Source: Bacillota bacterium (GTDB lineage: Bacteria; Sysuimicrobiota; Sysuimicrobiia; Sysuimicrobiales; Segetimicrobiaceae). Taken from it: a DNA stretch of 64,000 nucleotides. Of the stretch, positions 1 through 64,000 are shown piece by piece (position 1 is the first letter of the stretch; every line of letters starts with the position of its first letter). A program made the position numbers and the translations under genes. The stretch spans positions 1-64,000 of the forward strand of contig JAJPJJ010000075.1 in NCBI GenBank assembly GCA_021324295.1, in the 5' to 3' direction. The notes beneath the pieces are model-generated. The model saw only the letters and a program-made list of their open reading frames with translations, was not told the DNA's origin and made no database searches.

Positions 1-140
1 GGGCATCTGAAGACGTACGTCACGTGTCACCACCACCGTGTCGACCTGACCCCCGCCCGGGCCATCCGCGCCCGGCGCCGCTCATCCGGTTCTCGACGCG
101 CCGCGTCTCTTCCTTGTGCCCCGGCGCCGGGCGGGGGCCG

Positions 141-602
141 TCATTCCTCGGTGATCTCCCAGGCATGCGAGATCGCCACGCAGCCCTTGAGCGTCTGGGC
201 GACGGGGCAGCCCCGCTCGAACACCGCGAGCGCTCGCTCCGCCTCCGGGCGCTTGCCGCGGGGGATCGTCAGGTGGTACCTGACGCGAATCTGCGTCACC
301 CGCATCACACGGTCCGGGGCCTCGATGATCCCCTCGGCCTCGGTCCAGAGCTTATCGGGGTGGCTCGGGATCCCGCGCGCCTCCAGCGCGCCCGCGAGGG
401 TCCCGGTGAGTCAGCCCGCCGCCGCGCCGACGAGGTGGTCGAGCGTGCTCGGGAGCTCCTCGTCGGGCTCCATCCCGTAGAACGCCTTGATCCCCGCGTT
501 CACCCCGTAGCGGACCGGCTCGGCGAAGCCCGCGAGATACGCGCGCCGGTTGGGACGCTTCTCCTGGTAGACCCGTACGCGGGCGACGTGCACGATGTCC
601 AC
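141..602 (-). CDS. OsmC-family peroxide/thiol-redox protein, probable selenoprotein (in-frame TGA read as Sec64)
   Basis: OsmC/Ohr-family proteins reduce organic hydroperoxides or related electrophiles with a cysteine pair in the cytoplasm. Read through one TGA, the frame gives 153 residues, a normal family length. The GTG start at 602 has a GGGGAGG ribosome site 6 bases upstream. Residues 1-63 end in LDHLVGAAAG, codon 64 is TGA (411-413), and the protein continues LTGTLAGALEARGI to a TGA stop at 141. The family normally has Cys at residue 64, directly before LTGTLA. The second family cysteine region is intact (ERGCPVAQTL, Cys132), with a further Cys141. No other stop or frameshift occurs, and the downstream part is fully conserved in character, which argues against decay. 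A stem-loop at 367-404 fits a bacterial SECIS. OsmC-like selenoproteins are known from metagenomic surveys. Alternatives are a sequencing error or a recent nonsense mutation. No selenocysteine machinery lies in this window. Confidence 0.85.
367..404 (-). promoter_or_regulatory. Candidate bacterial SECIS element within the OsmC-family gene
   Basis: Six bases after the in-frame TGA (411-413), the mRNA can fold as GGGA paired with UCCC, then CCC with GGG, a one-sided internal bulge, and a perfect 6-bp GCGCGC/GCGCGC helix closed by the 5-base loop UGGAG (381-385). The GG of the apical loop lies about 27 bases after the TGA. Bacterial SECIS elements typically have a small apical loop with a G near its start, 16-37 bases from the UGA. 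The hairpin is coding sequence, as expected in bacteria. High GC makes chance hairpins common, so the position and loop matter more than the stem strength. Confidence 0.72.
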
Positions 603-690
603 GCATCACCTCCCCGACGCTCCGGCGGCCCGCCGCCCGGCCTCGGCCCCCCCGGCATCGCACGGCGAGCGGGGAGGCCGGCTCCGGCGC

Positions 691-1473
691 CTACCGGCCC
701 GTCCACCGCGGCGGGCGCTTGTCCAGGAACGCGGCCACCCCTTCTTGGAAGTCCGCGCTGTTGTAGCAGGTACTCACGAGATCGCGGCCGGGATCGTCGG
801 GCAGCAGGCGGTGCACGACCCGCCGGATCGCCTCCTTGCTGACGCGCAGCGTGAGCGGCGGCGCCGAGGCGATGCCCTCGGCCAGTTCCCGCACGCGCTC
901 GGCGAGCTCCGCGGCCGGCACGACCTCGTTCACGAGCCCCCAGGCGAGCGCCTCGCGCGCACTCACGTGGCGCGCGGTGTAGATCATCTCCTTGGCCCGC
1001 GCCGGGCCGATCAACGCGACGAGGCGCGCGTAGTTCTTCATGGAGAGGCAGTTGCCCAGCCGGATGACGGGCACCCCGAACGTCGCGCCCTCGGCCGCGA
1101 GCCGCAGATCGCAGGCGATCGCGATCGTCATCCCGCCGCCGATCGCGAATCCCCGGATCGCCGCCACCGTCGGCTTGCGCACGCCTTCGAGCCGCCCGAT
1201 GACCCGGTCGATCCGCTCCTCGTACTCGACCCCGGCCTGCGGGTTCCCGCGAAACGCCGGGAACTGCGAGATGTCGGTGCCGGAGATGAACGCGCGGTCG
1301 CCGCTGCCGGAGACGACCAGCACCTTGATCCGGTCGTCCCGATCGACCTCCTCGCACACCTCGACGAGCCGCTCGTACATCGCCCAGGTCATCGCGTTGC
1401 GCTGTTCGGGGCGGTTCACCGTGAGGTACGCGACGCCGCTCGCGACCTCGAAGAGCATGGCGGACGGCTCCAC
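691..1473 (-). CDS. Enoyl-CoA hydratase/isomerase family protein
   Basis: A crotonase-fold protein of 260 residues, the usual length. It probably hydrates or isomerises an acyl-CoA in fatty-acid or amino-acid breakdown. The N-terminus reads ASGVAYLTVNRPEQRNAMT, the classical crotonase start. The oxyanion-hole segments are GSGDRAFISGTDISQF and AIRGFAIGGGMTIAIACDLRLA. The C-terminus reads FLDKRPPRWTGR. The GTG start at 1473 follows AGGAGGTGA about 12 bases upstream; an ATG at 1458 is the alternative. In the second active-site loop the usual catalytic Glu positions are not obvious, so the exact reaction is open. It lies between rpsA and the OsmC gene on the same strand. Confidence 0.88.
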   Translation of the reverse strand: MEPSAMLFEVASGVAYLTVNRPEQRNAMTWAMYERLVEVCEEVDRDDRIKVLVVSGSGDRAFISGTDISQFPAFRGNPQAGVEYEERIDRVIGRLEGVRKPTVAAIRGFAIGGGMTIAIACDLRLAAEGATFGVPVIRLGNCLSMKNYARLVALIGPARAKEMIYTARHVSAREALAWGLVNEVVPAAELAERVRELAEGIASAPPLTLRVSKEAIRRVVHRLLPDDPGRDLVSTCYNSADFQEGVAAFLDKRPPRWTGR

Positions 1474-1615
1474 GGGCTGGCTTCACCTCCTCAGCGCATC
1501 GCCCGCGCCACGCCGCGACGTTCCCGGGACGGCGGGGAGACGGCTCCTCGTCGCGTGGCCCAGGCATCGGGCCGTGGGGACGGCCGGGGTGCGCCCGGAG
1601 GGAGGGGCCGGAGGA

Positions 1616-2914
1616 TCAGGGCGACGGCGTGGACGGCTTCGGCGCCCCCTCGTCCTGCGCGGGCTGGTCGCCAGGCGCCTCGCGGGACTCGCGCCTCTCC
1701 CCGTCCGGGCCCTGAGGCTTCGTCGGACGCGTCACAACCTGCCGCAGCAGCTCGCCGGCGATATCTCCGATCGTGACGCGGCCTTCGTCTTCCTGCGTGT
1801 TGATGTACTCCTTCACCCGGGCGCGTTCGCGCTCGCGGGCCAGCCGCTTGAGGCTCAGGATCATGCGCCGCTCGTCCGGACGGATCTCCGTGACGAGCGC
1901 CTCGATGGTCTGGCCCACCTGCAACACGTCCTCCACCTTCTGCACCCGTTTCTCGGCCATCTCGGAGATCGGGATGAACGCGTCCACCTCCGGCAGCCGG
2001 ACGAACGCGCCGGACGCGACGAGCCGGACGACCTTGCCGCTGACGACCTGGCCCGGACGGTAGGCGTCGCCCAGGTGCTGCCACGGATCCGGGAGGATGT
2101 GCTTGAGGCCGAGCGAGATCCGGCCGGCCTCGCGATCCACCCGGAGGACCGCGACGGTGATCTTCTGGCCCCGGCGCACGACCTCGGATGGATGCTTGAT
2201 GTACGTCCACGACATCTCGCTGATCGGCAGGAGCCCGTCCACGCCGCCGAGGTCCACGAACGCCCCGAAGTCGGTCAGGCGCTTGACCACGCCATCGCGC
2301 ACCTGGCCCTCCTCCAGAGACGCGAGGACCTCCGCGCGCGTCTTCTGCTTGATCTCGGCGACCGCGTTCTTGTGCGAGAGGATGACCCGGCCCTTGGACC
2401 GGTCCACCTCGATGACCTTGAGCGGGATGCTCTGACCGACGAGCGCCTCGAACTGACGGCCCTTGGCCTGGGTGAGGTCGACGTGGCTGCCCGGCACGAA
2501 CCCGCGCATGCCCAGGTCGACGACGAGGCCGCCTTTGACCTTGTCCACCACCATCGCGTGGAGGATCGCGCCGGTGTCGAACGCCTTGTGCACGCGGTCC
2601 CACGCGAGCGCGAGATCGGCCCGCTTCTTGCTGAGGAGGATGTTGCCTTCTTCGCCTTCCACCTTCATGACGTACACGTCGATCTTGTCGCCGACGTGGA
2701 GCCCCTGCGGTGTCTCGCCCTGCGCCGAGAGCTCTCGCGGCGGGATGAAGCCTTCGGACTTGGCGCCGACGTCGACGAGCACTCCCTCGCTGTCGACGCG
2801 CACGACGGTGCCCTGGACGATCTGCCGCTCGGCCAGCCGGGGGATCCGGGCCAGATCGATCTCCTCTGCCTGGGGGGCCGGGGCTCTCTCTTCGGACATC
2901 GGACCGTGAACCAC
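1616..2914 (-). CDS. rpsA: 30S ribosomal protein S1 (four S1 domains)
   Basis: Binds mRNA near the 30S platform and helps initiation on structured leaders. Four S1 RNA-binding repeats are visible at roughly residues 31-98, 115-180, 203-270 and 286-356 (IVQGTVVRVDSEGVLVDVG, VRDGVVKRLTDFGAFVDLG, VVSGKVVRLVASGAFVRLP among them), followed by a polar tail rich in Arg and Glu. Four repeats is the shorter Gram-positive-type arrangement; proteobacterial S1 has six. The start is GTG 2914 (AAGGAG 4 bases upstream) or ATG 2899. The second repeat (residues 115-145) is the most divergent. The 367-bp upstream gap carries dispersed repeat copy A, and I see no clear promoter there. Confidence 0.93.
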   Translation of the reverse strand: MVHGPMSEERAPAPQAEEIDLARIPRLAERQIVQGTVVRVDSEGVLVDVGAKSEGFIPPRELSAQGETPQGLHVGDKIDVYVMKVEGEEGNILLSKKRADLALAWDRVHKAFDTGAILHAMVVDKVKGGLVVDLGMRGFVPGSHVDLTQAKGRQFEALVGQSIPLKVIEVDRSKGRVILSHKNAVAEIKQKTRAEVLASLEEGQVRDGVVKRLTDFGAFVDLGGVDGLLPISEMSWTYIKHPSEVVRRGQKITVAVLRVDREAGRISLGLKHILPDPWQHLGDAYRPGQVVSGKVVRLVASGAFVRLPEVDAFIPISEMAEKRVQKVEDVLQVGQTIEALVTEIRPDERRMILSLKRLARERERARVKEYINTQEDEGRVTIGDIAGELLRQVVTRPTKPQGPDGERRESREAPGDQPAQDEGAPKPSTPSP

Positions 2915-3097
2915 CTTTCTCCTTATCGGTCGCGCCCGCTCGACGCTCGGACGGCGCGAGCGGGGATGATTCCCTTCGCCGGGGCGGTGTCCTCTCCTTC
3001 CGGGCGGGCGCCTGCCGCGCCCGAGGCAGCGGCGCCGGGGACGCGAGTGCTGGGGCCGGGGTCTCTAACCCTCTAACCGGGCCTCCGGGCCGCGGCC

Positions 3098-3254
3098 CCA
3101 GCGCCGCGTCGCGCGCTGTCGATTGGGGGGCGCGCCGGGCCTGGCGCGCCCTCCCACCCCACGGATCGCCGGTCTCCCGCGATGCGTTGGGGCGGGACGC
3201 CGTGCCTCGATCGGAAGCGCGGGGCACCCCCCGCGGCCGATTCGTCCCGCTGCG
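3098..3254 (-). repeat. Dispersed intergenic repeat, copy A (reverse orientation)
   Basis: One of four related GC-rich elements in this window (A here, B 46057-46212, C 56121-56275, partial D 12795-12863). In reverse complement it shares with C the blocks cggcgtcccgccccaacgca and gtgccccgcgc, and with B the blocks gacgaatcggc and tcgcgggag. It fills most of the 367-bp gap between the thioesterase gene and rpsA (2915-3281). One translated frame is similar in all copies (for instance STARDAALGP in A and STVRGAALGP in D). Whether this means coding ancestry or simply indel-free divergence is unknown. The gap also contains a short inverted repeat with CCCACCCCACG and CGTTGGGGCGGG arms. I see no other gene in it. 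Confidence 0.7.
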
Positions 3255-3281
3255 CCCTCCCCTGGGCCCCGGGACCGTGCG

Positions 3282-3719
3282 CTAGTCGCGACAACGGCCG
3301 CCCCGAGCCGGTGATTCCGCCGGCGGCCCGAGCAGGCTCCGGATCTCCGCGGGCACCCGCCGCGGCCGCCCGGTGCGATCCACCACCGCGTGAACGGTGT
3401 ACCCGTCGGCCACGAGCTCGCCGTCCGGCCTGCGCACCACCTCGTATCCGAACGCGAGCGTCGCCGCCTCCAGCGAGCGCAGGCGGGTCCGCACGGCCAG
3501 CACGTCATCGTAGCGCGCCGGACGGCGGTACCGGCAGCAGGCCTCCACGACCACGAGCAGCCAGCCGTCGCGCTCCAGCTGCGCGTACGACCGGCCCCGA
3601 TCCCGGATGAACTCGGTGCGGCCGGCCTCGAACCAGACCAGGTAGCTGGCGTGGTGGGCCACCCCCATCTGGTCGGTCTCGTCGTACCGCACCCGCACCT
3701 CCAGCTCGGCGACGTGCAT
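3282..3719 (-). CDS. Hotdog-fold acyl-CoA thioesterase (YbgC/4-hydroxybenzoyl-CoA thioesterase family)
   Basis: A 145-residue single-hotdog protein that should hydrolyse acyl-CoA thioesters in the cytoplasm. The start ATG 3719 has AAGGAGG at good spacing and the protein begins MHVAELEVRVRYDETDQMGV. The family signature Y-D-E-T-D-Q-M-G-V-x-H-x-x-x-Y with the catalytic Asp lies at about residues 12-26, followed by WFEAGRTEF. The C-terminal half has the usual strand pattern ending in IRSLLG. The substrate cannot be told from sequence. It lies 70 bp downstream of the peptide transporter permease gene on the same strand, so it may be co-transcribed with it. A longer frame upstream of this Met exists but would place the ribosome site inside the gene. 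Confidence 0.88.
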   Translation of the reverse strand: MHVAELEVRVRYDETDQMGVAHHASYLVWFEAGRTEFIRDRGRSYAQLERDGWLLVVVEACCRYRRPARYDDVLAVRTRLRSLEAATLAFGYEVVRRPDGELVADGYTVHAVVDRTGRPRRVPAEIRSLLGPPAESPARGGRCRD

Positions 3720-3789
3720 GCCGCCCTCCTTCCCTACGTCCCGGCGCGCGGCGCGGTTCACGCACCGGCGACGCCGCCGTGCTCGCCGG

Positions 3790-4698
3790 CTAGAACCCGC
3801 GGCCGCGCAGCCGCGGGTCGAGCAGGTCGCGCAGCCCGTCCCCCATGAGGTTGAAGGCCACGACCGTCACGAGGATCGCGAGGCCCGGGAACGTCGCGAT
3901 CCAGGGCGCCGTGAGCATGTACGAGCGGCCCGTGGCGAGCATCGACCCCCATTCCGGCGTAGGAGGGCTCGCGCCCAGGCCCAGGAACGACAGCCCGGCC
4001 GTCTCGACGATCGCGAACCCCACGGTCAGCGTGGCCACCACGATGATCGGGGAGAGGATGTTGGGCAGCACGTGCCGGCCGAGGACCCGGATCGGCCCGG
4101 CCCCCAGGGCGCGAGCCGCCTCGACGAACTCCTGCTCCCGGATCGCGAGCACGGCCCCGCGCACCAGCCGCGCGAACTGCGGGGTGTACACGATGCCGAT
4201 CGCGATCATCGCGTTCGTGAGGCTGGGGCCGAGGATCGCGACGACGATCATCGCGAGCAGCAGGTACGGGAACGCCAGCATCACATCGACCGTGCGCATC
4301 GCCGTCGCCTCGACCCATCCGCCGAAGTAGCCCGCGACGGTGCCCAGGACGATGCCGAGCGCCATCGCGATCCCGTCGGCCAGGATGCCGACGACGAGGG
4401 CGATCCGCGCCCCGTAGAGCACGCGGGAGAAGACGTCGCGGCCGAACTCGTCGGTCCCGAACGGGTGCGCCGCCGAGGGCGGCCGGAGCTGCTCGGTGAA
4501 CGCCTGATCGACCGGGCTGTGCGGGGCGAGGGCGCGGGCGAAGGCGGCCGACCCCACCACGAGCGCCAGGATCGCCGCGCCGACCACAAGGTGGGGGCTG
4601 CGGGCGAGGCGGCGCCACGAGAGCGCCGCGGCGCGCCGGCGCGCCGCGGGCGGCGTCCGGCCCGAGGCCGCCGCCCGGACGCCGGCCTCGTCAGCCAT
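3790..4698 (-). CDS. dppC: Peptide/nickel-type ABC transporter permease, DppC-like
   Basis: Inner-membrane permease of the oligopeptide/dipeptide/nickel (BPD type 1) family, 302 residues. A basic, Ala-rich N-terminal tail (residues 1-33) is followed by one membrane segment (VVGAAILALVVGSAAFARAL). The periplasmic region contains HPFGTDEFGRDVFSRVLYGARIAL, the hallmark DppC segment before the transporter domain. The EAA loop that docks with the ATPase reads EFVEAARALGAGPIRVLGRHVLPN. The C-terminus ends NLMGDGLRDLLDPRLRG, standard for the family. The ATG at 4698 overlaps the dppB stop by 8 bases, so the two are translationally coupled. No cognate ATPase gene follows. Confidence 0.93.
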   Translation of the reverse strand: MADEAGVRAAASGRTPPAARRRAAALSWRRLARSPHLVVGAAILALVVGSAAFARALAPHSPVDQAFTEQLRPPSAAHPFGTDEFGRDVFSRVLYGARIALVVGILADGIAMALGIVLGTVAGYFGGWVEATAMRTVDVMLAFPYLLLAMIVVAILGPSLTNAMIAIGIVYTPQFARLVRGAVLAIREQEFVEAARALGAGPIRVLGRHVLPNILSPIIVVATLTVGFAIVETAGLSFLGLGASPPTPEWGSMLATGRSYMLTAPWIATFPGLAILVTVVAFNLMGDGLRDLLDPRLRGRGF

Positions 4699-5695
4699 AG
4701 CGGATCCTCGGGTCGAGGTAGGCGTAGAGGACGTCGACGAGCAGGTTGGCCAGCACGAAGACCGCCGCGGCGATGAGCACGACGCCCTGGACGACCGGGT
4801 AGTCGCGGGCGAGGATGCTCGTGATCGCGAGGCGGCCGAGGCCCGGCAGCGCGAAGATCGTCTCGGTCAGCACCGCGCCGCTCAGCAGCAGCCCGAGCTG
4901 CAGCCCGACGAGCGTCACGACCGGCAGGAGGGCGTTACGCAGGGCGTGGTGGCTGACCACGCGCGGCTCGGGCACGCCCTTGGCTCGCGCGGTGCGGACG
5001 TAGTCCAAGCCGAGCGCCTCCAACATCGTGGAGCGCGCCATCCGGGCGATCGTCGCCATCGACGTGAGCCCCAGCGCCACCGCCGGGAGAATGAGGTGCC
5101 GCACGCTGCTCCGCACCACCGCCCAGTCGCCGGTGAGGAGGCCGTCCACCAGCGACATGCCGGTGATCCGGTGGAACCGCATCCCTTCGTCGAGCAGGCT
5201 GCCGAGGGGCAGCCAGCCCAAGATGCCGCCGAAGACCAGCAGCAGCAGGATCCCTGTCCAGAACACCGGCATCGAAACGCCGATCAGCACGCCGACCATC
5301 GCGCCCGCGTCCAAGGCCGAGCGCGGGTGGCGCGCGGCGAGGATCCCGACCGCGAGCCCGGCCGCCACGGCAAACAGGAGCGCCGCGAGGCTGAGCTCCA
5401 CCGTGACCGGGAGCGCCTGCCCGATCTCCCAGATCGCCGGCTGGCGGGTGCGGATCGAGACCCCGAAGTCGCCGTGCACGGCGCCGGCGAGGAAGCGCGC
5501 GTACTGCACGTAGACCGGCCGGTCCAGCCCGAGCTGGTGGCGCAGGCGCTGGAGGTCGGCCTCGGTCCCCTTGTCGCCGAGCAGGAGCTGCGCGACGTCG
5601 CCCGGGAGGAGATGCATCCCGAAGAACACGAGCACGCTCACCCCGAGGAGCACGGGGACGAGCTGCACGAGCCGGCGTGCGATGTACCCCAGCAT
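4691..5695 (-). CDS. dppB: Peptide/nickel-type ABC transporter permease, DppB-like
   Basis: Partner permease of the DppC-like protein, 334 residues. The start MLGYIARRLVQLVPVLLGV is typical of DppB, with the first membrane helix at residues 9-30. A periplasmic part contains LGLDRPVYVQYARFL. Five further helices follow. The EAA loop is DYVRTARAKGVPEPRVVSHH. The C-terminus, LLVDVLYAYLDPRIRYG, is the family ending. No strong ribosome site precedes the ATG at 5695, and a long perfect hairpin (5782-5816) stands between this gene and dppA. That arrangement usually gives less permease than binding protein. Confidence 0.92.
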   Translation of the reverse strand: MLGYIARRLVQLVPVLLGVSVLVFFGMHLLPGDVAQLLLGDKGTEADLQRLRHQLGLDRPVYVQYARFLAGAVHGDFGVSIRTRQPAIWEIGQALPVTVELSLAALLFAVAAGLAVGILAARHPRSALDAGAMVGVLIGVSMPVFWTGILLLLVFGGILGWLPLGSLLDEGMRFHRITGMSLVDGLLTGDWAVVRSSVRHLILPAVALGLTSMATIARMARSTMLEALGLDYVRTARAKGVPEPRVVSHHALRNALLPVVTLVGLQLGLLLSGAVLTETIFALPGLGRLAITSILARDYPVVQGVVLIAAAVFVLANLLVDVLYAYLDPRIRYG

Positions 5696-5781
5696 CCGGA
5701 GAGCCTCGCGCCGCCCCGACGCCGCCGGGCGGCGCGAGGGTGACGGTCCTGCCGCCCCGATGGTCGCCCGGGGACGCCGGC

Positions 5782-5816
5782 GGGGAGCCGGCGGCGCTCG
5801 GCCCCGCCGGCTCCCC
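5782..5816 (-). terminator. Intercistronic hairpin between dppA and dppB
   Basis: Perfect 13-bp arms (GGGGAGCCGGCGG at 5782-5794 and its complement at 5804-5816) around a 9-base loop, starting about 17 bases after the dppA stop codon. There is no T-run in either direction, so a full intrinsic terminator is unlikely. A 3'-end-stabilising or partially terminating structure that favours expression of the binding protein over the permeases is the reasonable reading. Confidence 0.6.
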
Positions 5817-5832
5817 GCGCGGGCGCGGCCGG

Positions 5833-7443
5833 CTACTGCAGCGACACGAGCTCCATGTGGAAGAACATCTGCAGCGGGTTCAGCAGGAAGCCCCGCACGG
5901 TGGCGCGCGCGGCGCGCACCTGGCTCGTGTGGTTGATGAAGATGCCCGGCGCGTCGTCGTGGAGGATCTTGTTGGCCTCGATGTAGATCTGCGCGCGCTT
6001 GGCCTGATCGGTGACCTGCCGGCCCTGCTGGATCAGCTTGTCGAACGCCGGGTTGTGGTGGCGCGTGCAGTTGTTGGTCCGCTGCCGGTTGTTCGCGTAG
6101 TCCCACTCGAAGAGGTCGCCGAGGAAGTTATCGGGATCGCCGTTGTCCCCCGACCACCCGCAGATCGCAAAGCCCTCGTACTGGGTGTGGCGGATCTTGT
6201 CGAGGTAGGCGCCCCACTCGTATTGCGTGATCTTGGCGGTGACGCCGACTTTGGCGAGGTAGCCCTGGACCGCTTCGCCGAGCTTGGCGCCGCCGACCGG
6301 GTTGTACCCGCGCGGGTTGGCGTAGACCATCATGTCGGTCGCGAAACCGTTGGCGAACCCGGCCTCCTTGAGGAGAGCCCGGGCCTTCTCGACGTCATAC
6401 GGGTACGGCTTGACGTCCTTGTTGTACCCCCAGAGCACCGGCGGGATCCCCTGGCTCGCGGTCGTCGCGCCGCCGTACAGGCCCTTGTTGATCGCGTCCT
6501 TGTCCACCGCGTAGTTCATCGCCTGGCGGACGCGCCGATCCCGAAACGGGCCCCGGTCGTTGGACATCGCCACGTACAGGATCGTAAGCCCGGGCTGCTG
6601 GTACAGCTTGAGCTGCGGGTTGCCCGTCACGCGCGGGTAGTCGGCGGGGGGCACGTCGGCCAGGATCTGGACCTCGTTGCGCTCGAGCTTGAGCATCCGC
6701 GTGGCGCTCTCGGGCACGATCTGGAAGATGATCCGGTCGATCTTCGGCCGGCCGCCCCAGTAGCTGGGGTTGGCCTCGACCGTGATGTGGTCGTTCCGGA
6801 CGGCTTCGACGAACTTGAACGGGCCGGTGCCGACCGGATGCTGGCTCGCGTCGCAGTTGTACTTCTTGGTCGCCTCCGGGCTCATGATGCCCTGCCACAC
6901 CATCGCCAAGCTGGACAGGAACGGCGCGTTCGGCTTGGGGAGCGTGAAGCGCAGCGTGTCGTCGTCGAGCACCTCCATCTTGGCGACGGTCCCGTCCTTG
7001 GCGTTGCCGAAGGTGAAGTCGTCGTAGGTGTCCACGCCCTTACGGGCCAGCACGTAGCACGGGTTGTTGGGGTTGATCGCACGGTCCACGTCCGCCGCCA
7101 CCGTGCGGGCGTTCATCGGCGTCCCGTCGTGGAACGACACGCCACGGCGCAGCCGGAAGGTGTACACCTTCCCGTCGGGGGAGATCGTCCAGGACTGTGC
7201 CAGCCCAGGACCGACGAGGCTGCTGCCGGGCTTGTAGTTGACGATCGAGTCGAAGATCGTGGACATCACGAACCCGGACTCGTTGTTCTCCACGGTCTGG
7301 GGATCCAGCCCCGTCTGATCGGCGCCGATCGCGATCACGAGCGTCTTGGGCGCCTGGGCCTGCGCGATGCCCCACAGCCCGACGGGCACCAGCGCCGCGA
7401 CCAGGACCCACGGCAAGAACCGGCGGACCACTGCGCGTGCCAT
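5833..7443 (-). CDS. dppA: Extracellular solute-binding protein, family 5 (peptide/oligopeptide ABC transporter)
   Basis: Captures peptides or similar solutes outside the membrane and delivers them to the DppBC pore. 536 residues, the usual size. An N-terminal Sec signal (RRFLPWVLVAALVPVGLW) ends near AQAQA. It has no lipobox cysteine, so it is not an obvious lipoprotein even though the envelope genes suggest a Gram-positive-type cell. Family-5 landmarks: LDPQTVENNESG after the signal, LAQSWTISPDGKVYTFRLRR, the VGTGPFKF motif, and RQAMNYAVDKDAIN. The C-terminal lobe includes WSGDNGDPDNFLG. The ATG at 7443 follows AAGGGGGTGGGGA. The ligand cannot be predicted. Confidence 0.93.
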   Translation of the reverse strand: MARAVVRRFLPWVLVAALVPVGLWGIAQAQAPKTLVIAIGADQTGLDPQTVENNESGFVMSTIFDSIVNYKPGSSLVGPGLAQSWTISPDGKVYTFRLRRGVSFHDGTPMNARTVAADVDRAINPNNPCYVLARKGVDTYDDFTFGNAKDGTVAKMEVLDDDTLRFTLPKPNAPFLSSLAMVWQGIMSPEATKKYNCDASQHPVGTGPFKFVEAVRNDHITVEANPSYWGGRPKIDRIIFQIVPESATRMLKLERNEVQILADVPPADYPRVTGNPQLKLYQQPGLTILYVAMSNDRGPFRDRRVRQAMNYAVDKDAINKGLYGGATTASQGIPPVLWGYNKDVKPYPYDVEKARALLKEAGFANGFATDMMVYANPRGYNPVGGAKLGEAVQGYLAKVGVTAKITQYEWGAYLDKIRHTQYEGFAICGWSGDNGDPDNFLGDLFEWDYANNRQRTNNCTRHHNPAFDKLIQQGRQVTDQAKRAQIYIEANKILHDDAPGIFINHTSQVRAARATVRGFLLNPLQMFFHMELVSLQ

Positions 7444-8013
7444 TCCCCACCCCCTTTGTGGATCGGCCAGGCGCCTCCCCGACGGGCACACCGCGGACGA
7501 GACCTCCGGCGCAGCCCGGACGGCCGCCGGGGACGCCCCGACCGGGTAATGATACGTGGTGCGGAGACCGCGGCCCTCCCTATCGCCCTGTCAGACACCG
7601 GCCGGCGCGGCGTCTCGGCGCGGGAGAGGACGGCTGGGCCTCCTTCGTGTCCGAGGACGCCCCATCGGCCCGGCGGGCCGCGCCGAAGGCGTCGACCTCC
7701 TGGTACACCGGAGCGACGCCGATCGTGGTGCCGCTCTGGTACACCGGAACGCCGATCGTGGTGCCGCTGGCTCGCGGGTCGGCTCGGGCTCACCCGCCCG
7801 CCGGCATACCCTTGTGCTCGCGGGCGGGGCGCGTGGGGAACGGCCGATCGCCGAGGTCCGTGTTCAGCTCGATGGAGACGAAGCGACGACGCCGTGCGCC
7901 CGTCGCCCCGGCGGGCCGTCGTCGCTGGGGGCTGTCGCCCCGGGGGACGCCCGCGCATCGCCGTCGATCCCCGCGATGCGCCTCGTCCCGGTGGGGGGCT
8001 TCGCCGGGCAGGC
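7444..8013 (-). other. 570-bp intergenic region upstream of dppA
   Basis: I see no gene here. It holds a two-unit tandem repeat (7701-7769) and near 7890 a GC-rich inverted repeat with cgacgac/gtcgtcg arms. The region lies between the proC stop and the dppA start and should contain the dppA promoter, but no convincing -35/-10 pair stands out. Confidence 0.5.
7701..7769 (+). repeat. Short tandem repeat, two units of 36 and 33 bp
   Basis: Unit 1 (7701-7736) and unit 2 (7737-7769) are identical except for a 3-base insertion and two substitutions. Both start tggtacaccgga and contain gccgatcgtggtgccgct. The 3-base length difference keeps a plus-strand frame, but that frame has no coding features. 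A recent local duplication is the simplest reading. Confidence 0.8.
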
Positions 8014-8841
8014 CTACCCGGTGGGATGCGCGGGCGCGCCGCGGAGCTCGCGGGACCGCTCGGCGGCCCGCTCGACGGCGTGCCGCACCGCCGCCCGGAA
8101 CCCACCCTCCTCCAGCGCCCGGATGCCGGCCATCGTCGTGCCCCCCGGCGAGGTCACACGCGACCGCAGGACCGCGGGGTCCTCGTCGGTCTCGGCGAGC
8201 ATCCTGCCCGCGCCGAGGATGGTTTGCGAGACGAGCGCCAGCGCCACGTCCCGCGACAGCCCGGCGCGCAGGCCCGCGTCTACCATCGCCTCAGCCAGGA
8301 GGTAGACGTACGCCGGGCCGCTGCCCGACAGCCCGGTGACGGCGTCGAACAGCGCCTCCGGGACCACGACGACGCGGCCGATCGCCGCGAACACCTCGCG
8401 GGCCGTGGCGAGGTGTCCGTTGCCCGCCCAGCGCCCCGGGCAGATCGCGGTCGCCGACGCGCCGACCGCGCTCGACGTATTGGGCATCGCCCGCACGGCC
8501 GGCACACGGCCGAGGTGTCGCTCGATGCGCTCGAGCGGAACGCCGGCGGCGACCGAGACGATGAGGTGGCGGGGCTCCGCGTGCGGGGCGATCTCCTCGA
8601 GGACGCCGGGCATGTCCGCCGGCTTCACCGCGAGGACGACGACCTGGCTTGCGCTCATCAGGCGCGCCTTGTCGCGCGTCGTGCGCACCCGCCACTCGCG
8701 CGCCAGCCGGGCCAGCCGCTCGTCGTTGCTCTTGTTGGTCAGCCAACAGCGGTCCGCCGGGACCGTGCCGCTGGCGAGCAGCCCGCGCAGCATCGCCTCG
8801 CCCATGTTCCCGGCGCCGATGAGCCCCACAGAGCGATCCAT
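8014..8841 (-). CDS. proC: Pyrroline-5-carboxylate reductase
   Basis: Last step of proline synthesis: NAD(P)H-dependent reduction of 1-pyrroline-5-carboxylate in the cytoplasm. 275 residues. The Rossmann start is VGLIGAGNMGEAMLRGLLAS. VVLAVKPADMPGVLEEI follows, then the P5C-binding C-terminal domain with ALFDAVTGLSGSGPAYVYLL and VTSPGGTTMAGIRALEEGG. The ATG at 8841 is chosen because GGAGG stands 7 bases upstream; longer frames run into the leader RNA. Regulation is visible: a T-box leader with its own promoter precedes the gene, so uncharged tRNA (most likely tRNA-Pro) should switch expression on. Confidence 0.96.
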   Translation of the reverse strand: MDRSVGLIGAGNMGEAMLRGLLASGTVPADRCWLTNKSNDERLARLAREWRVRTTRDKARLMSASQVVVLAVKPADMPGVLEEIAPHAEPRHLIVSVAAGVPLERIERHLGRVPAVRAMPNTSSAVGASATAICPGRWAGNGHLATAREVFAAIGRVVVVPEALFDAVTGLSGSGPAYVYLLAEAMVDAGLRAGLSRDVALALVSQTILGAGRMLAETDEDPAVLRSRVTSPGGTTMAGIRALEEGGFRAAVRHAVERAAERSRELRGAPAHPTG

Positions 8842-8878
8842 CGTCCAGCCTCCACCCGGCGTGCGCCGCCGCACACTC

Positions 8879-8911
8879 AAAAACGCCCCCTCGCCAAAGG
8901 GCGAAAGGGCG
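8879..8911 (-). terminator. Intrinsic terminator of the proC T-box leader
   Basis: Hairpin with CGCCC/GGGCG and CGCC/GGCG helices around a CUUU loop, followed by five U residues (8879-8883). It stands directly after the T-box sequence, so it competes with the antiterminator. Confidence 0.85.
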
Positions 8912-9129
8912 CTTCCGCGGTACCACCTTTGTTCCCCGGCCGTGCGGCCGGGGCACTCTGCGCTGTCTCGGGCGTCCCGGCTCCCGTTTCGGCGGCCGCC
9001 GCCGCGCCACGGGAGCAGCTCCGGGGATGGGTTTCGGAGGCGCCTGCGGCAGCGCTCGCAGCCTCTGGCGCTGCTCTCTCGACGCAGGCGGGGCATCCTA
9101 CGCTCCCCGTCATCGCCGGCGCGTTTGTG
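8879..9129 (-). promoter_or_regulatory. T-box riboswitch upstream of proC
   Basis: The conserved T-box sequence AAAGGTGGTACCGCGG (core 8915-8929) precedes the terminator. Stem I is recognisable: GACGGGGA pairs with TCCCCG, GCCTGCG with CGCAGGC, and the distal part has AGAGAG and GGCTGCGAG, the usual platform signatures. The 3' strand of the specifier loop contains GAAA-CCC-A, so CCC (9029-9031), a proline codon, is the likely specifier. This matches the downstream proC. Uncharged tRNA-Pro would stabilise the antiterminator and allow read-through. Confidence 0.9.
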
Positions 9130-9135
9130 GGGCTT

Positions 9136-9165
9136 ACTATAGCATCGTTCGACTCCGGCCGTCAA
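9136..9165 (-). promoter_or_regulatory. Sigma-70-type promoter of the proC leader
   Basis: -35 TTGACG (9160-9165) and -10 TATAGT (9136-9141) with an 18-base spacer. The predicted start near 9129 places the whole T-box leader in the transcript. Confidence 0.8.
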
Positions 9166-9430
9166 GCGACCGAATCACGCCGTCCAAGATCTTACCGTGA
9201 GGCGCATCGTCGCGCTATCGAAAATCTTACCGGGCGGTACCTCCCACATTGTCGCCCCGGAGGCCCCGGTGACTCCCGCAGCCCGGCGCGAATACGCTCG
9301 TGCCGTCCGTCCACGCGACGCCCGTTGCGGCACAGGAGTCACCGCGCCGCGCGGCGCATACAACCGTGGGCGATGCACCGGCCGCGCGGACGCCCGCGGC
9401 CGGGAGGACGACGTCGTGGGGTGACTCCGC
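9166..9430. other. Divergent intergenic region between proC leader and the dehydrogenase gene
   Basis: About 265 bp without a gene. Two near-identical 12-base direct repeats, aagatcttaccg (9186-9197) and aaaatcttaccg (9221-9232), lie 35 bp apart just upstream of the proC promoter. They could be a regulator site, but nothing further supports this. The plus-strand promoter is not evident. Confidence 0.4.
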
Positions 9431-10306
9431 GTGAGCGACCGCATCGGTTTCATCGGCCTGGGCATCATGGGACGTCCCATGGCCGGCCACCTGGTCGGAG
9501 CCGGATACGAGGTCACGGTCTGGAACAGAACACGCAGCAAGATGGACGAGCTCGTGCGGGCCGGCGCACGGCCCGGGAGCTCGCCCAAGGACGTCGCGAC
9601 GCGCAGCGACATCACGATCACGATGGTCGCCGATACGCCCGATGTCCGGGAGGTCATCCTCGGTCCCGGCGGGGTCATCGAGGGGGTCCGGCGTGGGAGC
9701 GTCGTGGTGGACATGAGCACGATCTCGCCGGTCGCCACCCGGGAGATCGCGCAGGAGCTCGCCGCCCGGGGCGCCGAGATGCTGGACGCGCCGGTCTCGG
9801 GAGGGGAGAAGGGGGCGATCGAGGCCACGCTGTCGATCATGGTCGGTGGGAAGCCCGAGGTGTTCGAGCGCGTCCTGCCCGTCTTCCGGCGGCTGGGCAG
9901 GAACATCGTCCACCTGGGCGGGATCGGGGCCGGCCAGGTGACGAAGGCATGCAACCAGCTCGTCCTCTCGCTCACCCTCGTCGGCGTGGCGGAGGCGCTG
10001 ACGCTGGCGCGCAGGGCCGGGGTGGATCCGGCGAAGGTGCGGGCGGCGCTGCTCGGCGGGTTTGCCCAGAGCCGCGTGCTGGAGCTGCACGGCCAGCGGA
10101 TGCTGGATGGGAACTTCGAGCCGGGATTCCGGACCCGTCTCTACCACAAGGATATGGGAATCGTGATGGAGACCGGACGGGCGACGGGGGTGCCGCTTCT
10201 CGGGGGCGGCCTGGCCGCCCAGCTCTACCAGGCCGCGATGAGCCGCGGTCTGGGGGAGAAGGACTACTCGGTGCTGGCGCAGGTCATCGCCGAGCTGGCG
10301 GGGTGA
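9431..10306 (+). CDS. 3-hydroxyisobutyrate dehydrogenase family oxidoreductase (tartronate-semialdehyde-reductase-like)
   Basis: NAD(P)-dependent beta-hydroxyacid dehydrogenase of 291 residues. The N-terminal Rossmann motif is IGFIGLGIMGRPMAGHL. The substrate-binding loop is DAPVSGGEKGAIEATLSIMV. The catalytic lysine lies in GAGQVTKACNQL (Lys172). The C-terminal helical domain contains LYHKDMGIVMETGRATGVPLP-like sequence, as in GarR/GlxR. Family members reduce tartronate semialdehyde, oxidise 3-hydroxyisobutyrate, or reduce succinic/glyoxylic semialdehydes; sequence alone does not decide. The GTG start at 9431 has GTGGGGTGA about 7 bases upstream. It is one of only three plus-strand genes and is not in an operon with its neighbours. 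Confidence 0.93.
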   Translation: MSDRIGFIGLGIMGRPMAGHLVGAGYEVTVWNRTRSKMDELVRAGARPGSSPKDVATRSDITITMVADTPDVREVILGPGGVIEGVRRGSVVVDMSTISPVATREIAQELAARGAEMLDAPVSGGEKGAIEATLSIMVGGKPEVFERVLPVFRRLGRNIVHLGGIGAGQVTKACNQLVLSLTLVGVAEALTLARRAGVDPAKVRAALLGGFAQSRVLELHGQRMLDGNFEPGFRTRLYHKDMGIVMETGRATGVPLLGGGLAAQLYQAAMSRGLGEKDYSVLAQVIAELAG

Positions 10307-10307
10307 C

Positions 10308-10331
10308 GCGTCTGTGCGCCACGACAGACGC
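10308..10331. terminator. Hairpin between convergent genes
   Basis: Perfect 8-bp arms GCGTCTGT (10308-10315) and ACAGACGC (10324-10331) with an 8-base loop, starting 2 bases after the dehydrogenase stop and 20 bases before the end of the convergent carbonic anhydrase gene. No T-run is present, so termination strength is uncertain. Confidence 0.5.
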
Positions 10332-10351
10332 GGCACGCCCCTCGATGGCGG

Positions 10352-10873
10352 CTATTCGGCCCGCGCGAGGAGCACGCGGTACCGGCGGGCAAGCTCCACG
10401 TAGTGCTCCGCGCCCTGCCGGATGCGGGCCAGGTCGTCGTCGGTGAGCGCGCGGACCACCCTGCCGGGGACGCCGAGGTACAGCGTCCGCGGCGGGACTT
10501 CCTGACCTTCCGGCACGAGGGCGCCGGACCCGACGAGCGCTTCCGCGCCGACGCGCGCACCGTTCAGCACGATCGCGCCCATGCCCACGAGCGCGCCGTC
10601 TCCCACCGTGCACCCGTGGAGGATGGCGCCGTGGCCGACGGTGACGCCGCGGCCGACCAGGACCGGGAAGCCCGGATCGGTGTGCGCGCAGCAGCCGTCC
10701 TGCAGGTTGCTCCCCTCGCCCACCGTAATCGGCTCCTGCTCCGCCCGCAGCAGCGCGCGGAACCACACGCTCGCGTGGGCCTCGATCGTGACGTACCCGA
10801 TGAGGTCTGCCGAGGGCGCGACGAACGCCTCGGGGTGCACGCGCGGCCGGTGCGGCGGGATCGCGATCAGCAT
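10352..10873 (-). CDS. Gamma-class carbonic anhydrase family protein (left-handed beta-helix)
   Basis: 173 residues made mostly of hexapeptide repeats (for example VTVGHGAILHGCTVGDGALVG), which fold as a left-handed beta helix and form trimers. The three zinc-ligand histidines of the gamma-carbonic anhydrase/YrdA/PaaY group are recognisable in CCAHTDPG and GHGAILHGC. The ATG at 10873 follows AAGGAGG by 6 bases. The C-terminal helix caps the helix fold. The true substrate of YrdA-type proteins is often unproven, so carbonic anhydrase activity is an inference. It lies last in the rpe / deacetylase-like series on this strand. Confidence 0.9.
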   Translation of the reverse strand: MLIAIPPHRPRVHPEAFVAPSADLIGYVTIEAHASVWFRALLRAEQEPITVGEGSNLQDGCCAHTDPGFPVLVGRGVTVGHGAILHGCTVGDGALVGMGAIVLNGARVGAEALVGSGALVPEGQEVPPRTLYLGVPGRVVRALTDDDLARIRQGAEHYVELARRYRVLLARAE

Positions 10874-10956
10874 GGCTGTCCTCCTTGGCATCGCCAGCCG
10901 CGCGCCGGCCGCCGCCGGGCCGTGGCGGAAGCGCGGCGTTGCGGCCGCCGGCCCTG

Positions 10957-12009
10957 CTACAGCGACCAGAACGCCCCGACCACGCGGCGAACCGCGCGGG
11001 CGCGCTCCTGGGCCACAGCGAACGGAGCTTCGCGGAGGCCCGCGTCCGGCTCGACCACGCCGGAGGCGATCCCGGTGAGCCCCTCGAGCGTCGCCGCGAC
11101 CGAGGACGCGAGGCCCTCGAGGTCGTACCCTCCCTCGAGCACGGCCGCGACCGGCGTCCGCGGCACGGCGTCGCGGACGAGCCGGGCGAGGCGGCCGAAC
11201 CCGCGCGCGGTCAGCAGCATCCCGCCGAGCGGATCCCGGTGGTGCGCGTCGAACCCGGCGGAGATGAGGACCAGCCCGGGCGCGACCGCGGCGATGAGCG
11301 GCAGGACGATCTCCTCCCAGAGGTAGGCATAGCCGCCGTCCCCCACGCCCGCCGGCAGCGGCACGTTGACCGTGGTCCCCTCGCCCGGGCCGGCGCCGGT
11401 CTCCTCGAGCGCGCCCGTGCCGGGATACCAGTGCTCCTGGTGGAGCGAGCAGAAGACCACGCGACCCTCCCGGTAGAAGATCTCCTGCGTCCCGTTGCCG
11501 TGGTGCACGTCCCAGTCCAGGATCATGACGCGCTCGAGCCGATGGGCCTCGACCGCGTGCCTGGCGGCGATCGCGACGTTGTTGAACAGGCAGAACCCCA
11601 TGCCCGCCCCCGGGCGCGCGTGATGCCCGGGCGGGCGGACAAGCGCCATCGCCACCGGCGCCTCGTGCGCGAGCACGGCGTCCACGGCCAGCAGCGCGCC
11701 GCCGACGGCACGGCGGGCCGCATCGTACGAGGCCGGGGAGACCCACGTATCGGGATCGAGGGAGCCGCCGCCCGAGGCGGCGGTCTCGCGCACCCGCGCG
11801 ATGTGTCCGCGGGTGTGCACCCGCGCCAGGACGTCCTCGTCCGCCGCCTCCGGCGCGCGGCGCCCGAGCGCCTCCCCCAGCGGCGTCCTGCCCAGGACGG
11901 CCTCGATCGCCGCGAGGCGCGCCGGCCGCTCGGGGTGGTGCGCGGGGGTGAGGTGCCGGCGGCAGTCCTCGTGGGTGATCAGGATGCCGGGGGCCGGTTC
12001 GCGTGCCAT
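10957..12009 (-). CDS. Histone-deacetylase/acetoin-utilisation (AcuC) superfamily amidohydrolase
   Basis: Zinc-dependent deacetylase fold, 350 residues. It probably removes acetyl or acyl groups from polyamines, proteins or small amides in the cytoplasm. Family motifs are complete: ITHEDCRRHLTPAHHPERP at the start, RPPGHHARPGAGMGFC, the metal-binding DWDVHHGNGTQEIFY, and SAGFDAHHRDPLGGM. The motif pattern is of the class II/HDAH type. The ATG at 12009 has only a weak ribosome site, which suggests coupling to rpe 73 bp upstream. The physiological substrate is unknown. Confidence 0.92.
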   Translation of the reverse strand: MAREPAPGILITHEDCRRHLTPAHHPERPARLAAIEAVLGRTPLGEALGRRAPEAADEDVLARVHTRGHIARVRETAASGGGSLDPDTWVSPASYDAARRAVGGALLAVDAVLAHEAPVAMALVRPPGHHARPGAGMGFCLFNNVAIAARHAVEAHRLERVMILDWDVHHGNGTQEIFYREGRVVFCSLHQEHWYPGTGALEETGAGPGEGTTVNVPLPAGVGDGGYAYLWEEIVLPLIAAVAPGLVLISAGFDAHHRDPLGGMLLTARGFGRLARLVRDAVPRTPVAAVLEGGYDLEGLASSVAATLEGLTGIASGVVEPDAGLREAPFAVAQERARAVRRVVGAFWSL

Positions 12010-12082
12010 GATCGGCAGACCTGCGGCGAGGCCGCTCGCTCACCCCGCGAATCGGGTCGGGCAAGGTGGCCGGGACATGCGC

Positions 12083-12763
12083 TCAGGGGTGGCGGGACGG
12101 GGCCGTCGCCGCCTCGCGCAGCCGGGCGATAGCGGCCGCCGGGCCCTCCGGTGCCCCGAACACCGCCGTCCCGGCCACGAGCACGGTCGCGCCGGAGGCG
12201 ACGGCCGCCGCGGCGGTGTCCGGCCCGATCCCGCCGTCCACCGCGATCTCGAATGCGAGGCCGCGGGCGCGGCGGCGCTCGGCCAGCTCGCGGATCTTGG
12301 GCAGCAGCTCGGGAATGAACGCCTGGCCCCCCGCGCCGGGCTCCACGGTCATGACGATCACGGCCTCGACCCACGGCAGCGCCCACGCGATCTGCTCGAG
12401 GGGCGTCGCGGGGTTGAGGGCGACGCCCGGGCTCACGCCGAGGGCGGCGATCTGACGCACCGTCTGGTACAGGTGCGGGGTGGCCTCGACGTGCACCGCG
12501 AGGCGTGAGGCGCCGGCGTGCGCGAACGCCTCCAGGTGACGATCGGGCTCGACGATCATCAGGTGCACGTCGAGAGGCAGCCGGGTGGCCTCCCGGACCG
12601 CGCGCACGACCACCGGTCCCATCGTGATCTCGGGCACGAACCGCCCGTCCATGACGTCGACGTGGATCATCGAGGCGCCCCCACGCTCGGCGGCCCGTAC
12701 CTCCTCGGCGAGCCGGCCGAAGTCGGCCGCAAGGATCGAGGGCGCGATCTTGATCTCCATCAT
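12083..12763 (-). CDS. rpe: Ribulose-phosphate 3-epimerase
   Basis: Interconverts ribulose 5-phosphate and xylulose 5-phosphate in the pentose-phosphate and Calvin pathways. A 226-residue TIM barrel: IAPSILAADFGRLAEEVR at the start, the first metal His and Asp in MIHVDVMDGRFVP, LDVHLMIVEPD, then VIVMTVEPGAGGQAFIPE, and the C-terminal Asp in EIAVDGGI. The loop usually reads MTVxPGFGGQ; Phe is Ala here, a mild change. The gene follows pknB in the same direction. Linkage of rpe to a PASTA kinase gene is also common in Firmicutes, where rsgA lies between them; no rsgA is present here. Confidence 0.96.
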   Translation of the reverse strand: MMEIKIAPSILAADFGRLAEEVRAAERGGASMIHVDVMDGRFVPEITMGPVVVRAVREATRLPLDVHLMIVEPDRHLEAFAHAGASRLAVHVEATPHLYQTVRQIAALGVSPGVALNPATPLEQIAWALPWVEAVIVMTVEPGAGGQAFIPELLPKIRELAERRRARGLAFEIAVDGGIGPDTAAAAVASGATVLVAGTAVFGAPEGPAAAIARLREAATAPSRHP

Positions 12764-12794
12764 CGATCAGGGGCGCCGACGCGGTCTCCGTAGC

Positions 12795-12863
12795 CCCGCG
12801 ACAGAGGCGCGCGCAGGGCAGGCCCGCCGCGTGCCCCGGTCGACGGTGCGCGGCGCGGCCCTA
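12795..12863 (+). repeat. Dispersed intergenic repeat, partial copy D
   Basis: Corresponds to the right half of copies B and C. Shared blocks include ggcccgccgcg and ccccggtcgac, and it ends at ctag, which is the TAG stop of pknB on the other strand. It fills the gap between rpe and pknB. Confidence 0.6.
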
Positions 12864-14810
12864 GGGCCGGATCTCCTGGATGAGCCGGTAGTCGATGTAG
12901 ACCTGGACGATCGTGTACCCCACGCCCGTCACCTCCTTGTCGAGGTTCTCGCCCGGCGCGTGCGTCCCCTCGTAGGCGACGTGCACGCCGCGCTGGTCGA
13001 CGACCACGATCTTCACGACCTGGCGCGGCGGCCCCTGCGGCACGACGAGCGTGATGTGAGCACGGCGGACATCGGATGCGCCCTGCGGGGAGGGCGCCGC
13101 GGGCGTGCCGGTCACGATCGGCTGCGGCGGAGGGCTGCTGCCCGCCCCCTCCCGCACCGCGATCGCCACGGCCACCGCGTCGCCGTGGTGGATCTGCGTG
13201 CCGGCGGGTGGCGTCATCGCGACGACCTGCCCCGGCGGCACGTCGGCGCGGGGCACCTGGGTGACCTCGCGCAGCGTCACGCCGAGATCCTCGAGCGCCC
13301 GGCGCGCGTCGTCGAGCGAGCGCCCGACGAGGTCGGGGAGGGCGAAGGCCTGCTGGCCCTTGCTGACGGTCAGGTTGACCGCGGCGCCCTGCTCGACGGA
13401 GGCGCCCGGAGCGGGGTCCTGCAGGAGGATGAAGCCCGAGGGCACCGTCTGGTCGTACGCCTCGCGCACCTCGCCCACGGCGAGGCGGGCCTGCTCGATC
13501 GCGAAGCGCGCGTCCTCGAGCGATCGCCGGCGCACGTCCGGGACGCTCACCATCTCGGGACCGAGGCTCGTGACGAGCCCGATCACGCGGCTGACCTTCA
13601 CCGTGCGGCCGGCGGGCGGATCCTGGCCGACGACCGCGCCCGCGGGCACCGTCCGGCTGTGGCGCTGCTCGACCACCTGCACGCTCAGCCGGCTGTGGCG
13701 GGCGATGCGCTCGGCGTCGGCGAGCGTGTGTCCGGCGAGATCGGGGACCTGCACCTCCGGCACGTTCAGGTACGCGTTGAGTGCCTGCCAGCCCACGGCC
13801 GCCCCGCCAAACAGCACGAGCAGCACGGCGGCCGCCACGAACGGCGCGATCGGAGCGGCCGCGCGCCCAGGACGTGCACGGCGGCCGGCCCCCGGCCGTC
13901 CGGGCGGCGCGCCGGACCGCTCCGGCGCGCCCCGCTGGTCTGCGGGACGGCGTTCCAGGACCGCCGTGGACTCGACCTCCGGGCGCTCCTGCCAGTGGGC
14001 CGCCCGCCCCAGCAGGTCCTCGCGCATCTCGCGCGCCGACGCGTAGCGCTCATCCGGGTCCTTGGCGAGCGCTTTGAGGATGATACCCTCCATCGCCCGG
14101 GAGAGGCGGCCTCCCCTGCGCCGCGGCACCGGCGGGGGGTCGTGCATGTGCTGGAGCGCGATCGCGATCGGCGTGTCGCCCTCGAACGGCAGCCGGCCGG
14201 TGGCGGCCTCGTACAGGACCACCCCGAGGGAGTAGAGGTCCGCGCGGCGGCCGACGCCGAGGCCGCGGGCCTGCTCGGGCGAGAGATACTGCACCGAGCC
14301 CAGGACCGTCCCGGTCTCCGTGATCGACGTGGCCGCGAGCGCCCGCGCGATCCCGAAATCCGTCACCCGGACCTGGCCGTCCGGGCCGATCAGGATGTTC
14401 TGCGGCTTGATGTCGCGGTGGACGATCCCCATGCGGTGCGCGTACTCCAGCACTTCGCAGACCTGCGCCCCGATCCGGCGGACCTCCGCTTCGTCGAGCG
14501 GGCCGCGCCGGCGGAGCAGCGTCTTGAGGTCCTCGCCGTCCACGAACTCCATCACGATGTAGTGCACGTCTCCGTCACGCCCGTGATCGAAGACCCGCAC
14601 CATGTGGGGGTGGCTGAGCTGTGCGACCGCCTGCGCCTCCCGCTCGAACCGCGCGACTAACTCCGCGTTGTGGGCGTACTGGTCGCGCAGGATCTTGATC
14701 GCAACCGGCCGGCCGTCGCCGGTCGCCCGGCCGCGGTACACGAGCGCCATCCCGCCCTCGCTGAGCGGCCCGACGATCTCGTACCGCCCGCCGAGCACCC
14801 GGCCGATCAC
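12861..14810 (-). CDS. pknB: PASTA-domain serine/threonine protein kinase (PknB/PrkC type)
   Basis: Membrane sensor kinase that responds to peptidoglycan fragments or lipid II and phosphorylates growth and division proteins. 649 residues. The Hanks kinase domain is complete: Gly-rich loop LSEGGMALVYRG, Lys39, HRDIKPQN at 121-128, DFG at 141-143, activation loop with SITETGTVLGSVQYLSPEQ. A Pro/Arg-rich juxtamembrane stretch (270-310), one membrane helix (311-331) and three PASTA repeats (about 341-408, 411-475, 480-545) follow. A C-terminal beta-rich domain closes the protein. The GTG at 14810 overlaps the pbpA stop as GTGA, so translation is coupled. The phosphatase, FHA, FtsW and PBP genes upstream are the classical partners. 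Confidence 0.95.
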   Translation of the reverse strand: MIGRVLGGRYEIVGPLSEGGMALVYRGRATGDGRPVAIKILRDQYAHNAELVARFEREAQAVAQLSHPHMVRVFDHGRDGDVHYIVMEFVDGEDLKTLLRRRGPLDEAEVRRIGAQVCEVLEYAHRMGIVHRDIKPQNILIGPDGQVRVTDFGIARALAATSITETGTVLGSVQYLSPEQARGLGVGRRADLYSLGVVLYEAATGRLPFEGDTPIAIALQHMHDPPPVPRRRGGRLSRAMEGIILKALAKDPDERYASAREMREDLLGRAAHWQERPEVESTAVLERRPADQRGAPERSGAPPGRPGAGRRARPGRAAAPIAPFVAAAVLLVLFGGAAVGWQALNAYLNVPEVQVPDLAGHTLADAERIARHSRLSVQVVEQRHSRTVPAGAVVGQDPPAGRTVKVSRVIGLVTSLGPEMVSVPDVRRRSLEDARFAIEQARLAVGEVREAYDQTVPSGFILLQDPAPGASVEQGAAVNLTVSKGQQAFALPDLVGRSLDDARRALEDLGVTLREVTQVPRADVPPGQVVAMTPPAGTQIHHGDAVAVAIAVREGAGSSPPPQPIVTGTPAAPSPQGASDVRRAHITLVVPQGPPRQVVKIVVVDQRGVHVAYEGTHAPGENLDKEVTGVGYTIVQVYIDYRLIQEIRP

Positions 14811-16219
14811 GGGCGTCCCTCCGCCTGTTGGGCGGCGAGCGCCGCGGCGATGACCTGCCGCGCCGCCGGCGCGGCGATCGCGCCGCCCGCGCCCGCGTTC
14901 TCCATCAAGACGGCGGCGGCGACGGACGGCCGGTCGGCGGGCGCAAACGCGATGAACCACGCGTGCGTCGGCCCGTGCGGGTTCTGCGCCGTGCCGGTCT
15001 TGCCGGCCACCGGCACCCCCGGGATCTGCGCGGCGGTGCCGGTCCCGCTCCGCACGACGTCGACCATGTCCTGCGCGATCTGGGCGGCGAGCGCCGCGGG
15101 GAGGACCTCACGGCTGCCCCGCTGCGCGTACGCGGAGAGGATCCGCCCGTCCGGGCCTCGCACCTGCGAGAGCAGGAACGGGCGCATCATGACGCCGTGG
15201 TTGGCGATCGTAGCTGCAACGAGCGCCATCTGCAGCGGCGTCACGAGCAAGCTGCCCTGGCCGAACGAGATCTGCGCGGTGCCGCGGGGCCCGAGGCTGC
15301 GGGCGGCCGGCACGAACCCGGCGGCGGTGGGCAGGTCGAACTGCGGCGGACGGCCCAACCCGAACGCCCGGGCCATGCGCACGATCGCGTCGGCGCCGAG
15401 CATCCCGCCGAGCTGCACGAACGCGGTGTTGCACGACACCGCGAACGCCTGCCGCAGCGTCAGGCGGCCGTAGCGTTCGTGGTCGAAGTTGCCGATCACC
15501 GCCCCCGCGACCGTCGTCTCGGCAGGACAGTCGAGCACGGTGTCGGACGTCGCGCGGCCGGACGCGAGCGCCGCGGCGAGCACGATCGGCTTGAACGACG
15601 ACCCGGGCGGATACTGCCCCTGGGTGGCCCGATCGAGCAGCGGCGACGAGGGGTCGCGCGCGATCGCATCCCATCGGGCGTCCACGGCCGCAGGGTCGAA
15701 CGAGGGACGGCTGACCAGCCCCAGCACCGCGCCGGTCCGGGGATCCAGCACGACGATCGCGCCCCGGCGGCCGGCGAGCGCGCGCGCCGCGGCCTGCTGC
15801 ACCGCCGTATCCACGGTCAGGACGAGGTCGTTGCCCCGCGGCGGCCCGCCGAACGCCTGCTGCAGCGCCTCCCACGGGTCGCGCGCCGGCAGGCCGAGGA
15901 GGGCGGGATCGTAGCGGGCCTCCACGCCCGCCAGCCCGTACCGGGGACTGCGGTACCCGAGCACATGCGCGAACAGGTCCCCGAAGGGGTAGCGGCGCAC
16001 CTGCCGGCCCCCGAGTTCCTGCGAATCCGCGAGCACCCCCAGACGCCGGTCGAGGATCCGCCCCCAGCGGACGCGCTCGGCGGCCAGCGCGAGGCGCGGG
16101 TTGCCCGCCTGATCGGCGAGCTGCGGCCCCCAGATCACCTGGACGCCCGCCAGGTACACGACGAGCACGACGAGCAGGCCGGCCAGGAGCCGGCCGAGGT
16201 TAGCGACCCGCGGCGCCAT
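14807..16219 (-). CDS. pbpA: Penicillin-binding protein 2 family peptidoglycan transpeptidase (PbpA-like)
   Basis: Cross-links peptidoglycan outside the membrane with the SEDS glycosyltransferase encoded just upstream. 470 residues: one N-terminal helix (LLAGLLVVLVVYLAGVQVIW), a short dimerisation domain, and a transpeptidase domain. Catalytic motifs are SSFK (Ser207, Lys210), SCN (262-264) and KTGTA near residue 415. It lacks large insertions and PASTA repeats, as in actinobacterial PbpA. The start overlaps the FtsW/RodA stop by 20 bases; the stop overlaps pknB. It is a likely target of beta-lactams. Confidence 0.95.
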   Translation of the reverse strand: MAPRVANLGRLLAGLLVVLVVYLAGVQVIWGPQLADQAGNPRLALAAERVRWGRILDRRLGVLADSQELGGRQVRRYPFGDLFAHVLGYRSPRYGLAGVEARYDPALLGLPARDPWEALQQAFGGPPRGNDLVLTVDTAVQQAAARALAGRRGAIVVLDPRTGAVLGLVSRPSFDPAAVDARWDAIARDPSSPLLDRATQGQYPPGSSFKPIVLAAALASGRATSDTVLDCPAETTVAGAVIGNFDHERYGRLTLRQAFAVSCNTAFVQLGGMLGADAIVRMARAFGLGRPPQFDLPTAAGFVPAARSLGPRGTAQISFGQGSLLVTPLQMALVAATIANHGVMMRPFLLSQVRGPDGRILSAYAQRGSREVLPAALAAQIAQDMVDVVRSGTGTAAQIPGVPVAGKTGTAQNPHGPTHAWFIAFAPADRPSVAAAVLMENAGAGGAIAAPAARQVIAAALAAQQAEGRP

Positions 16220-17564
16220 GGCGCACCGCCGCGGCCGGGGGCGTGCCGCCCGCGGGGCCGCGGCTCGAGATCGCGAGGAGGAGGCCGAGGGCGGCGAAGT
16301 TCGTCATCGCGGCGCTGCCGCCGTACGTGAGGAACGGCGCCGGGATGCCGGTCAGCGGGATCAGCCGGGTGCTCCCGCCCAGGATGATGAACGCCTGCAG
16401 CCCGAGGGAGGCGGCGAGCCCGGCCGCGACGAGCACCTCGAGCGTGCCGCGCGAGCGCGTCGCCACGCGGAACATCCGGCCCACGAACAGCAGGTAGAGG
16501 GCGACGGTGCAGAACGTGCCGACCGCGCCGAGCTCCTCGCCGATCGTGGGGAAGATCATGTCCGTGTGCGCGGCGGGCACCAGCTCCGGGTGCCCCGCCC
16601 CGAGGCCGGCGCCGAGCACGCCGCCGCTTGCGAGGCTATAGAGGCCCTGGACGATCTGGTACCCGCGCCCGGATGGGTCGGCCCACGGATCGAGCCAGAC
16701 GTCCACGCGGACGCGGACGTGCGCGAACAGGTGGTAGCAGAGGGCCGCGCCCGCGGCGAACGCGGCCAGTCCGACCCCGACGTAGTCGAGGCGGCCGGTG
16801 GCGACGTACAGCATCGCGAGAAACACGCCATAGTAGAGCAGCGCGAGCCCCAGGTCGCGCTGAAAGACGAGGAGCAGGAGGGCAAACAGACAGACGGCGA
16901 GCATCGGACCGAGCCGGGCCAACTCGGCGCGCCAGCGCCGGGGACCGGGCAGCGTCAGGAGCCGGTACGTGTCATCGAGCACGCCGGCGAAGAAGGCGAC
17001 GAGCAAGAGCTTCACGACCTCGCCCGGCTCGAGCGTCAGGGGACCGAGCGGCAACCACTGCCGGGCCCCGTTGCGCTCGAGCCCCAGGGTGACGGTCAGG
17101 GCCAGCAGCGCCATCCCGGCGGCGGCGCACAGATACGCGTATCGCCGGACCCAGCGCAGATCGCCGAGCGTGCCGAGCACCACGAGGAGCGCGGCCAGCC
17201 CGAGGGCGACCCACGCGGCCTGCCGGAGCAGATACTCGGGGCGGACGCGGTAGATCATGACCAAGCTCACCGCGGACAGCCCCGCGGCGATCGGCAGCAG
17301 CAGCGGATCCGCCTCGCTGCGCATCGCGCACAGCGCCCCGTGGACGACGAGGAAGCCGCCGAGCGCGAGCGCGCCGGCCGCCACCGGCGTCCACGGCTCC
17401 GAGCGGTACAGCGCGAGGTGCACCGTCGCCAGCCCGAGGGCGCCGAGCAGCGCCGCGCCCACGAGCAGCCTCCGCTCGCGCGCCCTCGCCGCACCCGTCC
17501 ACGCCAGCGCCGCGCGGGCGGCCACGGACGGATCGGGCGGAGGGGCGAGCGCGGTCGTGTCCAC
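16200..17564 (-). CDS. rodA: FtsW/RodA/SpoVE-family SEDS peptidoglycan glycosyltransferase
   Basis: Polymerises lipid II at the membrane together with the PBP encoded next. 454 residues with about ten to twelve membrane helices. SEDS landmarks: YGVFLAMLYVATGRLDYVG, the extracellular RGYQIVQGLYSLASGGVLGAGLG loop, AHTDMIFPTIGEELGAVG with the conserved Glu, and LIPLTGIPAPFLTYGGSA near the end. The GTG at 17564 lies 4 bases after the phosphatase stop. A second SEDS gene, true ftsW, is in the dcw cluster at the window's right edge, so this one is probably the elongation (RodA) paralogue. Confidence 0.94.
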   Translation of the reverse strand: MDTTALAPPPDPSVAARAALAWTGAARARERRLLVGAALLGALGLATVHLALYRSEPWTPVAAGALALGGFLVVHGALCAMRSEADPLLLPIAAGLSAVSLVMIYRVRPEYLLRQAAWVALGLAALLVVLGTLGDLRWVRRYAYLCAAAGMALLALTVTLGLERNGARQWLPLGPLTLEPGEVVKLLLVAFFAGVLDDTYRLLTLPGPRRWRAELARLGPMLAVCLFALLLLVFQRDLGLALLYYGVFLAMLYVATGRLDYVGVGLAAFAAGAALCYHLFAHVRVRVDVWLDPWADPSGRGYQIVQGLYSLASGGVLGAGLGAGHPELVPAAHTDMIFPTIGEELGAVGTFCTVALYLLFVGRMFRVATRSRGTLEVLVAAGLAASLGLQAFIILGGSTRLIPLTGIPAPFLTYGGSAAMTNFAALGLLLAISSRGPAGGTPPAAAVRHGAAGR

Positions 17565-17568
17565 GGCC

Positions 17569-18615
17569 CTAGGGGCGGCCGACCAGGTCGCGGAGGAGCG
17601 CCTCCGCGTCCTCGGGGCTGCGCGCCGGGAGCCCCTGCTGCAAGCGGCCGCGGTACGCCGGGGCGATCTTCGCGACGGGCACCGACGTGGTGCGGAGCAC
17701 GGAGAACAGCGGCACGCCAAGAACGCGCGCCGGGACGCCCTGCATCACGGCGACGCGATCGCCGCGCACGCCGAGGAAGTAGGAGTGCTCGAGCCGGTAC
17801 ACCCCTCCCCCCACCGCGACGAGGCCGGCCAGCGCGAGGGCCGCGGCCAGCCGGGCGACACGGCCCACCCAGCGGGGACGCAGCCGGACGATGACCGCAG
17901 ACGCGTTGTCCAGGCCGCCGCGCGCGTTGGCCAAACCGGTGAGGATGTGGCCGGCTTCCAGCAGGTCCGGGGTCCCGCGGATCACCGCGGCCATCTCTTC
18001 CGCCGAGACGGCGGCGTGCAGCCCGTCGCTGGTCAGCGCCAGGATGTCCCCGGCGCGCAGCGGGACCGCGATCACGTCGATCTGCACGTCGTCCTCGGTA
18101 CCGAGCGCGCGCGTGAGCACGTGGCGCTGCGCGTGCGCCCGCGCCTCGGCGGGCGCGAGGCTGCCGTGGCGCACGAGCTCGGCGACGAGCGAGTGGTCGG
18201 TGGTGAGCTGGCGCACCTCCAGGCCGCGGATCAGGTACGCGCGGCTGTCGCCGACGTGGGCCACGATGCCGTCGCGCTCGCCGACGACCACCGCGGTGCA
18301 CGTCGTCGCCATCCCCGACCGCCCGGGGGCGGCGGCCCGCTCGCGGATCGCGGCGTTGGCCCGCCGCAGCCCGAGGATGAGTGCCTCCCGAGGGGGCACG
18401 CGTTGCGCGATGAGCGCGGGCACCGCCTCGCGGAGCGCCCCGACGGCCAGCTCGCTCGCCACGCTGCCCGCGGCGTGCCCCCCGAGCCCGTCGGCGACCG
18501 CGTACAGCGCCGTCCCGCGCCCGGCCTGGTCGAGCGTCAGCACGCGATCCTCGTTGGTCTCGCGGACCCGGCCGATCTCGCTGACCCCGGCGCCGTGCGC
18601 CACAAACCCCCGCAT
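17569..18615 (-). CDS. pstP: PP2C-family protein serine/threonine phosphatase (PstP/PrpC type)
   Basis: Removes phosphate from substrates of the PknB kinase. 348 residues. A PPM domain fills residues 1-245: GRVRETNEDRVLTLD, VADGLGGHAAGSVAS, VAHVGDSRAYLIRG, LALTSDGLHAAVS, and GLDNASAVIVRLRP, with the metal-binding Asp residues in place. A single membrane helix (LAAALALAGLVAVGGGVYRL) and a small extracellular domain follow, as in mycobacterial PstP. Soluble PrpC of Firmicutes lacks these. The start overlaps the fhaB stop by one base (TGATG). Confidence 0.95.
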   Translation of the reverse strand: MRGFVAHGAGVSEIGRVRETNEDRVLTLDQAGRGTALYAVADGLGGHAAGSVASELAVGALREAVPALIAQRVPPREALILGLRRANAAIRERAAAPGRSGMATTCTAVVVGERDGIVAHVGDSRAYLIRGLEVRQLTTDHSLVAELVRHGSLAPAEARAHAQRHVLTRALGTEDDVQIDVIAVPLRAGDILALTSDGLHAAVSAEEMAAVIRGTPDLLEAGHILTGLANARGGLDNASAVIVRLRPRWVGRVARLAAALALAGLVAVGGGVYRLEHSYFLGVRGDRVAVMQGVPARVLGVPLFSVLRTTSVPVAKIAPAYRGRLQQGLPARSPEDAEALLRDLVGRP

Positions 18616-19076
18616 CACGCGCCGCCCGCCCCCGCACCCGCGCGCGCCGGAGGCCCCACCGGCGGCTCCACGCGGAAGGCGAGCACCGTCCGCCCCAGCT
18701 GGAGGCGGTCGCCCGCGCGCAGCGCCGCGGCGCGGCGCACCGGCCGCCCGTTGAGCAGGGTGCCGTTGGTGCTGCCGAGGTCCTCGACCCACACGCGGCC
18801 GCCGCGCTCCACGATCCGCGCGTGGCGGGAGGAGACGTAGTCGTCGGAGAGCACGATCGCGCACCCCGGCGCGCGGCCGATCACCGTGTCGCCGGAGACC
18901 AAAAACTCGCGGCCGCGCATCCCCTCGGGGGCCTCGGCCACGAGCAGGGCCCGCGCGGGCGAGCTCGCCACCGGGCGCGCGCCGAGGTCCGCCAGCACCG
19001 CGGCGGTCACGCGGGCGACAAACACGAGCAGGCCCGCGAGAAACGCGTACCGCAGGACGGGCACCAGCAACAGCAT
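18615..19076 (-). CDS. fhaB: FHA-domain protein, FhaB/FipA-like
   Basis: Small membrane-anchored phosphothreonine reader, 153 residues. An N-terminal helix (VLRYAFLAGLLVFVARVTAAV) is followed by a linker and one FHA domain: TVIGRAPGCAIVLSDDYVSSRHARI and VEDLGSTNGTLLNGRPV. In actinobacteria the FhaB protein links PknB and PstP to cell-wall synthesis. The ATG at 19076 overlaps the fhaA stop by one base. Confidence 0.93.
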   Translation of the reverse strand: MLLLVPVLRYAFLAGLLVFVARVTAAVLADLGARPVASSPARALLVAEAPEGMRGREFLVSGDTVIGRAPGCAIVLSDDYVSSRHARIVERGGRVWVEDLGSTNGTLLNGRPVRRAAALRAGDRLQLGRTVLAFRVEPPVGPPARAGAGAGGA

Positions 19077-19849
19077 CACGGCGGCCCGGCGACGAGCTCC
19101 AGGACGACGGTCCCGATGTGGATGCGGTCGCCCGGACGGAGGGCGACGCGGGACGCGCGCACGGGGTGGCCGTTCACGAGCGTCCCGTTCGTGCTGTCGA
19201 GGTCGATGATCGAGACGCCGTCCGGCGTGATCTCGACGCGCGCGTGGGTGCGGCTCACGCTGGGGTCGTTGAGCACGATGTCCTGATCGGCACGGCGCCC
19301 GATCGTCACCGCCGGCTGGGTGAGGGCGAACTCCCGGCCCGCCGTGCCCGGCGGGCCGGCCTGCACGCGCAGCCGGCGCGACCCCGGGTCGCGCCGGTAC
19401 ACGCGCGTATCGTCGGTCACAGCGGGCCCGGCCGAGGCCTGCGGTTCGCGCGGGGCCTCGGGCGCGGGCGGACCGGCGGCCTGCGGCGGCGCGAGCCGGG
19501 CGTCCACGTAGATCTCGCCCGGGGCAATCTCGTCGCGGGAGTCGAGCACCACGCGCGCCGGGCCGGGCAGATGCGCGCCGAGCTCTTGCGCCCGCGCGCG
19601 CAGCGCGTCCTCCAGCTCTCGCGCGAGCGGCTCCCGGAGAGAGGCGTACGGCGCGAAGTCGCGGGGGTGCAGGAAGACCCGGTACTCGTTCGGCACGAGC
19701 ATCCCGCGCAGGCCCGCCACGGCGCCCCGATCCATCTCGCGCAGCACCCTCCGCGCGATCTCGACCGGGTGGACGCGGTCCCGGCCGCGGGAGAACCACC
19801 CTTCCACCAGAGCCTCGATGCGCCGCTCGAGGCGCAACAGCAGGCTCAT
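19076..19849 (-). CDS. fhaA: FhaA-like protein (DUF3662 domain plus FHA domain)
   Basis: 257 residues. Residues 1-125 form the DUF3662 domain (RLERRIEALVEGWFSR, then VHPVEIARRVLREMD), known from FhaA of actinobacteria and some other Gram-positives. A Pro/Ala-rich linker leads to a C-terminal FHA domain with VTIGRRADQDIVLNDPSVSR and LDSTNGTLVNGHPV. FhaA proteins bind phosphorylated MviN/kinase targets in peptidoglycan control. The ATG overlaps the rlmN stop as ATGA, which ties an RNA-methylation gene to this operon. Confidence 0.94.
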   Translation of the reverse strand: MSLLLRLERRIEALVEGWFSRGRDRVHPVEIARRVLREMDRGAVAGLRGMLVPNEYRVFLHPRDFAPYASLREPLARELEDALRARAQELGAHLPGPARVVLDSRDEIAPGEIYVDARLAPPQAAGPPAPEAPREPQASAGPAVTDDTRVYRRDPGSRRLRVQAGPPGTAGREFALTQPAVTIGRRADQDIVLNDPSVSRTHARVEITPDGVSIIDLDSTNGTLVNGHPVRASRVALRPGDRIHIGTVVLELVAGPP

Positions 19850-20919
19850 CGCGTCCAGCGCGAGGGCCGGCCCTGGCCGTCCCGCAGGCGGAGCTGCCCG
19901 CACGCGGCCTGGATCTCGACGCCGCGCTCGATCCGCACCGTCACGGGGATGCCCTGTCCGCGCACGACCCGGGCGAACGCGCGCACGCGCTCCACCGGGG
20001 GCCGCGCGAAGGGAACGCCGGGCACGGGGTTGAGCGGGATCAAGTTGACGTGGCAGTTTAGACCGCGCACAAGCCTCGCGAGCTGGCGGGCCTCCGCATC
20101 CCCGTCGTTGACACCGTCGATGAGCACGTACTCCAGCGTGATCCGCCGGTGGGTCTCCGCGACGTACGCCCGGCACGCGGCGAGGAGGTCCGCGAGCGGG
20201 TACCGGTGGTTCACCGGCACGAGCCGCTCCCGCAACGCGTCGGTCGGCGCGTGCAGCGAGACCGCGAGCACGAGCTGCAGGCGCTCCCTCGCCAGCCGGT
20301 GGATCTGCGGGACGAGCCCCACGGTGGAGATCGTCAGGTGGCGCATGCCGATCCCGCACCCATGGGGCGCGGCGAGGATGCGCGCGGCCCGCACGGTGGC
20401 GTCGTAGTTCGCAAGCGGCTCCCCCATGCCCATGAAGACGGCATGGCTCACCCGGCGGTCCGCGTGCGCGCGGATCAGGAGCGCTTGCCCGATGATCTCG
20501 CCGGCCGAGAGGTTACGCGCGAACCCGCCGCGGCCGGTGGCGCAGAACGCACACCCCATCGCGCACCCGGCCTGCGTGCTGAGGCACGCGCTGCGCCGCC
20601 CGTCGTCGAACCGCATCAGCACGCACTCCACCGTCTGTCCGTCCTCGCAAGCGACGAGGAACTTGGTCGCCGCGCCGCCGGGAGACGTCTCCGCCCGGCG
20701 GAGGGCGAGCGCGCTGATCCGGGCGTCCCGGCGCAGGCGGGCGCGGAAGCCGTGCGGCAGGTCGGTCATCTCGTCTGCGGTGGTCGCGCCGCGGGCGTAC
20801 AGCCAGCGGGCGAGCTGCCGGCCGCGGTACCGGGGCTCGCCGAGCCGCTCCGCGACCTCCTCCAGCTCCGGAAGCAGGAGTCCGCGGAGGTCGGGCGCGA
20901 CGCCGGAGGCGATGCTCAC
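19846..20919 (-). CDS. rlmN: Dual-specificity 23S rRNA/tRNA adenine-C2 methyltransferase
   Basis: Radical-SAM enzyme that makes 2-methyladenosine at 23S rRNA A2503 and tRNA A37. 357 residues. The [4Fe-4S] motif is CAMGCAFC. MGMGEPLANYDATVRA and the C-terminal conserved cysteine in IQAACGQL (the resolving/methyl-carrying pair) are present. The GTG start at 20919 overlaps the rsmB stop (GTGA), and its own stop overlaps fhaA. Longer frames to 21228 lie over rsmB and are not needed. Confidence 0.96.
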   Translation of the reverse strand: MSIASGVAPDLRGLLLPELEEVAERLGEPRYRGRQLARWLYARGATTADEMTDLPHGFRARLRRDARISALALRRAETSPGGAATKFLVACEDGQTVECVLMRFDDGRRSACLSTQAGCAMGCAFCATGRGGFARNLSAGEIIGQALLIRAHADRRVSHAVFMGMGEPLANYDATVRAARILAAPHGCGIGMRHLTISTVGLVPQIHRLARERLQLVLAVSLHAPTDALRERLVPVNHRYPLADLLAACRAYVAETHRRITLEYVLIDGVNDGDAEARQLARLVRGLNCHVNLIPLNPVPGVPFARPPVERVRAFARVVRGQGIPVTVRIERGVEIQAACGQLRLRDGQGRPSRWTR

Positions 20920-22265
20920 GCCGTCCTCCGGAGCGCCGCGACAAAGAACCCGTCCGTATCCGCGCGGTGCGGGTACAGGAACGCCGTCCCCTCCGCGGCG
21001 AACGTCACGCGATCCGGCGCGCCGGGGGGCCATCCCGCGATCGGGAGCGGCGCAAACTCGTCGTGCTCCCGCAGGAATGCCTCGATCACGGCGGGCCCCT
21101 CCTCCGGCTCGAACGTGCACACGCTGTACACCAACACGCCGCCGCGCCGTACCGCGCCCGCGGCCCCGCCCAGGAGCCGGCGCTGCACTGCGGCCAGGCG
21201 CGCGAGGTGCTGCGGCTGGAGGCGCCACTTGATCTCCGGTCGGCGGCGGACGACGCCGAGGCCGGAGCAGGGAGCGTCCACGAGCACGCGGTCCGCCGCG
21301 CCGGGATATTCCGCCCCGACGCTCGCCCCGTCGAGCTCACGTGTCTCGACGATCGAGATCCCCAGCCGCGCGCACTGCCGCGACACGGCTGCAAGCTTGG
21401 CCGGCCCGACGTCGCAGGCGATGACGCGTCCACGGTCCTCCATCAGCGCCGCCAGGTGCGTCGCCTTGCCGCCCGGCGCCGCGCAGGCGTCGACCACCGT
21501 GTTCCCCGGCGCGGGCGCGACGAGCCTCCCGACGAGCATCGACCCCTCGTCCTGCGGCGTGAACCACCCGGCGTCGTACGCCCGCTTGCGGGCGTCGGCG
21601 GGGCCCGCGACGATCCGCCGTCCCTCGGGGAGCAGCGCCGACGGCTCGGTCTCGACCCCCGTCTCCGCGAGCCGGGAGGCCACCTGCTCGGGCGCGCCGC
21701 GCAGGGTGTTGAGGCGGATCGCCGACGGCGGCGTCCGGTTGTTGGCCTCGCACAGGGCGCGGGTGCCCTCCAGCCCGAACCGCCGCAGCCAGCGCGCGAC
21801 GAGCCAGGCCGGGTGGGAGTACCGCAGCGCGATCCCCTCCACCGTGCCGCGATCCGCAGGGATCTCCGGCGGAGACGCCGCCATCCGCCGCAGCACGGCG
21901 TTCACGAGCGCTGCCGTGCCCGCGTGTCCCACGCGCTTCGCCAGGCTCACGGCCTCCGAGACCGCGGCGAACGCGGGGATCCGGTCCATGAACAGGATCT
22001 GGTACGCGCCCAGGCGGAGGACGGTGCGGATGCGGGACGGCAGCGCCTCGAGCGGCCTGCGGGTCGACCGGGACAGCGCCCAGTCGACCTCGGCCCGATG
22101 GCGGAGCGTCCCGTAGGTCAGCTCGGTGACGAGAGCCTCGTCGGCCGGACGGAGCCCGGCGCGGTCCAGGGCCCGCCGGAGGAGGGTGCCGCTCCAGGCG
22201 CCCCCGGCCTCGACGCGGTGCAGGATGTCGAACGCCACCTCGCGCGCGGCGCGCGGCCCGTCCAC
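20916..22265 (-). CDS. rsmB: 16S rRNA cytosine-967-C5 methyltransferase
   Basis: SAM-dependent methylation of C967 in 16S rRNA. 449 residues: an N-terminal NusB-like helical domain (residues 1-140) and a Rossmann methyltransferase domain. Motifs: DACAAPGGKATHLAALM for SAM, the catalytic-cysteine motif DAPCSGLGVVRRRPEIKW, and the second cysteine in VYSVCTFEPEE. The GTG start at 22265 lies 28 bases after the zinc peptidase stop and lacks a strong ribosome site. In Firmicutes rsmB also sits between fmt/def and rlmN, so the order is conserved. Confidence 0.96.
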   Translation of the reverse strand: MDGPRAAREVAFDILHRVEAGGAWSGTLLRRALDRAGLRPADEALVTELTYGTLRHRAEVDWALSRSTRRPLEALPSRIRTVLRLGAYQILFMDRIPAFAAVSEAVSLAKRVGHAGTAALVNAVLRRMAASPPEIPADRGTVEGIALRYSHPAWLVARWLRRFGLEGTRALCEANNRTPPSAIRLNTLRGAPEQVASRLAETGVETEPSALLPEGRRIVAGPADARKRAYDAGWFTPQDEGSMLVGRLVAPAPGNTVVDACAAPGGKATHLAALMEDRGRVIACDVGPAKLAAVSRQCARLGISIVETRELDGASVGAEYPGAADRVLVDAPCSGLGVVRRRPEIKWRLQPQHLARLAAVQRRLLGGAAGAVRRGGVLVYSVCTFEPEEGPAVIEAFLREHDEFAPLPIAGWPPGAPDRVTFAAEGTAFLYPHRADTDGFFVAALRRTA

Positions 22266-22293
22266 GGAGCGCAGGGGGTACGACGCGGCGGCA

Positions 22294-22986
22294 TCACTCC
22301 TCCCGCCGCATGTTGTACAGGAGCAGCAGGCGGACCAGCTCGAGGATGGCCGTCGCCGCGGCCGCGACGTACGTGAGCGCGGCCGCGCCGAGCACGCTGC
22401 GCACGCCCGCCAGCTCGTCGGGCGTGACGAGCCCCTCGGCCTGCAGCAGGCGCAGCGCGCGCGAGCTCGCGTTGAACTCCACCGGCAGCGTGACGACGGT
22501 GAACGCTACCGCCGCGCTGAAGACCAGGATGCCGAGCTGCATCATCAGGCCGGAGTGGAAAAAGAAGCCGAGCAGGAACAACGGCCAGGCCAGCCACGAG
22601 CCGAACTGCGTGACCGGCACCATCGCCGACCGCAGCGCCAGCGGCCCGTAGTGCTGCGCGTCCTGGAGCGCATGTCCGGTCTCGTGCGCCGCGACCCCCG
22701 CGCTGGCAACCGACGCCCCGTCGTACACGCCGGGGGAGAGCCGCAGCACGCGCGTGCGCGGATCGTAGTGGTCGGACAGCATGCCCTCGGTCCGTTCGAT
22801 CTCGACGGCCGACAGGCCGTTGCGCCGGAGGATCTCCGCGGCGACCTGCGCGCCCGTCATCCCGCTCGCGATGGGCACCTGGCTGTACCGCCCGTACGCG
22901 GACTGGACCCGGAGCTGCGCCCAGATCGCGAGCAGCAGCGCCGGCAACACGATGATGTAGGTCGGGTCCCAACCCCAAAAGAACAT
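22294..22986 (-). CDS. Membrane zinc-dependent metallopeptidase (YugP type)
   Basis: 230 residues with an N-terminal helix (YIIVLPALLLAIWAQLRV), a catalytic segment with HETGH (residues about 116-120), and three more helices. The sequence LSPGVYDGASVASAGVAAHETGHALQDA is typical of the family formerly called DUF/neutral zinc metallopeptidase. The role is not established; membrane protein quality control is a guess. In many Firmicutes a homologue sits between fmt and rsmB, as here. A promoter with extended -10 lies 88 bp upstream, and the long operon down to pknB probably starts with this gene. Confidence 0.93.
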   Translation of the reverse strand: MFFWGWDPTYIIVLPALLLAIWAQLRVQSAYGRYSQVPIASGMTGAQVAAEILRRNGLSAVEIERTEGMLSDHYDPRTRVLRLSPGVYDGASVASAGVAAHETGHALQDAQHYGPLALRSAMVPVTQFGSWLAWPLFLLGFFFHSGLMMQLGILVFSAAVAFTVVTLPVEFNASSRALRLLQAEGLVTPDELAGVRSVLGAAALTYVAAAATAILELVRLLLLYNMRREE

Positions 22987-23073
22987 GTTCTCACCTCGCT
23001 ACCGCCGTCGCGGGCCCGCCCGCACCGCCCCTCCCGCCCCCGGCGCGCGGGAGGCGCCCCCTGTTTCCACTGT

Positions 23074-23082
23074 ATTGTAGCA
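23074..23082 (-). promoter_or_regulatory. Extended -10 promoter of the zinc peptidase-rsmB-rlmN-fha-pknB operon
   Basis: TGC-TACAAT (23074-23082 on the minus strand) is an extended -10 in an otherwise very GC-rich stretch between the fmt stop and the peptidase gene. No good -35 hexamer lies at 16-18 bases, as is common with TGn extensions. Confidence 0.6.
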
Positions 23083-23108
23083 TAGCCGACCCACGCAGGG
23101 TTCCGCCC

Positions 23109-24053
23109 TCACCGACCGCCGAGGACGGCGCCGGCCCGGACCCGGTGTCCGCGGACGTAGGCGGCGGCGGACATGCGGCGGCCGGAGGCCGGCTGGACCT
23201 CGTGGATCAGCACGACCCCGCGCCCCGATGCGACCACGATCGGGGCGCCCTCGGCGTCGTCGGCCCGCAGCACGACGCCGGGCGCGGCCTGCTCCGGCGC
23301 GTCGCCTTCCGCGGTCGCGCGCCAGATACGCAGCAGCTCGCCGTCCCGGACCGTATACGCGACGGGCCAGGGCACGAGCGCTCTCACCAGGTTGACGATG
23401 CGGTCCGCCGGGTCGCTCCAGCGGATCAGGCCTTCCTCCCGCCGGAGCTTCGGCGCAAACGAGACCTGCGAGGGGTCCTGCGGCCGGCGCGGCGCCCGGC
23501 CGGCCTCGATGAGCCGGATCGCCTCCACTAGCAGCTCGGCGCCCTCCCGCGCGAGGCGCGCTTCCAGCGTGGCGCTGGTGTCGTCCGCGGCGATCGGCAC
23601 CCTACGTTGGAGGATGATATCCCCGGCGTCCACCTCCGCGGAGACGTGCAGCACGGTGACCCCGGTCTCGGTGTCGCCGGCGGCGATCGCGCGCGCGATC
23701 GGCGCGGGGCCGCGGTACCGGGGGAGCAGCGACGGGTGCAGGTTGATCCCGCCGTGCCGCGGGATCTCGAGGAGGGCGGGCGGGATGATGCGGCCGAACG
23801 CGACCGCCACCGCGAGATCGGGGGCGAGCGCCCGGAGGCGGCCGAGCAGATCGGGACTCTGCAGGGAGACGGGCTGTAGCACCTCGAGGCCGTAGCGCGC
23901 GGCGACGTCCGCGACCGGCGGCTGCTCGACGCGGAGGCCCCGGCCGCGCGGTCTCGGGGGACGCGTCACCACCGCCGCGACCTCGGCCGCCGCGAGGACC
24001 GCCTCGAGCGACGGGATCGCGAACTGGGGTGTGCCGAGGAAGATCACCCTCAC
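23109..24053 (-). CDS. fmt: Methionyl-tRNA formyltransferase
   Basis: Formylates initiator Met-tRNA with 10-formyl-tetrahydrofolate. 314 residues, normal. N-terminal domain VRVIFLGTPQFAIPSLEAVL. Catalytic Asn-His-Asp set in GGINLHPSLLPRYRGPAPI and HVSAEVDAGDIILQ. C-terminal OB-like domain from about residue 208. The GTG at 24053 overlaps the def stop (GTGA). Confidence 0.97.
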   Translation of the reverse strand: MRVIFLGTPQFAIPSLEAVLAAAEVAAVVTRPPRPRGRGLRVEQPPVADVAARYGLEVLQPVSLQSPDLLGRLRALAPDLAVAVAFGRIIPPALLEIPRHGGINLHPSLLPRYRGPAPIARAIAAGDTETGVTVLHVSAEVDAGDIILQRRVPIAADDTSATLEARLAREGAELLVEAIRLIEAGRAPRRPQDPSQVSFAPKLRREEGLIRWSDPADRIVNLVRALVPWPVAYTVRDGELLRIWRATAEGDAPEQAAPGVVLRADDAEGAPIVVASGRGVVLIHEVQPASGRRMSAAAYVRGHRVRAGAVLGGR

Positions 24054-24580
24054 GCCCGTGCCCCGCTCGGCGCGACCTCCGTCGTCTCCTCCACGCGCCG
24101 CAACGTCCCGGGATCCTGCACGCGGTCGGTGAAGAGGATCCCATCCAGGTGATCGATCTCGTGCTGCAGGACGCGCGCGAGCAGCCCCTCCGCCTCGATC
24201 GTGACGACCCGGTTGCGGCGGTTGCGCCCCCGGACGACCACGCGGGCCGCCCGCGGCACGTCCCCGAGGAGGCCCGGGATGCTCAGGCAGGCCTCGGTGG
24301 CGACCTGCTCGCCGTCCCGGCGCACCACCTCGGGGTCGGCGAGCGCGATGCGGTTGTTCTCGACCTCGGCGACGAGCACGCGCCGGCTGACGCCGACCTG
24401 GGGGGCGGCGAGCCCGAGGCCGCGGGCATCCCTCATCGTCGCAAACATGCGGTCGATCAGGACCTGCACGTCGCGGGTGACGGCGCGGACGGGCTGGGCG
24501 CGGCGCCGCAGGATCGCGCCGCGCGGGCTGTCGACGGTCACGATGGGAAGCGTCTGCGGCGACGACGCGCGCGCGGGCAT
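24050..24580 (-). CDS. def: Peptide deformylase
   Basis: Removes the N-terminal formyl group from nascent proteins. 176 residues. The three signature motifs are intact: GLGLAAPQVG, EACLSIPG (metal Cys) and QHEIDHLDG (two metal His and catalytic Glu). The ATG at 24580 overlaps the priA stop by one base. Confidence 0.97.
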   Translation of the reverse strand: MPARASSPQTLPIVTVDSPRGAILRRRAQPVRAVTRDVQVLIDRMFATMRDARGLGLAAPQVGVSRRVLVAEVENNRIALADPEVVRRDGEQVATEACLSIPGLLGDVPRAARVVVRGRNRRNRVVTIEAEGLLARVLQHEIDHLDGILFTDRVQDPGTLRRVEETTEVAPSGARA

Positions 24581-26757
24581 CAGCACATCTCCTGCGGGTC
24601 CAGGTCGACCGTGAGGCGGCGGTCGCGCGGTCGCCCGCGGGCAGCGCCCGCCCCCCCCGCGCCGGCGAGCGCCGCGCGGGCCGCCTCGCGCACCGCCTCG
24701 GCGGTGGGCGCGCGGAGCACGCACTGGACGCGGAACCACGCGCGGCCGCCCGCGTCCAGGGCGGGCGCGGGGCCGAGGACCTCGACGCCGCGTTCGCGCG
24801 CGATCGCGCCCGCGCGGGCCGCAAGCTCGGCGGCGACCTCCCGGCTCCGCGCCGTCGCCACGAGGCGCGCCAGGTGCGCGTACGGCGGATAGCCGAGCTC
24901 CCGCCGCACCCGCAGCTCCTCCTCGTAGACCCGCTCGTCCTCGCCGGTGCGCAGCGCCGCGATCACCGGATGCTCGGGCACGCGCGTCTGGACGACCGCT
25001 TCGGGATCGGGCGGCCCCGCGGCCAGCGACAGCACGGCGCGGAGCTGCTGCAGCGCCCGCTCGGCCGCGCGGAAGTCGGGAAGGTAGAGGGCCGCGTCCG
25101 CGTCGATCACGCCGACGAGCGTCGGGCGGAGCCGCCGGGCCCGCAGCAGGAGCTGCGTGCCGACGAGGAGGCGGACGCGGCCGGTGGCGAACTCCTGGGC
25201 CACCGTGTCGAACTCGCGCGCGGTCTCACGGTCCACCCTCGCCGTCCGGACCGAAGGAAACACCCGGCGCACCACCTCCTGCACCCGCGCCGTGCCCGCG
25301 CCGAGCCACCACAGGGCCACGCCCCGGCACCGCGGGCAGACGTCGGGCGCCGGCCCGGCGCGGCCACACACCCGGCACCGGAGGGTTGCTCCTCGGTCGT
25401 AGGCCATCGGGATATCGCACCGGGCGCAGCGCACCGCAGCGCCGCACTCCCGACAGAGGAGAACGCGCGCGTACCCCACCCGGTTCACAAACAGCGCGAT
25501 CCGTCCGCCAGCCCGCAGGTGCCGGCGGATCGCGTCGATGAGCGGCTGCGCCAGCAGCCCGCGCCGGCGGGACCCCCGCCCATCCCGTGTGTCGACGATC
25601 ACCACACGCGGGCCCGCGGCGGCGGGCTCAAGCCGCGTGCACTCCATCTGCCCGGCGGCGGCGGCGGCGTAGGCCTCCACCGACGGCGTCTGCGTGCCCA
25701 GCACGACGCGTGCGCCCTCGATCTGCCCGCGGGCGAGGGCCACCGTGCGGGCGTGGTAGCGGGGGGCCGCGTCCGCCTTGTACGACGGATCGTGCTCGTC
25801 CTCCACCACGATCAGGCCGAGGCGGCTGAGCGGGACCCACAGCGCGGAGCGCGTGCCGACGACCGCGTCCGCCGCGCCGCCGTGGATCTCCCTCCAGGTG
25901 GCCCGGCGCTGCGACGGGGGCAGGTCCGAGTGGAACAGCGCCACCCGCATCCCGCCGGCGAGCCGGAGCCGGGAGGCGAGGTCGCTCGCCTGCGCGATCT
26001 CCGGAACCGTGATCAGCGCCTGCCGGCCGGATGCCACAGCAGCGGACGCCGCGGCGGCGATCCACCGGCGCCGCGCCTCGGCGTCGCCCCAAAGCAGCAC
26101 GGGCTGGCCGGCGGGCGCCGGCGCCGCGCCGCGCTCCGGCCGGCTCTCGCCGCGTGCTGCGCAGTCCCGGAGGGAGGCGGGGGGCGCATCGGCGAGCCGC
26201 ACGGCCCCCGCGGCGACGAGCCGCCGCAGCGACGCGCGCCCGCCCGCCCGCACGAGCTCGGCTACGGGGAGGCCATCGGGGGCGGCTGCGAGCGCCGCGA
26301 GGAGCGCCCGCTGCCGGCGCCCGGGCCGGCGAGCGCCGGCCGCGCCGTCCACGAGGATGGCGACCCGCGGACCGCAACGGCGCGTCGCGCGGGCCACCTC
26401 GGCGGGCACCAGGCACCGGACGGCGTCGAGGAGCGTCGCGAGGGTCTGCCGCGCGACCGTGCGCGCGAGCTCGAGGAGCGCCTCCGAGAACAGCGGCGTG
26501 GGATCGGGGACGTCCAGGAGATCGCGCAGCGCGCGGTCGCCCATCGGCGGGCATGGCCCGACCCCGAGGACGAACCCGTGCGCGATCCGGCGCCCGAGCG
26601 GCACGCGCACGCGCACGCCCACGCGGACACACGCCCCGAGCGGCGGCGGCACGCGGTACGTCAGCGGCCGGTCCGCGATCGGCGACGCGACGTCGAGCAG
26701 GACCTCCGCGCAGGCGGCGCCGGGCGGAGGTGTGGCGTGGACGGGGTCGTGCTCCAT
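24580..26757 (-). CDS. priA: Primosomal protein N' (PriA) lacking recognisable helicase motifs
   Basis: PriA restarts stalled replication forks. The 725-residue protein keeps the 3'-DNA-binding N-terminus (RPLTYRVPPPLG), the overall two-lobe architecture, all eight zinc cysteines (435, 438, 444, 447, 461, 464, 474, 477) and a family-like C-terminus. The ATPase motifs are lost. Where Walker A GVTGSGKT is expected it has LLWGDAEARR (221-230). Motif II is EDEH (319-322) rather than DEEH. The GTQM-x-x-KGHD motif reads GTQLLLRARRLR. The VAGRAGR arginine motif reads VLSLAAG. Actinobacterial PriA is likewise annotated as lacking helicase activity. A structural loading role without unwinding is likely. 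The start ATG 26757 has AGGAGG close upstream. Confidence 0.92.
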   Translation of the reverse strand: MEHDPVHATPPPGAACAEVLLDVASPIADRPLTYRVPPPLGACVRVGVRVRVPLGRRIAHGFVLGVGPCPPMGDRALRDLLDVPDPTPLFSEALLELARTVARQTLATLLDAVRCLVPAEVARATRRCGPRVAILVDGAAGARRPGRRQRALLAALAAAPDGLPVAELVRAGGRASLRRLVAAGAVRLADAPPASLRDCAARGESRPERGAAPAPAGQPVLLWGDAEARRRWIAAAASAAVASGRQALITVPEIAQASDLASRLRLAGGMRVALFHSDLPPSQRRATWREIHGGAADAVVGTRSALWVPLSRLGLIVVEDEHDPSYKADAAPRYHARTVALARGQIEGARVVLGTQTPSVEAYAAAAAGQMECTRLEPAAAGPRVVIVDTRDGRGSRRRGLLAQPLIDAIRRHLRAGGRIALFVNRVGYARVLLCRECGAAVRCARCDIPMAYDRGATLRCRVCGRAGPAPDVCPRCRGVALWWLGAGTARVQEVVRRVFPSVRTARVDRETAREFDTVAQEFATGRVRLLVGTQLLLRARRLRPTLVGVIDADAALYLPDFRAAERALQQLRAVLSLAAGPPDPEAVVQTRVPEHPVIAALRTGEDERVYEEELRVRRELGYPPYAHLARLVATARSREVAAELAARAGAIARERGVEVLGPAPALDAGGRAWFRVQCVLRAPTAEAVREAARAALAGAGGAGAARGRPRDRRLTVDLDPQEMC

Positions 26758-26797
26758 GCGCCTCCTCGCACGCCGTGCGGGATCGACCGGGGAGAGG

Positions 26798-27370
26798 TCA
26801 GCGACCCGCGCTCGCGCCCAGCAGCTCGACGATCTCGGCGACGATCGCGTCCGGCTCCACCATCCGGCCCAGACCCACTTTGCCCGAGGCCAGCTCACCC
26901 CGCGCCGGGCCGGCGATCCGCACGCCCCTGGCGCGCAGGCGCTCGGTGTTCTCCCGCACCGCGGCGGATTCCGCCATCGCGTCGCTCATCGCCGGCGCGA
27001 GCAGGATGGGCGATCGGGTCGCGAGCGCCGTGGCGCACACGACGTCGTCGGCGAGCCCGACCGCGAGCCGGGCCAGCATGTCCGCCGTCGCCGGAGCGAC
27101 GACGTAGAGATCGGCGCGCTCGCCGAGGGCGACATGCGGCTCGTCCCACGGCGAGTCGGGCGCCCACATGTCCGTGACCACCGGGTGGCGCGAGAGCGCC
27201 CGGAACGTCGCCGGCCCGACGAACCGGGCCGCCGCGGGGGTCATCGCGACATACACATCGGCGCCCTCGCGGAGAAGCAGGCGGACGAGGGTCGCGGCCT
27301 TGTACGCCGCGATGCTGCCGCAGACGCCGACGACGATCGTCCGGCCTTCGAGCCGCCTGTCCGCGGTCAC
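26798..27370 (-). CDS. CoaC-like flavoprotein (phosphopantothenoylcysteine decarboxylase family) with altered active site
   Basis: 190-residue single-domain HFCD flavoprotein. The FMN-binding GVCGSIAAYKAATLVRLL, the catalytic His79 in EPHVALGERAD, and VAPATADMLARLAVGLADD are present. Two residues needed for CoaC chemistry are changed: the PAMN Asn is Ser129 (LAPAMSDAM), and the cysteine of the ACG loop is Ser162 (GELASGKVGLGRM). The usual CoaB ligase domain is absent. By position (after remA and a nucleotide kinase, before priA) it occupies the coaBC slot. Either the enzyme is an unusual decarboxylase or it has a different substrate. The GTG at 27370 overlaps the kinase stop (GTGA). Frames extending to 27499 lie over the kinase gene. 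Confidence 0.85.
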   Translation of the reverse strand: MTADRRLEGRTIVVGVCGSIAAYKAATLVRLLLREGADVYVAMTPAAARFVGPATFRALSRHPVVTDMWAPDSPWDEPHVALGERADLYVVAPATADMLARLAVGLADDVVCATALATRSPILLAPAMSDAMAESAAVRENTERLRARGVRIAGPARGELASGKVGLGRMVEPDAIVAEIVELLGASAGR

Positions 27371-27960
27371 GGCGACCGCCCTGACCCCGTCGCTCCGCAC
27401 GAGTGGCTGTCCACCGGGCGGTGCGGGGGGACCGAGCGGTCCGGCCGCACCGTCCGCGCCAGGTGCAGCAGCGCGTCGGCAAGGTGCTCCGGCTGCCACA
27501 GCCCGGTATCGACGACGAGATGGTAGCGCGCGAGATCGGCGAGGTCGATGTGGTAGATCTCCCGGTACCGCCGGCGCTCACTCTCCTCGCGCGCGCGGAC
27601 CTCGCGGGCGGCCGTGTCCGGGTCGAGGCCGTCCCGGGCAGCCACCCGCTCGACCCGCACCGCGAACGGCGCCCGAAGCCAGATTCGCAGGTCGCCGTCG
27701 ATCAACCAGCCGCTGAGGCGACTGTCCACCAGGATGTCGCCCGCCCGGGCGGCCTCGATCTGGAACTCGTCAAGCGCCCGGTCGATCGCCGCATCCTGTT
27801 CCGCCATGCGGCCCAGCGCCGCAAGGCTCACCGCCCGCCGCCGCGCTTCTTCGCGGAACACATCCCCCGCGGACAGGTAGCGCAGGCCCAACGAACGGGC
27901 CAGCAGGCGGGCAACTGTGCTCTTGCCCGCGCCGATCTCCCCGCTGACCGTCACGATCAT
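27367..27960 (-). CDS. Archaeal-type cytidylate kinase family protein
   Basis: 197 residues. P-loop [15 protein letters not shown] at 7-21, then [14 protein letters not shown]. The segment [20 protein letters not shown] resembles the archaeal CMP kinase motif (V-x-SRLAGW). The lid-like [17 protein letters not shown], then [11 protein letters not shown], completes the resemblance. The family phosphorylates CMP/dCMP. In the conserved yloC-remA-x-coaBC-priA order the gene here is normally guanylate kinase; no GMP-kinase features are visible. A 30-residue Arg/Pro/His-rich tail follows the domain. Start ATG 27960 overlaps the remA stop as ATGA. Confidence 0.85.
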
Positions 27961-28259
27961 TGGTGGCCGGGGACGGGCGACTCGGTGGCTTCTTCCTCCT
28001 CCTCCGCGGGCACCGCCTCCTTGCTCGTGAACCGGTGGGCCACCGTCTCCGGCTGGACCGCGGACAGCACGACGTGCCCGCTGTCGGTGATGACGACCGC
28101 GCGCGTTCGCCGGCCGTAGGTCGCGTCGATCAGGATCCCCTTGTCGCGAGCCTCCTGGATGATCCGCTTGATCGGCGCGGAGTCGGGGCTCACGATCGCG
28201 ATGATGCGATTGGCAGCCACGATGTTGCCGAAACCGATATTGATGAGCCGCGTATCCAT
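27957..28259 (-). CDS. remA: RemA-family DNA-binding regulator
   Basis: 100 residues. The conserved N-terminus reads [20 protein letters not shown], then [36 protein letters not shown] and [13 protein letters not shown], the complete RemA/DUF370 fold. In Bacillus RemA forms ring-shaped oligomers and activates matrix and osmoprotection genes. The tail carries an acidic run ([10 protein letters not shown]) that is not part of the fold. The ATG at 28259 fits AAGG spacing better than the GTG six bases upstream. It is in its classical place between yloC and the kinase. Confidence 0.95.
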
Positions 28260-28299
28260 GGCCACCGCCCTTCTCGGCCGATCGCGACGGGAGCCCCGC

Positions 28300-29178
28300 C
28301 TACTCGACGTTTTGGACCTGCTCGCGCAGGCTCTCGAGCTCGCCCTTGATCGCGATCACGCGCCGGGTGATCTCCAGGTCGTTGGCCTTGCTGCCGATCG
28401 TGTTGATCTCCCGCCCCATCTCCTGCAGGATGAACTCCAGCGTGCGGCCGACGGCGCCACCGGAGGCGAGCGTCGTCTGGAACTGCGCGACGTGGCTCCG
28501 AAAGCGCGTGAGCTCCTCGGTGATGTCGCAACGGTCGGCAAACAGGGCGACCTCGGTCGCCAGGCGCCCGGCATCCACCGGCGTCGCGCCGGCCAGCTCC
28601 GCCACGCGCCGGCTCAGCCGGGCGTGATAGTCCTGGACGACCTGCGGGGCGCGCGCCTCGATCGCCGCGATGTGGCCGGCCAGCCGCTCCATCCTCTCGA
28701 GCATATCGGCCGCGAGCCGGGCCCCCTCCGTCTCGCGCATCGCGATCAGCCGGTCCAGCGCCACGCCGACGCCCGCGGCGATCGGGGGCCAGGCCGCTTC
28801 CAGATCCTCGCGCTCCTCCTCGATCCGGATGAGCTCGGGGAGGGAGACCAGCGCGGAGAGATCCAGCGTCTCGGAGATCGAAAAAGCCTGTTTCAGGTCG
28901 TTTAGGACGCTGGCGTACGCTCTGGCCAGGTCGAGGTCGGCTCTAACCGTCCGCGGTCGCTTTCCGTGGTCCTCCCGGATTATAGCAACCTCGACCCGCC
29001 CCCGCAAGATTCGCCCCTGCACCAGGCCGCGCGCGCGGTCCTCGAGGGCCGCGAGGTCGCGTGGCAGGCGCACGACGACGTCGCAAAACCGGTGATTGAC
29101 GGACCGGATCTCGACCGTGTAGCGGCCGATCGCCGTCGTGATCTCCCCCGCACCGAACCCCGTCATGCTGCGCGCCAT
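28300..29178 (-). CDS. yloC: YicC/YloC-family endoribonuclease
   Basis: 292 residues. N-terminus [12 protein letters not shown], then [18 protein letters not shown], and the conserved C-terminus [29 protein letters not shown]. YicC-type proteins are ribonucleases involved in small-RNA turnover. The ATG at 29178 follows a GGGGGGGAG site by 4 bases. It starts the minus-strand operon yloC-remA-kinase-coaC-priA-def-fmt, diverging from rqcH. Confidence 0.95.
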
Positions 29179-29289
29179 AGGACTCCCCCCCGGCCGCCCG
29201 CGCGTGCGGCGCCGGGGCACGCCAGAGAGTCCGGCGGCCGACGAGGAATCTCCTGCTCGCACGCGCGCCGCCTCGGGTGCGCCCTACGC

Positions 29290-29295
29290 TATACT
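29290..29295 (+). promoter_or_regulatory. Possible -10 element (TATACT) of rqcH
   Basis: TATACT lies 34 bases before the rqcH start in a GC-rich divergent gap. No clear -35 hexamer is found at the right distance. The overlapping minus-strand TATAGC could serve yloC. Confidence 0.4.
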
Positions 29296-29329
29296 CCGGT
29301 ACGGATAGATCGCGCACGCGGAGGCCGCG

Positions 29330-31084
29330 GTGGTCGACATCCCTTCGCCGTCGTTCGACGCGCTGGCTCTCGCCGCGGTTGCCTGCGAGCTGCGGGCCCA
29401 CGTGGGAGCGCGGTTTGCGGGCGTCCGCCAGGTGGCGCCCGACGCCATCGTGGTGAGCCTCGGGGGCGGCCGGCATGCGCACCACCTCTTCTGCTCGATC
29501 CATCCGCGGGTGGCGCGCGTGCACTTGGCGGCGCGGCCGGAGGCGACCGAGCGCCTCGCTCCGTTCGCCCTGCTGCTGCGCAGCCGCCTCGCGGAGGCGC
29601 GGCTGGCGGCCGTGGAGCAGCCGCCGTTCGAGCGGCTGCTGCGCCTCCGCTTCGACGCGCTCGGCGGACCGCTCGTGCTCGCCGCCGAGGTGATGGGCCG
29701 CCACAGTAACCTCATCCTGGCGGATGCGCGCGTCGTGCTCGGCGCGCTCAAGGTCGTCACGGAGCAGATGTCGCCACGCCGGCCGGTCCTGCCCGGCCGC
29801 CCGTACCTGCCTCCGCCGGCGGACCGCCCGCGGCCCGATACGGTGGACGCCGCCGCGCTCGACGCGCTGCTGACCGGCGACACGCCGCTCGAGCAGCGGC
29901 TCATGCGCGGGCTGCTCGGCGTGAGCCCTCCGGTCGCGCGCGAGATCGCGCTGCGCGCCGCCGTGGACCCGGCGGCGCCCGCCGGATCCGCGCGGGCCGC
30001 CCGCGACCGCATCGAGGCGGTCCTCCGCGAGCTGCGCGAGGTGGTGCGGCGAGCCGCGTTCGCCCCGACGATCTACGAGGCCCAGGGTCGTCCGGTGGCG
30101 TTCTCCGCGATCCCGCTCGCCGCCTACGCCGGCCTGGAGGCGCATCCCGCCGCGAGCATGAGCGAGGCCGTGGAGCGGTACTACCGGCACGCGGCCGCCG
30201 CAGACCCCCTGGACGAGCGGCGCCGCGCGCTCGGCTCCGCCGTGCGCGCGGCGCTCCACAGGACCGAAGCGGCGCTCGCGAGCAACCGGCAGGCGCTCGC
30301 CGAGAGCGAGCGCGCCGATCGCCTCCGCGTCATGGGCGAGCTGCTGCTGACGTACGGGAGCCGGGTGCGGCCCGGCCAGACCGCGCTCGCCGTCCCTGAC
30401 CACACCGCGGGCGGCGCGGAAGTGACGATTCCCCTCGATCCCGCGTTCGGGCCGGCGGAGAACGCGCAGCGGCTGTTCCGTCGCTACCAGAAGGCCCGGG
30501 CCGCCGCGCGCGCCATCCCCGCGCGGATCGCCCAGCTCGAGGCGGACGCCCGAGCCCTCCGCGAGGCGCTGGTGCAGATCGAGGCCGCCGGCTCAGCCGA
30601 CGATCTCTGGGAGATCCACGACGACCTGGCCGCGCGACGGATCCTGCGCCGCCCTCCGCGGACGCGCCCGCGCGCGCCGGCGGGGCCGCGCCGATGGCGC
30701 ACGGCGGGCGGCGCCGTGATCGTCGCCGGGCGCAGCGCCCGGGAGAACGACCACGTCACGTTTCACATCGCGGGCCCGGACGACCTCTGGTTCCACGCGC
30801 GGGGGGCACCGGGAGCGCACGTGGTGTTGAAGGGGACCCCGGAGCCGTCGGAGGCGGACGTCACCGCGGCGGCCGGGGTCGCGGCGTACTACAGCGAGGG
30901 ACGGCGCGCCGCGCAGGTCGCGGTGGACTGCGTCCCCCGCAAGCGCGTCCGCCGGCCGCCGGGCGCGCCGCCGGGCGTGGTCACATACGAAGGCGAGCGG
31001 ACGCTGCTCGTCGCCCCCGCCCTGCCGCCCTCCCCACCGCAGGCGGGCACGGGGAGGAGACGCGCAGCACGATCCGAGGCGTGA
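29330..31084 (+). CDS. rqcH: RqcH/NFACT ribosome quality-control protein
   Basis: Binds obstructed 50S subunits and recruits tRNA-Ala to add poly-Ala degradation tails. 584 residues: NFACT-N domain (DALALAAVACELRAHVGARF, then EVMGRHSNLILAD), HhH-like and coiled-coil middle with many Arg/Ala residues, and the C-terminal NFACT-R domain with SARENDHVTFHIAGPDDLWFHA-type sequence, GAHVVLKG and AAYYSEGR. The GTG at 29330 has CGGAGG 5 bases upstream. It stands alone on the plus strand. Confidence 0.95.
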   Translation: MVDIPSPSFDALALAAVACELRAHVGARFAGVRQVAPDAIVVSLGGGRHAHHLFCSIHPRVARVHLAARPEATERLAPFALLLRSRLAEARLAAVEQPPFERLLRLRFDALGGPLVLAAEVMGRHSNLILADARVVLGALKVVTEQMSPRRPVLPGRPYLPPPADRPRPDTVDAAALDALLTGDTPLEQRLMRGLLGVSPPVAREIALRAAVDPAAPAGSARAARDRIEAVLRELREVVRRAAFAPTIYEAQGRPVAFSAIPLAAYAGLEAHPAASMSEAVERYYRHAAAADPLDERRRALGSAVRAALHRTEAALASNRQALAESERADRLRVMGELLLTYGSRVRPGQTALAVPDHTAGGAEVTIPLDPAFGPAENAQRLFRRYQKARAAARAIPARIAQLEADARALREALVQIEAAGSADDLWEIHDDLAARRILRRPPRTRPRAPAGPRRWRTAGGAVIVAGRSARENDHVTFHIAGPDDLWFHARGAPGAHVVLKGTPEPSEADVTAAAGVAAYYSEGRRAAQVAVDCVPRKRVRRPPGAPPGVVTYEGERTLLVAPALPPSPPQAGTGRRRAARSEA

Positions 31085-31181
31085 GCGGCTCGTGCTGCGT
31101 CCTGTGAGTCCGGCGGGAGGCACGCACGTGGGGGGCGCGGCCTGCCCTCCGCCGTTCCAGCCACGCCCGCGCGACGGCGCG

Positions 31182-31778
<597 letters not shown>

Positions 31779-31784
31779 CTATAT

Positions 31785-32849
31785 CTACTCCGCCGCGCCG
31801 CCCGTGTCTATCGCCCGGCCGCCGGGCGGGGCCTCCGCCCGCGCCGCGTCGTCCTGCGGCGCGGCCCCGCCGGATGCTCCGGCGCGCAGGCGCGCGAGCA
31901 GGAGCGCCATGTCCTGGGGGATCGGCGCCGCGAACGCCATCGGCCGCCCGGTGCGCGGGTGGGTGAACTCCAGCCGCGCCGCGTGCAGCGCCTGCCGGCG
32001 CATCTCCGGGACGTGGGCGCGGCCGTACACGGGGTCGCCGAGGACCGGATGCCCGATGTGCGCGAGGTGCACGCGGATCTGGTGGGTCCGCCCCGTCTGG
32101 AGCCGGCACGCGACCAGCGTCGCGGCGGGGAAGCGCTCGAGCACGGTGTAGTGGGTCACCGCCTCGCGTCCCGCGGGCACGACGGCCATGCGCTTGCGGT
32201 GCACCGGATGCCGGCCGATCGGCGCCGAGACGGTGCCGGCGTCCCGCCGGACCCTCCCGCGCACGACCGCTAGGTACGTCCGGACCACCGTGCGGGCACG
32301 GAGCTGCGAGGCGAGCGAACGCTGCGCCGCCTCGGTCTTCGCGACGACGAGCAGCCCCGACGTATCCTTGTCCAAGCGGTGCACGATCCCCGGCCGGAGC
32401 GTGCCGCCGATCCCGGGCAGGTCGGGGACCCTCGCGAGCAGCGCGTTGACCAGCGTCCCCGACGGGTGGCCCGGCGCCGGGTGCACCGGCAGGCCCGCCG
32501 GCTTGTCGACGACGAGCAGATCGGCGTCCTCGTAGAGGATGCGGAGCGGGATCGGCTCTGGGGTGAGATCCGCCGGCGCGGGCGGCGGCACCAGCACGCG
32601 TACCCGCTGCCCGGCCCGGAGCCGGAAGGCGGCCTTCCGCGGCGTGCCGTCCACGAGGGTGCGCCCCTGGGCGGCCAGGCGCGCGATCCGAGCGCGCGAG
32701 AGCTCGGGGATGCGCTCGGCGATCGCCACATCGAGCCGGCGTCCCCGGTCCGGCTCCTCCGCGTCGAACTCCAAAGACGACTCGCGCGCTCCCGACGGGG
32801 CGCCGGGATCCGCCGCGGCGGGAGCGCCGACGTCAGTCGCGCGGCTCAC
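31785..32849 (-). CDS. rluD: RluA/RluD-family 23S rRNA pseudouridine synthase
   Basis: 354 residues. An N-terminal S4 domain (RRLDVAIAERIPELSRARIA), then the synthase domain with DKPAGLPVHPAPGH and the catalytic Asp in HRLDKDTSGLLVVAK. Further on are LQTGRTHQIRVHL and LGDPVYG. RluD-type enzymes modify helix 69. The 32 extra N-terminal and about 30 C-terminal residues are low-complexity. The GTG at 32849 overlaps the lgt stop by 17 bases. Confidence 0.94.
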   Translation of the reverse strand: MSRATDVGAPAAADPGAPSGARESSLEFDAEEPDRGRRLDVAIAERIPELSRARIARLAAQGRTLVDGTPRKAAFRLRAGQRVRVLVPPPAPADLTPEPIPLRILYEDADLLVVDKPAGLPVHPAPGHPSGTLVNALLARVPDLPGIGGTLRPGIVHRLDKDTSGLLVVAKTEAAQRSLASQLRARTVVRTYLAVVRGRVRRDAGTVSAPIGRHPVHRKRMAVVPAGREAVTHYTVLERFPAATLVACRLQTGRTHQIRVHLAHIGHPVLGDPVYGRAHVPEMRRQALHAARLEFTHPRTGRPMAFAAPIPQDMALLLARLRAGASGGAAPQDDAARAEAPPGGRAIDTGGAAE

Positions 32850-33696
32850 CGGCCCCCGCCTGCGCGGGCGCGTCGGTCGGCGGCCCCGCGTGCCGGTCGG
32901 CGAGGGCGCGGAGCTCCTCGCCGCGGTCCGGGCGGCCGGCTGCGCCGACGGCGAGATCGGGCGCCGCCGCTCCCGGCCGGCTCCTCCGCGTCCACACGAG
33001 CGCGCTCGCCAGGGCCACGAGGATGCTCACCGCCTGGGCAAGGGTGAGGGGACCGAGCACGCGCGGGCTGTCCATCCACACCTCGACGATCGCCCGGCCG
33101 GCCGCGTAGAGGAACAGAAACGCCCACAGCAGCGCGCCGGGCGCGTGCGGCCGCCTCTCGGCCCACCGCAGCAGGCCGAAGACGATCAGCGCCATCGCCA
33201 GCAGGTAGAGCTGCGTCGGGTGCCGCGCCTCCCCAAACAGCGTGACCGCCCAGGGGACGCTCGCGGGCCGGCCGTAGTTGAGCCCGTACAGCAGCGTGCC
33301 GATCATCGCGATCGCGTATCCCACGGCCAGGCCGGGGGCCGCCGCGTCCGCGAGCTGGCCCAGGCTCCAGCCGCGGCGCCGGCTGTACAGCCACGCCACG
33401 AGAGCGCCGCCGGCCAGCGCGCCGTAGAACGTCAGCCCGGCGTCCTTCCAGATCGTCACCACGCGCATCGGGTCTCCCGCAAAGTCGCGGAGGTTCACCA
33501 GCACATACCCGATCCGGGCGCCTACGACCCCGCCGATGATGGCGTACAGGCTGAGGTCCAGCACCTCGCCGGGATCCCATCCGAACCGGCCGGTCCGCGC
33601 CCGCAGCACCAGGATCCCGGCGACGAACGCCAGGAGCAGGAACACGCCGAACGAGGACACGGGAAACGGCCCGAGTTGGAAGAGTACCGGTTTCAT
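32833..33696 (-). CDS. lgt: Prolipoprotein diacylglyceryl transferase
   Basis: First enzyme of lipoprotein maturation, moving diacylglycerol to the lipobox cysteine in the membrane. 287 residues with seven helices. The Lgt signature GARIGYVLVNLRDFAGDP, then GLTFYGALAGG with the essential residues, and RHPTQLY are present. The last 50 residues are a low-complexity cytoplasmic tail. The ATG at 33696 follows AAAGGAACGG. It pairs functionally with lspA upstream. Confidence 0.96.
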   Translation of the reverse strand: MKPVLFQLGPFPVSSFGVFLLLAFVAGILVLRARTGRFGWDPGEVLDLSLYAIIGGVVGARIGYVLVNLRDFAGDPMRVVTIWKDAGLTFYGALAGGALVAWLYSRRRGWSLGQLADAAAPGLAVGYAIAMIGTLLYGLNYGRPASVPWAVTLFGEARHPTQLYLLAMALIVFGLLRWAERRPHAPGALLWAFLFLYAAGRAIVEVWMDSPRVLGPLTLAQAVSILVALASALVWTRRSRPGAAAPDLAVGAAGRPDRGEELRALADRHAGPPTDAPAQAGAGEPRD

Positions 33697-33972
33697 CGCT
33701 CACCGTTCCTTTCCGCGAGACGATGGCGTGCGAAAGGTGGCTTCGGCCCCGCCTCTCGTGCCTCATTGAGCTTAGCAGGATCGCCGGCCTCAGGCAATTG
33801 CGCGGCCCGAGGGCGCCGGCCCGCGGCGCTCGCGCCGCGCGGCCGCCTCTCGTCGCCGCCGGATGCCGGAAACGACGGCGCGGGCGCCGCCTCCGGCGGG
33901 AGGCGCAGGGGACTCCCGCGGCGAGGCCGCCGGGGTGCCATGCAGGGCGTATCGTGCGGTCCTCGGGACCGC

Positions 33973-34431
33973 CTAACCGCGCGAGCGCTCGGATCGCGAG
34001 AGGGCGAGCAGCAGGAGGCCGGCGCCGATCACCACCGCGGTATCGGCCACGTTGAACACCGGCCAGACGTGCAGGTCGAGATAGTCGAGCACGTAACCAA
34101 ACCGCAGGCGCTCCACGATGTTCCCGAGCGCGCCGCCCAGCATGAGCCCGACGCCCCACTGGCCCGCCGCGCTGCCGGACCACGCCGCCCTGTTGTAGAG
34201 CAGCACGCCCAGCACCGCCACCGCGAGGCCGACGACGGGCGCCGGCCCCAGGCCGGAGAGCAGCCCGAACGCCACGCCGGTGTTGCGGAGCGTGGTGAGG
34301 GACAGGACATGCGGCACCACGACGTGCTCGTGGCCGACCGGGAGCGACGTGCGGACGAGCCCGCCTGTGAGCTGGCTCGCCGCCACGGCCGCCAGGAGCC
34401 CCGCGATCAGCGCCGGGATCGGACGCCTCAA
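33973..34431 (-). CDS. lspA: Signal peptidase II (lipoprotein signal peptidase)
   Basis: Cleaves prolipoproteins after Lgt action. 152 residues, four helices. The family blocks are LRNTGVAFGLLSG, GGALGNIVERLRFGYVLDYLDL and FNVADTAVVIG with the catalytic Asp pair. The TTG start at 34431 is chosen because it overlaps the dksA-like stop as TTGA and gives the normal length. No better start exists before the first helix. The 276-bp gap to lgt contains no gene. Confidence 0.92.
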   Translation of the reverse strand: MRRPIPALIAGLLAAVAASQLTGGLVRTSLPVGHEHVVVPHVLSLTTLRNTGVAFGLLSGLGPAPVVGLAVAVLGVLLYNRAAWSGSAAGQWGVGLMLGGALGNIVERLRFGYVLDYLDLHVWPVFNVADTAVVIGAGLLLLALSRSERSRG

Positions 34432-34940
34432 CGCGCGAGGCTGCGCAGACGCTCTTCCCGCTCCTTGCAGCGGATGCATAGCCGCGCGTACGGGATGGCG
34501 CGGAGCCGGTTCGCGTCGATCGACTGACCGCACCCCTCGCAGACCCCGTACGTCCCCTGGCGGATCTTGCGGAGGGCCTCCTCCACCATCTGCAGCATCC
34601 CCTGCACGCTGCTCTCGAGGGCCAGGCCCTTCTCCCGCTCGAACGTCTCGGTGGCCACGTCGACGAGGTCGTCCTCGTAGCCGGAGATATCCGCGACCGG
34701 CTTCTCCTCCGTCCTGACCTGGTGTTCCTCCATCTGGGAGAGCTCCTGGCGCAGGCGGCGACGCTCCTCGAGCAGCAGCCGGGTGTACGCCTCGTACCGC
34801 CCGGCCGGAATGCGGTCCGGCCGCGCGGGTTGAGCCCGGTCCGGGGAGGCTGTCCGGGCCTTGCGCGCGGCCGTGGGACCGGGCCGCGTGTCCCGGGCAC
34901 GACGCCGGGGCGTCGACTTGGATGGGCGCTTCTGCGGCAT
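34428..34940 (-). CDS. DksA/TraR-family zinc-finger protein
   Basis: 170 residues. A basic N-terminal tail (1-45), a coiled-coil (EAYTRLLLEERRRLRQELSQ and onward) and a C4 zinc finger (Cys134, 137, 155, 158; CEGC and CIRC). Such proteins in Gram-positives resemble YteA/DksA and may bind RNA polymerase. The ATG at 34940 directly abuts the racemase stop, with GGAGG 6 bases upstream. In many genomes this gene sits between ileS and lspA, as here. Confidence 0.92.
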   Translation of the reverse strand: MPQKRPSKSTPRRRARDTRPGPTAARKARTASPDRAQPARPDRIPAGRYEAYTRLLLEERRRLRQELSQMEEHQVRTEEKPVADISGYEDDLVDVATETFEREKGLALESSVQGMLQMVEEALRKIRQGTYGVCEGCGQSIDANRLRAIPYARLCIRCKEREERLRSLAR

Positions 34941-35735
34941 TCAGGTCCTCCTCACGGGCTCGGCGGGTCCCTGGGTAGTGAGGTGCGCCTTGTGCGAACG
35001 CCGGGATGCCCGCGGAAATTCCCCGGCCTCCCGGATCACCGCCCGGGCCAGGATCTCGGTCCCATCCAGAACGGGCACCGCCGCCCACCGTGCACCGGCG
35101 ACGAGCGGCAGCTCGGTGCACCCGAGCACGATCGCGCGGGCGCCGCTCCGGACCAGGGCCGCCGCTGCCTCCCGCACCCGGCCCCGGACCGCCGGGCCGA
35201 GGTCCCCGGCTTTGATCGCGCGGATCGCCCCCATGACGCGTTCCTGGTGCGCGGGATCCGGCTCCACCACCGTGATCCCCCGTGCCTCGAACGCCCGGTG
35301 GTACAGGCCGGCCCGGACAGTCGCGGTGGTGGCCAGCAGGCCGACCCGGCGCGGCGCCGGGCGCAGGCGGCTCGCTGCGGCGGCCACCTCCTCCGCGAGA
35401 TCCAGCACCGGGATCCCCGCGGCACGCCGGATCGCGTCGAGGAAGACGTGCGCGGAGTTACAGGGGATCGCGATCAGGTCGGCCCCGGCCCGGACGAGCC
35501 GCCGCGCGGCGGCGACGAGCGCCGGCGTCGGATCCGGCCCGGCCCCGAGGACCGCGGCGGTGCGGTCGGGGATCGTCGGGTCGCTGTCGATGATCACGTG
35601 CAGGTGATCCTGGTCGCGGCGCGCCGGCGTGAGCCGGACGAGCTTCGTGTAGAAGTCCGCGGTTGCCAGGGGGCCCATGCCCCCCAGGACCCCGACGACC
35701 CTCCTCCGCGCCGCCGCGACCGCGCCGGGGCTCAC
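34941..35735 (-). CDS. Aspartate/glutamate racemase family protein
   Basis: 264 residues. N-terminus VVGVLGGMGPLATADFYTKL, then the two catalytic cysteines in IPCNSAH (Cys92) and LGCTELPL (Cys206). This is the aspartate-racemase branch rather than MurI, judged by GGMGPLAT. It could supply D-amino acids for the wall or act on another substrate such as hydantoin derivatives. The GTG at 35735 overlaps the ileS stop (GTGA). An unusual passenger between ileS and dksA/lspA. Confidence 0.9.
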   Translation of the reverse strand: MSPGAVAAARRRVVGVLGGMGPLATADFYTKLVRLTPARRDQDHLHVIIDSDPTIPDRTAAVLGAGPDPTPALVAAARRLVRAGADLIAIPCNSAHVFLDAIRRAAGIPVLDLAEEVAAAASRLRPAPRRVGLLATTATVRAGLYHRAFEARGITVVEPDPAHQERVMGAIRAIKAGDLGPAVRGRVREAAAALVRSGARAIVLGCTELPLVAGARWAAVPVLDGTEILARAVIREAGEFPRASRRSHKAHLTTQGPAEPVRRT

Positions 35736-38700
35736 CGCCGCCTCCCGTCGGGTCCGGTCCTGGCGGGCGCGATCCCCAGCCGGACCTCGCGCCCATCCAG
35801 GCGCACCGCCTTTCGGTGCACCCGGTCGTCCGCGGGGATCCCGGAACGGGCGTCGCGGGCGAGCACCTCGCGCAGCACGTACTCGCGATGCGCCCGCAGG
35901 AGGTCCGCGACGGCGTCGTCGCCCTCGTAGTAGAGCGTGATCCGGTCCGCGATCGCGAGGCCCGCCTCCTTCCGCATCTGCTGAACCTGATGGACCAGCT
36001 CCCGCGCCATGCCTTCCCGGATCAGGTCCTCGCTGAGCGCGGTCTCCAGCGCCACCCAGTTCCCCCCGTCGCCGGCGCCGGCCAGACCCGGCCGCCAGTG
36101 CATCCGGACGTCGACCTCGGAGCGCTCGAGCACGACCTCCTCGCCGTCCGGGAGGCGGAGCCGGTACGGCTCGCCCTCCGGGGTGCGCTCCACGAGGGAC
36201 TGCCCGTGCTCGCGGAGCGCGCCGACGATCACGGGGAGCCGGCCGGCAAATCTGGGGCCGAGGAGATCGAACCGCGGGCGCACCTCCAGGCGGCCGAGCG
36301 CGGCCGGGCTGCCGGCGAACCGGATCTCCTTCACGTTCAGCTCCTCCCGGACGTGCTCCACCAGCTCCGCGAAGCGATCGACCGATCCGCTGCGGTCCAC
36401 CATCGTGGCCGACGCGAGCGGCTGGCGGACCCGGAGGCCGGCCTCCCCGCGCGCAGCCCGCCCCAGGGACACCAGGCGCCGCGCCTGCTCCGTTGCCGCC
36501 TCGAGGTCCCGGTCGATCGCCGATGCGTCGGCCCGCGGCATGTCGCAGAGGTGGACGCTCACCGGCGCGCGGAGGTCCACGGACCGGACGAGGTTCTGGT
36601 AGAGGGCTTCCGCGAGGAACGGGACGAACGGCGCGAGCAACTTGGCGAGCGTGACCAGCACCTCGTGGAGCGTCTGGTACGCCGCCTGCTTGTCCGCATC
36701 CGCTTCCGACTTCCAATACCGGCGCCGCCCGCGCCGCACGTACCAGAGGGAGAGGTCCTCCACGAACCGCTCGATCGGGCGCGCCGCGCCCGCCGGGTCG
36801 TAGTCGTCCAGCCGGTCCCGGACGGTCTCGACGAGGCCGGCGAGGCGCGAGCGGATCCACCGGTCGAGCAGGCCCGGCGCGGCCGCCGCGCCCGAGGCCC
36901 CGGGCGTCCACCCGTCCAGGTTGGCGTAGGTCACGAAGAACGCGTAGACGTTCCACAGGGGCAGGATGAACCGGCGCCGCACCTCGTCCCCGGGCCCGTA
37001 CCCGAAGTTGATGTTCTGGGCCGGGCTCTGGACCGCGTACAGCCACCGCACCACGTCGGCGCCCATCCGCTCCGCGGCGTCGTTGAACTCGATCATGTTG
37101 CCCCAGCTCTTGTGCATCTCGCGGCCGCGCTCATCCCGGACCGTCGCATGGCCGAGGCACACCCGGTACGGCTCGCGGTTCTCAAGCACGGTGCTCATCA
37201 CCAGCATCGAGTAGAACCAGTTCCGGTACTGGCCGGGGAAGGCCTCGGTGATGAAGTCCGCGGGGAACCACTCCCGCCACCGCTCGCGGTCCTGCCGGTA
37301 CCCCATCGTCGAGTACGGCACGATCCCCGCGTCCAGCCACGGGTTGCCCACGTCCAGGATGCGGGAGACGACCTCGCCGCACCGGGAGCACCGGATCTTG
37401 ACCGCGTCGATCCACGGCCGGTGCGGCGTGTGGCCGGCGAACGTCTCCCACCCCGCCACGGCCCGCTCCCGCAGCTCGTGCTCGCTGCCGATCACCTCGA
37501 ACGACCCGCACCGGTGGCACTCCCAGATCGGCAGCGCCAGCCCCCAGTACCGCTTCTTGCTGATCATCCAGTCGTGCATGTTGCGCAGCCAGTCGAGCTC
37601 CCGCTCCAGGCCGAACTCGGGAATCCAGCGGATCCGCCGCGCGATCGCCATCATCGGCTCCCGCAGCGGGTCCATCGCGATGAACCACTCGTCGACGAGG
37701 CGGAACACGAGCTGGCTCCCGCACCGCCAGCACAGCGGGTACCGGTGCGTGTAGTCGGCCGCATGGTAGAGCAGCCCGCGCCGTTCGAGGTCCTCCTTGA
37801 TCGGCGCGCCGACGTCGTAGACGTGGCGGCCGGCGAGCCAGCCGTACGGCTCGGTGAACACGCCGAACTCGTCGATCGGCGCGAGCACGCTGAGCCCGTG
37901 CGCCTTCCCGAGCGCGAAGTCCTCGGCGCCGCAGCCGGGCGCGATGTGCACGAGGCCCGTCCCCTCCACCGCGCTCACGTCCGTCCACGGCACGACCCGG
38001 TGCGTCACGCCCTGCTGGGCGGGGAGGTCGTCGAAGGGGCCGGTGTAGGTCCACCCCACCATCTCCGCGCCCGGGAGCTCCCGCACGATGCGGTACGGCC
38101 CGCGGAGCGCGTCCAGGCGCTCCCGCACCACGTAGTAGCTCTCCCGCCCCTGCTGGGCCTGGACGTACGCGAGGTCCGGGTGCACCGCGACGGCCACGTT
38201 GCTCGTGAGCGTCCACGGCGTGGTCGTCCAGACCAGGAGGTACTCGCCCGGCCGGCCGGCGAGCGGCAGCCGGACCCACAGGCCGAGGTGGGTCACCTCC
38301 TGATACCCTTCGGTGACGATCTCGTGCTCGGAGATCCCGGTGCTGCACCGCGGGCACCACGGCATGACATCGTGGCCCTTGTAGATGAGCCCGCGCTCCC
38401 AGCACCGCTTGAGAAACATCCAGATGCAGTAGTTGTTCTCGTCGGACATCGTGTAGTAGGAATGGTCCCAGTCCATCCAGTAGCCGAGGCGGAGCGACTG
38501 CTGCGTCTGCACGCCGGCGTAGTGGAGCACGCGCGCCTTGCATCGCTCCACGAACTCGGCGATCCCGTACCGCTCGATGTCGCGCTTGCTCGTGAAGCCG
38601 AGCTCCTTCTCCACCTCGACCTCGACCCACAGCCCCTGGCAGTCGAACCCGTTCTGGTAGCGCTGCCGGTGGCCCAGCATCGTGTGGTAGCGGCAGAACA

Positions 38701-38905
38701 GGTCCTTGTACGTCCGCCCCCACGCGTGGTGCACGCCCATGGGGTTGTTGGCGGTGATCGGCCCGTCGAGGAACGACCAGCGGACCGGGGCGTCCGCGTT
38801 GCGGGCGATGTACTTCGCGAGGATCCCCTCCTGCCGCCACCACGCGAGCAGCGCCCGCTCCTGGGCGGGGAAGTCGATCCTGGTGTCCACCGGCTGAAAC
38901 GGCAT
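35732..38905 (-). CDS. ileS: Isoleucyl-tRNA synthetase, type-2-like, with altered signature motifs
   Basis: Charges tRNA-Ile. 1057 residues: catalytic Rossmann halves, CP1 editing domain (with LLVWTTTPWTLTSNVAVAVHP), anticodon-binding domain and a C-terminal extension. The class I HIGH motif reads GVHH (Gly57-Val-His-His60 in NPMGVHHAWGRTYKD), i.e. the first and third positions of HxGH are swapped. The KMSKS loop reads MHKSWGN (597-603). The eukaryote-like type 2 IleRS group is linked to mupirocin resistance, and a GxHH variant has been associated with very high resistance. The ATG at 38905 has GGAGGAG 6 bases upstream. Expression is under a T-box leader. Confidence 0.95.
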   Translation of the reverse strand: MPFQPVDTRIDFPAQERALLAWWRQEGILAKYIARNADAPVRWSFLDGPITANNPMGVHHAWGRTYKDLFCRYHTMLGHRQRYQNGFDCQGLWVEVEVEKELGFTSKRDIERYGIAEFVERCKARVLHYAGVQTQQSLRLGYWMDWDHSYYTMSDENNYCIWMFLKRCWERGLIYKGHDVMPWCPRCSTGISEHEIVTEGYQEVTHLGLWVRLPLAGRPGEYLLVWTTTPWTLTSNVAVAVHPDLAYVQAQQGRESYYVVRERLDALRGPYRIVRELPGAEMVGWTYTGPFDDLPAQQGVTHRVVPWTDVSAVEGTGLVHIAPGCGAEDFALGKAHGLSVLAPIDEFGVFTEPYGWLAGRHVYDVGAPIKEDLERRGLLYHAADYTHRYPLCWRCGSQLVFRLVDEWFIAMDPLREPMMAIARRIRWIPEFGLERELDWLRNMHDWMISKKRYWGLALPIWECHRCGSFEVIGSEHELRERAVAGWETFAGHTPHRPWIDAVKIRCSRCGEVVSRILDVGNPWLDAGIVPYSTMGYRQDRERWREWFPADFITEAFPGQYRNWFYSMLVMSTVLENREPYRVCLGHATVRDERGREMHKSWGNMIEFNDAAERMGADVVRWLYAVQSPAQNINFGYGPGDEVRRRFILPLWNVYAFFVTYANLDGWTPGASGAAAAPGLLDRWIRSRLAGLVETVRDRLDDYDPAGAARPIERFVEDLSLWYVRRGRRRYWKSEADADKQAAYQTLHEVLVTLAKLLAPFVPFLAEALYQNLVRSVDLRAPVSVHLCDMPRADASAIDRDLEAATEQARRLVSLGRAARGEAGLRVRQPLASATMVDRSGSVDRFAELVEHVREELNVKEIRFAGSPAALGRLEVRPRFDLLGPRFAGRLPVIVGALREHGQSLVERTPEGEPYRLRLPDGEEVVLERSEVDVRMHWRPGLAGAGDGGNWVALETALSEDLIREGMARELVHQVQQMRKEAGLAIADRITLYYEGDDAVADLLRAHREYVLREVLARDARSGIPADDRVHRKAVRLDGREVRLGIAPARTGPDGRRR

Positions 38906-38953
38906 CCTGCTCCTCCTCGCGCTGCTGTGCGCCGCCGCGCGGACGGACCAACG

Positions 38954-38981
38954 AAAACCCCCGCCCACCAAGGGACGGGGG
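38954..38981 (-). terminator. Intrinsic terminator of the ileS T-box leader
   Basis: CCCCCGUCC pairs with GGGCGGGGG around a 6-base loop, followed by UUUU (38954-38957). It stands directly after the T-box sequence. Confidence 0.85.
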
Positions 38982-39215
38982 AACCGCGGTACCACCGCTC
39001 TTCGGACCGCGCCCGCCGCTCGGGGCCGGCCCGCGCCGCGGGCCTCGGGCGCGACGCCGCGGGGCGCTCCCCGGTGCCCGGGGGCTCCGGCGGGGCCCCG
39101 GGGGCGCGAGCCCCTCGGGCCGCGGCTCCGAAGGCGATCGCTGCCGCCGGTCTCCTGCCGGCTCGCCCCGCTCCCCGCCTCGGGCGGCAGCGGTGCTCCG
39201 TCATCGCCGTGTGTC
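38954..39215 (-). promoter_or_regulatory. T-box riboswitch upstream of ileS
   Basis: The T-box core AGCGGTGGTACCGCGG (38984-38999) precedes the terminator. The 5' part has a helix GCTGCCGCC/GGCGGCAGC enclosing the distal stem, and an ATC triplet (39136-39138) on its 3' side, an isoleucine codon and a candidate specifier. Stem I is less canonical than in the proC leader. The region fills the 373-bp gap between the glycosyltransferase gene and ileS. Confidence 0.85.
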
Positions 39216-39221
39216 CCGGCG

Positions 39222-39251
39222 ATTCTAGCACACGCGCGCGGACGCGGTCAA
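39222..39251 (-). promoter_or_regulatory. Sigma-70-type promoter of the ileS leader
   Basis: -35 TTGACC (39246-39251) and -10 TAGAAT (39222-39227) with an 18-base spacer, the same layout as the proC promoter. Confidence 0.8.
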
Positions 39252-39278
39252 TCGCGCCGCGTCGCGGCCCGGCGGCGC

Positions 39279-40744
39279 CTACCGGAGCGGCCCCGCGGCC
39301 TTCGGCCCCCGGTCGCCGCCGATCCGGGGCAGGCCGACCGGCGCCAGGACCTGCCCGGCGGGGTCTGGGGAGGCCACCGCCTCCGGCGCGGGCAACCCCG
39401 GCACCCCGGGCACCCCCAGGCCGCGGTGCTCCGTCTTCATCCACTCCAGGCGCCCCGTGAACACGCTGCGGGCGTAGCGGGCGAGCGCGAGCGGCAGCGA
39501 CACGGCCTGATGCATCGAGAACAGCAGGTAGCGGCCGGAACGCTGCAGCAGCTCGAGCGGTCCCCGGGCGCGCTCGATCCCGATGCTCATGACCATCGTG
39601 CAGATGAGCACGATCCAGTAGTACGTGTACAGGGGCTGGTGCGGCGCGGACAGCGCGGTCGCGACCGACAGCCGGTGCGTGAGCACGTTGATGAGCCAGC
39701 CCTCGGCCAGGTAGGCATAGCTCGTCAGCATCGACGTCGACAGCACGAGGGAGCCGGAGAGGAACACCAGGAAGTCGAGCCGTTTGTGCCAGGGCACCGG
39801 CGCCCGGAGCAGCGCCGCCGCGTGGTCGAACAGGCAGCGCAGGGAGCCCTCGGACCAGCGCGTGCGCTGCTGGATCAGCCCGCGCCAGCTCGCCACCGCT
39901 TCCTCCCAGACGATCACGTCCTCGCAGTAGTACACGGTCCACCCCCGCAGCGCGTAGCGCACCGCGAGGTCGATGTCCTCGGTGAGGGCGGCCTCGTTCC
40001 ACCCGCCCACCGCGTCGAGGGCGTCCCGGCGCGTCACCAGGCCGTTGCCGGTCAGGATCACCGCCCCGCCGAGCCGATGCCGGCTGCGCTGCGCGAGCGT
40101 CTGGAACACGACGTAGTCGTCGTCCTGGGCCTGCATCAGCAGGGTGCGCCGGCCGTCGTAGACGAGCTTCCGCGCCTGGACCGCCGCCACGCCGGGCTGC
40201 GCCAGGTACGGCACCAGGCGCTCGAGGAAGTCGGGCGCGACGCGCGCGTCCGCATCGAAGACGCAGATCGCCTCGCCGCGGGAGGCGGCGAGCCCCACGT
40301 TGAGCGCCACGGCCTTCCCGACGCCGTCCTCGGGAGCCGGCCGGACGATCGAGAAGTCGAGCTCCCGCCGCAGCGCCTCGAGCACCTCGGGCGTCCGGTC
40401 GGTGGACCGGTGGTCGACGACGATGACTTCGAAGTGGGGGCCCCCGCGCGGCCCGGCGTAGTCCAGGCTGCACAGGCACCGCACCGTATCGGCGATCACG
40501 TGCTCCTCGTTCCGGGCGGGGACGATCACGCTCACGAAGGGCCGGTACCCCCCGGGCGGCGGATCCGGGGCCTTCCTCAGCAGCATCCCACCGGCCATCA
40601 CGAGCGTGCCGTAGACGCTCGAGAGGAAGAACACCCAGGAGACCCACATCGCGTCCCGGGCGGCGAGGACGTGGATCGACAGCGCGAGCCAGACCACGGC
40701 GAGCAGGACCACCGTCGCCTTCCGCCGCAGCTGGGCCGGCTCCC

Positions 40745-40748
<4 letters not shown>
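39279..40748 (-). CDS. Membrane glycosyltransferase, family 2
   Basis: 489 residues: two N-terminal helices (TVVLLAVVWLALSIHVLAA, WVSWVFFLSSVYGTLVMAGG), a cytoplasmic GT-A domain and C-terminal helices. Motifs: VSVIVPARNEEHVIADT, VVDHRSTDRTPEVLEAL, FDADARVAPDFLERL (DxD-like DAD), TEDIDLAVRYALRGW and QQRTRWSEG, the processive Q-x-x-RW motif. It resembles polysaccharide synthases such as those making beta-linked glucosamine or glucan chains. The product is unknown. The ATG overlaps the mtnA stop as ATGA, an odd pairing. The C-terminal 60 residues are Pro/Gly-rich. Confidence 0.9.
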
Positions 40749-41824
<1,076 letters not shown>

Positions 41825-41860
41825 CGGACAGAGCCTCCTTCCCCGGTCCGGGCGTCGACG

Positions 41861-42274
41861 CTATTCGACGGGAAACAGCGGACCGGACGCCATCTGCTCG
41901 CGGAGCCGCTCGGCCGTGATGGACACGTGATGGGGCGTGAAGAGGAAGATCTCGTCTCCCACGCGGTGCATGTGCCCGTCGAGCGCGTACGCGACCCCGC
42001 TCAGGAAGTCCACGATCCGCTTCCCCAGGTCCTTGTTGGCGCCCCGCAGGTTGATGACGATCGGCCGGTGCGTCTTGAGGTAGTCCGCCGCCATCTGCGC
42101 CTCGTCGAAGGCGGCCGGCTCCAGCACGATGATCTCCATCTGCCGCTGCGTGTGCAGGCTGAAGATCGGCGCGCGCTGCGGTGATCCGTCCCCGGCCGCC
42201 GGGCGGCCGCCCGGCGCCTCCTCGTCATCTCCAAAGCCCAAGAAGCCCCACATCCGCTGCATGATTCGGCCCAT
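41861..42274 (-). CDS. sepF: Cell division protein SepF
   Basis: 137 residues. An N-terminal amphipathic helix (RIMQRMWGFLGFG) for membrane binding, a linker, and the SepF core with MEIIVLEPAAFDEAQMAADY, RPIVINLRGANKDLGKRIVDFLSG and GDEIFLFTPHHVSI. SepF anchors FtsZ at the membrane, alongside or instead of FtsA. FtsA is also present in this window. GGAGG lies 7 bases before the ATG. No divIVA or yggT gene follows. Confidence 0.95.
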   Translation of the reverse strand: MGRIMQRMWGFLGFGDDEEAPGGRPAAGDGSPQRAPIFSLHTQRQMEIIVLEPAAFDEAQMAADYLKTHRPIVINLRGANKDLGKRIVDFLSGVAYALDGHMHRVGDEIFLFTPHHVSITAERLREQMASGPLFPVE

Positions 42275-42361
42275 CGCTGCGCCTCCTACGCCGCTCCGTG
42301 CGCTGCTGTGATCGGTGCCGAGCTGGCTGTGCCGGGAGCCGCTGTCGAGACGTGGTCCGGA

Positions 42362-43039
42362 CTAGGTGAACAGCGCCCGTCCGATGCGGACCATCGTCGA
42401 GCCTTCCTCGACCGCGACCTCGAAGTCGTCTGTCATGCCCATCGAGAGGTGCTCCAGCTGTGCCTCGGGCAGCGCGTCCCGGAGCCGGTCGCGGAGGTCG
42501 CGCAGGCGCCGGAAGAACGGCCGGGCGTCCTCCGCCCGCGGGACGATCGGCGCGATCCCCATCAGGCCGCGGATGCGGAGGCCGGGCAGCCGGATCGCGC
42601 GCGCGAGCAGCTCCCCCACGGCTTCCGGGGCCACGCCGTGCTTCTGCGGCTCCCCGGAGATGTTCACCTGGATCAGGACCTCGGCGGGCCGGCCGGATGC
42701 GGCGGACGCCCGGCGGCTGATCTCCTCCGCGAGCGGGAGCGAGTCCACGGAATGGATCAAGTCGAACAGCCGCAGGGCCTCCCTGACCTTGTTCCGCTGC
42801 AGGCTGCCCACCAGGTGCCAGGACACGCCGTCGACCTCGCGCACCTTCTCGCGCGCCTCCTGGACGCGGTTCTCGCCGAACACCCGGAGCCCGCACGCCA
42901 CCGCGTCGCGGATGCGGTCCACGCCGACGGTCTTCGTCACCGCGACCAGGAGGACGTCCTCCGGCCGCCGGCCGCCGCGCGCGGCGGCCTCGGCGATCCT
43001 GGCCCGGACGCGCGCCACGTTCGTTGCGATATCCGCCAT
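42362..43039 (-). CDS. yggS: YggS/PLPBP-family PLP homeostasis protein
   Basis: 225 residues. PLP-binding Lys in LLVAVTKTVGVDRIRDAV, then GENRVQEAREKV, WHLVGSLQRNKVREAL, HSVDSLPLA and LSMGMTDDFEVAVEEGSTMVRIG, the complete family signature. It controls pyridoxal phosphate and amino-acid balance. It lies between pgeF and sepF, as in many Gram-positives. Confidence 0.96.
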   Translation of the reverse strand: MADIATNVARVRARIAEAAARGGRRPEDVLLVAVTKTVGVDRIRDAVACGLRVFGENRVQEAREKVREVDGVSWHLVGSLQRNKVREALRLFDLIHSVDSLPLAEEISRRASAASGRPAEVLIQVNISGEPQKHGVAPEAVGELLARAIRLPGLRIRGLMGIAPIVPRAEDARPFFRRLRDLRDRLRDALPEAQLEHLSMGMTDDFEVAVEEGSTMVRIGRALFT

Positions 43040-43078
43040 GGGCCGCTCCTGGCCGGCGTGGTATTCGACGGCGCGCGA

Positions 43079-43861
43079 CTATTCCCTCCGCGCGCTATCG
43101 CACAGGCGGATGCACGCCGCCATGCGCCCGGTCACGCGATCTCGCCGGTACGAGAAGAACAGGTCCGGCCGGCACCTCGTGCACCCTCCCACCGCCTCCA
43201 CGTGCTCCGGCGGCACTCCGCAGGCCGCGAGCTGGGCGCGGATCAGCGCGCGCAAATCGACGCGCCGGGGGAGCGCGCTCCCGGAGGGGGGCGCGAGCGG
43301 CGCGCCCGCCGCCTGCGCCGCGCGCTCCAGGGTCCGCGCCACGGCCGGGCCCACCTCGTAGCAGCACCCTCCGATCGCTGGGCCCAGCGCGACCCGCACG
43401 CTCCGCGGCACAGTCCCGAAGGCCTCGCGCATCCGGCGGAGCGCGGCGGGAACGATGCCGTCCGCCGTCCCGCGCCATCCGGCGTGGACCGCCGCGATCG
43501 CGGGGCGGGCGGGGTCGAGCATCAGCACGGGCACGCAGTCCGCCGCGTAGACAGCCAGCCACACCTCCGGCGACGCCGTGAGGAGGCCGTCGACGCCCCG
43601 GAGGACGCTGCCGGCATGCTCCCGCCCCACGACCGCGACGGCGGGGCCGTGGACCTGCTGGACCTCCACGAGGCGCTCCAGGCGCGCCCCCACGGAGGCG
43701 GCGACCCGGCGCCGGTTCTCGGCGACCGCCTCGGGGGCGTCGCCGGTGGTGTAGGCGAGGTTGAGGCTCTCGTAGCGGCCGCGGCTGACCCCGCCGCGCC
43801 GGGTCGTGAAGAGGGCCCGCGCGCCGGGCTCGAGGCCCCGCGCGCGCAGCAGCGGGGGCAT
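43079..43861 (-). CDS. pgeF: Peptidoglycan editing factor PgeF (YfiH / DUF152)
   Basis: 260 residues. Zinc/copper ligand motifs VQQVHGPAV, YAADCVPVLMLD and IAAVHAGWRGT, and GPAIGGCCYEVG, are all present. PgeF corrects wrong amino acids in muropeptide precursors; homologues also act on purine nucleosides. The ATG at 43861 overlaps the phnE stop by one base (TGATG), which couples a wall-quality gene to a transporter. Confidence 0.95.
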   Translation of the reverse strand: MPPLLRARGLEPGARALFTTRRGGVSRGRYESLNLAYTTGDAPEAVAENRRRVAASVGARLERLVEVQQVHGPAVAVVGREHAGSVLRGVDGLLTASPEVWLAVYAADCVPVLMLDPARPAIAAVHAGWRGTADGIVPAALRRMREAFGTVPRSVRVALGPAIGGCCYEVGPAVARTLERAAQAAGAPLAPPSGSALPRRVDLRALIRAQLAACGVPPEHVEAVGGCTRCRPDLFFSYRRDRVTGRMAACIRLCDSARRE

Positions 43862-45024
43862 CAAACGATGCGCTCGCGCACCACGGCGCTGGCGTAGTCG
43901 AGCAGCGCGACGACGATCGCGATCATCCAGAGCGCGGTGGCCGCCTGGCGCCACTGCAGCAGGTTGATGTACTGCTGCAGCACGAACCCGATCCCCCCGC
44001 CGCCGACGAACCCGATCACCGTGCTGAACCGCACGTTGATGTCCCACCGGTAGATCGTGAACGCGATGAACTGCGGCACGATCTGGGGGACGACGGCGTA
44101 CCGGACGACCTGCAGCGGGCTCGCGCCCGTCGCGGTGATCGCTTCGATCGGCCCCCGGTCGATGCTCTCGATCGCCTCGGAGTACAGCTTGCCGAGCGCC
44201 GCGATGCTGTGCACCCCGAGCGCCAGCACGCCGGCGAACGGCCCCAGCCCGACCCAGACGGTGAAGATGATCGCGAGCACGAGCGCCTCGATCGACCGGG
44301 TGAGGTTGAAGCAGGCGCGCGTCAGCGCGTACACCACCCCGCCGCCGGGAACGTGGGAGGTGAGGTTCCGCGCGCCCAGGAACGAGAGGGGGACCGCGAA
44401 GAGCACACCCATCGTCGTGCCCATCAACGCGAGGAAGATCGTCTCGATCATGCGGTCGACCACGACGACGAGGGTCGGGCTGGGCCGGAGCGGTCCGGCG
44501 CCCGTGGTGACCTCCGCGACGACGAGGTTCCGGGTCCCCTGCGCCGGCGGGGCGGTGAAGCCGACGGCGAAGCGGCCCTGGCTGTCGGTCACGAACGAGG
44601 CGACCTGCTGGCGCTGGCCGATCTGGTTCTCCCACCAGAGCACACCCGGGCGCCCCGGCGCGAACCCCCGGCCCTCCGCCCGGATCCGGGTCCCGATCGG
44701 CCCGGTACGGGGGGAGAGGACGAGGCGGGGACCCGACGGGGTCGGCGGCGCGGGTGGCGCCTGCCCTCCATAGTAGAAAGGCGCGGACGCTCCCTCCGTC
44801 CGGGGCTCCCGCGTGAGGATGTCCGGGGACGAAAGCGCGACGACGAACGGCTCGATCAGCCGCGCGCCCCGCCACAGCTCCGCGAGATGGATCTGCGTGA
44901 TCCGCCACCCGTAGCCGTAGACCAGGAGCACCACGGCGCAGCCGGCGTAGAATCGCCACGACCGGTACCAGACCGCGGGACGGGCGCGGGGCGCCGGCCG
45001 GAGGTTGGCCTCCTCGAGGGCCAT
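43861..45024 (-). CDS. phnE: Phosphonate-type ABC transporter permease PhnE with inserted Ig-like domain
   Basis: 387 residues, about 110 longer than a usual PhnE. After the first helix (FYAGCAVVLLVYGYGW) and a Pro-rich linker comes a beta-rich segment at about residues 98-187 (LVLSPRTGPIGTRIRAEGRG, RFAVGFTAPPAQGT), which looks like an IPT/TIG or other Ig-like fold exposed outside. The permease core starts at RMIETIFLALMGTTMGVLFA and includes the EAA-type loop EAITATGASPLQVVRYAVVPQ. The start overlaps the phnC stop by one base. The extra domain may help dock the binding protein, which is an inference. Confidence 0.93.
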   Translation of the reverse strand: MALEEANLRPAPRARPAVWYRSWRFYAGCAVVLLVYGYGWRITQIHLAELWRGARLIEPFVVALSSPDILTREPRTEGASAPFYYGGQAPPAPPTPSGPRLVLSPRTGPIGTRIRAEGRGFAPGRPGVLWWENQIGQRQQVASFVTDSQGRFAVGFTAPPAQGTRNLVVAEVTTGAGPLRPSPTLVVVVDRMIETIFLALMGTTMGVLFAVPLSFLGARNLTSHVPGGGVVYALTRACFNLTRSIEALVLAIIFTVWVGLGPFAGVLALGVHSIAALGKLYSEAIESIDRGPIEAITATGASPLQVVRYAVVPQIVPQFIAFTIYRWDINVRFSTVIGFVGGGGIGFVLQQYINLLQWRQAATALWMIAIVVALLDYASAVVRERIV

Positions 45025-45806
45025 CAGCCGATCTCCACCGCCACCGCCTCCTCGCCGTAGATCCCCCGGAAGCGCGCCTCGTCGATCTCCCGAGGCAGGC
45101 CGTCGAAGACGAGCTCGCCGGCCCTCAGCGCCAGGATCCGGGTGCCGTACCGGCGGGCCAGGCTGAGGAAGTGGAGGCTGCAGAGCACGGTGATGCCGTC
45201 CTTCCGGTTCAGCTCCTCGATGTACCGCAGCACGGAGTGAGACATCGCCGGGTCGAGGCTGGCCACCGGCTCATCCGCCAGGATGAGCCGGGGCTCCTGC
45301 ATCAGCGCGCGGGCGATCCCCACCCGCTGCTGCTGCCCGCCGGAGAGCGTGTCGGCCCGGGCGGCGGCCTTCTCCGGGATGCCCACCCGCTCCAGGTTGG
45401 CCAGGGCCTGCTGGACGAGCGGCCCCGGAAAGTAGTTGGCCAGCGCCCAACTCGGCGGGAGATAGCCGAGCCGGCCGGAGAGGACGTTGGTCAGCACGGA
45501 GGCGCGCCGGACGAGGTTGAATTGCTGGAAGATCATGCCGATCCGGCGCCGGATCTCCCGCAGCTCCTGTCGCGAGGCCGCCGTGACGTCCCGTCCTTCG
45601 AAGACGATCCGGCCGGAGGTCGGCTCGACCAGCCGGTTGATGCAGCGCAGCAGGGTGGATTTGCCGGACCCCGACAGGCCGATGATGACGACGAACTCTC
45701 CCCGGGCCACCTCGAAGGAAACGTCCGAGAGGGCCCGGGTGCCGTCCGGGTATACCTTGGTGAGTCGCTCGATGCGGAGGACCGGCTCGCTCACCGCTCG
45801 CGGCAC
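45024..45806 (-). CDS. phnC: Phosphonate-type ABC transporter ATP-binding protein PhnC
   Basis: 260 residues. Walker A GLSGSGKSTLL, signature LSGGQQQRVGIARAL, Walker B LILADEPVASLDP and the switch His in LCSLHFLSLARRYG. RIGMIFQQFNLVRRASVLTN is typical of PhnC. The start is GTG 45806, with GTG 45794 as the alternative; the ribosome site AGGGGA fits the latter better. The phnD gene lies 402 bp upstream across a repeat-containing gap. Confidence 0.94.
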   Translation of the reverse strand: MPRAVSEPVLRIERLTKVYPDGTRALSDVSFEVARGEFVVIIGLSGSGKSTLLRCINRLVEPTSGRIVFEGRDVTAASRQELREIRRRIGMIFQQFNLVRRASVLTNVLSGRLGYLPPSWALANYFPGPLVQQALANLERVGIPEKAAARADTLSGGQQQRVGIARALMQEPRLILADEPVASLDPAMSHSVLRYIEELNRKDGITVLCSLHFLSLARRYGTRILALRAGELVFDGLPREIDEARFRGIYGEEAVAVEIG

Positions 45807-46056
45807 TCCCCTGCGCGCCCGCCGGCATCGCCCGCGCGGGGCTCCTCAGTACCCCATCTCATACATCCGCCAGCGGGCGGGATCTACCCTTCGCGCCCGC
45901 GCGACGCGGCCTTCGGTTTGGCGCGGCGGCCGGCCGGAGCCCACCGCGTCACCCGGGCGCGAAGGACGGCCCCGCGCGCCCTGCCGTTCCTCCCGCGGAG
46001 TGTCCTGCCGTGCCGCGCCGGTAGGCGACCTCCGGAGTCTGCGGGGCGGCGCACAG

Positions 46057-46212
46057 ACGAATCGGCGGCAGGGACCCGCCCGTCGCTTCCGGCCGAGGAA
46101 CGGCCTCCCACCCCACGGCATCGCGGGAGCACGGCAACTCGTCGGGGGCCCCGGGAGGGCGCGCGGGGCGGGCCCGCCGCGTCCCCCGGTCGACAGCGCG
46201 ACACCGCGCTAG
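46057..46212 (+). repeat. Dispersed intergenic repeat, copy B
   Basis: Lies in the 402-bp gap between phnD and phnC (45807-46208), which holds no gene. It begins gacgaatcggc, contains tcccaccccacggcatcgcgg, and ends ccccggtcgacagcgcg then ctag, the TAG stop of phnD on the other strand. It aligns with copy A in reverse complement over its full length and with C and D in part. Confidence 0.75.
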
Positions 46213-47141
46213 CGCGGCTTGATGAGCTCCTCCAGGTTGACGCCCGCATAACGGGCCACGTCCCGCACCGGGTTGTAGAACGCATCCAGGCTCGGGGTCT
46301 TGACCTTGTACTTCGTGACCAGCAGGTGGTAGTCGGCCAGCGCCTCGATCTCGTACAGCGACTTGAGCGCGTCGAGGCCGGCCGGGGTCTCCGAGAACCG
46401 CAGCAGCGCGTTCGTCACCCTGTCCGTGACGTCCGCCGGCAAGCCGTGCCGAAAGCTCACCGTGTCGTTGGGGATCGGATCGGAGTACCAGACCACCTTG
46501 ACCTTCTGCATCACGTCGGGCAGGGTCTTCTGCACGGTGGCGCGGGCGTCCTCGAACACCGCGCCGGCGTCCGCCCGGCCCTGGTACACCGCCAGCACCA
46601 CGTTGTTGTGCGAGCCCGCGAACACGGTCTGGCCGAAGAACTTCGCGGGGTCGTACCCGGCCTTCTTGAGCGCCGCGAGCGGGAACAGGTACCCGGAGGT
46701 GCTGGCCGGGTCCACGAACGCGAAGCGCTTGCCGCGCAGGTCCGCCAGCGAGGCGATCCCGGAGGAGGCCTGCGTGATGATCTCGGCCCGGTAGTACGGC
46801 AGGCCGAACCTGACCGTCACGAGCCGCACCTCGACCCCGTACTTCTGATGCGCGATGACGTAGGAGAAGGTGTTGAGCCAGCCGATGTCCGCGCGGCCCG
46901 CCCCCATCGCCTCGATCACGCCGGCGTAGCTCGTCGCGACGAACGACTCGAACCTGTACCCGGTCGCCATCTCCAGGAGCCGCGCGATCCGGTTGCCGCT
47001 TTCCAGGATCGTCCGCGCCTCTCCGGATGGGACGAACGCCATGACGAGCTTGGGCGGCGCCGCGGGCGCCGGGCCGGCGCCCGCGAGGCCGAGCGCGAGC
47101 GCGGCGGCCACGCCCACCGCGATGAGACGGCACGTCGTCAT
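46209..47141 (-). CDS. phnD: Phosphate/phosphite/phosphonate ABC transporter substrate-binding protein PhnD
   Basis: 310 residues with a Sec signal (RLIAVGVAAALALGLAGAG, cleavage near APA); no lipobox Cys. The PhnD fold shows LVMAFVPSGEARTILESG, then TSYAGVIEAMGAGRADIGWL, LADLRGKRFAFVDPASTSGY (the Ser/Thr ligand loop) and PNDTVSFRHGLP. The ligand may be a phosphonate, phosphite or related oxyanion. The ATG at 47141 follows AAGGAGG. No phosphonate-degrading genes are in the window. Confidence 0.94.
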   Translation of the reverse strand: MTTCRLIAVGVAAALALGLAGAGPAPAAPPKLVMAFVPSGEARTILESGNRIARLLEMATGYRFESFVATSYAGVIEAMGAGRADIGWLNTFSYVIAHQKYGVEVRLVTVRFGLPYYRAEIITQASSGIASLADLRGKRFAFVDPASTSGYLFPLAALKKAGYDPAKFFGQTVFAGSHNNVVLAVYQGRADAGAVFEDARATVQKTLPDVMQKVKVVWYSDPIPNDTVSFRHGLPADVTDRVTNALLRFSETPAGLDALKSLYEIEALADYHLLVTKYKVKTPSLDAFYNPVRDVARYAGVNLEELIKPR

Positions 47142-47158
47142 GAAGACCCTCCTTCGAG

Positions 47159-47196
47159 CTCTCCGAGGCTGGCCGGTAGTTCTGTCGGCCGGAGAG
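47159..47196 (-). other. Hairpin in the phnD leader
   Basis: CTCTCCG and CGGAGAG form perfect outer arms, with inner GCCG/CGGC pairing, in the 63-bp gap between the methyltransferase stop and the phnD start. It ends 7 bases before the AAGGAGG region. Without a T-run it is not a typical terminator; it could influence phnD translation or read-through. Confidence 0.5.
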
Positions 47197-47204
47197 TTTC
47201 TCCT

Positions 47205-47999
47205 CTAGCGGGGGAGCAGCCGATCAGCAGGCGACGGGACACCGGCTTTCTCGCTCACGACGACCAGCCGGCGACTCTCGGGCGACAGCGCGCTGCCGTC
47301 GAGGCCTCCATAGCGCCCCCGCACGCGCAGCCCCGCCGCATCCAGCATCCGGGCGAGCTCGGCCGGCGCATAGGATCGGAGCGAGTGGTAGACCTCAGCC
47401 GTCCGCCCGTCCGGGAAGCGCACCGTGCCGCGCGCCTCGTAGCGCTCGGTCCCGGCGTCGAACCGGGATTCCCACACGACGCGCACGCCGTCGGCGTGCT
47501 CCTCCACCTCCACGGCCGGAGCGGCGTACCGCCGCGCAAGGTCCTCCCGGTGGGCCAGCTCCAACAGGAAGCGCCCGCCCGGCAGGAGCGCACGGTGGAC
47601 GGCGGCGAGGACCTTGCGGTCCTCCTCCTCCGTCTCCAGGTAGCCGAACGATGTGAAGACGTTGATCACCGCGTCGAAGGCGCCCTCGAAGGGGATCTCC
47701 CGCATGTCCGCGCGCACCCAGCGCACCGCGACGCCGCGCGCGTGCGCATCGGCCCGCGCGCGCGCGAGGAGCACGCCGCTCAGGTCGAGCCCCGTGACGC
47801 GATAGCCGCGCTCGGCCAGGGCGATCGCGTGGCGGCCCTGGCCACAGCAGAGGTCCAGGACGACGCTGCCGGGCCGCAGAGCGAGGAGGGCCAGGATGCC
47901 CTCGACGTCCCGGGCCGTCCGCTGCGGGCTCACGTACGGGGCGTAGGCCCGCAGGTACTCCTCGCCGAAGGACGTGGCGTACCAGGGACGCTCGCTCAC
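47205..47999 (-). CDS. Class I SAM-dependent methyltransferase
   Basis: 264 residues. Motif I VVLDLCCGQGRHAIALAERG, motif II LDLSGVLLARARAD, RADMREIPFEGAFDAVINVF, and motif IV/V LPGGRFLLEL. The C-terminal half is beta-rich (EVEEHADGVRVVWESRFDAG), typical of small-molecule or ubiE-like methyltransferases. The substrate is unknown. It starts with GTG 47999 and lies upstream of phnD in the same direction, possibly as first gene of that operon. Confidence 0.9.
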   Translation of the reverse strand: MSERPWYATSFGEEYLRAYAPYVSPQRTARDVEGILALLALRPGSVVLDLCCGQGRHAIALAERGYRVTGLDLSGVLLARARADAHARGVAVRWVRADMREIPFEGAFDAVINVFTSFGYLETEEEDRKVLAAVHRALLPGGRFLLELAHREDLARRYAAPAVEVEEHADGVRVVWESRFDAGTERYEARGTVRFPDGRTAEVYHSLRSYAPAELARMLDAAGLRVRGRYGGLDGSALSPESRRLVVVSEKAGVPSPADRLLPR

Positions 48000-48157
48000 C
48001 GCCGGCTCGGCCTCCTCGGCGCGCCGTCTTCGGGGCCGGCGCGGGCCGGTCCTCGGCGGAGCATCCCCGGCGGCGCGGCAGCGGTGGCGCCCCGACGTAC
48101 GCGCCGGCAGGGGAGCGTCTCGCGACCGCAGAACGCCACGGGGGAGGTCGGTGCCCT

Positions 48158-49072
48158 GTGCCCCTGCCGACGCACCTCGCGTACAACGGCCGCACGGTCC
48201 TCCTGAAGTACCACCGCCTGCTGAGCGGCATCCACCCGCATGCGCCGAACTCCGTCGCGGCGCTGCGGCACCTCGTGGAGGAAGGCGCGGCGTGCCTCGA
48301 GGTCGATATCCGCCTGACCGCGGACGGGGCCTACGTCCTGCTGCACGACGAGACGCTCGAGCGCGAGACGAGCGGCGTGGGGCCGGTGCGCGAGATCACC
48401 CGCGAGCGGTTCACGGCCCTGCGCCTGCGGGGATCGGAGGAGCCCGCGGCGGCGCTGGACGAGATCGTCGCGGTCCTGCGCGGCTGCGGGCGCGAGCTCA
48501 AGCTGCAGGTGGACCTCGCGGAGCGCCTGCCCCTGAGCCGCGAGGAGGCCGCGCGCCTCGCGGATGGGCTCGCGCCGCTGCGGGAGCCCGTCCGCGTCGT
48601 CGTCGGCTGCATGGCCGACTGGAACCTGCGGGCGCTGCGCCGCGTGGACCCGACGCTTCCCCTTGCCTTCGACATCGGGCAGTACCTCGACGCGCCGGTG
48701 GATGGGATCGTCCGTCTGCCGCTGCGGACGAACGCCTACGGGTACCTCGATGACCATCCGCTGGGGTACCGGCGGCTGCTCGCGCCGGCGGCCTACCTGG
48801 AGGACCGGCTCGAGGCGTTGGTCAACCTCGTGGATGCCGGCGAGTACCACCTCCGCAAGGACTTTCTCGTCCGGGCGCTCGCGGACGGGTTCAACCCGGT
48901 CGCGTTCATCCACGGCTACAAGCCCGGCGCGCAGGTGGACGTCTGGACCGTGAACGCCGGCGCGCCCGATTTCCCGGGGGCGCTGTTCGCCGCGCTCGAC
49001 GCGGGCGCCGATCAGATCACCACGGACACAGCGGTCCAGCTCGCCGAGACCCTGGCGCGGGCCCGGTCGTGA
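48158..49072 (+). CDS. Glycerophosphodiester phosphodiesterase family protein
   Basis: 304-residue TIM-barrel GDPD protein. It hydrolyses glycerophosphodiesters to glycerol 3-phosphate and an alcohol. The start HPHAPNSVAALRHLVEEGAA replaces the usual H-R-G-x-x-PENT pattern, while the metal-binding EVDIRLTADGAYVLLHDETL is typical. The end is ADQITTDTAVQLAETLA, as in the family. No signal peptide is seen, so it may act in the cytoplasm. GGGGAGG lies 11 bases before the GTG. It is divergent from the methyltransferase and convergent with nrdJ. Confidence 0.88.
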   Translation: MPLPTHLAYNGRTVLLKYHRLLSGIHPHAPNSVAALRHLVEEGAACLEVDIRLTADGAYVLLHDETLERETSGVGPVREITRERFTALRLRGSEEPAAALDEIVAVLRGCGRELKLQVDLAERLPLSREEAARLADGLAPLREPVRVVVGCMADWNLRALRRVDPTLPLAFDIGQYLDAPVDGIVRLPLRTNAYGYLDDHPLGYRRLLAPAAYLEDRLEALVNLVDAGEYHLRKDFLVRALADGFNPVAFIHGYKPGAQVDVWTVNAGAPDFPGALFAALDAGADQITTDTAVQLAETLARARS

Positions 49073-49213
49073 GCCCTGCGGCACGCGCACGCCGGCGGCC
49101 GTGGAGGACGATCGGCTACGCCGTCGCCGCCGGGGCTCCGCCTGAACGGGGCTCGGGAGCGCCGCTCGCCCGCGCGCCGCATCGGCTCCGCGCCGGCGGG
49201 CGAGGTGGCGCCG

Positions 49214-51709
49214 CTAGCACTTCGAGTAGCCGCAGAACCGGCAGTGGCTGCAGCCGTTCTCGTAGACGAGCGAGTTGCCGCAGTCCGGGCAGATGCCGGC
49301 AAAGGTCAGGAGCGGCTGCTGCTCCTCCTCGAGAGGTGCCGCGGAGCTCGCAGACCTCGCGCCCCTCGATCCCGCATCCGGCGGCGGATCGTCCGCCGCG
49401 TCGGCGTCGGTGGGCCGGTCGGGGCCCGCTCCCCCGTTGGCGTGGCCGTTGCCCAGGCGAGGCACCGGCAGCCGGTCCGCCATCGGGAACACCTGGTCGG
49501 GACGGAACCCCGGGCCGTAGAGGGCCCGACCGAGCGCCAGCGCGACGCCCTGCGCGATCGTCGTCACCCGGACGACCGTGCCGTCGCCGGAGCGGTCGAT
49601 CGCGACCTCGCGGGACTGCACCCGCCAGAGCTGCTCGATCACGTCGCGCGGATCCGCACCGGTCCGCAGGGCGAGCGAGGCGAGCCGGCCGACCGCGTCG
49701 GCCTCCACGTCGAGGGACTGGACGAAGACCTCGCAGACGCCCTGGTCGTCCTCGTTGATCGTGACGTAGATCCGGCCGCGAGGGGTCTCGATCCGCTCGG
49801 TCCGGCCGGTCGTCACCTTGGGCCGCGGCCGGGTCTGCCCCTTCGGTGCCGGCTCCGCAGCGGGGGCGGGGGCCGGCGCGGGCGACCCGGGGACGGCGGC
49901 CGCCTTGGCGGACCGGTCCTTCCGCGCGGTCAGGATGTTCTCGCGGGAGCCGGCGCGGTAGACGGTGATCCCCTTGCAGCCCATCTTCCACGCGTGGAAG
50001 TAGATCTCGCCCACGCGCTCCTCGGACGTGTCGGCGGGCAGGTTGACCGTCGAGGAGATCGCGTGGTCGATGTGCTTCTGGATCGCGGCCTGCATCCGCA
50101 CCCGCATCTCGGGCTTGATTTCGTGCGCCGTGACGAAGTAGTCGGGGAGCTCCTCCTCGCCCACCCCGAACCTCTCCATATAGGCCCGCACGAGCGGGTG
50201 GTACACCGTGAACGTCTCCTGGGAGAGCGACTCGCTCCGCCGCGTGTAGCCGAGGTCGAAGATCGGCTCGATGCCGCTCGTGGTCCCCGCGAGGGACGCG
50301 CCGCTGCCGACCGGCGGCACGGTCAGCAGGGCGACGTTGCGCAGCCCATGCTCGCGGATGCGCTCGACGACCGTGGGATCGAGCGTCTGGATGAAGGCGC
50401 CCCGAAGATGCCTGTCCCCGTCGTAGCCCGGGAACGTCCCCTTCTCGATCGCCAGGTTGACGCTCTCGTCGTAGACGATGTTCTTGATCCGCTCGAACAT
50501 CCGGTCGACGAACGTCACCGCTTCCTCCGTGTCGTACCTGAGGCGGAGCTTGCACAGCATGTCCCCCAGGCCGGTGAACCCGACGCCGATGCGCCGCGAG
50601 TAGAGGCTGGCTTCGCGCTGAGCAGGCAGCGGGTGTTTCTCGGCGTTGTAGTCGAGGACGTTATCCAGGAATCGCGTGGCCAGCCGGAGGGCGTGCTCCA
50701 GGCGCGGCCAGTCCACTCGCGCCTGCGGCGTAAACTCGTCGACGACGAACTCGCCGAGGTTCACGTTGCCGAGGTCGCACACCCCGTAGGGCTCGAGCGG
50801 CACCTCGGAGCACGGGTTCGTCGTGATCACGCCCATGCCGTTGTACTCCGACGTGCTCCAGCGCTTGACCGTGTCCCAGAAGATGACGCCGGGCTCGGCG
50901 TGGTGCGTCGCCCCGTAGATCAACTCGCGCCACAGCGCCCGCGCCTTGATGGTGCGCCGCACCTGCGCGCGGTCGTTGTCGAAGCGGAGCACCCAATCGT
51001 CGTCGCGCTCCACGGCGCGCATCAACGCGTCGCTCACGCGGACGCTGATGTTGGCGTACCGCACCCGGTCCAGGTTGCGCTTGATCCTCGTGAACTCCAG
51101 CACGTCGGGATGGTCGTCGGCGATCGTGATCATGAGCGCGCCGCGCCGGCCGCTCTGCCCGATCGTCCCGGTCGTGAGCGACATCAGCTCCATGAACGAG
51201 ATCGACCCGGTGCTGGTGCGCGCGGCGTTGTTGACGGGAGCGCCCTTGGGGCGGAGCACGCTGATGTCCGTTCCCACCCCGCCGCCGAGCGAGTAGGTGC
51301 GCGCCGCCTCCTTCATCCAGTCGAAGATCGCCTCGATCGAATCTTCCTTGATCGGAATGACGTAGCAGTTCAACGCCGTCACGCGCTTGGGGTTGCCGAT
51401 CGCGTGCATGATCCGGCCGCCGGGGATGAACCGGAAGCCATCCATGAGCCAGTAGAACTCCTCCGCGTACCGCGTCCGCGCGGCGTCGGTCGGCTCGACG
51501 CCGGCGACGCCACGGGCGATCCGCTGCCACATCGCGACGGGCGTCAGCTCCAGCACCCGACCGTCCGGATCGCGGAGGGCGTACTTGTCGTAGAAGACGC
51601 GGGCCCGCAGCTCGTCTCCGTTGAAGAACGCCAGCGTCTCGGGCGGCAACGCGGTGGGATCTGCGGCGGACGCAGGGGGTGTGGCGGCCTGCTCAGGGGT
51701 CGTAGCCAT
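49214..51709 (-). CDS. nrdJ: Vitamin B12-dependent (class II) ribonucleotide reductase
   Basis: Makes deoxyribonucleotides with adenosylcobalamin. 831 residues: the ten-stranded barrel with ALNCYVIPIK, NPCSEVPLEPYGVCDLGNVN (active-site Asn, Cys, Glu), TVPPVGSGASLAGTTSGIEP and the radical Tyr-region at GCKGITVYRAGS. An Ala/Pro linker leads to an accessory NrdJ-Z domain. The C-terminus holds a Cys-rich zinc ribbon (CPDCGNSLVYENGCSHCRFC) and ends CGYSKC, which supplies the reducing cysteines. It is downstream of nrdR, 55 bp away. Confidence 0.97.
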   Translation of the reverse strand: MATTPEQAATPPASAADPTALPPETLAFFNGDELRARVFYDKYALRDPDGRVLELTPVAMWQRIARGVAGVEPTDAARTRYAEEFYWLMDGFRFIPGGRIMHAIGNPKRVTALNCYVIPIKEDSIEAIFDWMKEAARTYSLGGGVGTDISVLRPKGAPVNNAARTSTGSISFMELMSLTTGTIGQSGRRGALMITIADDHPDVLEFTRIKRNLDRVRYANISVRVSDALMRAVERDDDWVLRFDNDRAQVRRTIKARALWRELIYGATHHAEPGVIFWDTVKRWSTSEYNGMGVITTNPCSEVPLEPYGVCDLGNVNLGEFVVDEFTPQARVDWPRLEHALRLATRFLDNVLDYNAEKHPLPAQREASLYSRRIGVGFTGLGDMLCKLRLRYDTEEAVTFVDRMFERIKNIVYDESVNLAIEKGTFPGYDGDRHLRGAFIQTLDPTVVERIREHGLRNVALLTVPPVGSGASLAGTTSGIEPIFDLGYTRRSESLSQETFTVYHPLVRAYMERFGVGEEELPDYFVTAHEIKPEMRVRMQAAIQKHIDHAISSTVNLPADTSEERVGEIYFHAWKMGCKGITVYRAGSRENILTARKDRSAKAAAVPGSPAPAPAPAAEPAPKGQTRPRPKVTTGRTERIETPRGRIYVTINEDDQGVCEVFVQSLDVEADAVGRLASLALRTGADPRDVIEQLWRVQSREVAIDRSGDGTVVRVTTIAQGVALALGRALYGPGFRPDQVFPMADRLPVPRLGNGHANGGAGPDRPTDADAADDPPPDAGSRGARSASSAAPLEEEQQPLLTFAGICPDCGNSLVYENGCSHCRFCGYSKC

Positions 51710-51764
51710 CGGCGTTCCCTCCTGACGCGAGATGCATCGCGGCGGTCCGGTCCACGGCCGCGGG

Positions 51765-52289
51765 CTAGTTCTGGTCGGGGTTCTTCGGAGCGAGCGGGAT
51801 CAACAGGACCTGCGACCGGAGCTCGGCCTCGAGCTGCTTGCGGGCCTTGAGCGCTTCGATCTCCTCGATGAGCCGATCGACGTCTCCCACGCGGCGGTAG
51901 ACCGACGCGAAGCGGACATACGCCACATCGTCGAGCTGGCGGAGCCGCTCGATGACCCGATCTCCGATCTCCCGGCTGTGGACCGAGGCCGCTCCGGCTT
52001 CCAGGATCGCCCGCTCGATCTCCTCCGCGATGCCCTCGAGGGTGGAGAGGTCCACGGGGCGCCCCTCGGAGGCGCGCAGCATGCCGCGCAGGATCTTGTC
52101 CCTGTCGAACGGCTCCCGCCGTCCGTCCCGCTTGATGACCTGCACGACCACCCTCTCGGCGCGCTCGAACGTCGTGAAGCGGCGGCGGCAGGCGACGCAC
52201 TCGCGCCGGCGCCGGATCGCCTCCCCGGTCTCCACGGAGCGGGAGTCGATGACCCTCGTGTCGCGCGCGGAGCAATAGGGACACCGCAC
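51765..52289 (-). CDS. nrdR: Transcriptional repressor NrdR
   Basis: 174 residues. Zinc ribbon with Cys3, Cys6, Cys31 and Cys34 (MRCPYCSARDTRVIDSR), then the ATP-cone domain (VQVIKRDGRREPFDRDKILRG). It represses ribonucleotide reductase genes in response to (d)ATP. The GTG at 52289 is required for the complete zinc ribbon. Its own promoter carries an NrdR box, so nrdR-nrdJ is autoregulated. Confidence 0.97.
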   Translation of the reverse strand: MRCPYCSARDTRVIDSRSVETGEAIRRRRECVACRRRFTTFERAERVVVQVIKRDGRREPFDRDKILRGMLRASEGRPVDLSTLEGIAEEIERAILEAGAASVHSREIGDRVIERLRQLDDVAYVRFASVYRRVGDVDRLIEEIEALKARKQLEAELRSQVLLIPLAPKNPDQN

Positions 52290-52328
52290 GACCGTTCGCG
52301 TCCTCCCCTACATTTAGGCGCACCACGC

Positions 52329-52357
52329 ATACTAGCATACAAGATATTGTGCCTCAA
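52329..52357 (-). promoter_or_regulatory. Promoter of nrdR-nrdJ with an NrdR box in the spacer
   Basis: -35 TTGAGG (52352-52357) and -10 TAGTAT (52329-52334), 17-base spacer. GCACAATATCTTGTAT (52337-52352) fills the spacer and matches the NrdR-box pattern (about A-CACWATAT-A-TWGTGT, with an ACAA...TTGT palindrome). Repressor binding there would exclude RNA polymerase. Confidence 0.8.
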
Positions 52358-52590
52358 GGCTGGAAAAGGGGGCTGCCGGCCGGTGGCGTCCGGCGGAGGC
52401 ACGCGCCGGGCAGGCCTCGGCGCCCGACCCCTTCTCTCGCCTGGGGGCGCCTCCGCACCCGGGCGGGCGCGATCACCGGCGGGCGGGTCCGGACCGCAGG
52501 TCCCGGGATCGGGCGCCCGCTCGCCGCGGCGCCGGGTGGTGCTGGGTGCGGGCGAGGGGCGCCAGGCCGCGACCGGGTACGTTGCGGCTG
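52358..52590. other. Intergenic region upstream of the nrdR promoter
   Basis: About 230 bp between the ABC-2 permease stop and the nrdR promoter. I see no gene, repeat or terminator in it, only GC-rich sequence. Confidence 0.5.
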
Positions 52591-53958
52591 TCAGGTGCGG
52601 AAGATCACCGACTCCCGGCTCGTGAGGGCGATCGCGACCTCGAGGGCCAGCGCCGCGTAGAACGCGGAGGACACCGCGGCGAGGACCAGGTGGCCCCAGT
52701 TCACGGTCCCGAGCAGCAGCTCGCGGAACGCGAAGAAGGCGTTCAGCGCGGGCACCAGATAGGCCCACCCCGAGCGCTGCCATTCGCTGATGAACTGGAC
52801 GGCGAGGGCGGGGAGCACGGTCACGAAGTACAGCGGGGTGATGTACTGGTGCGCCTCCCGGGGCGACCGGGCGAAGATGCTGATCGCGAGCTGGATCGCG
52901 CTCACGAGCGCGGAAAAGAGCAGGGCGACGCCGAGCATCACGACCGCGGTCCCGAGCGGGAGGCTGACGTCCAGCTTCTTGGTGGTATGCAGCAGGTACG
53001 GGTAGCCCCAGCGGAGGCTGATCATCATCGTGATCAGGACGACGATCACCGCCCCCATCGAGGCCGTGATCACGGAGAGGAACTTCCCGATGACGATCGC
53101 CTCCCGGCTCGGCGGGGTCACGAGCAGCGACTCCAGCGTGCCCCGCTCCTTTTCGCCGGCGGCCAGGTCCACCGCCACAGACATCCCGCCCACGACAGCC
53201 CACATCGCGATGAAGAACGGGAGCAGGCTCGCGAGCAGCAGGCCCGAGAGCTGGCGCTCGGTCGCGACGTTGCGCTCGTCCAGCACGACGGGGAGGAGAT
53301 CCCTGGGGTTGAGGTGGCGGGCCGCCAGGCGCCGCGCGACGATCTGCTGGCTGTACCGGGAGATCAGCTCCACCACCCGCCCGCGCGCCGCGACGCTCTC
53401 GGGGTCGCTCGTATCGTAGAGGAGGCCGACGTGCGCCTGCCCGTCCCTGGCCAGGATCGCGTCGAAGCGCGGCGGGATCCGCAGCACCGCCAGCACGCGG
53501 CGCCGCCGCAGCGCGTCCACCGGGTCGCGCGCGCGCACCGGCGTTATGAGCCCGGTCGTGTAGGCCGTGTGGATCAGCCCCGGGGCCTCCCCGACCACGG
53601 CGACGTTGGGGGTGACGCTCTGGAGCCTGTGCTGCTGGCGCTGCGCGAGGTATGGGATGCCGAGGGTGGCGAGCGGCATGAACACCGCGGGCAGCACGAT
53701 CATCACGACGAGGGTCCGCCGATCGCGCACCGCCTCGAGCATCTCCTTGGCGTAGACGGCGGCGATCCAGCGGCCGGTCTCCTGCGGCCCGGGCGCCGGC
53801 GGGGCGGCCGCGGGGCGCTCGTGGACGCGCCCGCGCCTGGCCCGCCGGTCGCGGAGCGCCTCCAGCATGACGGACCAGACCAGCCGGCCCCGCTCGTCGT
53901 GCAGCGTCCGCATCGATCCCCAGCGGCTCTTCCACCGCGTCCACGCCCCGCGGATCAT
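52591..53958 (-). CDS. ABC-2 type transporter permease (NatB-like)
   Basis: 455 residues. The N-terminal helix (LVVMIVLPAVFMPLATLG) is followed by a large extracytoplasmic domain, then about five helices (FFIAMWAVVGGMSVAVDLA and onward). AGEKERGTLESLLVTPPSRE is the cytoplasmic loop typical of NatB/YhaP permeases. The first 80 residues contain a near repeat, MLEALRDRRA (31-40) and EMLEAVRDRR (72-81), suggesting a local duplication. The ATG overlaps the ATPase stop as ATGA. The export substrate (Na+, peptide or drug) is unknown. Confidence 0.9.
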   Translation of the reverse strand: MIRGAWTRWKSRWGSMRTLHDERGRLVWSVMLEALRDRRARRGRVHERPAAAPPAPGPQETGRWIAAVYAKEMLEAVRDRRTLVVMIVLPAVFMPLATLGIPYLAQRQQHRLQSVTPNVAVVGEAPGLIHTAYTTGLITPVRARDPVDALRRRRVLAVLRIPPRFDAILARDGQAHVGLLYDTSDPESVAARGRVVELISRYSQQIVARRLAARHLNPRDLLPVVLDERNVATERQLSGLLLASLLPFFIAMWAVVGGMSVAVDLAAGEKERGTLESLLVTPPSREAIVIGKFLSVITASMGAVIVVLITMMISLRWGYPYLLHTTKKLDVSLPLGTAVVMLGVALLFSALVSAIQLAISIFARSPREAHQYITPLYFVTVLPALAVQFISEWQRSGWAYLVPALNAFFAFRELLLGTVNWGHLVLAAVSSAFYAALALEVAIALTSRESVIFRT

Positions 53959-54695
53959 ACGACCGCCCGCTCCACGAGCTGCACGAAGATCTCCTCCAGG
54001 CCCATGCCGGTGCGCGCCTTGAGGTCTGCCAGGCGGCCCTCCGCCCGCACCCGCCCGTCGGCGATGATCGCCACGCGGTCGCAGAGGCGCTCCGCTTCCT
54101 CCATGATGTGCGTGGAGAGGATCACGCAGCGCCCCTCCTGCTTGAAGCCCAGCACAAACTCGCGCACCGAGCGCGCGGAGAGGACGTCGAGGCCCGAGGT
54201 CGGCTCGTCCAGGAACACCACCCGCGGGTTGTGAATGAGAGCCCGCGCGATGTTCACCTTCTGCTTCATGCCCTTGCTGAACGTGTCGGTCAGGCGGTCC
54301 AGGTGGGGCCCAAGGTCGAGCGCCTCGCTGATGTCCCGGAGCCGCCGATCGAGCGCGTCCGCCGGCACCCCGTAGAGGCGCCCGAAGTAACGGATGAGGT
54401 CGCGCGGGGTGAGCCGGCCGTAGACCCCCGCGTTCTCGGGGAGCACCCCGATCGCCCGCCGCACCTCCGCCGGCTCGCGCACGACGTCGTGGCCGGCCAC
54501 GCGCGCCGTGCCCGCGGTCGGTCGGAGGACCGTCGTCAGCATGCGGATCGTGGTGGTCTTGCCCGCGCCATTCGGTCCGAGCAGGCCGAACACTTCGCCC
54601 GCATAGCAGTGGAACGACACGCCGCGCACGGCGTAGAAGCTCCGGAACTGCTTGTGCAGGTCCATGGCCTCGACGAGCACCTCGTGCCCCGGCAC
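53955..54695 (-). CDS. ABC transporter ATP-binding protein (NatA/CcmA-like)
   Basis: 246 residues. Walker A GPNGAGKTTTIRML, signature FSKGMKQKVNIARAL, Walker B VVFLDEPTSGLD and ILSTHIMEEAERLCDR. The signature FSKGMKQ is typical of NatA exporters. The GTG at 54695 lies 8 bp after the protease stop. Confidence 0.93.
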   Translation of the reverse strand: MPGHEVLVEAMDLHKQFRSFYAVRGVSFHCYAGEVFGLLGPNGAGKTTTIRMLTTVLRPTAGTARVAGHDVVREPAEVRRAIGVLPENAGVYGRLTPRDLIRYFGRLYGVPADALDRRLRDISEALDLGPHLDRLTDTFSKGMKQKVNIARALIHNPRVVFLDEPTSGLDVLSARSVREFVLGFKQEGRCVILSTHIMEEAERLCDRVAIIADGRVRAEGRLADLKARTGMGLEEIFVQLVERAVV

Positions 54696-54703
54696 GGCGG
54701 CTC

Positions 54704-55780
54704 CTACGGCGTCGCGAGCGGCACCGCGCTGAGGATGAAGATCGCGGCGAGGGCCGCGGCGGCGGCCTGGTGGACCGGCGTGGCCGGCGAGATGTCATCG
54801 AGCGGCCCGGGATGGCCGCGGCGGATCATGAGCAGGATCAGGAGGGCCATCACCCAGTACCCGAGGAGGATGCCCACGGCCACGGCGACGTACGAGAGGA
54901 TCAGGTGGGCCCGGGGGCCGAACACCGCGCGCGTCACGTGCCCGCCGTCCAGCATGCTGGCCGGCAGCAGGTTGAGGGCCGTCACGAGGAGCCCGACCCA
55001 GCCCGCGAACGCCATCGGGTGGATGATCACGTCCGCCGAGGCCGGCGGGTGCAGGAGCCACCGGACCAGCAGGTCCACGAGGAGGGGCGTCGGCAGGGCC
55101 ACGACCGGGCAGCCGCGGGCGACGATCGCCGCGTGGGAGATCACGAGGGAGTGCCGGACGCCGAGGACCAGGATCGGCACCGCCACGAGGAACCCGGCGA
55201 TCGGGCCGCTCGCCCCGAGCTCCACGAGCGCGTCCCGGTTGGGCGCGGGGGTGCGCGTGAAGATCACCGCGCCGAGCGTCCCGATCGACAGCCCGGGCAG
55301 CGGCGGCATGGGGATGAAGTACGGCAGGCTCGCGTCGATGCCGCGCCAGATCGAGACGAGCTTGTGCCCCATCTCGTGGCAGACGAGGATCGCCATCAGC
55401 GACAGCGAGAACGCGAGCCCGCCCTGCACGGGGCCCAGCAGGTCGGGGACGCACTCTCCGCGCGAGTTGAAGTAGCCCACGAGGAACGTCGTGGCGAGCG
55501 TCGCCGCGAACAGCCCCGCGGGCAGGAGCCACGTCACCCGGCCCGTCGGCGGCTTCGGGATGACGAGCAGCACCGTCTCCCCCTCGCGCCGGCGGAGCAG
55601 CGGCAACAGGCCGAGGCCGCTCAGCGCGCGCCGGAGACGCAGGAACCGCGCCTTGTCGTCGGGGCCGGGGATGATCGTGAACACCGGGCGGCCGTCCTGG
55701 AACCACAGCTCTTGGACCGGAAAGTTGGCCTCGACCGCCGCGCGGACCGCAGCGAGCTGCTCGTCGGCAGACGCGATCAT
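54704..55780 (-). CDS. Site-2-type intramembrane metalloprotease (M50 family)
   Basis: 358 residues. An N-terminal cytoplasmic part (about 1-75) precedes membrane helices. The zinc site is HEMGH (in LMAILVCHEMGHKLVSIW) and the third ligand Asp is in NLLPASMLDGGH. The organisation resembles cyanobacterial/plant EGY-like or other long M50 proteases with PIAGFLVAVP in the middle. The ATG at 55780 is preferred; a GTG at 55804 adds eight residues. It may cleave a membrane anti-sigma factor or other protein; no candidate is next to it. Confidence 0.9.
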   Translation of the reverse strand: MIASADEQLAAVRAAVEANFPVQELWFQDGRPVFTIIPGPDDKARFLRLRRALSGLGLLPLLRRREGETVLLVIPKPPTGRVTWLLPAGLFAATLATTFLVGYFNSRGECVPDLLGPVQGGLAFSLSLMAILVCHEMGHKLVSIWRGIDASLPYFIPMPPLPGLSIGTLGAVIFTRTPAPNRDALVELGASGPIAGFLVAVPILVLGVRHSLVISHAAIVARGCPVVALPTPLLVDLLVRWLLHPPASADVIIHPMAFAGWVGLLVTALNLLPASMLDGGHVTRAVFGPRAHLILSYVAVAVGILLGYWVMALLILLMIRRGHPGPLDDISPATPVHQAAAAALAAIFILSAVPLATP

Positions 55781-56270
55781 AGACCCTAGCCTACCATCAG
55801 GCACGGGCCCAGAAAAGGCCGTGGGTTGCGGACCGGCTCGGATCGACCACCCCCGCGATAGCGCCCGCCGCGCAGCGGAAGCGCCCCACGCTAATGTTTA
55901 CCCAGGGCGCGCTCCCGGTAGCAGGCGCGGCGCATCGCGCAGGCGACGGTCGCGGGAGGAGTGCTTCGGGCGGCGCGTGCCGCGGGGCGGCGGTCCCGTG
56001 GTAACGGTAGACGCGGCGGGGTGTGGGGTCTATCCTCACAGACCCCACACCCTGTCCGCGCGCCACCGGGTCAACGCGATGGAACGCTAGCGCACGACCT
56101 CCGACGTCTGGGGGAGGTTGCAGCGAGGCGGACCGGCCGCGGGGGTGCCCCGCGCGTCCGGTCGAGGAGCGGCGTCCCGCCCCAACGCAGCGCGGGAGCA
56201 CGGCGATTCGCCGGGACCCCGCGACGGCGCGGAGCGCAGGCCCGCCGCGGCCGCTCGTCGCGACGCCGCG
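55781..56270. other. 490-bp intergenic region between the M50 protease and ftsZ ends
   Basis: Contains a REP-like palindrome (56019-56052) and dispersed repeat copy C (56121-56275). I see no gene. The protease promoter should lie near its 55781 end but is not distinct. Confidence 0.5.
56019..56052. repeat. REP-like palindrome
   Basis: 13-bp perfect arms (left 56019-56031 with GTGTGGGGTCT, right 56040-56052) around an 8-base loop. The right side shares 16 identical bases, acagaccccacaccct, with 60927-60942 between murC and murB. Such GTGTGGGGTC palindromes resemble repetitive extragenic palindromes that accompany RAYT-type transposases. Confidence 0.7.
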
Positions 56271-56275
56271 CTAGC
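56121..56275 (+). repeat. Dispersed intergenic repeat, copy C
   Basis: Starts cagcgaggcggaccggccgc, contains gtgccccgcgcgtccg and cggcgtcccgccccaacgca, and ends cgacgccgcgctag, where ctag is the TAG stop of ftsZ. Best match to copy A in reverse complement, also related to B and D. Confidence 0.75.
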
Positions 56276-57338
56276 GCTTCCTCAGGAACGCCGGGATGTC
56301 GAGGTCGTCGAGCCCCAGCCGCGTCTCCCGCTGCGGACCGCTCACCGCGGCCGCGGGGGCGGCCGCCTCCTCCGCATCCGCGCGGGACGCCTCGAAGCCG
56401 GTCGCGATCACGGTGATGCGGACCTCCCCGTCGACCCGCTCGTCGATCACCGCGCCGAAGATGATGTTGGCCTCCGGGTCCGCCGCCTTGGCGACGACCT
56501 GGGCGGCCTCGTTGACCTCCAGCAGCCCGAGGTCCAGTCCGCCCGTGATGTTGATCAGGACGCCCCGTGCCCCGTTCATGGAGGTCTCGAGCAGCGGGCT
56601 CGCGATCGCCGCGTGCGCCGCGGCCGCGGCCCGCCCCTCGCCGCTGCCCACCCCGATCCCGATCAGCGCCGAGCCGGCCTCAGCCATGACGGTGCGCACA
56701 TCGGCGAAGTCCAGGTTGATCAGCCCCGGCACCGTGATCAGGTCCGCGATCCCCTGCACCCCCTGGCGAAGGACATCGTCGGCGACGCGGAACGCCTCCA
56801 CCACGGTGGCGGTCTTGTCCACGACCTGCAGGAGCCGGTCGTTGGGGATGGTGATCACCGTGTTGACACGCTGGCGGAGCGCCCGGATGCCCTCATCCGC
56901 CGCGGTGGCGCGCCGGCGCCCCTCGAAGCTGAACGGCCGCGTGACGACCCCGATCGTCAGCGCGCCGAGCTCGCGCGCCACTTGCGCAACGATCGGGGCG
57001 CCACCGGTGCCGGTGCCGCCGCCCATGCCCGCGGTGACGAACACCATGTCCGCGCCCTCGAGCGCCTCGGTCAGCTCCTCGCGGGTCTCCTCGGCCGCCT
57101 GCCGCCCGATCTCCGGATCGCCGCCCGCGCCGAGGCCGCGCGTGAGCTTGCCCCCGATGTGGATCTTCTTGTCGGCGTTGGAGAGCGCGAGCGCCTGCGC
57201 GTCGGTGTTGATCGCGATGAACTCGACCCCGCGCAGGCCCGCGCTGATCATGCGGTTCACCGCGTTGCTGCCGCCACCGCCGACCCCCACCACCTTGATC
57301 GCGGCGTACCGCCGGAGGTCTCTGTCTCCATTGACCAT
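56271..57338 (-). CDS. ftsZ: Cell division protein FtsZ
   Basis: Tubulin-like GTPase of the division ring. 355 residues: GTP-binding [35 protein letters not shown], the T7 loop [13 protein letters not shown], and a C-terminal peptide [12 protein letters not shown] that binds FtsA and SepF. The short Ala/Glu linker is typical. The ATG at 57338 follows GGGAGGGG; an in-frame ATG at 57461 would add 41 residues and also has a plausible site. Confidence 0.97.
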
Positions 57339-57589
57339 CGTCACCCCTCCCAGTGCCTCCGGGGCAGAGGCGCCCCGCTCTCCCGCCCGCCCCGCCCCTG
57401 CCGGCCCGAGTCGCTCCGAGACCATGCGCTGTACCGGGTGCCACCGTTTGTCCGTCATCTGCCCGCTCCGTTCGCTTCGAGGATTGAACGTGTCCGGAAC
57501 CCCGCCCGCTGCGCCGTCTGTTGTGCCAACTGTGCTGCGCCCCCCGGACCCTGGTCTCCGCCCACGGCCGGCCGGGATCGCCCGCGTCC

Positions 57590-58831
57590 TCACCCCCCCT
57601 GCGTGAACTCCCGCACCCACTGCCGGATGCGTCCGAACAGCGTTCCGGTCCCATCGAGGTGGTGTGCCGCGCGCCCCGTCGGGCGCTTGCGCGCCGCGTG
57701 CAGGATCAGGCCGACGCCGGTGGCGTAGATCGGGCTCCCGACCACGTCCGCCATGCTGCCGGACACCTCGGGCACACCCACCCGTGCCGGCAGGTCCAGC
57801 TGCTCGGTCGCCGCGTCGGCGATGCCCCGCAGCAGCGCGGTCCCGCCCGTCGCCACCACGCCGGCCGGGAGCAGCGGCGCGTAACCCGAGCGCCGCAGCT
57901 GCGTTTTGATCATCGCGAAGATCTCCGAGAGCCGGGGCTCGATGATCTCGGCGAGGACCCGCCGGGGCAGGATCCGGGCCTCCCGGGTGCCGATCGGCAC
58001 GACCTCGATCGTCTCGCCTTCCGCGGCCATCGCCGCCGTCGCGCACCCGTGGCGGATCTTGAGCTTCTCCGCCTCCACGATCGGCGTGCGCAGCCCGACC
58101 GCGATGTCGCTGGTGATGTGGTGGCCGCCGATCGGCAGCACGGCGGCGTGGCAGAGCCCTCCCCCGAGGAAGAGGCCGAGGCTGCTCGTGCCCCCGCCGA
58201 TGTCCACGAGGGCGACCCCCAGCTCGCGCTCGGCCTGGGAGAGCACCGCCTCGCCGGACGCGAGCGGCTCGAGCACGAGCTCCTCGGCCTCGACCCCGGC
58301 GCGCTGCACGCACTTCAGGAGGTTCGCGAGAAACGTGGAGGCGCCGGTGACGATGTGCGCGTCGACCTCGAGGCGGGTGCCGTACATGCCGACCGGGTTC
58401 TTGACGCCGTCCTGCCCGTCGACGACGAAGTCGCGAGGCAGGAGGTGGATGATCTCGCGGTCGCTCGCCGGGATCGCGGCCATCCGCGCCGCCTCCACCA
58501 CCCGGGAGACGTCGGATTCGCCGATCTCGTGATCGCCGCGCGAGACCGCAACGACCCCGCGGCTGTTCTGGGAGGCGATGTGCTCGCCGGAGACGCCGAG
58601 GACCACGCCCGCGATCTTCACGCCGGCCATGCGCTCGGCCGCCTCGACGGCGTCCTCGATCGCCCGGGTCGTCCCGTCCAGGTCGACGACGACGCCCCTC
58701 CGGACGCCAGTAGAGGGAGAGGTCCCCATCCCGGTGATGTGGACCTCTCCCTCTTCGTCCGGCTCTGCGACGATCACGCAGACCTTGGTGGTGCCGATAT
58801 CGAGCCCCACCAACGGTCCCCGCCTGGCCAA
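57590..58831 (-). CDS. ftsA: Cell division protein FtsA
   Basis: Actin-like membrane tether for FtsZ. 413 residues: phosphate loops [17 protein letters not shown] and [16 protein letters not shown], the 1C domain, [11 protein letters not shown], and a C-terminal amphipathic helix ([10 protein letters not shown]). The start is TTG at 58831 with GGAGG 7 bases upstream; there is no ATG/GTG at this point. Confidence 0.95.
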
Positions 58832-58951
58832 CGGGGCACCTCCGGGTGCGATGGCAGCTGACGACCGAGCGCGACTCCAGCTTCTATGGGGGGTGCACGC
58901 CGCCCGGGACTATTCCACGCCTCCGCCGCTTCTCCTGCCGGGCCGGCGGGC

Positions 58952-59884
58952 TCAGCGCGCTCGAGGGGACCGGGTGGCCGGGATGCGGGGCGCCGGGGCC
59001 GCCCCCCGCGCGGGATCGCCCGCCTGGGAGCCGGCGGCCTCGCTCGGCTTCACGATGACGCTCCCGGGGAAGCGCAGGTCCACGTACTCGACGCGCATCC
59101 CGCGTGAGCGCACCGCGGCGAGGACGTCGGGGGCCATCGCCAGCCGGGAGGCGATCCCGTCCGCGCCGCCGACGCGCACGGCGATGCCGTCGCGGGTCTC
59201 CAGCACCGCCTCGCCGGCGTCGACCTGGATCTCCGCGACGTCCGCCCGCAGCGCTTGCGGCAGGCTGCCCGCCACCCCGGCCCCCAGGCGGACGCCGGGA
59301 TCCTGGACCGCGGCCCCGGGCTCCACCGGCGCACCGAGGCGGCCGACACGGAGGACCGGGTACGGCCCCGCGGACGGCGCCGCGGCGATCGCCACGCCGT
59401 TGGCCGCGAGCAGCACGTAGCCGTCCCCGACCGGCAGCGCCGCCACCGGGGTTCGCTCGCGCACGGAGATCACGAGGCGCCGCGGAAACGCGAGCGAAAC
59501 CGATGCGTCCTCGAGGCGCGGATCCGCGCGGAGCCGCGCCCGGATCTCGTGGGCGTTCACGCGAAAGACGCTGTCGCCCGGGCCGACGCCGGCGCGCCGC
59601 AGGATCTCCGCGGCGGGCACGGCCGCGTTGCCGCGCACGGCGACGGACCGGATGTCGAAGACCGCCGAGGCAGGAAACGCGGCCACGCCGCAGAGCGCAC
59701 AGATCGCCGCGAGGAACCGCATGAGGCGCGCGGCGACGCGGCGGCGCCGCCGCCCCGCGTCGCCGCCCCGCGCCGCCGGCGTCGGACCTCCCGCGGGACC
59801 GGCGGCCGCGGCCCGCCCCGCCGCGTCGCGCTCCCGGCTCACCCAGCGGAGCCGATACACGACGGGCTGATCGCCTCTCCTCAT
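58952..59884 (-). CDS. ftsQ: Cell division protein FtsQ/DivIB
   Basis: 310 residues. A basic cytoplasmic N-terminus of about 53 residues, one helix (RFLAAICALCGVAAF), then the POTRA domain starting FDIRSVAVRGNAAVPAAEIL, and LVISVRERTPVAALP in the FtsQ beta domain. The ATG at 59884 overlaps the murB stop as ATGA. The C-terminus is Ala/Arg-rich. Confidence 0.92.
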   Translation of the reverse strand: MRRGDQPVVYRLRWVSRERDAAGRAAAAGPAGGPTPAARGGDAGRRRRRVAARLMRFLAAICALCGVAAFPASAVFDIRSVAVRGNAAVPAAEILRRAGVGPGDSVFRVNAHEIRARLRADPRLEDASVSLAFPRRLVISVRERTPVAALPVGDGYVLLAANGVAIAAAPSAGPYPVLRVGRLGAPVEPGAAVQDPGVRLGAGVAGSLPQALRADVAEIQVDAGEAVLETRDGIAVRVGGADGIASRLAMAPDVLAAVRSRGMRVEYVDLRFPGSVIVKPSEAAGSQAGDPARGAAPAPRIPATRSPRAR

Positions 59885-60807
59885 GCCGGATCGAACTCTC
59901 CGAGGAGCTTGATCTCGGTGTGGAGCTCGGTGCCGCACCGGGCGCGCACCCGCGCCCGCACCAGCTCGATGAGCGCGAGGACGTCGGCCGCGCTGGCCCC
60001 CCCGGTGTTCAGGATGTAGTTGGCGTGCCGGTCGCTCACGACCGCGCCGCCGACCCGCAGCCCCTTGGCCCCGGCGGCGTCGATGAGCCGGCCCGCGTAG
60101 TCGTCGCCCGGGTTGCGGAAGATGCACCCGGAGCTCGGCGGTCCCAGCGGTTGCGTCTCGCTGCGTGTCCGAAGCCAGCGATCCAGCCGCGCGAGCGTCT
60201 CCACGGGGTCCGCCCGCCGGAGCGCGAGCACGGCATCGAGAACCACGGCCGGCTCGTGCTGCACACGGCTCTCGCGATACCGGAACCCCAGCTCGGCCGC
60301 GCGCCACCGTGCCTCCCCTCGCGGGGTCAGCACACGGACCTCCGCCACCACCTCGGCCAGCGCGTGGCCGTGGGCGCCCGCGTTCATCGCAACGGCGCCG
60401 CCCACCGAGCCCGGGATGCCGGCGGCGAACTCGAGCCCGGCGAGCCCGCGCGCGGACGCCCGGCGGCTGAGGTGCGGGAGGCTGACCCCGCACTCGGCGA
60501 GCACGCGCTCGCCGTCGTAGCGGACGCCGTCCTGGCCGCGGCCGGTCTTGACCACGACGCCGCGCACGCCGCGGTCGGCGACGAGCACGTTGCTGCCGCG
60601 GCCGAGGACGATGAACGGCTCCCCCGCGCGGTACAGCCAGGCCGCGGCGGCCGCGAGCTCGGACAGGCTGCGCGGCAGCACCAGGATGTCCGCCGGGCCG
60701 CCGATCCGGAACGAGACGTGCCGCGCAAGCGGCTCGTCCACGCGCACGCCGCCCGGGCACAGGCGCTCGAGGTCGGCGACGAGCCCTCCAGTCACGCTAC
60801 GCGTCAT
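59881..60807 (-). CDS. murB: UDP-N-acetylenolpyruvoylglucosamine reductase
   Basis: FAD enzyme that completes UDP-MurNAc. 308 residues: FIVLGRGSNVLVADRGVRG, GLEFAAGIPGSVGGAVAMNAGAHG, the proton-donor Ser in SSGCIFRNP and the closing Glu near LHTEIKLLGEF. The type fits the short (type II) family, which lacks the loop over the active site. The 155-bp gap upstream carries the shared acagaccccacaccct motif. Confidence 0.96.
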   Translation of the reverse strand: MTRSVTGGLVADLERLCPGGVRVDEPLARHVSFRIGGPADILVLPRSLSELAAAAAWLYRAGEPFIVLGRGSNVLVADRGVRGVVVKTGRGQDGVRYDGERVLAECGVSLPHLSRRASARGLAGLEFAAGIPGSVGGAVAMNAGAHGHALAEVVAEVRVLTPRGEARWRAAELGFRYRESRVQHEPAVVLDAVLALRRADPVETLARLDRWLRTRSETQPLGPPSSGCIFRNPGDDYAGRLIDAAGAKGLRVGGAVVSDRHANYILNTGGASAADVLALIELVRARVRARCGTELHTEIKLLGEFDPA

Positions 60808-60926
60808 GGCTGCGCTCTATGCCCCGGAATGCACCGTCTCGCGGGCCGGGCGACATGCTCTTGCGGGGCGCGGACTCCGTCCTCCGCTCCGGACGTCGAC
60901 ATCCCGACGTCGATACCTAGCGAAGG

Positions 60927-60942
60927 ACAGACCCCACACCCT
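60927..60942. repeat. 16-bp sequence shared with the REP-like palindrome at 56019
   Basis: acagaccccacaccct, identical to 56038-56053, in the gap between murC and murB. No second palindrome arm is evident here. Confidence 0.6.
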
Positions 60943-60962
60943 CCTGGTCCTGCCAAGCTGCG

Positions 60963-62375
60963 CTACCCGGCGACGAAGGACGTCGGCCCGGCGGCCGAGG
61001 CGGGCCGCTCGCGGAGCCGCGCGGCGAGGTCGTCGGCCACCCGCCAGACGTCCCCCGCCCCGATCGTCAGCACGAGGTCGCCCGGCCGGACCTCGTGCGC
61101 GAGCTGCGCGGCGACCTCTGCGAGATCGGGCACGAACCGCACCGGCCGCCGTGCGCCGACCGCGCGGACGATCAGGCCGGCGTCCACGCCCGGGATCGGC
61201 GCCTCGTCGGCCGCGTAGATCTCGGTGACGATCACCTCGTCGGCGCAGTCGAACGCCCCGGCAAATTGCGCACCCACGGTCTGCGTCCGCGTGTACCGGT
61301 GCGGCTGGAACACGGCGATGATCCGCGCGTGCGGCCAGCACGCGCGGGCGCCCTCGAGGAGGGAGCGCACCTTCGTCGGATTGTGCGCGTAGTCGTCGAC
61401 GATGAGCACCCCGCCGACCTCGCCGCGCACGGTGAACCGCCGCTGCACGCCGCGAAAGGCGCCCAGCGCCGCGGCGCAGACGGCGAACGGGACGTCCAGC
61501 GCCATCGCCGCCGCCAGGGCGCCGAGCGCATTCTGCACGTTGTAGGGACCGGGAACCCCGAGCGTCACCGTCCCGAGCGTGGCGCCCGCGCGCTGGACCT
61601 CGAAGACGGTGCGGCGGCCCGCCATCGCGCGGATGCGGCCCACGTACGAGGCCCCGGGCTGGAGGCCGTAGGTCACGACGTGCGGCCGGGTGCGCGCGGC
61701 GAGCGCGCGGCCGGCGGCCGCATCCGCGCACACGACCGCGATCCCATCCCGGGGGAGGCCGTCGAGGAACCGGCTGAACGTCTCCACCAGGCGGCCTTCG
61801 GTGCCGTAGAAGTCCAGGTGGTCCGTGGCATCCAGGTGCGTGACGACCGCGCACCGGGGCGCGATCCACAGGAGCGAGCCGTCGCTCTCGTCCACCTCCG
61901 CGACGACGTCCGGTCCCCGCCCGGCCCGCGCGTTGCCGCCGAAGTCGTCCACCTCTCCCCCGATCAACATCGTGGGATCGCGCCCGGCTCTCTCCAGAAC
62001 GAGCGCGAGCATGGACGTGGTCGTCGTCTTCCCGTGGGTCCCGACCACGGCGATGCCGCCGGCGCCTGCCATGAGCGCGGCCAGCATCTGCGCCCGGTGC
62101 ATCACGGGCAGGCCCTGGCGGAGCGCGGCCTGCACCTCGACGTTCTCCTCGGGCACGGCCCGGCTGATCACGACCACCTGACCCGGCTCCACGTGCTCGG
62201 GCGCGTGCCCGATCCGGATCTGTGCGCCGAGGGCCCGCAGCCGGCGCGTCGCCTCGGTCTCGCGCAAATCCGAGCCGGAGACCCGGTAGCCGCGCGCGAG
62301 CAGCACCAGGGCGATGGCGCTCATCCCGGAGCCGCCGATGCCGATCAGATGGACGCGCGTCCCCGGCGCGATCAC
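60963..62375 (-). CDS. murC: UDP-N-acetylmuramate--L-alanine ligase
   Basis: Adds L-Ala to UDP-MurNAc. 470 residues: HLIGIGGSGMSAIALVLLARG, ATP loop VVGTHGKTTTTSMLALVLE, VVTHLDATDHLDFYG, and VLIVDDYAHNPTKVRSLLEG. The GTG at 62375 gives the normal N-terminus. It lies between murG and murB, the usual dcw order. No ddl gene is present between murB and ftsQ. Confidence 0.97.
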   Translation of the reverse strand: MIAPGTRVHLIGIGGSGMSAIALVLLARGYRVSGSDLRETEATRRLRALGAQIRIGHAPEHVEPGQVVVISRAVPEENVEVQAALRQGLPVMHRAQMLAALMAGAGGIAVVGTHGKTTTTSMLALVLERAGRDPTMLIGGEVDDFGGNARAGRGPDVVAEVDESDGSLLWIAPRCAVVTHLDATDHLDFYGTEGRLVETFSRFLDGLPRDGIAVVCADAAAGRALAARTRPHVVTYGLQPGASYVGRIRAMAGRRTVFEVQRAGATLGTVTLGVPGPYNVQNALGALAAAMALDVPFAVCAAALGAFRGVQRRFTVRGEVGGVLIVDDYAHNPTKVRSLLEGARACWPHARIIAVFQPHRYTRTQTVGAQFAGAFDCADEVIVTEIYAADEAPIPGVDAGLIVRAVGARRPVRFVPDLAEVAAQLAHEVRPGDLVLTIGAGDVWRVADDLAARLRERPASAAGPTSFVAG

Positions 62376-62447
62376 CGCGTCTGCCCCGCGGGGAGCGGCC
62401 GCGACCGGTGCGTGTGCACGTGGGATGCCCTCCGCCGGCGCAAGATC

Positions 62448-63593
62448 CTACACCCCCCTTGTTCCCCCGGACGCGCGGTCCCGGACGGGCCACGCCGCGG
62501 GGCGGCGGACCAGGCCGGCGATCAGGTCGAGGACCCGGTCGGCCGCGTCCGGCCGGCCGAGCGCCCGGGCGCGCGCCGCCATCTCGGCGCGCCGGGAGGG
62601 GTCGTCGAGGAGGGCGGCGATCTCGCCCGCCAGGCGCTCGCCGCTCAGCTCCCGGTCGGCGACGACGACCGCCGCGCCGGCCTCCCGGAGCGGCGTCGCG
62701 TTGTGGGCCTGGTGGTCCTCGGCCGCGTAGCGGTACGGCACGAGGATCGCCGGGAGCCCGCAGGCGGTGATCTCGGCGAGGGCCGTGGCGCCGCACCGGC
62801 TCACGACGAGGTCCGCGCACGCGTACGCGGGCCCGATCCGGTCGAAGTACGGCACGCGCACGTAGCGGACGCCGCCGACCTCGCGCGTCGCGCGCTCACC
62901 CGACGGGCCGGCCCATCCGCGCCCGACCTGGTGGAGCACCTGCAGGTCCCGGCGGCCCGCGAGGCGCGCCACGGCCTCCTCGACGGCGGCGTTGAGGCGC
63001 GCCGCGCCCTGGCTCCCCCCGAGCACGAGCACGGTGCGCCGGGACTCCTCGAGGCCGAAGAGCCGCGCGCCCTCCTCCCGGCTCGCGGTGTAGACGTCCT
63101 GCCGGACCGGCAGCCCGGTGACGACGCCGCGGCCCGGCGCGCGCGCCGCCGCGGCGCCGGAGGCGACCGCGACGGCGCGCGCGCACCTCGCGAGCACGCG
63201 GTTGATCCGCCCCGGGATCGCGTTCCCCTCGACGACGACGACCGGCACGCCCAGGAGCGCGCCGGCGAGCGCCGGGGGCGCCGCCGCGATGCCGCCGGTG
63301 ACCACGATCGCGTCCGGCCGGAACCGCGCCACGACCACGGCGGCCTGCGCCAGGCTGGCCGCCCCGGTGGCCAGCGAGAGGAGCACCCGCCCGGGCGCGC
63401 CGCTGCGGGGCGGCCGGACCGCGAGCCCCGTGAACGGGAGTCCGGCTTCCACCACCAGCTTGGCCTCCATGCCCGCGGCGCTGCCGACGAACAGGACGCG
63501 GGATGCCGGGTCCCGCCGGCGGAGCGCGTCGGCGAGCGCGAGCGCCGGGTAGACGTGCCCGCCGGTCCCCCCGCCGGCGAGGAGCAGCCTCAC
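62448..63593 (-). CDS. murG: UDP-N-acetylglucosamine--MurNAc-pentapeptide-PP-undecaprenol GlcNAc transferase
   Basis: Makes lipid II at the inner face of the membrane. 381 residues: LLLAGGGTGGHVYPALALA, VVVVEGNAIPGRINR, VLVLGGSQGAARLNAAVEE, and the donor-binding VSRCGATALAEITACGLPAI, then PYRYAAEDHQAHNA. The GTG at 63593 starts 9 bp after the ftsW stop. Confidence 0.97.
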   Translation of the reverse strand: MRLLLAGGGTGGHVYPALALADALRRRDPASRVLFVGSAAGMEAKLVVEAGLPFTGLAVRPPRSGAPGRVLLSLATGAASLAQAAVVVARFRPDAIVVTGGIAAAPPALAGALLGVPVVVVEGNAIPGRINRVLARCARAVAVASGAAAARAPGRGVVTGLPVRQDVYTASREEGARLFGLEESRRTVLVLGGSQGAARLNAAVEEAVARLAGRRDLQVLHQVGRGWAGPSGERATREVGGVRYVRVPYFDRIGPAYACADLVVSRCGATALAEITACGLPAILVPYRYAAEDHQAHNATPLREAGAAVVVADRELSGERLAGEIAALLDDPSRRAEMAARARALGRPDAADRVLDLIAGLVRRPAAWPVRDRASGGTRGV

Positions 63594-63602
63594 CGCCGCA
63601 TC

Positions 63603-64000
63603 CTACCGCGCCGCATCGTCGACCCGCCGGGGCGCTCCGCCGACGCGGCCGGGCGGCGCGGGCCGGGATGCGGCGCCCCGCCGGCGGACCCGCCCACCCC
63701 GCCGCGATCGGGGCGGGCCGACGGCGACCGCCGGGTCGGGGTGCGCGTACTGCGAGATGTTGAGCAGGATGCCGACGGCGATGTCGCTCAGCACGAGCGA
63801 CGATCCGCCGAAGCTCATGAACGGGAGCGGCACCCCGGTGATCGGCAGGCTGCCGGAGACCACGCCGATGTTGAGGGCGGCTTGGCCCACCAGCATCGAC
63901 GTCAGGCCGCAGGCGAGGAGGGCGCTGTACCGGTCGGGACAGCGCGAGGCGATCCGGTACCCCCAGATCGCGAGCAGCAGGAACAGCACGATCACCGCGG
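63603..64000 (-). CDS. ftsW: Cell division lipid II polymerase FtsW (5' part outside the window)
   Basis: The open frame continues past the window edge; 131 C-terminal residues are visible. SLPITGVPLPFMSFGGSSLV is the terminal FtsW/SEDS motif. LVGQAALNIGVVSGS precedes it. A 55-residue Arg/Pro-rich cytoplasmic tail follows, longer than usual. Placement before murG is standard dcw order, so this is the divisome SEDS protein. Confidence 0.93.
   Translation of the reverse strand, partial: AVIVLFLLLAIWGYRIASRCPDRYSALLACGLTSMLVGQAALNIGVVSGSLPITGVPLPFMSFGGSSLVLSDIAVGILLNISQYAHPDPAVAVGPPRSRRGGRVRRRGAASRPAPPGRVGGAPRRVDDAAR

Follow-up and report, generated by a model that had tools for sequence, protein, structure and literature searches.

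An OsmC-family gene with an in-frame TGA

The window, that is, the whole 64 kb stretch of DNA that was analysed, derives from a metagenome assembly, and its host is an uncultured soil bacterium. A gene on the minus strand (positions 141–602) runs from a GTG start at 602–600 to a TGA terminator at 143–141. A strong Shine-Dalgarno sequence, GGAGGTGAT, can be read directly upstream of the start (605–613, minus strand), and the neighbouring genes encode an enoyl-CoA hydratase and an S1 protein. Ahead of its terminator the frame contains only one in-frame TGA, at 413–411 on the minus strand (codon 64), followed by LTGTLAGALEARG. Translation with table 11 stops after codon 63, so standard annotation truncates the gene. 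Reading through the TGA gives a complete protein of 153 residues. A sequence-only reading of this locus had made both points and had proposed a probable selenoprotein of the OsmC family.

We scanned codon usage around TGA triplets across the 64 kb window. The TGA at 413–411 was the only one with a strong coding signal on both sides (log-odds per codon 0.68 and 0.45, versus 0.21 and 0.26 for the runner-up).

The read-through protein belongs to the OsmC family and has the OsmC fold. It matched PF02566 at 48.5 bits (gathering cut-off 27.5, E = 1.2e-12), and Pfam OsmC was matched by 25/25 members of the clade of selenocysteine (Sec)-containing relatives described below (Sec-OsmC clade). The predicted structure had a mean pLDDT of 80.7 and placed the residue at codon 64 (U64) in a central helix spanning residues 53–75. 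OsmC and Ohr structures were the best fold matches of the model, with E. coli OsmC at the top (Foldseek E = 1.4e-7 to 1qwi). When aligned with the OsmC structures 1ukk and 1qwi, U64 fell on the first conserved Cys, as the sequence-only reading had claimed, and C132 (207–209, minus strand) on the second. The stretch around C132, ERGCPVAQTL, was likewise found undamaged in the translation. The same genome contains three further OsmC-family genes, all with Cys (G000, contigs C98, C125 and C39; L057–L059), making the Sec protein one of four OsmC paralogues.

Conservation of the TGA in two phyla

An orthologue was present in 21 of the 43 genomes of Candidatus Sysuimicrobiota, the window's genome included (51–87% identity). 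Every one of the 21 carried a single TGA, always at codon 64, and no second stop or frameshift; the earlier suggestion to look at related genomes thus returned an identical TGA in all close relatives and no decay. An exact-pattern scan of contigs gave at least 10 GenBank MAG loci that agree on the TGA, partly from the same genomes as the phylum set. Full-length relatives (E below 1e-20) were also found in 30 of 396 genomes of the phylum around an Acidobacteria MAG (locus L054). All 30 of those checked had TGA at codon 64, with coding intact on both sides.

A wider profile search separated two groups. All full-length matches at E below 1e-44 had the TGA, and matches at E above 1e-11 were ordinary OsmC proteins without it, with Cys at the U64 position in those read. 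A remnant in genome G074 (L106, G074:C48:55790-55999) scored between both groups; it has lost its 5' part and kept the TGA and a hairpin-like stretch. Genome G125 has two Sec-OsmC copies (C298 and C440), with TGA in both. In a tree of 25 Sec proteins and eight Cys OsmCs, the Sec set lay on one side of a branch (95/91), and the Cys branches were very long. Because the TGA is kept in every full-length relative and is the sole one in the window with a strong two-sided coding signal, its position at codon 64 is not due to chance.

These data bear on the possibility that the gene really has a Cys codon (TGC or TGT) at this place, misread as TGA in sequencing or assembly. A single wrong base in this metagenome assembly would suffice for such an error, and OsmC relatives have Cys at position 64. 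However, about 50 genomes from two phyla and unrelated studies share this TGA, and a covarying hairpin follows it. The independent genomes refute the error, to which we assign a negligible probability.

Selection downstream of the TGA

Comparison with orthologues gave dN/dS values of mostly about 0.05–0.3 both before and after the TGA, and somewhat higher values in the most distant pairs. Purifying selection past the TGA implies that the downstream part is translated and needed. In alignment A3, U64, C132 and R19 (546–548, minus strand) were invariant; C132 and further residues downstream of the TGA stayed unchanged over 32–87% identity. The earlier statement that the sequence is undamaged on both sides of the TGA therefore holds, given the coding signal on both sides and the low downstream dN/dS for most orthologues.

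Under table 11 the frame closes at codon 63, as it would if the gene were a pseudogene broken by an early stop or if its product were a truncated protein of 63 residues. Such a gene is hard to reconcile with purifying selection about as strong downstream as upstream, with the invariance of C132 and other downstream residues, and with orthologues free of a second stop or frameshift. We consider either form of this explanation extremely unlikely.

A covarying hairpin downstream of the TGA

A SECIS hairpin with a stem of 7–8 pairs lies at 374–392 on the minus strand, at nucleotides 22–40 counted from the T of the UGA, with a spacing of 26 nt from the UGA. Its apical loop is GGA (382–384, minus strand); among 46 distinct sequences the loop was GGA in 40, GGC in 5 and AGC in 1. 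The region showed synonymous constraint: codons 71–77 had an observed/expected synonymous variation of 0.30, the minimum among all 7-codon windows of the gene.

Compensatory changes were also observed. In the same 46 sequences, pair 27/35 was G-C in 32 and A-U in 11, and pair 26/36 was C-G in 41 and U-A in 4. Codon 72 was GCA only alongside GTG at codon 75 (11/11; Fisher P about 2e-9, shared ancestry ignored), so that a silent change at codon 72 is tied to an amino-acid change at codon 75 through base pairing. In the true register 87% of cells were paired, versus 19–61% with one arm slid by 1–3 nt, and the number of compensatory cells was 15 versus 0–5.

Published rules for bacterial SECIS elements specify a loop of 3–9 nt, a stem of 4–16 bp, a G in the first two loop positions, a distance of 16–37 nt from the UGA, an MFE of at most −7.5 kcal/mol and the loop pattern N1-G[G/U]-N-N2 (PMC13188914). 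The Sec-OsmC hairpin satisfies these rules, including the loop pattern. It was weaker or shifted in a small number of sequences (L044, L080 and L081). The window's single sequence, folded and compared with shuffled versions of itself, had z = −0.09; for one GC-rich sequence such folding is uninformative, and the comparative data carry the signal. Rfam SECIS_1 had no match in the genome, and as the controls were also unmatched, this says nothing about the hairpin.

Selenocysteine machinery in the host genome

The genome of the window comprises 4.02 Mb in 129 contigs (96% complete, 4.7% contaminated). In GenBank its close relatives are MAGs under the name Terrabacteria group bacterium ANGP1, which NCBI taxonomy places in Candidatus Segetimicrobium, Candidatus Sysuimicrobiota (earlier name CSP1-3). 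A search for Sec genes, as the sequence-only reading had advised, found the full set of tRNA-Sec, SelA, SelB and SelD. The tRNA-Sec is on contig C106 (72.6 bits) and has the anticodon UCA (ARAGORN). SelA and SelB occur as one pair on C106 and another on C42.

The selA on C106 (G000:C106:124414-125774, L061) is split into two overlapping frames with their junction in a C-rich stretch, and the split may be either a true lesion or an artefact of assembly. The SelA on C42, in the same bin, is intact. This second selA-selB pair (G000:C42:40034-43073, L062) encodes a SelA 47–51% identical to the C106 SelA pieces, and a TnpB-type transposase-like frame lies at the end of C42. The pair could come from horizontal transfer or bin contamination. 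The SelD on C90 (G000:C90:137275-138198, L063) is probably a selenoprotein too: close to its N-terminus it has a TGA (CAG-U-ASK), and a strong hairpin lies after that TGA.

We also compared SelB presence in genomes with and without the Sec-OsmC gene. SelB was found in 18/21 versus 13/22 genomes in Sysuimicrobiota, and in 26/30 versus 13/15 in the Acidobacteria-centred sample. SelB presence does not separate gene-bearing from gene-free genomes well. The genomes of seven relatives had no SelB above the cut-off (3 Sysuimicrobiota, 4 Acidobacteria-centred); the three from Sysuimicrobiota are incomplete or fragmented assemblies.

UGA is reassigned in some bacteria, and insertion of Cys at UGA64 is possible in principle. 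Either a suppressor tRNA or a code change across the genome could thus place a different residue, Trp or Cys, at UGA. In this gene UGA is not reassigned, because its own terminator is TGA; several orthologues likewise end in TGA. Moreover, the window has one place in 64 kb with a strong coding signal past a TGA, the genome encodes tRNA-Sec, SelA, SelB and SelD, and the SECIS is conserved. We regard reading of UGA as Trp or Cys as very unlikely.

Together with Cys in the homologues, the Sec machinery, the conserved TGA and the covarying SECIS hairpin bear out the proposed selenoprotein. The sequence evidence indicates that 141–602 is almost certainly the gene for a full-length, 153-residue OsmC-family selenoprotein with Sec at codon 64. 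UGA64 would be decoded as Sec when SelB delivers Sec-tRNA(Sec) under the direction of the SECIS hairpin 26 nt downstream within the coding sequence, and the final UGA (143–141) would act as terminator. The gene offers a clean example of a SECIS hairpin that covaries inside a coding sequence.

Relation to known OsmC-like proteins

OsmC-like selenoproteins were reported in 2005 from a Sargasso Sea survey, with the motif UxxT (PMC1088965), and again in 2008 from the GOS survey (PMC2398784). They also appear in a 2026 review. This kind of protein is therefore already known, a point that goes beyond the sequence-only reading. The Sargasso/GOS protein, grouped here with NCBIfam NF041052 (OsmC_like_Se, OsmC-related (seleno)protein), likewise has an OsmC/PF02566 domain, carries Sec in place of the first catalytic Cys, and has a bacterial SECIS after the UGA. 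However, its listed motif is UxxT, whereas that of the Sec-OsmC clade is U[LM]xGT (UxxG). The NF041052 cut-off is 95 bits; the window protein reached 15.6 bits, and individual scans of ten clade members gave at most 28.7.

Cys-based relatives were similarly distant. E. coli and Thermus OsmC (1qwi, 1nye and 1ukk) have the fold and both redox positions in common with Sec-OsmC, but carry Cys instead of Sec and are about 17–20% identical in structural alignment; Sec-OsmC was under the TIGR03562 cut-off (29.2 versus 85.8 bits). Ohr has in common the fold family, a reactive residue in the central helix, a second Cys and an Arg numbered 19. Ohr is Cys-based, however, and TIGR03561 picked up only a few clade members, at low scores of no more than about 15 bits (cut-off 88.85). 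The Sec-OsmC clade is a separate subfamily outside the curated models tested.

We found no Cys version of the subfamily in two phyla, plasmids, viral contigs and the PDB, and no close relative of Sec-OsmC among the plasmids or viral contigs searched. The subfamily is apparently Sec-only, the search for Cys members having covered two phyla in depth. Our literature search returned no work naming this OsmC subfamily and none on Sec in CSP1-3/Sysuimicrobiota; the gene adds a selenoprotein subfamily to a phylum for which the literature searched held no selenocysteine papers. Because standard gene calling cuts every member at codon 63, databases probably contain further members that go unrecognised. 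Very tentatively, the clade could be an undescribed obligate-Sec OsmC subfamily without a Cys member, common to Sysuimicrobiota and Acidobacteria-related bacteria, whose chemistry needs selenium and which is not a faster Cys OsmC. We consider this stronger proposal rather doubtful.

Proposed catalytic role

In Ohr, the reactive Cys (Cp) lies in the central helix and acts with Arg19, Glu51 (Xylella numbering) and a second Cys (PMC5962072). By analogy, U64 is probably the peroxidatic residue, and would form a selenenyl-sulfide with C132 as the resolving residue while reducing organic hydroperoxides or some comparable substrate of thiol-redox chemistry. R19 shares its sequence number with the catalytic Arg19 of Xylella Ohr; we infer from this residue number, and not from structural superposition, that it may be the counterpart of the catalytic Arg. 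As regards a counterpart of the catalytic Glu51, E48 was near-invariant within Sysuimicrobiota and not in the wider set, and the predicted model is unreliable at residues 49–51.

Instead of a hydroperoxidase, the Sec protein could be an enzyme of the OsmC fold that acts on a different substrate, in thiol-redox or other chemistry. We think this unlikely, yet worth weighing: with the models for Ohr, OsmC and the SACOL1771 peroxiredoxin the clade scored far under each cut-off, many proteins with the OsmC fold have yet to be characterised, and the neighbouring enoyl-CoA hydratase and S1 protein give no hint of peroxide stress. In favour of a hydroperoxidase, U64, C132 and R19 are all invariant, as expected for Ohr/OsmC chemistry (PMC5962072). 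With either substrate, the protein would provide a natural Sec enzyme for comparison with Cys OsmC and Ohr.
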